IMG/VR virus record: IMGVR_UViG_3300037847_004731
Location: 1 to 22,007 of that record
Origin: a virus
DNA: 22,007 nucleotides
Strand: one strand, 5' to 3'
Shown: positions 1-22,007 of the stretch, piece by piece
How the letters are laid out: each line of letters opens with the position of its first letter
Numbering within the stretch: position 1 is the first letter of the stretch
Made by a program: the position numbers and the translations under genes
The notes under the pieces: generated by a model
Database searches by the model: none
What the model was told of the DNA's origin: nothing
What the model saw: the letters and a program-made list of their open reading frames with translations, nothing else

Positions 1-885
1 GAACGACAGTTCACTCAAGAGTTCGAGTGTGAGTTCTTAGGATCTGTTGATACTCTGATTGCTGCATCTAAACTCCGAACGATGGTCTATGAAGATCCGT
101 TGGAGAGACGTAATGGATTGGATGTATATGAACAACCGATACCAGACCATGAGTATGTGATGACGGTTGACGTATCTAGAGGTGTTAGCAATGACTATTC
201 TGCATTTGTTGTTGTAGATATTACCACAATTCCGTATAAAGTTGTTGCAAAGTATAAGAATAATAATATAAAACCTCTCCTCTTCCCAAATATTATAGAT
301 CCAGTTGCGCGAAGTTATAATAAAGCGTATGTACTATGCGAAGTGAATGATATTGGCGGACAGGTTGCGGATATTATGCAATTTGATCTTGAGTATGAAA
401 ATCTTCTCATGTGTGCAATGCGTGGACGTGCGGGACAAATTGTGGGTCAAGGATTTTCACACAAGTCACAGTTAGGAATCAAAATGACTTCTACTGTTAA
501 GAAGACTGGATGTTCTAACTTAAAAGCATTGATTGAAGATGATAAGTTGCTAATTAATGATTATGATATTATCGCTGAAATGACAACATTCATTCAGAAG
601 AAACAATCATTTGAGGCGGAAGAAGGATGTAATGATGACCTTGCAATGTGTCTGGTTATTTTTGCCTGGTTAGCTGTGCAAGATTATTTCAGAGAACTAA
701 CTTCTGATGATGTTAGAAAGAGAATCTTTGAGGACCAGCGCGAATCTATTGAAGAGGATATGGCGCCATTTGGTTTTATTCTGACTGGTGTTGATGATGA
801 AGATACGTATGTAGATGAGGCTGGAGATGTTTGGAATAAAGTAGATGAATATGGAGAAATGTCTTATATGTGGGAGTATAAGTAA
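1..885 (+). CDS. gp17: Terminase large subunit gp17, C-terminal part (5' end outside window)
   Basis: The reading frame is open from base 1, so the 294 residues visible are the C-terminal part of a longer protein; the first ATG (82) is internal, because the preceding codons read ERQFTQEFECEFLGSVDTLI, typical of T4-type terminases. The segment holds the RNase H-like nuclease that cuts concatemeric DNA during headful packaging. The three acidic positions are visible: Asp in TVDVSRG...DYSA (fragment residue 57), Glu in CEVNDIGG (about 114) and Asp in NDDLAMCL (about 212/213), matching the T4 gp17 nuclease triad in order and spacing. The ATPase domain lies upstream of the window. The stop (883-885) overlaps the next ATG by one base. 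It sits directly before the tail genes, as in T4 and cyanophages. Identification is firm. Confidence 0.95.
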   Translation, partial: ERQFTQEFECEFLGSVDTLIAASKLRTMVYEDPLERRNGLDVYEQPIPDHEYVMTVDVSRGVSNDYSAFVVVDITTIPYKVVAKYKNNNIKPLLFPNIIDPVARSYNKAYVLCEVNDIGGQVADIMQFDLEYENLLMCAMRGRAGQIVGQGFSHKSQLGIKMTSTVKKTGCSNLKALIEDDKLLINDYDIIAEMTTFIQKKQSFEAEEGCNDDLAMCLVIFAWLAVQDYFRELTSDDVRKRIFEDQRESIEEDMAPFGFILTGVDDEDTYVDEAGDVWNKVDEYGEMSYMWEYK

Positions 886-1082
886 TGGATGAGGAAAAGT
901 CTTTTGATTATCAAGTCAATCTCACAATACAAGATATAAGATTATTACAACATTGTGTAATGAAAAGAATTGAGATGTGGGAGGGATATCCAAAGAGACC
1001 AGCTGAAGAACAAGAACATCTATGGTACTTGAGAAATTCTCTTAATAGAATTATATTAGACTATAACTACAGAGAACTATGA
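885..1082 (+). CDS. Small conserved-looking hypothetical protein (65 aa)
   Basis: This 65-residue protein has no domain I can name. It is amphipathic and charged, with a patch PKRPAEEQEHLWYLRNSL and no signal peptide or membrane segment. Its ATG overlaps the gp17 stop by one base (TAATG) and its own stop overlaps the following ATG (ATGA), so it is translated as part of the gp17 transcript. I recall small proteins of this kind between gp17 and gp18 in other cyanomyoviruses, but no function is known to me. The tight overlap on both sides and ordinary codon use support a real gene. Confidence 0.75.
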   Translation: MDEEKSFDYQVNLTIQDIRLLQHCVMKRIEMWEGYPKRPAEEQEHLWYLRNSLNRIILDYNYREL

Positions 1083-1309
1083 TGGATATAGACGAAAATT
1101 TTTCTTTAGATCATTTGTTATTTTCCACTAGAACATGTAGAACTTGTGGCAAGGAGAAAGATTTGCTTACAGATTTTTACAAAATTAGAAAAAATAAAGT
1201 AACTCTCCCATCATCATATTCATATGAATGTAAAGCTTGCACTATAAAACGTGTGATGGATTCGAGAAGAAATGATAGACCATCACAGAATGACTATCCA
1301 GACTGGTAA
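1079..1309 (+). CDS. Small zinc-ribbon-like protein (76 aa)
   Basis: Two CxxC pairs are visible, CRTCGKEKDLLTDFY near residues 19-33 and ECKACTIKR near 50-58, spaced as in a treble-clef or zinc-ribbon fold binding one zinc. Similar short CxxC/CxxC proteins in phages are often labelled HNH-like or recombination-endonuclease-like, but the His/Asn residues of an HNH nuclease are not evident, so nuclease activity is not claimed. A DNA- or RNA-binding role is an inference. The start overlaps the previous stop (ATGA at 1079-1082); a second ATG follows at once (1082), so initiation could be one codon later. It is the last gene of the gp17 group, before an 82-base gap with a late promoter. Confidence 0.75.
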   Translation: MMDIDENFSLDHLLFSTRTCRTCGKEKDLLTDFYKIRKNKVTLPSSYSYECKACTIKRVMDSRRNDRPSQNDYPDW

Positions 1310-1350
1310 AGGGTTCATGCATTGTTTTCCCTCTGAAGAAGGGGTAAATA

Positions 1351-1357
1351 ATAAATA
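1351..1357 (+). promoter_or_regulatory. Predicted late promoter (ATAAATA) for gp18
   Basis: The gap before gp18 contains AATAATAAATAG, matching the T4 late-promoter core TATAAATA used by gp55-containing polymerase. T4 spacing would put the start near 1363, giving a leader of about 29 bases with TAGAGG (1378-1383) eight bases before the gp18 ATG. The match is by motif and position only. Confidence 0.7.
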
Positions 1358-1361
1358 GTTT

Positions 1362-1377
1362 TGAGAAAAAAATCTCA
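1362..1377 (+). other. Short hairpin at the predicted 5' end of the gp18 mRNA
   Basis: TGAGA (1362-1366) and TCTCA (1373-1377) form a 5-bp perfect stem around a loop of six A residues. It would sit at the very 5' end of the late transcript if the promoter at 1351 is used. Such 5' stems can protect mRNA from decay; that role is inferred and the stem is short. Confidence 0.35.
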
Positions 1378-1391
1378 TAGAGGTATAAAAC

Positions 1392-3389
1392 ATGGCATTA
1401 GCTTCTCCTGGAGTACTAGTCAAAGAGGTTGATTTTACAGCAACAGTTAACGTAGCAGATCAAAATATTGGTGTTATTTCTATTGCTGCTGAAAAGGGAC
1501 CTACTGATCAAGTAACTTACATCTCAAGCGAGAGAGAATTAGTAGAAATATTTGGTGAACCAAACAAGTACAATTACGAATCTTGGTTTGCTGCGAGTAC
1601 AATCATCCAATACGGTGCTGTTGCTGCAGTCATCCGCCCAGTCGCTTCTGGTCTTGGATTAAATAACGCAAACATTGTAAGAGCTGGTACAAGTTTGACC
1701 AATCTCTTAATTAAGAACAAAGATGAATTTGAATCTGGTACTCCAGGTGCATATGAGTGGGCAGCAAGAACTCCTGGTACTAACTTCAACGGAATTTCTG
1801 TTGCGGTTGTTGACCACGGTGCAGACCAAAGAGTTACTGCAACTGGTCACGGTTTGACATCATCAGATTTAGGAAAGTATGTTCAGTGGACTACTGGAGG
1901 AGTTGTTTATAAGGCTAACGTATTTGCAATTCCAGATGCTAACACTCTAGATATTACTCTTTGGGATACAACAAAGAGACTAACTGGTACTGAAGCATTA
2001 GTTGAAGCAGATAGCACAGCAGTTGCTACAGTTTCTGCAATAGTATCTGATGATGTGTATGCTACACTAGAATATGCACCTGGACTTAAGTGGACTTCAA
2101 TTGCTCCACAACCAGGAACATCTGCAAGTGTAAAAGAAGCAGGTGGTAAGTATGACGAATTCCACATTGCTGTAATTGATACAGATGGTATTTACAGTGG
2201 TGTTAAGAACAGTGTTCTAGAGACTCTTACTTTTGTATCTAAAGCATCTGATGCAAAATCTGATTCTGGTGATGCACTTTACTGGAATAAGGTAGTTACG
2301 AATCAATCATCATTTGTGTATGCCGGAAGTGAAACTTTCGCTGACTCTGGTGATCAACTAGCACTTGCTGGTCAATCTGGTACAGCAACTGATATTGGTG
2401 GTGCTCAACTAAATGCAACATTTAAGTTGTTCTCATTCTCTGGTGCATCTACCGAGTCACGTAAACTTGCTAGTGGTGCTGAGTATGATTGGGCAAATAG
2501 TGCAGCAGCGATTCAAGATGCTGTTGTTGATGGATACGATTTGGTAGAAGATCCAGAAATTTTTGGAGATATTGATTTCCTAATTCCTGGTAAAATAACT
2601 GCTTCTGCTGTTGTTAGACTAATTGCAATCGCTGATAAGAGAAGAGATTGTATTGTAGTTGCTTCTCCTGAAAGAAGTGATGTAATCAACTCAAATAGTT
2701 CTACCAAGAAGACTGACGATATCATCTCATTCTTCAAGACTCTACCAAGCACCTCGTACGCTATTTACGATTCTGGTTATAAGTACATTTATGATAAGTA
2801 CAATGATGTTTATCGTTATGTTCCATGTGCTGCTGATGTAGCAGGTCTTTGCTTATCAACTACACTCAACTCAGAAACTTGGTTCTCTCCTGCTGGTTAT
2901 AACAGAGGACAGGTTCGTAATGCAACCAAACTTGCATACTCACCAAGACAAGCTGAAAGAGATAGACTATACACAAATAGAGTAAACCCAATTGTTGCTT
3001 TCCCTGGTCAGGGTATTGTATTATTCGGTGATAAAACCGCTCTCGCATCTCCTAGTGCATTTGACAGAATTAATGTTCGTCGTTTGTTTATTGAACTTGA
3101 GAAGAACATTGCACAGTTCTCGAAATATCAACTCTTTGAGATCAATGATGAATTGACGAGATCTGGATTTAGAGCCGCCGTTGAACCTTATCTAAGAGGT
3201 ATTCAAGGAAGAAGAGGTATCTACGACTTCTTGGTTGTTTGTGATACTTCAAACAACACTGGAGATGTTATTGACAGAAATGAGTTGGTTGCTGAAATCT
3301 TCATCAAACCAGCGCGTTCTATCAACTACATCACAATTTCTTTCGTAGCGACTAGAACTGGTGTTTCTTTCAATGAGTTAATTAACTGA
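1392..3389 (+). CDS. gp18: Tail sheath protein gp18
   Basis: This is the contractile tail sheath subunit, which stacks in rings around the tail tube and contracts on infection. The 665-residue length is close to T4 gp18 (659 aa). The N-terminus MALASPGVLVKEVDFT and the C-terminal segment around KPARSINYITISFVATRTG, which builds the polymerising core, are typical of myovirus sheath proteins. Residues roughly 100-370 are Gly/Ser/Thr/Ala-rich and beta-like and correspond to the variable, surface-exposed middle domains. It has its own late promoter (ATAAATA at 1351) and a Shine-Dalgarno TAGAGG eight bases before the ATG. The tube gene gp19 follows after 41 bases, as in T4. The minus-strand frames opposite are shadows. 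Confidence 0.95.
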   Translation: MALASPGVLVKEVDFTATVNVADQNIGVISIAAEKGPTDQVTYISSERELVEIFGEPNKYNYESWFAASTIIQYGAVAAVIRPVASGLGLNNANIVRAGTSLTNLLIKNKDEFESGTPGAYEWAARTPGTNFNGISVAVVDHGADQRVTATGHGLTSSDLGKYVQWTTGGVVYKANVFAIPDANTLDITLWDTTKRLTGTEALVEADSTAVATVSAIVSDDVYATLEYAPGLKWTSIAPQPGTSASVKEAGGKYDEFHIAVIDTDGIYSGVKNSVLETLTFVSKASDAKSDSGDALYWNKVVTNQSSFVYAGSETFADSGDQLALAGQSGTATDIGGAQLNATFKLFSFSGASTESRKLASGAEYDWANSAAAIQDAVVDGYDLVEDPEIFGDIDFLIPGKITASAVVRLIAIADKRRDCIVVASPERSDVINSNSSTKKTDDIISFFKTLPSTSYAIYDSGYKYIYDKYNDVYRYVPCAADVAGLCLSTTLNSETWFSPAGYNRGQVRNATKLAYSPRQAERDRLYTNRVNPIVAFPGQGIVLFGDKTALASPSAFDRINVRRLFIELEKNIAQFSKYQLFEINDELTRSGFRAAVEPYLRGIQGRRGIYDFLVVCDTSNNTGDVIDRNELVAEIFIKPARSINYITISFVATRTGVSFNELIN

Positions 3390-3430
3390 TTTCTATTTTT
3401 TCGACAAAACACTACTAGGAGACAACAAAA

Positions 3431-4072
3431 ATGGCTAGAGGTATTTCAGAGTTTAAAACTAAACTAATTAATGGAGGCGCCAGACCCAATCTATTTCTGG
3501 TCCGCCTCAATTTCCCAACAACACTAAGTCAAATTGCTGACATCGAAGCAGTCGATTCATCAAATATTTTGACTGAAAGAGCAGAGTTTCTTGTAAAAAC
3601 TGCTCAACTTCCTGCTTCAACAATCGGAACAATTGATGTTCCTTTCAGAGGAAGAATGCTAAAGGTTGCTGGTGACAGAACTTTTGAACCATGGTCCGTA
3701 ACAGTCGTCAATGACGGCGAGTTCGGTATTCGTAAAGCATTCGAAACATGGTCAAGAGGTATCAATGCTCTAACTGAGAACGTATCGCAACTCGGTTATG
3801 GTGATGATAATCCTGGTTATTGTGTAGACCTTGAGGTATTCCAACTCAGCAGAGATAAGAAGACTCCAAACAAAACACCAACTAACATCACTGCTGCTGG
3901 TGTTGATGGTATGGATGTCGTCCGTGCATATAAGTTCTATGATGCATGGCCTTCTTCACTATCCGCAATTGATCTTTCCTATGAATCAAATGATCAGATT
4001 GAGGAATTCACTGTTGAATTCCAATACAACTACTACGAGGCTTCCAATCCAAGCCTTGATACTGGTGTCTGA
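3431..4072 (+). CDS. gp19: Tail tube protein gp19
   Basis: This encodes the tail tube subunit, whose hexamers form the inner conduit for DNA ejection within the sheath. Placement immediately after gp18 and before the portal matches T4 gp18-gp19-gp20. The N-terminus MARGISEFKTKLINGGARPN, the segment VPFRGRMLKVAGDRTFEPWSVTV and the C-terminal QIEEFTVEFQYNYYEA resemble T4-type tube proteins. It is longer than T4 gp19 (213 against 163 aa), as I recall for cyanophage homologues. A Shine-Dalgarno AGGAGA (3417-3422) lies eight bases before the ATG; no late-promoter box is visible in the 41-base gap, so it is probably cotranscribed with gp18. The TGA stop is followed at once by TAA and overlaps the next late promoter. 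Confidence 0.93.
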   Translation: MARGISEFKTKLINGGARPNLFLVRLNFPTTLSQIADIEAVDSSNILTERAEFLVKTAQLPASTIGTIDVPFRGRMLKVAGDRTFEPWSVTVVNDGEFGIRKAFETWSRGINALTENVSQLGYGDDNPGYCVDLEVFQLSRDKKTPNKTPTNITAAGVDGMDVVRAYKFYDAWPSSLSAIDLSYESNDQIEEFTVEFQYNYYEASNPSLDTGV

Positions 4073-4078
4073 TAAATA
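4072..4078 (+). promoter_or_regulatory. Predicted late promoter (ATAAATA) for gp20
   Basis: GATAAATAG spans the gp19 stop: the final A of TGA (4070-4072) is the first base of ATAAATA. T4 spacing predicts a start near 4084 and a leader of about 22 bases before the portal ATG. No Shine-Dalgarno at normal spacing is seen; AGGAAG at 4081-4086 is 19 bases from the ATG. Confidence 0.7.
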
Positions 4079-4105
4079 GTAGGAAGAATACACGCATATT
4101 ATACT

Positions 4106-5746
4106 ATGTCCCAATTATTTGGATTTTCAATTGAGGAGCGTAAAAAGAAAGAAAAACTTTTTTCACCCGCTCCTCCCAATAATGATGATGGCACCTCCAC
4201 AGTAGCTGCAGGTGCCTATTTTGGTCAGTATGTAGATATTGATGGAATTCCAAAGAATAATAATGACTTTGATCTGATCAAAAAATACAGAGAGATTGCT
4301 CTACATCCAGAGTGTGATAGTGCTATTGATGATATCATCAATGAATCTATTAGTAGTGACTTAGATTTTGCTCCAGTTAAAATTGAACTAAGTAATCTAG
4401 AAGTCAGCGAAAAAATTAAAAAACAAGTTAGAGAAGAATTTGATTATATTTTACGTTTATTGGATTTTGATAAAAGGTGTCACGATATTTTCCGTAGATG
4501 GTACATCGATGGAAGACTTCACTATCATAAGATGATCGACTTTGATAATCCTGCAGAGGGTATCAAAGAGTTGAGATATATTGACGCACTTAAAATTAAA
4601 AAAGTAAGAGAAGTAATTAAGAAAAAACCTAACGTCTCTCAAGTAGAAATAGGACCAGCGGGAGAAAAATATGATTATGGTGAAGTACTTGAATATTATA
4701 TGTACTTCCCACACGGATATAAAGCAACTCAAGCAAAAGGATTAAAAATTGCTTCAGATGCAATTACATTCGTAAACTCTGGTTTGATGGATCATAATAG
4801 AAATAGTGTCCTATCATTCCTACACAAAGCAATTAAGGCGGTAAATCAACTCCGTATGATTGAAGATTCTCTCGTTATCTACAGATTATCACGTGCTCCA
4901 GAACGTAGAATTTTCTATATTGACGTTGGTAATCTACCAAAAATGAAAGCGGAACAATACCTTAGAGAGGTTATGAATCGCTACCGTAATAAGTTAGTTT
5001 ATGATTCAAACACTGGTGAAGTACGTGATGATCGTAAACATATGAGTATGCTAGAAGATTTCTGGTTGCCTCGTAGAGAGGGTGGTCGTGGTACTGAGAT
5101 TACCACACTTCCTGGTGGACAGAATTTAGGTGAACTAGAGGATGTCAAGTATTTCCAGAAAAAACTTTATAAGTCTTTGAACATTCCTCTTTCAAGACTT
5201 GAACAAGAATCGTCTTTCACAATCGGAAGAACAAACGAAATCACTAGGGACGAACTTAAGTTTGCTAAATTTGTTGGTCGTCTTCGTAAAAAATTCTCAG
5301 AACTATTCCACGATTTATTAAAAACTCAACTAGTTCTTAAGGGTATTATGACCCTTGAGGATTGGGATGATCTTAAAGAAAATATTCAATATGATTATAT
5401 CTTTGACAACCATTTTACAGAATTAAAGAATAATGAATTACTAACAGAAAGATTAAATTCTGTTGGCTTGATGGAACCCTATATAGGAAAGTACTTCTCA
5501 GTGGAGTACATCCGTAAACAAGTTTTACAATTTACCGATGAAGAGATTGAAGAACTTGATCTACAAATAGATAAAGAAAGACAACTCGGAATTATTCAGG
5601 ATCCCATGCAAATGATGGATCAAATGGGTGGAGAACAACCAGCGCTTCCTGGTGGCGGTGGTGCTGATGCGGAAGCAGGATCTGATTTAGATAGTGCTTT
5701 CTCTGCAGCTATCTCACCTTCTGATTATAACAAAGGTAATATTTGA
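4106..5746 (+). CDS. gp20: Portal vertex protein gp20
   Basis: This is the portal subunit, a dodecameric ring at one capsid vertex that initiates head assembly and passes DNA during packaging and ejection. The 546 residues match T4 gp20 (524 aa) closely. Recognisable segments include LIKKYREIALHPECDSAIDD, DIFRRWYIDGRLHYHKMIDF, and the stem region VIYRLSRAPERRIFYIDVGN, conserved in T4-like portals and the reason gp20 serves as a cyanophage marker gene. The C-terminus ends in a low-complexity tail (MQMMDQMGGEQPALPGGGG..., then Ala/Asp/Ser). It lies between gp19 and the core genes as in T4, with a late promoter overlapping the previous stop. Its TGA again leads straight into TAA and another late promoter. 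Confidence 0.96.
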   Translation: MSQLFGFSIEERKKKEKLFSPAPPNNDDGTSTVAAGAYFGQYVDIDGIPKNNNDFDLIKKYREIALHPECDSAIDDIINESISSDLDFAPVKIELSNLEVSEKIKKQVREEFDYILRLLDFDKRCHDIFRRWYIDGRLHYHKMIDFDNPAEGIKELRYIDALKIKKVREVIKKKPNVSQVEIGPAGEKYDYGEVLEYYMYFPHGYKATQAKGLKIASDAITFVNSGLMDHNRNSVLSFLHKAIKAVNQLRMIEDSLVIYRLSRAPERRIFYIDVGNLPKMKAEQYLREVMNRYRNKLVYDSNTGEVRDDRKHMSMLEDFWLPRREGGRGTEITTLPGGQNLGELEDVKYFQKKLYKSLNIPLSRLEQESSFTIGRTNEITRDELKFAKFVGRLRKKFSELFHDLLKTQLVLKGIMTLEDWDDLKENIQYDYIFDNHFTELKNNELLTERLNSVGLMEPYIGKYFSVEYIRKQVLQFTDEEIEELDLQIDKERQLGIIQDPMQMMDQMGGEQPALPGGGGADAEAGSDLDSAFSAAISPSDYNKGNI

Positions 5747-5752
5747 TAAATA
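5746..5752 (+). promoter_or_regulatory. Predicted late promoter (ATAAATA) for gp67-gp21
   Basis: TTTGATAAATAATAA: the last base of the gp20 TGA (5744-5746) starts ATAAATA. With T4 spacing the start would be near 5758, leaving a leader of only about 14 bases before the gp67 ATG at 5772, without a Shine-Dalgarno sequence. Confidence 0.65.
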
Positions 5753-5771
5753 ATAAAAACTATCAGTTATT

Positions 5772-6026
5772 ATGACTACTGTATCCCAAGAAATCGTTGA
5801 TGCGATTCTAAATAAAGATAACATCAATGCGAATGAAAAAATTTATGATGCGCTTTATGGAAAAAGTTCGGAAGAACTAGAAGCCCGTAAAGTGCAAATT
5901 GCAAAACATTTTTTTGATCCTGATAAGTTAGACGATCAGGATACTGAAGTCAATTTAAAAGATGAGACTCCAGAAGAACCTGAAGCATCTATAGAAGAAC
6001 CAGAATCAACTACAGAAGAACAATGA
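5772..6026 (+). CDS. gp67: Prohead core protein gp67 (PIP-like)
   Basis: This 84-residue protein has a helical N-terminal half (SQEIVDAILNKDNINANEKI, then ARKVQIAKHFFD) and a strongly acidic C-terminal half rich in Glu, Asp, Pro and Thr. That architecture and length match T4 gp67, an 80-residue acidic core protein (precursor of internal peptides), which also has an I-x-A-I helix, a K-x-x-IA-x-x-F motif and an acidic tail. It sits between portal and protease as in T4. In T4 it is part of the scaffolding core and is degraded by gp21. Its stop overlaps the gp21 start (ATGA), implying translational coupling. Sequence similarity is low by eye, so the call leans on position and shape. Confidence 0.75.
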   Translation: MTTVSQEIVDAILNKDNINANEKIYDALYGKSSEELEARKVQIAKHFFDPDKLDDQDTEVNLKDETPEEPEASIEEPESTTEEQ

Positions 6027-6676
6027 AACTTATCTCCGAAGAAATTGTAGACGTTAAATTTATCACCGAATCAAATGATAGTGGCAAAAAGTCACATTTC
6101 ATTGAGGGTGTCTTCCTACAATCCGAAATTAAAAATCGTAATGGTAGGATGTATCCTTTCGACACTCTAAGTCGTGAAGTTGGTAAGTATAATGAAAACT
6201 ATATTCAAAGAGGTAGAGCTCTAGGTGAGTTGGGTCATCCTGATGGTCCATCTATTAATCTAGATCGTGTTTCACATAAAATCGTTTCTCTCCAAGCAGA
6301 AGGTAGAAACTTCATTGGAAAGGCAAAAATTCTTGAGACCCCCATGGGTAGAATCGCAAAGAATCTACTTGATGAGGGTGTAAAACTCGGAGTTTCTTCA
6401 AGAGGACTTGGTTCTATTGAAAGAAAAGGCGACATGAACGTTGTTAAAGACGATTTTATGCTTTCTACTGCTGCTGATATTGTGGCAGATCCTTCCGCTC
6501 CCGATGCTTTTGTTGAGGGAATCATGGAGGGCGTGGAGTGGATTTGGTCAAACGGTGTGTGGCAAGAGTCACAACTCGCGAGATCAAAATCATATATTGA
6601 TAATTCTCCGCAACATGAACTAGTAGAAAGACAATTAAAAGTATTTGAAAGTCTTTTACGTAACATTCAACTTTAA
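6023..6676 (+). CDS. gp21: Prohead core protease gp21
   Basis: This is the maturation serine protease (peptidase family S80/U9) that cleaves scaffold and capsid proteins at (L/I)-x-E sites after prohead assembly. Conserved T4 gp21 blocks are clear: LQSEIKNRNGRMYP, ALGELGHPDGPSINLDRVSH with His at residue 72, KLGVSSRGLGSI with the candidate nucleophile Ser at 125/126, and AADIVADPSAPDAFVEGI, probably supplying the Asp. At 217 residues it equals the T4 enzyme (212 aa). The ATG overlaps the gp67 stop. It is immediately followed by its substrates, scaffold gp22 and capsid gp23. Its TAA stop is followed by a second TAA and merges with the gp22 late promoter. Confidence 0.95.
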   Translation: MKLISEEIVDVKFITESNDSGKKSHFIEGVFLQSEIKNRNGRMYPFDTLSREVGKYNENYIQRGRALGELGHPDGPSINLDRVSHKIVSLQAEGRNFIGKAKILETPMGRIAKNLLDEGVKLGVSSRGLGSIERKGDMNVVKDDFMLSTAADIVADPSAPDAFVEGIMEGVEWIWSNGVWQESQLARSKSYIDNSPQHELVERQLKVFESLLRNIQL

Positions 6677-6682
6677 TAAATA
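6676..6682 (+). promoter_or_regulatory. Predicted late promoter (ATAAATA) for gp22
   Basis: TTTAATAAATATT: the last base of the gp21 TAA stop (6674-6676) begins ATAAATA. T4 spacing predicts a start near 6688 and a leader of about 31 bases, with AGAGG (6707-6711) a few bases before the gp22 ATG. Confidence 0.7.
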
Positions 6683-6718
6683 TTATTAGAAAATACCATT
6701 TTCTTTAGAGGGAAACCC

Positions 6719-7747
6719 ATGTCCGATAAAAATATTGAATTAGAAGAGTCTTCGGTAACTTCAAACGCAAGTGCCGCAGATCCAATGCCAAAGATTGATA
6801 ACACTGTTCCAGGTCAGACTGGTTCTGCTGAAGATCTTGGCGGTCCGCTAACCAAAACTGCACCTGGAACAGAAGAAACTCCTGGTAAGAAAGTTTCTGC
6901 GAAAGCATCGAAAATTTCTAACAGAGTTAATCAAGGTGCTGGTGCTCCTGATCCAATGCCAACTCTCCAAGGTTCCGCACCTGGTCAAGCTGGTATGAAG
7001 GAAAGCGAAGAAGTAGAACCAGAAATGTCTATCGATGTTAAAGATGACGTTGAAGCACTTCTTCGTGGAGAAGAGTTCTCTGAGGAGTTCAAGTTTAAAG
7101 CATCAACAATCTTTGAAGCTGCTGTAAAGGCTAAAGTTGTTGAAGAAGTTGAGAAACTTGAAAAAGTCTACGAGGAGAAACTCGAAGCACAGGTTGCAGA
7201 GATGAAAGAATCTCTAGAAACCAAAGTTGAAGCCCACCTTGAGTATGCTACTGAACAGTGGGTTAATGAAAACAAGATCGCTATTGACAGCGGTCTCCGC
7301 AGTGACTTGACCGAAGAGTTCATTCTTGGACTTAAGAACCTCTTCGAAGAACATTATGTCGATATCCCTGAAGATAAGTATGATGTTCTCGGCGAAATGT
7401 CCGAGAAATTAGATCAAATGGAAGTGAAACTCAACGAGCAAATCGAGACAAACGTTGAGCTCAATCAGACGATCGGAAACTATATTAAAAATGGAGTAAT
7501 TGCAGAAATTTCCGAGGGTCTTGCTCAGACACAAAAAGAAAAGCTTACCTCTTTAGCAGAAGGTGTTGAGTTCGTTAGTGAAGAATCTTATCGTGAAAAG
7601 ATCGAAACGATCAAGGAAAATTATTTCCCTAAGACACAAGCATCTTCTACGGAAGATCTAGTCGAACAGAAGACTGAAACTACTGTTTCTGATCCTTCAA
7701 GTCCAATGGCTGCTTATGAAGCTGCCCTTAGAAGATGGACTAAGTGA
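6719..7747 (+). CDS. gp22: Prohead scaffold (major core) protein gp22
   Basis: This is the assembly scaffold that fills the prohead and is degraded by gp21 during maturation. Position between gp21 and gp23 is diagnostic. The first 95 residues are a low-complexity, probably disordered region holding two copies of a DPMP...PGQxG motif (residues 21-35 and 78-92). Residues about 100-310 are Glu/Lys-rich with coiled-coil character, such as KAKVVEEVEKLEKVYEEKLE, as expected for a scaffold. The C-terminus SSPMAAYEAALRRW resembles the capsid-contacting C-terminal helix of T4-like gp22. The length (342 aa) is somewhat above T4 gp22 (269 aa), mainly from the N-terminal region. A Shine-Dalgarno AGAGG precedes the ATG. 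Confidence 0.92.
   Translation: MSDKNIELEESSVTSNASAADPMPKIDNTVPGQTGSAEDLGGPLTKTAPGTEETPGKKVSAKASKISNRVNQGAGAPDPMPTLQGSAPGQAGMKESEEVEPEMSIDVKDDVEALLRGEEFSEEFKFKASTIFEAAVKAKVVEEVEKLEKVYEEKLEAQVAEMKESLETKVEAHLEYATEQWVNENKIAIDSGLRSDLTEEFILGLKNLFEEHYVDIPEDKYDVLGEMSEKLDQMEVKLNEQIETNVELNQTIGNYIKNGVIAEISEGLAQTQKEKLTSLAEGVEFVSEESYREKIETIKENYFPKTQASSTEDLVEQKTETTVSDPSSPMAAYEAALRRWTK
6779..6994 (+). repeat. Duplicated DPMP...PGQxG motif in gp22
   Basis: Two 15-residue copies lie 42 residues apart in the gp22 N-terminus: DPMPKIDNTVPGQTG (6779-6823) and DPMPTLQGSAPGQAG (6950-6994). Codons for DPMP are nearly identical (gatccaatgcca in both), which suggests duplication or strong constraint. Confidence 0.6.
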
Positions 7748-7755
7748 CATCTTTA

Positions 7756-7762
7756 CTAAATA
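7756..7762 (+). promoter_or_regulatory. Predicted late promoter (CTAAATA) for gp23
   Basis: ACTAAATAATC lies nine bases after the gp22 stop. CTAAATA is a one-base variant of the late box used elsewhere in this window. T4 spacing gives a start near 7768 and a leader of about 39 bases, with a good Shine-Dalgarno AGGAGA (7792-7797) nine bases before the gp23 ATG. Confidence 0.65.
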
Positions 7763-7806
7763 ATCTTAGATTCCTAACATAACAAACAACTAGGAGAAAA
7801 TCCAAA

Positions 7807-9180
7807 ATGTATAATTCAGAATCCCTTCAAGAGAAGTGGTCTCCCATTCTTGAGTCCTCTGCTCTAGAGTCAATCAAAGATCCTCATAGACGCGCTGTAA
7901 CAGCTGTTCTTCTTGAGAACCAAGAGCGTTTCATGCGTGAAGAGCGCGGAATGCTTGCTGAAGGTCCAACCAACTCTGCTGGTAACCTCGGTTTCTCTGG
8001 TTCAGGCGCTAACCCACCTGTTGCTGGTTTCGATCCAGTTCTAATCAGCCTCATTCGTCGTTCTATGCCTAAGTTGATGGCATACGACATTTGTGGTGTA
8101 CAACCAATGTCTGGTCCTACTGGACTTATCTTCGCAATGCGCTCCCAGCGTGGTACTGACCGCGATGGTAACGGTGCGAATCCAAACGTATTCACCAACG
8201 AAGCATTCTATAACGAGACTCCAACTGGATTCTCTGCTAACGACGGTACGTATTCTGCTGCAACTGGCGAAGACGCAACTAACCCTTCAGTTCTTAACGC
8301 TTCTTCACCTGGTAACTATGCCGCTGTCGGTGGTATGGACACCGCAACTCTTGAGAGTCTAGGTGATGGCACCTCTGGAACTGAGTTCCGCGAGATGTCA
8401 TTCTCGATCGAGAAAGTTGCTGTTGAAGCAAAAGGTCGCGCTCTAAAGGCCGCCTATTCACTAGAACTCGCTCAAGACCTCAAGGCGATCCATGGTCTTG
8501 ACGCTGAAGCAGAACTTGCTAACATTCTTTCTGCTGAAGTTCTTGCTGAAATCAACCGCGAAGTCGTTCGTACTATCTACGTAACTGCAAAACCTGGTGC
8601 TCAGAACAACGTTGCTAACGGTGGTTCATTCGACCTAGACGTTGACTCTAACGGTCGTTGGATGGCAGAGAAGTTCAAAGGACTTATCTACCAGATCGAA
8701 AGAGATGCAAACGCAATCGGTCAAGAGACTCGTAGAGGGAAGGGCAACTTCATCGTCTGTTCTGCAGACGTTGCTTCCGCCCTTGCAATGGCAGGTGTCA
8801 TGGACTACGCTCCTGCTCTTAATGGTAACAACGGTCTTGCTGGTGTTGATGACACCGAGTCAACTCTAGTTGGTACTCTCAACGGTCGTATCAAGGTCTA
8901 CGTTGATCCTTATTCTGCTAACATTGCAGACGATCACTTCTATGTCATGGGTTATAAGGGTACTTCTGCTTATGATGCAGGTCTCTTCTACTGCCCATAC
9001 GTTCCTCTCCAGATGGTCCGTTCCATCGGTCAGGATTCCTTCCAACCAAGAATTGGCTTCAAGACCCGCTACGGCATGGTCGCGAACCCATTCTCCCGTG
9101 GAACCACTCAGTCAAGCAACGCTCTCGTTGCCAACGCCAACGTCTACTACAGACGTACCCGCGTTCTCAACCTCATGTGA
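7807..9180 (+). CDS. gp23: Major capsid protein gp23
   Basis: This is the main capsid subunit (HK97 fold). The N-terminus MYNSESLQEKWSPILES, the segment FDPVLISLIRRSMPKLMAYD and the C-terminal KTRYGMVANPFSRG are hallmark T4-like gp23 sequences. At 457 residues it is somewhat shorter than T4 gp23 (521 aa), as in cyanophages. A probable gp21 cleavage site, GMLAE|G after residue 52, matches the (L/I)xE rule and would remove a 52-residue propeptide. Codon use differs from its neighbours: C-ending codons (AAC, TTC, CGC, ACC) are much commoner, in keeping with very high expression. It is flanked by a late promoter upstream and a strong terminator downstream; the stop is a TGA-TAA tandem. Confidence 0.97.
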   Translation: MYNSESLQEKWSPILESSALESIKDPHRRAVTAVLLENQERFMREERGMLAEGPTNSAGNLGFSGSGANPPVAGFDPVLISLIRRSMPKLMAYDICGVQPMSGPTGLIFAMRSQRGTDRDGNGANPNVFTNEAFYNETPTGFSANDGTYSAATGEDATNPSVLNASSPGNYAAVGGMDTATLESLGDGTSGTEFREMSFSIEKVAVEAKGRALKAAYSLELAQDLKAIHGLDAEAELANILSAEVLAEINREVVRTIYVTAKPGAQNNVANGGSFDLDVDSNGRWMAEKFKGLIYQIERDANAIGQETRRGKGNFIVCSADVASALAMAGVMDYAPALNGNNGLAGVDDTESTLVGTLNGRIKVYVDPYSANIADDHFYVMGYKGTSAYDAGLFYCPYVPLQMVRSIGQDSFQPRIGFKTRYGMVANPFSRGTTQSSNALVANANVYYRRTRVLNLM

Positions 9181-9199
9181 TAAGAATTCACATAATTCT

Positions 9200-9225
9200 A
9201 GAGGGTCTTCGGACCCTCTTTTTTT
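9200..9225 (+). terminator. Rho-independent terminator after gp23
   Basis: AGAGGGTC (9200-9207) pairs perfectly with GACCCTCT (9212-9219) around a TTCG loop, and the 3' arm runs into a T stretch through 9225. The 8-bp stem closed by C(TTCG)G is exceptionally stable. It lies 20 bases after the gp23 stop and is the only clear intrinsic terminator in the window. Confidence 0.92.
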
Positions 9226-9253
9226 GTATACATATACTAGAGGCAAAACTAAA

Positions 9254-9424
9254 ATGCTAAAAACTCCAAGAGACATTGTAAATGAAAGACTTTCTTGGTC
9301 AAGTGATGTAGCAATAAAGAATCATTGTGTACATGTTTTAGAAACATATTTGAAAGATGAACCAACACTCACAGAAAAAGACCTCAGAGAAGCACTTGGT
9401 ACTTATTTGATGGGTTTGGAATAA
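9254..9424 (+). CDS. Small hypothetical protein (56 aa)
   Basis: The protein starts MLKTPRDIVNERLSWSSDVA and ends EALGTYLMGLE; it is soluble, charged and predicted mainly helical. I do not recognise a family. A longer reading frame extends upstream through gp23 (from 8870), but that part is a shadow of the capsid gene. The real start is at 9254, because it lies after the gp23 terminator and has AGAGG (9239-9243) ten bases upstream. Codon use is AT-rich like the neighbouring accessory genes and unlike gp23. Its TAA stop lies inside the next late promoter (ATAAATA 9421-9427). Transcription probably comes from read-through of the terminator or an unseen promoter between 9226 and 9253. Confidence 0.7.
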   Translation: MLKTPRDIVNERLSWSSDVAIKNHCVHVLETYLKDEPTLTEKDLREALGTYLMGLE

Positions 9425-9427
9425 ATA
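9421..9427 (+). promoter_or_regulatory. Predicted late promoter (ATAAATA) for the accessory tail genes
   Basis: GAATAAATAG contains the TAA stop (9422-9424) of the 56-aa gene within the ATAAATA box. With T4 spacing the start would be near 9433, leaving about eight bases before the ATG at 9441 and no Shine-Dalgarno, so the transcript would be almost leaderless. Confidence 0.6.
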
Positions 9428-9440
9428 GTTAAAAAACGTT

Positions 9441-10457
9441 ATGGCATATTTTGCTGAAAATCCAAACTGTCCATCTAACTTCTTGTCAGGAGTTGGATTT
9501 CAGTTTAGTTTGAAAAAATTGCCTGGAGTATCTTTTTACTGTCAGTCTGCTAATGTACCTTCCCAGAATTTAGCTGTTGCAACACAACCAACTAGATTCA
9601 ATACTTTACCAGAACCAGGTGACGAAGTAAATTATGATGATCTAACCATCAGATTTTTGGTGGATGAGGATTTAAAAAATTACAGATCTATTCATAATTG
9701 GATTAGATATCTAGGTCACCCTGAGTCAGAAAAAGACTGGAGTACCTATTCTGATGGAGAATCATATCAAGAAAAACAATACAGTGATGGAGTATTGTTT
9801 GTTTTAGATTCTAATTTCAATAAAAAATTTAGAATTTATTTTAAAGATCTTTTTCCAGTATCTTTATCTGGTTTGAACTTTGATTCAACATATACAGATA
9901 CAGAATACTTTGCTGTTGATGCTACCTTTAAGTTCACCATATTCGATATCGAGGAGGTAGGAGCGACTGGTTTTTTTACCGAACCTAGAGAAAAACCAAC
10001 AATATCATTGTCTCATGTTTTAGATAGTTCAACTTTGTCTTTAACATGGACATCTGAAAATGCTGATTATGTAACCATAGATCAGGGAGTTGGTGAGGTT
10101 GCAACTTCTGGAACTGATGATATTGCAAGAACTACTGTTGAAAGTAGTGCTAATAATGGTTATATAACTTATACAGCAGTAGCATATGGCAAAGGCGGAA
10201 CAGCAACTGCATCTACTGTAGTAAATGTTGCTAACCCAGTACTAAGCGAGAACATAACTTGCATAGCTATTATTGACGAAAATGATAACAATAGTCTTGC
10301 GTCTATGGAATCTAAATGGGCACAGTTTAGAACAAATTGGCCTAATAGAAAATTCTATCTACTGCAACCTGTAGGAGGTGGTTGGGGCAATCAACTCAAT
10401 GTTCCAATAGATTTCCTAGAAACAACAGACCCATCAACGTATAACGGATCGAGGTAA
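9441..10457 (+). CDS. Tail protein, gp3/tail-tube-like, with Ig-like and VWA-like C-terminal extension
   Basis: Residues 1-175 (NFLSGVGFQFSLKKLPGVSF, TIRFLVDEDLKNYRSIHNWI, GLNFDSTYTDTEYFAVDATF) resemble the gp19-fold tail proteins of cyanomyoviruses that are annotated as gp3, the tail completion and sheath stabiliser, or as a tube-like protein. The position after gp23 and before uvsY fits gp3. Residues 185-264 form an Ig/PKD-like domain (LTWTSENADYVTIDQGVGEV is a widespread signature in phage and bacterial surface proteins). Residues 271-338 (CIAIIDENDNNSLASME, then WPNRKFYLLQP) look like the first strand-helix-strand of a VWA domain with a degenerate metal site, ending early. The extension would probably be exposed on the virion. 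The gp3 label is moderate; the domain extension is inferred by eye. Confidence 0.65.
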   Translation: MAYFAENPNCPSNFLSGVGFQFSLKKLPGVSFYCQSANVPSQNLAVATQPTRFNTLPEPGDEVNYDDLTIRFLVDEDLKNYRSIHNWIRYLGHPESEKDWSTYSDGESYQEKQYSDGVLFVLDSNFNKKFRIYFKDLFPVSLSGLNFDSTYTDTEYFAVDATFKFTIFDIEEVGATGFFTEPREKPTISLSHVLDSSTLSLTWTSENADYVTIDQGVGEVATSGTDDIARTTVESSANNGYITYTAVAYGKGGTATASTVVNVANPVLSENITCIAIIDENDNNSLASMESKWAQFRTNWPNRKFYLLQPVGGGWGNQLNVPIDFLETTDPSTYNGSR

Positions 10458-10459
10458 TT

Positions 10460-11992
10460 ATGCCGCTTTTTAATTTAAGCATGAAACATGTTTTTCCTGG
10501 TAGAGGTAGTAGAACTCCAGGATGGGTATCTAACACGGCAAGTATGTTACAAGAATTTGAAAATTTTTATGAGAACTCGAATGATTTTAATGGACTACCA
10601 GATATTTTAAATCCAGCTAAATACACTTTAGATTTAATTTATGAACATATAGCTCCTGCAATGACACTTGTAGAATGGATTGAAGCTCAAGAAACTGGTT
10701 GGTCTGGACCTGGAGAGTCGCGAGAAAATGCATATCAAGTTTCCATAAATGATTCTCAAAAACAATTTGCAGTAGAAAATCTCGGTGGGGATGCATCACC
10801 AAATGCACTTAGGGAAGAGTACAAAAAGATGATGGCGGGATCTCCAACATTATCACATACATTTTTTAAATTAAATACTAATGATGCTTATGGGGGGGTG
10901 AATTGGACTGAAGAGGGTGAGCTAGAAATATACGATATATATAACTTTGAGGGGTGGGGTGACTTCGGTGCTTTTTGGGATATTAATGGAGACTGGAAAA
11001 CACAAATAAAAGGTGTTGCAAAATTTCTGGCTGTTGGTATTTTTGGTAGGGCAGCAGCTGCTGAAAATATACGAGTAAGAGCAGCATTAGTTGCTATGGG
11101 ATATAATCCAAGTACTGGTGAATTTTGGGATGGAGATCCTATATCTTTATACAAAGATGATCAACTTGCATTTACTTTATGGAGAAGAAATGAAGATGAT
11201 GGAATTCCTGATTGGCCAACATTAACATATACAAGAAATTTGTATATTCAAGTTAAATTTACTCCAGAAGAAATATGTGCATATAATAAACCTTTGTTTC
11301 GAGATGCTGTCGCAAAAGGGTTTATAAAATTAACTCAAACTCCTGCTGGTAGTTGTGGACGTATCGCTAATGCTCCCGAATGTTTCGATGGATCAAATGC
11401 AACGTATGAAGTTGGAGCAGCACAACCACCACCGATACTGGGATTCCCATATTATCCACCAAATGTGATGACACTTTCATCACCGACGAATACAAGTTCA
11501 TATAATTATGGAGCAAGTAATAGATATCCATCACCATACACTAGTTTTCAACAACAAATAACTAACAATTTAAATATTTTAGGTCCATATGCAAAATTGG
11601 GTGATATAACTGGTCGGGTAAGATTAATACTTTCGGGTGAAGGTGAAGGAGTTGGTCAGCCAGCATTTGTTGCTCAATGTTGGGATGAATTTGATGATGG
11701 ACCAAATAATGTAGATGGAAATGGAGTTCAATATTTGTCAAAGAGTGATTGGTGGGATACATGCGATAAAGTAAAAGTCACCATGAGAGTTGCAATTTTT
11801 GATAACAATCCAATTCTTGTTCATATATTTGGTGAAGGTGGTGTTGAAGTTGCAGTAAAATCTTATAGTGGTCCAGCCGCAGATGATGTTTGGCAACCTA
11901 CATATAACATATCCCAATCACCATTTGGTTCGGTATCTTTATCTGGATTGATTGGAATGGCAGCCATGGGTGCCACAGGATTTTTAGTATAG
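10460..11992 (+). CDS. Unrecognised probable virion protein (510 aa)
   Basis: I do not recognise this family. The protein is Trp-, Tyr- and Gly-rich: residues 160-190 contain FEGWGDFGAFWDINGDW, residues 320-365 are a Pro/Tyr/Ser/Asn-rich low-complexity linker (QPPPILGFPYYPP), and the C-terminus is glycine- and alanine-rich and hydrophobic (SVSLSGLIGMAAMGATGFLV). Six Cys residues cluster between 273 and 435. It has no signal peptide and no obvious catalytic motif. The ATG is two bases after the preceding stop, with GAGG of that gene's last codons as Shine-Dalgarno. Its stop overlaps the Shine-Dalgarno of the next gene. Location between two multidomain virion-like genes suggests a structural or adhesin role; this is inference only. 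Confidence 0.7.
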   Translation: MPLFNLSMKHVFPGRGSRTPGWVSNTASMLQEFENFYENSNDFNGLPDILNPAKYTLDLIYEHIAPAMTLVEWIEAQETGWSGPGESRENAYQVSINDSQKQFAVENLGGDASPNALREEYKKMMAGSPTLSHTFFKLNTNDAYGGVNWTEEGELEIYDIYNFEGWGDFGAFWDINGDWKTQIKGVAKFLAVGIFGRAAAAENIRVRAALVAMGYNPSTGEFWDGDPISLYKDDQLAFTLWRRNEDDGIPDWPTLTYTRNLYIQVKFTPEEICAYNKPLFRDAVAKGFIKLTQTPAGSCGRIANAPECFDGSNATYEVGAAQPPPILGFPYYPPNVMTLSSPTNTSSYNYGASNRYPSPYTSFQQQITNNLNILGPYAKLGDITGRVRLILSGEGEGVGQPAFVAQCWDEFDDGPNNVDGNGVQYLSKSDWWDTCDKVKVTMRVAIFDNNPILVHIFGEGGVEVAVKSYSGPAADDVWQPTYNISQSPFGSVSLSGLIGMAAMGATGFLV

Positions 11993-12002
11993 GAGATAAA
12001 TT

Positions 12003-13982
12003 ATGCCAGCAATTACATCTCAAAATAAAAATTACTTTAAAGGATATTTAAAGAGACATAGAAAAAAATTTACCAGTGATCTACAACTAATAAATTTATC
12101 CGATTTAACAGATGTTTTTGATCAATTAGATTCAAATTTAACTATAGGAACGCAAACTGTTAAGGTTGGATTATATGGAACAGAGTCCGATCCACCACTA
12201 GATATATCTTCACTAACAAATAATGAATTTTTATATTTACCTGCACAAGCTGGAGATGCTATTTTTCTAAAAACAGGTTATATAACAACTAAACTAACAT
12301 ACAATGGTCAAAATGCTTTTAATCATGTAAGATCGGACAACACAATTGCTTCATATGGAATTAATTCTCCTTTAACTATTGGAAACAAAACTATTGTAGC
12401 AAAAGGTTTTGGTGGAATATTATTGACCGTTGAAGATGCTCCAACATATACCATAACAGATAATGCTGTCGAAAATCCATCGTCCGATGGTGATGTTTTT
12501 GATATAATAGAAGGTGGGACTATAACATATACTATAACAACTACTAATGTACCAGATGGAACTGTTGTTTATTACACATTAGGTGGTTCTGTAGAAGCTA
12601 ATGATTTTGTTTCTGCGACAACTGGTTCTATACAATTTCAAAATAATCAAGCATCACTATCTCTACAAACTGCTTTTGATCTTTCATCTACAGAAAGTGA
12701 AACTTTTTATCTACAATTAAGAAGTGTTGGTATCACTGGACCAGTAATTGCAGAAGGAAGAGAAATTACATTAGTTGATAAAGTTGTAACTTGTTCAATT
12801 GCAGAATCTGCAACAACAATTGCTGAAGGATCTTCTATTACATATACTGTCACCACATCTGGATTGGATGATGGCACAGTTCTAAATTTTCAATCATCAA
12901 ATACATCTGATGTTGTTCCAGCATCTGGAAATATAACTATAAACAACAACACTGCATCATTTACGGTTACATCTACAGAAGACGTTTTTGTAGAAAGTGA
13001 TGAAACATTTACTGTAGATGTAAAATATCTCAATAATGTTCTTGCAACTAGTAGTGAAGCAACTATTCAAAACACCACATCATATACTTTTGCTGTATCC
13101 GCATCAACAGTTAGTGAAAATAATGAAGTAACTTTTACTATTAATACTACTGGAATTCCAAATGGAACTGGATTAAGTTATGTAGCAAGTTTGAACAATA
13201 TTGATCTTTCTCCAGCTGCCGGTAATTTTACAATTAACAATAATACTGCTTCTATAACAATAAAAGCATTACAAGATTTAAAAGTAGATAGTGGTGAAAA
13301 TTTTTATCTTATTATTAGAAGTGGTGGTATTATTGTAGCAACTTCATCTACAGTTTCTATTACAGATACTCCATATACTATTACTGTAACTCCAGATCAA
13401 CCATTTAATATAGATGAATCTATATTAGGTTCTACTACATCTACTACATTCACGATAACAACTACTGGAGTTGGGGATGGCACTGTTTTAAGTGTATTGC
13501 CTTCATCTGGAAATAATTTAGATATTAGTTTGTCATCTTCTTCTATAACAATAAACAACAACACAGCAACAGTAACCGCAACGATAGTTAGGGATGCAAG
13601 GACTGAAGGTGTTGAAACAATGAATCTACAATTCAACAACACCTCTGGAGATACAGTAATCACATCTCCAGTTATTACAGTTGCGGATACATCTTTTGTT
13701 GGATCGAGACAAGATAATAAAACATTTGGTCCTATTACTGTTAATAGGGATTGGAATGTTGAATCAAATGCTTCAGACTACTATACAATTTGTGGCCTAG
13801 ATAGTGTACCAGATGGCGGAAAAATTGCTATCTTTGTTGATAACTCTGGTAGTATGAGAACCAGTACAGTTAGAGCATCTATCAACAAACTATTGCTTAG
13901 ATTACAACCCAGAAACATTTCTATTGTAGTTGTAGAAAATCCTTCCGAAGACTGGATTTCATCATTTGATACTCCACTATGA
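12003..13982 (+). CDS. Calx-beta repeat protein with truncated VWA/MIDAS C-terminus (659 aa)
   Basis: Residues 1-147 are an N-terminal domain starting with a basic segment (KGYLKRHRKKF), perhaps for attachment to the virion. Residues 148-564 are four tandem beta-sandwich repeats of about 95-113 residues, each with TxTIxTTG(V/I/L)xDGTxL, an ITINNNTA strand and an E/D-rich turn before F/TFxLxxR; these match Calx-beta-type calcium-binding repeats found in adhesins. Residues 607-659 read KIAIFVDNSGSM, an intact DxSxS metal site of a VWA domain, but the protein ends about 45 residues later, before the rest of the domain. The likely role is a virion surface fibre or decoration that binds host or glycan. 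AGGAGA precedes the ATG by six bases; the stop overlaps the uvsY start (ATGA). Confidence 0.8.
   Translation: MPAITSQNKNYFKGYLKRHRKKFTSDLQLINLSDLTDVFDQLDSNLTIGTQTVKVGLYGTESDPPLDISSLTNNEFLYLPAQAGDAIFLKTGYITTKLTYNGQNAFNHVRSDNTIASYGINSPLTIGNKTIVAKGFGGILLTVEDAPTYTITDNAVENPSSDGDVFDIIEGGTITYTITTTNVPDGTVVYYTLGGSVEANDFVSATTGSIQFQNNQASLSLQTAFDLSSTESETFYLQLRSVGITGPVIAEGREITLVDKVVTCSIAESATTIAEGSSITYTVTTSGLDDGTVLNFQSSNTSDVVPASGNITINNNTASFTVTSTEDVFVESDETFTVDVKYLNNVLATSSEATIQNTTSYTFAVSASTVSENNEVTFTINTTGIPNGTGLSYVASLNNIDLSPAAGNFTINNNTASITIKALQDLKVDSGENFYLIIRSGGIIVATSSTVSITDTPYTITVTPDQPFNIDESILGSTTSTTFTITTTGVGDGTVLSVLPSSGNNLDISLSSSSITINNNTATVTATIVRDARTEGVETMNLQFNNTSGDTVITSPVITVADTSFVGSRQDNKTFGPITVNRDWNVESNASDYYTICGLDSVPDGGKIAIFVDNSGSMRTSTVRASINKLLLRLQPRNISIVVVENPSEDWISSFDTPL
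12444..13694 (+). repeat. Four tandem Calx-beta-like repeats
   Basis: The units cover approximately 12444-12782, 12783-13076, 13077-13373 and 13374-13694. Units 2-4 share an almost invariant strand encoding ITINNNTA (or FTINNNTA) with closely similar DNA (acaataaacaacaacac-type); unit 1 is divergent (IQFQNNQA). Borders are approximate because they were placed by eye from the recurring motifs. Confidence 0.75.
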
Positions 13983-14410
13983 TCACACTTGACGATATTA
14001 AATCCCAATGGGCTGAAGACTCTAAAATTGATTCTGATTTACTCGATGAAGAATCACTAAAAATTCCACAACTGCATAGTAAATATCTCAAGTATCTTTC
14101 TGATGTAAGATTGTTAAAGGTCAAGAAAGATCATGAGTATAAAACTTTATTGAGAGATAAATTTGAATACTACACTGGTAAAGCAGAACCAAGTGTATAT
14201 CAAGAAAAACCTTTTGATCTAAAAATACTAAAACAAGATCTAGGACTGTATATGGATTCCGATCCAGAATTACAGCTATTACAAACTCGTATAAATTATT
14301 ATGAAGAAATTATGTTTTTTCTTGAGAAAGTTCTCCAATGTTTAAACAACAGAGGATTTCAAATCAAGAATAGTATTGATTGGCAAAAATTTATGCAAGG
14401 AAGTGTTTGA
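13979..14410 (+). CDS. uvsY: Recombination mediator UvsY
   Basis: UvsY loads the UvsX recombinase onto single-stranded DNA coated with gp32, promoting recombination-dependent replication and repair. At 143 residues it matches T4 UvsY (137 aa). The N-terminal acidic start (MITLDDIKSQWAEDSKIDS), the central LHSKYLKYLSDVRLLK, the RDKFEYYTGKAE segment (T4 has RLDYYSGRGD) and the C-terminal CLNNRGFQIKNSIDWQKF (T4 has AIKSRGFAIKHIQDMRAF) align well. It starts within the stop of the Calx-beta gene (ATGA) and ends overlapping uvsW by one base. No separate promoter is evident, so it may be read from the upstream accessory genes or from a promoter hidden within them. Confidence 0.93.
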   Translation: MITLDDIKSQWAEDSKIDSDLLDEESLKIPQLHSKYLKYLSDVRLLKVKKDHEYKTLLRDKFEYYTGKAEPSVYQEKPFDLKILKQDLGLYMDSDPELQLLQTRINYYEEIMFFLEKVLQCLNNRGFQIKNSIDWQKFMQGSV

Positions 14411-15885
14411 TGACAGACGTAGTTATTCAGAAACGAAATGAAGTATATTTGACTGTTGAGTGTGAACCACATATCAAATACGAATTATCAGAGTATTTTA
14501 CATTTGAAGTTCCAGGGGCAAAATTTATGCCCGCATATAAAAAACGGATATGGGATGGAACCATAAAGTTATTCAGTCCAGGTGACGGAAAAATTTATTG
14601 TGGTTTATACAAATATCTAACAGATTGGTTAGAGATAAGAGGATACACGTATGAGGACAAAGACAATAATTACTACGGATTACCAAATGAGTCAAATGAT
14701 TTTATCAGTCCGCAAGGAGTAATCGATTACGTAAAACATTTAAACATTCCATTTAAAGTCAGAGATTATCAATATAACGCTATATACCAAGCTTTAAAAT
14801 ACAATAGACGATTACTTTTGTCTCCCACGGCATCTGGTAAATCGCTGATGATTTATTCGATTATACGGTATTTTGTCGCCAAGGGGTCAGACATACTAGT
14901 AATCGTTCCTACAACGTCTCTCGTAGAACAGCTGTGTGGAGATTTCGATACATATGGTTGGAAGTCAGAATCGTATTGTCATAAAATTTACGCAGGTAAA
15001 GACAAACAAACTAATAAACAAGTAACGGTAACTACTTGGCAATCTATCTACAAAATGCCAAAGAGTTACTTTGAAAAATTTGATTGTGTTATTGGTGACG
15101 AAGCACATCAGTTTAAAGCAAAGTCATTGATTAATATCATGACTAAGTTACACAACTGTAAACATCGTATTGGGTTTACAGGAACTCTAGATGGATCAAA
15201 TACTAATCAATTAGTTCTAGAGGGATTATTTGGTCCTGTAAATAAAGTTGTCAAGACGAAACAATTAATAGACAAGGGATACTTATCTAAACTAAAAATT
15301 AATGTTTTATTGTTACAACATGAGTCTGGTTTATTTGACTCGTATCAAGAGGAGATGGATTATATTTGTACGTTAGAAAGAAGAAATAAATTTATTAAAA
15401 AATTAACTTTATCCCAAACAGGAAATACACTGATTTTATTTGCTTACGTAGAGAAGCATGGTCAGGTACTTTTTGATATGATAAATAGCAGCGTGGCTGA
15501 CGGTAGAAAAGTATTTTTTGTCCATGGTGGAGTGGACACCGAAGATCGAGAAGAAGTACGTAGAATTACAGAGTCTCAAGATGATGCAATTATTATAGCA
15601 TCTTACGGAACATTTTCTACAGGGATCAACATCAAAAGATTACACAACATTATTTTTGCATCACCTTCTAAATCTAGAGTTAGGAATCTACAGTCTATTG
15701 GTAGGGCTCTCAGAAAGGGAGAGAATAAAGATTCTGCACAACTCTTTGATATAGCTGATGATTTTTCACACAACGAAAGAAAAAATTACACACTAAATCA
15801 CATGATAGAGAGAGTAAAAACATACTCTCAAGAAAATTTTAATTATGAAATTATTCCAATCAACTTTAGGAGAAAGGAGGAATGA
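14410..15885 (+). CDS. uvsW: ATP-dependent helicase UvsW
   Basis: UvsW is the superfamily 2 helicase that unwinds R-loops and branch-migrates recombination intermediates, controlling the switch to recombination-dependent replication. Visible motifs: Walker A SPTASGKSL (residues 138-146), Walker B DEAH (230-233), motif III GFTGTL, motif V ASYGTFSTGINIKRLHN and motif VI LQSIGRALRKG. The N-terminal domain carries KKRIWDGTIKLF, like T4 UvsW's NWDGRIRLL. With the ATG at 14410 it has 491 residues (T4 about 500). That start is chosen over the in-frame TTG at 14380, because it overlaps the uvsY stop (TGATG) and has GGAAG six bases upstream. The stop overlaps the next start. Confidence 0.96.
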   Translation: MTDVVIQKRNEVYLTVECEPHIKYELSEYFTFEVPGAKFMPAYKKRIWDGTIKLFSPGDGKIYCGLYKYLTDWLEIRGYTYEDKDNNYYGLPNESNDFISPQGVIDYVKHLNIPFKVRDYQYNAIYQALKYNRRLLLSPTASGKSLMIYSIIRYFVAKGSDILVIVPTTSLVEQLCGDFDTYGWKSESYCHKIYAGKDKQTNKQVTVTTWQSIYKMPKSYFEKFDCVIGDEAHQFKAKSLINIMTKLHNCKHRIGFTGTLDGSNTNQLVLEGLFGPVNKVVKTKQLIDKGYLSKLKINVLLLQHESGLFDSYQEEMDYICTLERRNKFIKKLTLSQTGNTLILFAYVEKHGQVLFDMINSSVADGRKVFFVHGGVDTEDREEVRRITESQDDAIIIASYGTFSTGINIKRLHNIIFASPSKSRVRNLQSIGRALRKGENKDSAQLFDIADDFSHNERKNYTLNHMIERVKTYSQENFNYEIIPINFRRKEE

Positions 15886-16289
15886 CAGACATGGAATTTG
15901 ATACAGAATTTCCTGGTATCATGAAACTTATAAATGGTGAAGAGATTATTGGCAACGTATTAGTATGTGAACAGGAAAAAGGCTTTGTTATACAAAACCC
16001 ATTCTCAATAGAAGAAGAATTAATTGAAACACCAGCTGGTGAAATGGTAAAGGTAGAACTAAGACCATGGGCAAAGTTTTCTAATGAAGAAATTTTCTTT
16101 GTGGAGAAACAAAAAACAATTACCGTATACGAAGCTGACGAAAGAATATTAAAAATTTATGATAGAACTTTACGTAAATATTTTACTGGAGAATCTAGTA
16201 ATAAAGTGAATCTTGACGAAGAGATGGGATTCAAAACTAAAGTAAAAGATGCAAGGGAATCATTAGAACAACTATTTAAAGATAGCTAA
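15882..16289 (+). CDS. Small hypothetical protein, possibly Sm-like beta barrel (135 aa)
   Basis: I do not know a function. The first 90 residues alternate short strands with a layout reminiscent of LSm/Sm-like barrels (GIMKLINGEEIIGNVLVCEQ, GFVIQNPFSIEEE, VELRPWAKFS); the rest is a charged helical tail. Proteins of this type lie between uvsW and gp55 in other cyanomyoviruses, as far as I recall. An RNA- or nucleic-acid-binding role would follow if the Sm-like fold holds, but that is a guess. Two starts are plausible: ATG 15882, overlapping the uvsW stop with AGGAGA eight bases upstream, and ATG 15891, with AAGGAGG (15874-15880) ten bases upstream. A gap of about 106 bases with a promoter follows. 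Confidence 0.75.
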   Translation: MTDMEFDTEFPGIMKLINGEEIIGNVLVCEQEKGFVIQNPFSIEEELIETPAGEMVKVELRPWAKFSNEEIFFVEKQKTITVYEADERILKIYDRTLRKYFTGESSNKVNLDEEMGFKTKVKDARESLEQLFKDS

Positions 16290-16320
16290 TTGTTCCCTTG
16301 AACCCTGACAGAGTTATTCT

Positions 16321-16353
16321 ACTGAAATTTGAGCCACTTGTCAAGTTTTCAGT
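16321..16353. repeat. Inverted repeat overlapping the gp55 promoter -35
   Basis: ACTGAAA (16321-16327) and TTTCAGT (16347-16353) are perfect inverted copies separated by 19 bases; inside them lies the palindrome CTTGTCAAG (16337-16345), which includes the -35 box. The layout is operator-like, but no regulator is known to me. It has no T-run, so it is not a terminator. Confidence 0.4.
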
Positions 16354-16366
16354 ACCATGTTATACT
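16338..16366 (+). promoter_or_regulatory. Sigma70-type promoter for the gp55-gp47-DUF3110-gp46-cpeT operon
   Basis: TTGTCA (16338-16343), a 17-base spacer and TATACT (16361-16366) form a near-consensus housekeeping promoter in the only sizeable gap of this half of the window. Transcription would start near 16373. This fits early or middle expression of the late sigma factor by host polymerase, before gp55 redirects it to the ATAAATA promoters. Confidence 0.8.
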
Positions 16367-16395
16367 ATAACCACTTAGAAGAATAAAAATGTCAC

Positions 16396-16866
16396 ATGAA
16401 GAAAAAAGAGCACTATGTCAACAATAAAGAGTTTCTTGCAGCACTAATTGACTATCGTCAGGATGTTGCAATTGCAAAAGAAAAAGGAGAACCTAAGCCT
16501 AGAGTTCCAGAATACATTGGTGACTGTTTTTTAAAGATTGCAACCCACCTCTCTTATCGTCCTAACTTTGTCAACTATATGTTTAAGGATGATATGATTT
16601 GCGATGGCATAGAAAATTGTCTTCAGTACATCGATAATTTTAATCCAGAGAAGTCACAAAATCCATTTGCTTACTTCACTCAAATTATTTACTTTGCTTT
16701 CTTACGTAGAATTCAAAGGGAGAAGAAACAACTAGATATTAAAACAAGAATCCTAGAGAAGTCTGGGTTTGATGAAGTCTTCAGCGCTGATACATCTGCA
16801 ATGGGTTATGATTCATCAACTATGAATAGCATTAAAGAGAACCTTGAAATTAAAGTTAATCGATGA
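16396..16866 (+). CDS. gp55: Late-transcription sigma factor gp55
   Basis: gp55 binds host RNA polymerase core and recognises the ATAAATA-type late promoters that control the capsid and tail genes in this window. Residues 55-112 form the sigma region-2-like core: NFVNYMFKDDMICDGIENCL, then NFNPEKSQNPFAYFTQIIYF and RRIQREKKQ, aligning with T4 gp55 (EEMIGDGIE, NPHAYITQ, FVQRIKKERK). At 156 residues it is shorter than T4 gp55 (185 aa) and I do not see the hydrophobic clamp-binding tail of T4 (SLDFLYE-like) at its C-terminus. A second ATG seven bases upstream (16389) opens a 12-codon frame that overlaps the start out of frame. Its stop overlaps gp47. Confidence 0.92.
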   Translation: MKKKEHYVNNKEFLAALIDYRQDVAIAKEKGEPKPRVPEYIGDCFLKIATHLSYRPNFVNYMFKDDMICDGIENCLQYIDNFNPEKSQNPFAYFTQIIYFAFLRRIQREKKQLDIKTRILEKSGFDEVFSADTSAMGYDSSTMNSIKENLEIKVNR

Positions 16867-17909
16867 CAATTGCTCTAATTACTGACCAACATTTAGATGG
16901 TCGTAAAAACTCCCAGATTTTCTGGGATTACTTTTTAAAATTCTATGAAAATGTATTCTTTCCATCACTGGAAAAATACAAAGTAAAAACTATTATTGAT
17001 CTTGGTGATACCTTTGATAATCGTAAAGGTATTGACCTTGGCGCTTGGTATCGTATTAAAAAAAATTATTACGATAAACTAAAAGAAATGGGTGTTACTG
17101 TCCATATGATTGTAGGTAATCATACGGCATACTATAAAAATACAAATGTAATTAATACACCAGAACTATTACTAGAACAGTATGATAATATTCATATCTA
17201 TAGTGAAGTTGAAGACATAGTTATTGATGGTTTGAAGATTACAATGCTTCCTTGGATTAATTCTGAGAATGAAAAATCTGCATTTGATCATCTGAACAAA
17301 ACTGATTCAACTGTTGTGATGGGTCACTTAGAAATCTCTGGATTCCAAGCAATTCCAGGACATATATTTGAGGGTGGATTGCAACCAGATGTGTTCAAAA
17401 AATTTGATAATGTATTCTCTGGACATTTTCACCATAAATCAGAACGTGGAAATATTAAGTATCTAGGAAATCCATATGAATTATTCTGGAATGATTATAG
17501 AGCTGAACGTGGATTTCATCTTTTAGATCCCAAAACAAAAAAACTTGGGTTTGTAAAAAATCCATATAGGATGTTTAGAAAACTTTTTTATAATGATGCT
17601 CAAGAAAATTATGACAACTTTGATGCATCAGAATATAAAAACTCATATGTAAAAGTTATTGTTGAAGAAAGATCAGATAACTATGTGTTTGAAAAAGTAA
17701 TTGAAAAATTATATGATGTTGGTATTCATGATCTAAAAATTATTGAAGATCAAAACTTCATGTTCTCCGATGAATCCGAATCTATAGAGAGTGAGGATAC
17801 CCTTACCATATTGAGTAGATATATAGAAGAAACTGAGATTAATCTTGATAAAGCAGATCTTAAAAATATTCTAAAATCAATCTACGTAGAAGCATGTGAG
17901 GTGCAGTAA
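16863..17909 (+). CDS. gp47: Recombination nuclease subunit gp47 (Mre11/SbcD-like)
   Basis: This is the phosphoesterase subunit of the gp46/gp47 complex, which resects DNA ends for recombination and takes part in host DNA degradation. Calcineurin-like metal motifs appear in order: DQH (residues 8-10), GDTFDNRK (48-55), GNHTAYYK (85-92), VMGHLE and SGHFHHKS. Overall layout and length (348 aa, T4 339 aa) agree with T4 gp47. Unusual is GNHT where T4 gp47 and most Mre11-type enzymes have GNHD or GNHE. Its start overlaps the gp55 stop by four bases, and its stop overlaps the DUF3110 start (TAATG), so all are translated from one message. Confidence 0.94.
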   Translation: MTIALITDQHLDGRKNSQIFWDYFLKFYENVFFPSLEKYKVKTIIDLGDTFDNRKGIDLGAWYRIKKNYYDKLKEMGVTVHMIVGNHTAYYKNTNVINTPELLLEQYDNIHIYSEVEDIVIDGLKITMLPWINSENEKSAFDHLNKTDSTVVMGHLEISGFQAIPGHIFEGGLQPDVFKKFDNVFSGHFHHKSERGNIKYLGNPYELFWNDYRAERGFHLLDPKTKKLGFVKNPYRMFRKLFYNDAQENYDNFDASEYKNSYVKVIVEERSDNYVFEKVIEKLYDVGIHDLKIIEDQNFMFSDESESIESEDTLTILSRYIEETEINLDKADLKNILKSIYVEACEVQ

Positions 17910-18184
17910 TGTTTATACTAACTCTAAAAGACGGTAAAGAAGAAGGTGCATATGCTGTAGAAACAAAAGATGGTGACAAGGTTCTCCAGATATTTGAAAA
18001 CTCAGACGATGCCGAGAGATATATTGGTCTTTTAGAGGCAGATAACTTTCCTTCACTTCATGCAATTGAAATAGAACCAGAACAGGCCATTGCGGCATGT
18101 GATAGATTCGGGTATAATTATGTGATCATAACTCCCGAAGACTTCGTAATCCCACCAAATTTCCAGTCATATGATTTTATTTAA
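17909..18184 (+). CDS. DUF3110-like cyanobacterial protein (91 aa)
   Basis: The segment VLQIFENSDDAERYIGLLEADNFPS followed by a GYNYVIITPEDFVIPP-type end matches, from memory, DUF3110, a small protein family common in cyanobacteria and plastids (pattern: hydrophobic-F-E-x-x-D-D-A-x-R-Y-x-x-L-L-E-A-x-D-F-P). Its biochemical role is not known to me. It lies between the two subunit genes of the gp46/gp47 nuclease, starting in the gp47 stop and overlapping the gp46 start by 14 bases, so its dose is linked to that complex. Acquisition from a cyanobacterial host is a reasonable inference. The frame and overlaps make it a real gene. Confidence 0.82.
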   Translation: MFILTLKDGKEEGAYAVETKDGDKVLQIFENSDDAERYIGLLEADNFPSLHAIEIEPEQAIAACDRFGYNYVIITPEDFVIPPNFQSYDFI

Positions 18185-19889
18185 GAGTGTAACATATAAA
18201 AACTTTTTAGCATCTGGAAACAACCCCATAAAAATTGACTTGAATAATCATGGATCTACTTTGATTATCGGTCAGAATGGTGCTGGTAAAAGTACTATTA
18301 TTGAAGCACTTGTATTTGCTCTGTTTAATAAATCTTTTCGTAAGGTAAATAAAAATCAACTTATCAATACTATTAATGAAAAAGACTGTGTTGCTGAGGT
18401 AGAGTTTTCTATTGGATCCGTTGAGTGGAAAGTAAGACGTGGTATCAAACCAAGTGTATTTGAAATATACAAAAATGGAACTCTTCTAAACCAATCATCT
18501 TCTGCAGTTGATCAACAAAAATGGTTTGAACAATCTGTTCTTAAATTGAACTATAAATCATTTACGCAAATTGTAGTTCTGGGGTCTTCTACATTTGTTC
18601 CCTTTATGCAGTTACCAGCTGCTTCTAGGAGAGAAATTATTGAAGACCTATTGGATATTCGTATCTTCTCTACGATGAATGTAATCTTGAAAGACAGAGT
18701 TAAAACTTCTACAGAAGAACTCAGATCTTTTGAAACACAAATTTCTTTTCTCAAAGAAAAAGCAGATATGCAACAGTCTCACATTAAGTCATTGGAGAAG
18801 ACTGCAAAGAAATCTATTTCTCAAAAAGAAGATAAAATTATTGAACTTCAAGAATCTGTAGATAATATTAATGAAGAGATTACAGGTCTGTATCAAAAAA
18901 TTGAGAAGGAAAATAATAAATTAAAAAAGTTTGATGGTATAGAAAATAAAATTAAGAAGCTAGAAAAAGAAATTACAACACATGTAAACTTAATTTCTAG
19001 GACGGAAAAAGAACAAGACTTTTTTAAAATTCATGATAAGTGTCCTAAATGTACTCAGGTCTTATCTGAAGAATTAAAAGAATCTCAAGTCAGTGAATGT
19101 CTTAATATTATTGAAACATCTAAAACTGCTGTAGATAAATTTAAAAGTCAACTAGACAAGACTACATCAATCCTTCAAAAACAAGCAAATATAAATGGGA
19201 ATGTTGCAGATTTAAATTGGTCAGTAAAATCAAAGTTGAACGATATCAAATCTTCTACAAATCTTATCAAAGAAATTAAAGGAGAAATTGAAACGCTTAA
19301 AAATGACAATGTAGATATTGCAGGAGAAAAAGAAAAATTGAGTGCGATTGCTACTCAGGGAGTTGAGGTTCAAAAAAATATAGTTGAACTAAAAAAAGAA
19401 CGTAGAAACTATGATTTAATTTCTACTCTGTTGAAAGATGGTGGTATTAAATCAATGATTATTCGGAAGTATCTTCCAGTAATGAATCAGTTAATTAATA
19501 AATATCTTCAAGCGCTTGATTTTTATGTAAATTTTACATTGGACGAAGAGTTCAGTGAAAGCATCAAGTCTAGGTATCGTGATGATTTTACTTATGCATC
19601 TTTTAGTGAAGGTGAAAAAATGCGTATTGACCTTGCTCTAATGTTTACGTGGAGATCTGTTGCTAAATTAAAAAACTCTGCAAATACAAATCTTTTGATT
19701 TTAGATGAAGTATTTGATTCTTCTCTAGATGTTGCTGGTACTGAGGATTTTCTGAGAATTATTCGTGGTATATATGAAGACACAAACATTTTTGTGATTT
19801 CTCATAAAGGTGAAATACTTCTGGATAAATTTGATAGAGTTCTTAAATTTGAAAAAATTAAAAACTTTAGTAGGGTATCAGTATCATGA
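18171..19889 (+). CDS. gp46: Recombination ATPase subunit gp46 (Rad50/SbcC-like)
   Basis: This is the SMC-like ATPase that pairs with gp47 to process DNA ends. Domains in order: Walker A GQNGAGKST (residues 34-42), a coiled-coil arm (about 180-290) rich in Lys/Glu, a CPKC zinc hook at 291-294, a return coiled coil (about 300-415), the ABC signature FSEGEKMR (478-485), and Walker B LLILDEVFD (508-516) followed by a D-loop and FVISHKGE (H-loop). At 572 residues it matches T4 gp46 (560 aa) and appears complete. The start ATG lies 14 bases inside the preceding DUF3110 gene. The stop overlaps the cpeT start (ATGA). Confidence 0.96.
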   Translation: MILFKSVTYKNFLASGNNPIKIDLNNHGSTLIIGQNGAGKSTIIEALVFALFNKSFRKVNKNQLINTINEKDCVAEVEFSIGSVEWKVRRGIKPSVFEIYKNGTLLNQSSSAVDQQKWFEQSVLKLNYKSFTQIVVLGSSTFVPFMQLPAASRREIIEDLLDIRIFSTMNVILKDRVKTSTEELRSFETQISFLKEKADMQQSHIKSLEKTAKKSISQKEDKIIELQESVDNINEEITGLYQKIEKENNKLKKFDGIENKIKKLEKEITTHVNLISRTEKEQDFFKIHDKCPKCTQVLSEELKESQVSECLNIIETSKTAVDKFKSQLDKTTSILQKQANINGNVADLNWSVKSKLNDIKSSTNLIKEIKGEIETLKNDNVDIAGEKEKLSAIATQGVEVQKNIVELKKERRNYDLISTLLKDGGIKSMIIRKYLPVMNQLINKYLQALDFYVNFTLDEEFSESIKSRYRDDFTYASFSEGEKMRIDLALMFTWRSVAKLKNSANTNLLILDEVFDSSLDVAGTEDFLRIIRGIYEDTNIFVISHKGEILLDKFDRVLKFEKIKNFSRVSVS

Positions 19890-20422
19890 TAGAAAAATTT
19901 AAAGATTTTTTTGTTGGAACTTTTGATAACTATAGTCAGTCTTTTGCTAGACCATTGTTATTCTCACCAGTTCATTTAATCCATAAACAAATTGGTGAGA
20001 ATTGGTTTTATGGTGAACAGCAAAACATATTTAAAACAAAACCTTATAGACAATTTGTTATTGAGATAATAGAATCTGATAATAAAATAATTACAAAAAA
20101 TTATAAAATTGATAATGAAAAACATTATCATTTGAGAAACATGGATTCTATATTTGATAGTTTAATATACACAGAAAATTGTGATAGAATTTTTACTTTA
20201 GATAAGGAAGTCTTTACTTCAAAAATGACTAGTTGTGATTGTATTGTTGATTGGAAAGGTCAACAAACATATGTTGAGAATAGCAGTATACTTAGTGAAG
20301 ATGTATATAAGATATATGATAAAGGTTTTTCTGTAGAAACGAAAGAATACGTATGGGGCTCTGAACATGGACATTATGATTTTGTGCGGTCTGATAAGGA
20401 ACCCTTATTGATCAGCCCTTGA
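19886..20422 (+). CDS. cpeT: CpeT/CpcT-like phycobiliprotein lyase (auxiliary metabolic gene)
   Basis: The 178 residues fit the CpeT/CpcT bilin lyase family, calycin-like barrels that help attach phycobilin chromophores to phycobiliproteins. Recognised segments are DNYSQSFARPLLFSPVHLIH (15-34), the PYRQFVIEI core (53-61), RNMDSIF, WKGQQTYVEN (123-132) and YDKGFSVETKEYVWGSEHGH (144-163), the last resembling the D-x-G...T-x-E-x-V-W-G box of the family. Homologues are known in marine cyanophages, where they probably modulate light harvesting during infection. It is the last gene of the gp55 operon, its ATG overlapping the gp46 stop. It is slightly shorter than host CpeT (about 190-200 aa). The family call is from memory of the motif pattern; CpeT versus CpcT type is not resolved. 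Confidence 0.8.
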   Translation: MIEKFKDFFVGTFDNYSQSFARPLLFSPVHLIHKQIGENWFYGEQQNIFKTKPYRQFVIEIIESDNKIITKNYKIDNEKHYHLRNMDSIFDSLIYTENCDRIFTLDKEVFTSKMTSCDCIVDWKGQQTYVENSSILSEDVYKIYDKGFSVETKEYVWGSEHGHYDFVRSDKEPLLISP

Positions 20423-20447
20423 CCACCGCTGCGTGGTGTGGTATGTT
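20419..20447 (+). promoter_or_regulatory. Sigma70-type promoter for the metalloprotease/VWA gene
   Basis: TTGACC (20419-20424), a 17-base spacer and TATGTT (20442-20447) resemble the gp55 promoter in spacing. The -35 box includes the cpeT stop codon (20420-20422). An inverted repeat ACCAC (20422-20426)/GTGGT (20433-20437) fills part of the spacer. The gene's Shine-Dalgarno AAAGGAA follows at 20459-20465, five bases before its ATG. Confidence 0.6.
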
Positions 20448-20470
20448 AGCCATATACCAAAGGAACCTAC

Positions 20471-22007
20471 ATGTCTACCACTGAAGTCAAAAGCAATCTT
20501 GCTAAACTGCTCGCAACCGAGAACCTGACTGTGGAACATGCTAATGTTCCCACAGCATCTTTTAATGTGGAAACAAGGGTTTTGTATCTTCCAACGTGGG
20601 ATAATATTACTAATGAAATTTATGATCTTCTTGTTGGTCATGAAGTAGGACACGCTCTCTACACTCCTCGTGATTATAGTTTGTCTCATGACTTCCCTCG
20701 TTCTTATTTGAACGTGGTTGAAGATGCTCGTATTGAACGTAAAATGAAACAAAAATATCCAGGTCTTGTTAAGTCATTCTTTGCTGGATATACTGAATTG
20801 AATGATAAAGATTTCTTTGAGATTAAAGATATTGATGTATCAAAAATGCTCCTGATTGACAGGATTAATTTGCATTTCAAAGTTGGTATTCATAATGTTT
20901 CTACTATCATTCCTTTTATTGAAGAGGAACTGCAATTTGTAGAGATGGTTTCGAATGTAGAAACATTTGATGATGTGGTAGATGTTTGTCAAAAAATTGC
21001 AGACTATGTTCGTGAAAGTAAAAAACAAGAGAAGGTAGAGGATATAAAAGCTGATACCAATGAGAACCCTGGCATGGGTGGTGGTGACGTTATTGAGTCC
21101 GAACAACAACAGGGAATGGAATCGGAAGATCAATCTGATGACTTTGATGATGCAAATGATTTTGATGATTTTGATGATGAAGATGGTGATTTTGATCTCG
21201 ATGAAGAATTAGAAAGTGCTTCTACAGATGAAGCATGGTCTCGTAATCAACGTAAACTAATTGATGAGAATTCTCTTCAGCGTCTTTATCTGACTCCTCC
21301 TCAAGTTGACTGGGAAAAATTTATCACAAATATTGAAGAGTTTTCTTCTGACATGGATTTTGTTTTTGAAGACATGAGTAAGAAAAATAGTTTCTTTGCA
21401 ACTTCTTTGGAGATGTGGCGTAAAAGTTACCTTGAGTTTAAAAAGGAAAGTAATAAATCTGTCGCATATCTAATCAAGGAATTTGAAATGAAAAAACGTG
21501 CTGATGAATATGCACGTTCTAGTACTTCTAAAACTGGAGTAATTGATACTAATAAATTGTTTTCTTATCGTTGGACTGAGGATATCTTTAAGAAAACATC
21601 TGTAGTCCCTACAGGTAAGAATCATGGATTGATCATGTATGTTGATTGGTCTGGATCTATGTCAGATACTTTGGAAGCTACAATTAAACAGTTGATTAAT
21701 CTAATTGTTTTCTGTAAGAAAGTAAGTATTCCATTCCAAGTATTTGCTTTTACTGATCGTAATACTTCTGATTACTATGATGTTTTTGCTAACAATACTC
21801 ATCATGAAATTGCAGTCTACAAAAAATTCTGTTTGGTAGAAATGTTTAATTCAGATATTAAAGGATCTGAATTTGAAAAACAAATCATGCGAGTTTGGAA
21901 TCTTACTCAGATGATTAAGTATCGTGGGTTTGACGGTGATTATCGTAAGTACGAACTTGGAAGCACTCCTTTGAATGATACTATTTTTGCTGCAATTCAT
22001 GTGTTCA
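20471..22007 (+). CDS. HExxH metallopeptidase-like / VWA protein, CobT-like (3' end outside window)
   Basis: The frame is open from ATG 20471 to the window edge (512 codons) and the gene continues beyond it. The N-terminal domain has HEVGH at residues 57-61 and, 20-odd residues on, NVVEDARIER (81-90), the layout of a gluzincin zinc site with a third Glu ligand. Residues about 215-250 are a highly acidic Asp/Phe-rich linker (SDDFDDANDFDDFDDEDGDF). Residues about 385-512 are a VWA domain with metal-site motifs DWSGSM (392-397), FAFTDR and GSTPLND. This N-domain/acidic linker/VWA order resembles CobT and related VWA partners of MoxR/CobS-type AAA+ ATPases; cyanophages commonly carry a cobS-like ATPase. 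Protease or chelatase-type function is not settled by sequence. A good Shine-Dalgarno supports the start. Confidence 0.85.
   Translation, partial: MSTTEVKSNLAKLLATENLTVEHANVPTASFNVETRVLYLPTWDNITNEIYDLLVGHEVGHALYTPRDYSLSHDFPRSYLNVVEDARIERKMKQKYPGLVKSFFAGYTELNDKDFFEIKDIDVSKMLLIDRINLHFKVGIHNVSTIIPFIEEELQFVEMVSNVETFDDVVDVCQKIADYVRESKKQEKVEDIKADTNENPGMGGGDVIESEQQQGMESEDQSDDFDDANDFDDFDDEDGDFDLDEELESASTDEAWSRNQRKLIDENSLQRLYLTPPQVDWEKFITNIEEFSSDMDFVFEDMSKKNSFFATSLEMWRKSYLEFKKESNKSVAYLIKEFEMKKRADEYARSSTSKTGVIDTNKLFSYRWTEDIFKKTSVVPTGKNHGLIMYVDWSGSMSDTLEATIKQLINLIVFCKKVSIPFQVFAFTDRNTSDYYDVFANNTHHEIAVYKKFCLVEMFNSDIKGSEFEKQIMRVWNLTQMIKYRGFDGDYRKYELGSTPLNDTIFAAIHVF

Follow-up and report, generated by a model that had tools for sequence, protein, structure and literature searches.

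A phage gene family annotated as 'peptidase' (PHROG 459, T4-GC 146) is already known from cyanophages and a pelagiphage, and this gene and its neighbour cobS (PHROG 249, T4-GC 150) are core genes of marine T4-like cyanophages, in which cobS is commonly listed among the B12 auxiliary metabolic genes (AMGs). The published readings of the pair conflict (Liu et al.; Iyer et al., PMC7824862). A 2021 paper describes the cyanophage gene as CobT 'mistakenly annotated as a peptidase', the pair is filed as CobST in PMC8651126, and PMC7029224 labels CobST an AMG of pelagimyophages. By contrast, Iyer et al. (2021; PMC7824862) reported that group 2.2 jumbo phages have a MoxR AAA+ gene next to a vWA protein 'fused to a N-terminal metallopeptidase domain', for which they proposed a role in virion assembly; in the same paper, the cyanophages form group 2.1. 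The cellular counterparts of such a pair are alphaproteobacterial CobT and CobS, which share with it an N-domain, an acidic linker, a VWA domain with a metal ion-dependent adhesion site (MIDAS), and a neighbouring AAA+ gene.

Here, we analysed a 22,007-nucleotide stretch of viral DNA (hereafter, the window), which makes up the whole of its source record. The open reading frame at 20471-22007 on the plus strand is real and still open at the end of the window; the encoded protein has 713 aa, of which the window covers the first 512. The end of the protein is supplied by L002, an IMG/VR contig that shares 99.4% identity with the final 9.09 kb of the window; residues from 513 on, including D531 of the MIDAS, lie beyond the window and were read from L002. 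As stated in an earlier reading made from the sequence alone (the sequence-only reading), the protein combines an HExxH domain, an acidic linker and a VWA domain, in this order. The features of the region are as follows.

20419..20447, plus strand: sigma70-like promoter, TTGACC-17-TATGTT, between the CpeT and peptidase genes (consensus match only, 9/12).
20471..22007, plus strand: metallopeptidase-VWA gene, first 512 of 713 codons, running off the window end; PHROG 459 'peptidase'; complete in L002 at 7553-9694.
20471..21046, plus strand: N-terminal domain, residues 1-192, predicted minigluzincin-like fold (AlphaFold2, Foldseek).
20639..20653, plus strand: HEVGH, residues 57-61, with H57 and H61 as putative zinc ligands and E58 as putative general base (HExxH conservation).
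20711..20737, plus strand: NVVEDARIE, N81-E89, with E84 as proposed third zinc ligand (invariant residues in the N-domain alignment; second helix of the model, 77-95).
21026..21220, plus strand: acidic low-complexity linker, about residues 186-250 (sequence and full-length alignment).
21617..22007, plus strand: VWA domain starting at about residue 383, cut by the window end (MIDAS residues invariant in the full-length alignment).
21644..21658, plus strand: DWSGS, MIDAS motif 1, residues 392-396 with D392, S394 and S396 (80/80 relatives).
21965..21967, plus strand: T499 of GSTPL, MIDAS motif 2 (invariant in the full-length alignment).

The window protein is another member of the known family. 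The PHROG 459 profile matches its residues 1-507 (E=1.6e-180) and, in the full-length L002 protein, residues 1-713 align onto 1-736 of the 736 profile positions (E=1.6e-221). Homologues are present in 463 of 50,697 phage records, nearly all of them from cyanophages. The protein shares with these relatives the motifs and the place between gp46 and gp45/cobS, and differs only in that its best identity to any phage record is ~43%; the proteins of L003 and L004 are 77% identical to it. No Pfam model (up to E=10) or NCBIfam model matched the window protein. The suggestion that the locus represents a poorly described system does not hold, given that the cluster already bears the annotation 'peptidase' and that a MoxR/metallopeptidase-vWA pairing has been published for related jumbo phages (PMC7824862).

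Conservation of the motifs is strict. In an alignment of 16 full-length relatives that are 32-76% identical to the window protein and come from diverse cyanophages, a pelagiphage and metagenomes, H57, E58, H61, N81, E84, D85, R87, D392, S394, S396, T499 and D531 are all invariant, and the MIDAS (DxSxS, T and D) is intact in the form that the sequence-only reading had recognized by its DxSxS, T and GxTPL motifs. The linker varies in length and sequence in this alignment, and its acidity is kept in all relatives. A 78-row alignment of the N-domain (mean column identity 60%) adds E89 to the invariant residues H57, E58, H61, N81, E84, D85 and R87. Among 80 further IMG/VR loci, HExxH and NxxED.R[IV]E are present in all 79 that reach the N-terminus and DxSGS is present in 80/80.

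A gluzincin-like metal site had also been proposed from the sequence, and structure prediction supports this proposal. The AlphaFold2 model of residues 1-192, built from 78 sequences (pLDDT 88, pTM 0.84), places HExxH on a helix spanning residues 48-64 and E84 on a helix spanning residues 77-95. In Foldseek searches of the PDB, the minigluzincins selecase (probability 0.97-0.99) and abylysin (0.96) ranked highest with weak E-values (best 0.058) and TM-scores of about 0.3 by query and 0.5 by target, followed, again with weak E-values, by ArdC, PprI/IrrE and Wss1, all of which are HExxH proteins. Because the E-values are weak, the fold assignment rests on the consistency of the matches together with the motif. 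In a viral structure library, the N-domain had further matches among phage proteins that bear the names CobT, VWFA or peptidase, one of them from Haloarcula tailed virus 2. A PDB sequence search with the full-length alignment gave chance matches only. Unlike the phage protein, minigluzincins are small stand-alone proteases without a VWA domain or an AAA+ partner. Putative metallopeptidases with a DUF2201_N domain (PF13203) resemble the phage protein in that HExxH lies about 25 residues ahead of an N..xD..I segment; we rejected them as the closest relative because the window protein has no PF13203 match and profile comparisons were not significant (5.9% and 0.4%).

Metal binding by an intact HExxH need not imply proteolysis. 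The zinc domain might be structural or regulatory, binding metal but cleaving nothing, in which case the protein would act purely as a co-chaperone or adaptor of an AAA+ ring in the way that CobT does for CobS. CobT shows that this fold family can work without a catalytic site; against this stands that E58, the putative general base, is as invariant as the putative ligands, which a structural zinc would not require. We consider this reading very improbable.

The sequence-only reading had called for a search for an AAA+ gene, and a partner was found directly downstream. In L002, a CobS-like AAA+ gene with the Walker A motif GLSGNGKT begins 65 bp past the stop codon of the peptidase-VWA gene, where it is cut at 159 aa by the contig end; L003 and L004 have a complete 356-aa AAA+ gene at the same position. 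A search for AAA_5 in the window's own record found none because this record ends with the window, and the gene was found in the overlapping L002. An AAA+ gene lies downstream in 60/60 IMG/VR loci whose sequence extends more than 1.5 kb past the peptidase gene, as it does in all annotated cyanophage regions read that include a CobS annotation. Searches with the peptidase and with the AAA+ protein returned equal numbers of records from Synechococcus (365), Cyanophage (61) and Prochlorococcus (24) phages. The AAA+ protein of L003 matches AAA_5 (E=6.6e-18) and resembles Midasin, CobS, NorQ and CbbQ chains in the PDB, and from its sequence we assign the partner to the MoxR/CbbQ/NorQ/CobS type of AAA+ proteins. 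Neither variability of HExxH among close homologues nor the lack of an AAA+ partner, two outcomes that the sequence-only reading had named as refuting it, was observed.

In annotated phages, the genes are arranged in the order gp47, gp46, peptidase, cobS, gp45 and gp44 with small insertions between them, and the order gp46, peptidase, cobS, gp45/gp44 was found in the window (18171-20471), L001, L002, L003, L016 and L021-L029. Directly before the peptidase gene, the window has a gene for a CpeT-like phycobiliprotein lyase (19886-20422; PF06206, E=1.9e-28), which suggests a cyanobacterial host. In Pelagibacter phage HTVC008M (L016), an open frame at 9490-10320 that is annotated as hypothetical protein has a second HExxH (HEYVH).

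The same architecture extends beyond cyanophages. HExxH followed by N..ED/VD, a VWA domain and an AAA+ gene are present in phages of Rhizobium, Klebsiella, E. coli, Vibrio, Gordonia, Bacteroides and Roseobacter and in a gut phage. The SSU5-type phage-plasmid, Rhizobium, Roseobacter, Bacteroides, ICP2-like and Gordonia 'CobT' proteins (PHROG 1576 and others) have HExxH, the downstream E/D motif, VWA and an AAA+ neighbour as in the window family; however, they are ~20-30% identical in parts, and the Pfam models CobT and CobT_C match many of them and not the window protein. The pair of Iyer et al. (PMC7824862) shares the two-gene architecture with the window pair, a likeness at the level of architecture. 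Staphylococcus kayvirus AAA+ matches were rejected as the same system, since the only long DxSxS ORF among their neighbours is PcfJ-like and lacks HExxH.

To compare the phage pair with a true CobS-CobT pair, we used that of a Sinorhizobium replicon (L034). Its CobT matches the Pfam models CobT (PF06213; 1e-96) and CobT_C (PF11775; 7e-112), while neither model matches the window protein (up to E=10) or the full S-SM1 protein (up to E=1). HExxH is present in none of 80 alphaproteobacterial CobT genes related to that of L034 (two apparent cases lay in upstream translated sequence, outside CobT). At the aligned position, CobT has R-G-x-x-D-x-x-A-L instead of HExxH, a pattern that is absent from the window protein, and it retains the following E-[QT]-x-R-x-E segment in 80/80 sequences. 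Similarly, CobS_N (PF12556) was not found in four phage AAA+ proteins at E<=0.05 or in that of S-SM1 at E<=1, whereas Sinorhizobium CobS matched it at 2.5e-17. Finally, CobT and CobS work with CobN, and a CobN-type protein was found in 0/14 phage genomes; in the controls, the search had a match in Synechococcus elongatus and none in E. coli.

These observations bear on the CobST reading, according to which a phage CobS-CobT would join the CobN or the magnesium-chelatase-like complex of the host and increase cobalamin for ribonucleotide reduction, as proposed in PMC8651126 and implied by the label in PMC7029224. The domain order and, through intermediates described below, the N-domain are indeed homologous to those of CobT, and a host CobN is possible in cyanobacteria, as the match in S. 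elongatus illustrates. On the other hand, HExxH separates the viral family (79/79) from true CobT (0/80), neither CobT model matches, and the tested phage AAA+ proteins lack CobS_N. Moreover, an E. coli phage-plasmid has HEVAH, a downstream ALEDVFIE, VWA and an AAA+ gene; cobalt insertion that depends on CobN cannot account for the pair there, as the CobN search had no match in E. coli. SAR11, the host of HTVC008M, is not known to synthesize cobalamin de novo, which also counts against this reading. We regard it as distinctly unlikely, and the absence of HExxH from CobT, of CobN from the phages and of CobS_N from their AAA+ proteins supports that the name 'cobalamin biosynthesis' is misleading for the phage pair, as the sequence-only reading had suspected. 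That reading had also set peptidase against CobT, and the former is favoured; the contrast was too sharp, however, because the CobT N-domain itself appears to be a distant HExxH-less homologue.

The evidence for this relationship comes from intermediates. Among 398 Pseudomonadota genomes, PF06213 had 141 matches, and the divergent ones were of two kinds: CobT-like proteins without HExxH that adjoin a CobS-like gene, and proteins with HExxH, N/G-x-x-ED-x-R-x-E and VWA, several of which have a different AAA+ gene nearby. In hhalign comparisons, the cyanophage N-domain matched the HExxH group with a probability of 98.4% (E=4.5e-15) and the HExxH group matched the CobT group with 95.3% (E=2.1e-8), while the cyanophage N-domain profile, when compared directly to that of CobT, gave no significant match (0.6% and 9%). 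With a model built from the HExxH group, many CobT sequences ranked above all shuffled decoys. In a tree, CobT and the CobT-like sequences beside CobS form a separate clade (100/99) nested among HExxH-bearing rows, in a topology with long deep branches and an arbitrary root. A fold search with the model of the CobT N-domain (pLDDT 90.6) retrieved no zincin; the link to CobT, therefore, is based on sequence and on secondary structure elements that follow one another in a similar order.

Thus, the CobT N-domain looks like a distant homologue of the phage N-domain, linked to it via HExxH-bearing intermediates, and the simplest reading is that the CobT lineage lost the zinc site. In a broader form of this idea, CobT of aerobic cobalamin synthesis would derive from an AAA+-coupled metallopeptidase that persists intact in phages, phage-plasmids and a few proteobacterial genomes; CobT would have lost HExxH once and kept the third-ligand helix and the AAA+ partnership, and the cyanophage pair would be a proteolytic machine. 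For this broader scenario as a whole, we see the chances as evenly balanced. CobT as a zinc-less relative reconciles the two published readings of the phage pair, and appears to be unstated in the literature searched, a body that leaves out most subscription journals. It places two contradictory readings in a common evolutionary frame and suggests a testable origin for CobT. Rare cellular or mobile-element HExxH-VWA copies were seen in ~6 of the 398 genomes (L236-L241), of which L236, L237 and L240 have a CbbQ/NorQ-like AAA+ gene nearby (GPTGCGKT or GHKGCGKT), while none was seen within the fetched stretch in L238, L239 and L241. In L230, an ORF at 3345-5162 beside an AAA+ gene has HEIVCH, with one residue inserted in HExxH, a possible snapshot of site loss.

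We also considered when the pair might be expressed. In the window, late-promoter-like xTAAATA motifs at 1351, 4072, 5746, 6676, 7756 and 9421 precede six head and tail genes at distances of 20-51 bases; none precedes a replication gene or the peptidase gene, and in S-SM1 most structural genes follow the same division. Among 76 homologues of the peptidase gene, only one has xTAAATA within 110 bases upstream (4.4 expected by shuffling), while 20 have sigma70-like sites with at least 10/12 matches, compared to 0.9% of shuffles. Because the late motif is absent in 75/76 homologues and sigma70-like sites are enriched, the peptidase gene appears to belong to the early or middle genes in the replication block. 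The main texts of the P-HM2 papers and of field transcriptomes do not name the peptidase and cobS genes with respect to expression timing.

This pattern is unfavourable to the proposal of Iyer et al. (PMC7824862), in which the MoxR/VWA pair would be a head or tail chaperone with proteolysis of structural proteins. That proposal was made by analogy with the MoxR-vWA pair of Acidianus two-tailed virus; it accords with the status of the gene as a core gene of structurally conserved myoviruses, the cyanophage hsp20 is also thought to aid assembly, and late transcription of the cobS partner is possible given CTAAATA upstream of cobS in 3/11 genomes checked (S-SM1, P-SSM2 and Syn9). However, the gene sits in the recombination/replication block gp47-gp46-peptidase-cobS-gp45-gp44, it almost always lacks the late motif that several structural genes carry, and host-type promoters are enriched upstream of it. 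The promoter pattern, thus, argues against a strictly late role and lowers the case for virion maturation, which we consider unlikely.

Our working hypothesis, which we hold to be fairly probable, is that the pair is an AAA+ driven zinc protease machine of early or middle infection and not a cobalt chelatase. Specifically, the CobS-like, MoxR-class AAA+ ring would spend ATP to remodel a substrate or complex, the VWA domain would use its MIDAS to dock the 713-aa protein onto the ring or the substrate, and the gluzincin domain at the N-terminus, with the acidic linker as its tether, would cut the remodelled substrate at a zinc site formed by H57, H61 and E84 with E58 as general base. The machine would probably act early or midway in infection, on a target that would be a host or phage protein of the replication phase. 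If so, the B12 ecological readings of cobS are wrong, and a conserved infection-phase proteolytic machine that is core to the most abundant ocean phages, and testable via the single residue E58, has carried a vitamin B12 label for twenty years.

Elsewhere in the window, two extra genes lie between gp23 and uvsY (9441-10457 and 10460-11992); one encodes a second tail-tube-like protein (PHROG 45, E=4.5e-36) with an added C-terminal part and the other a 510-aa protein without a family match. A further 659-aa protein (12003-13982), encoded between the structural genes and uvsY, consists of repeated beta-like units and has a second DxSxS-like stretch, IAIFVDNSGSM, near its C-terminus. Pfam gave no match, while PHROG 29022, a virion structural protein, matches its end (E=1.1e-13); the sequence suggests a possible virion adhesin containing part of a VWA domain.
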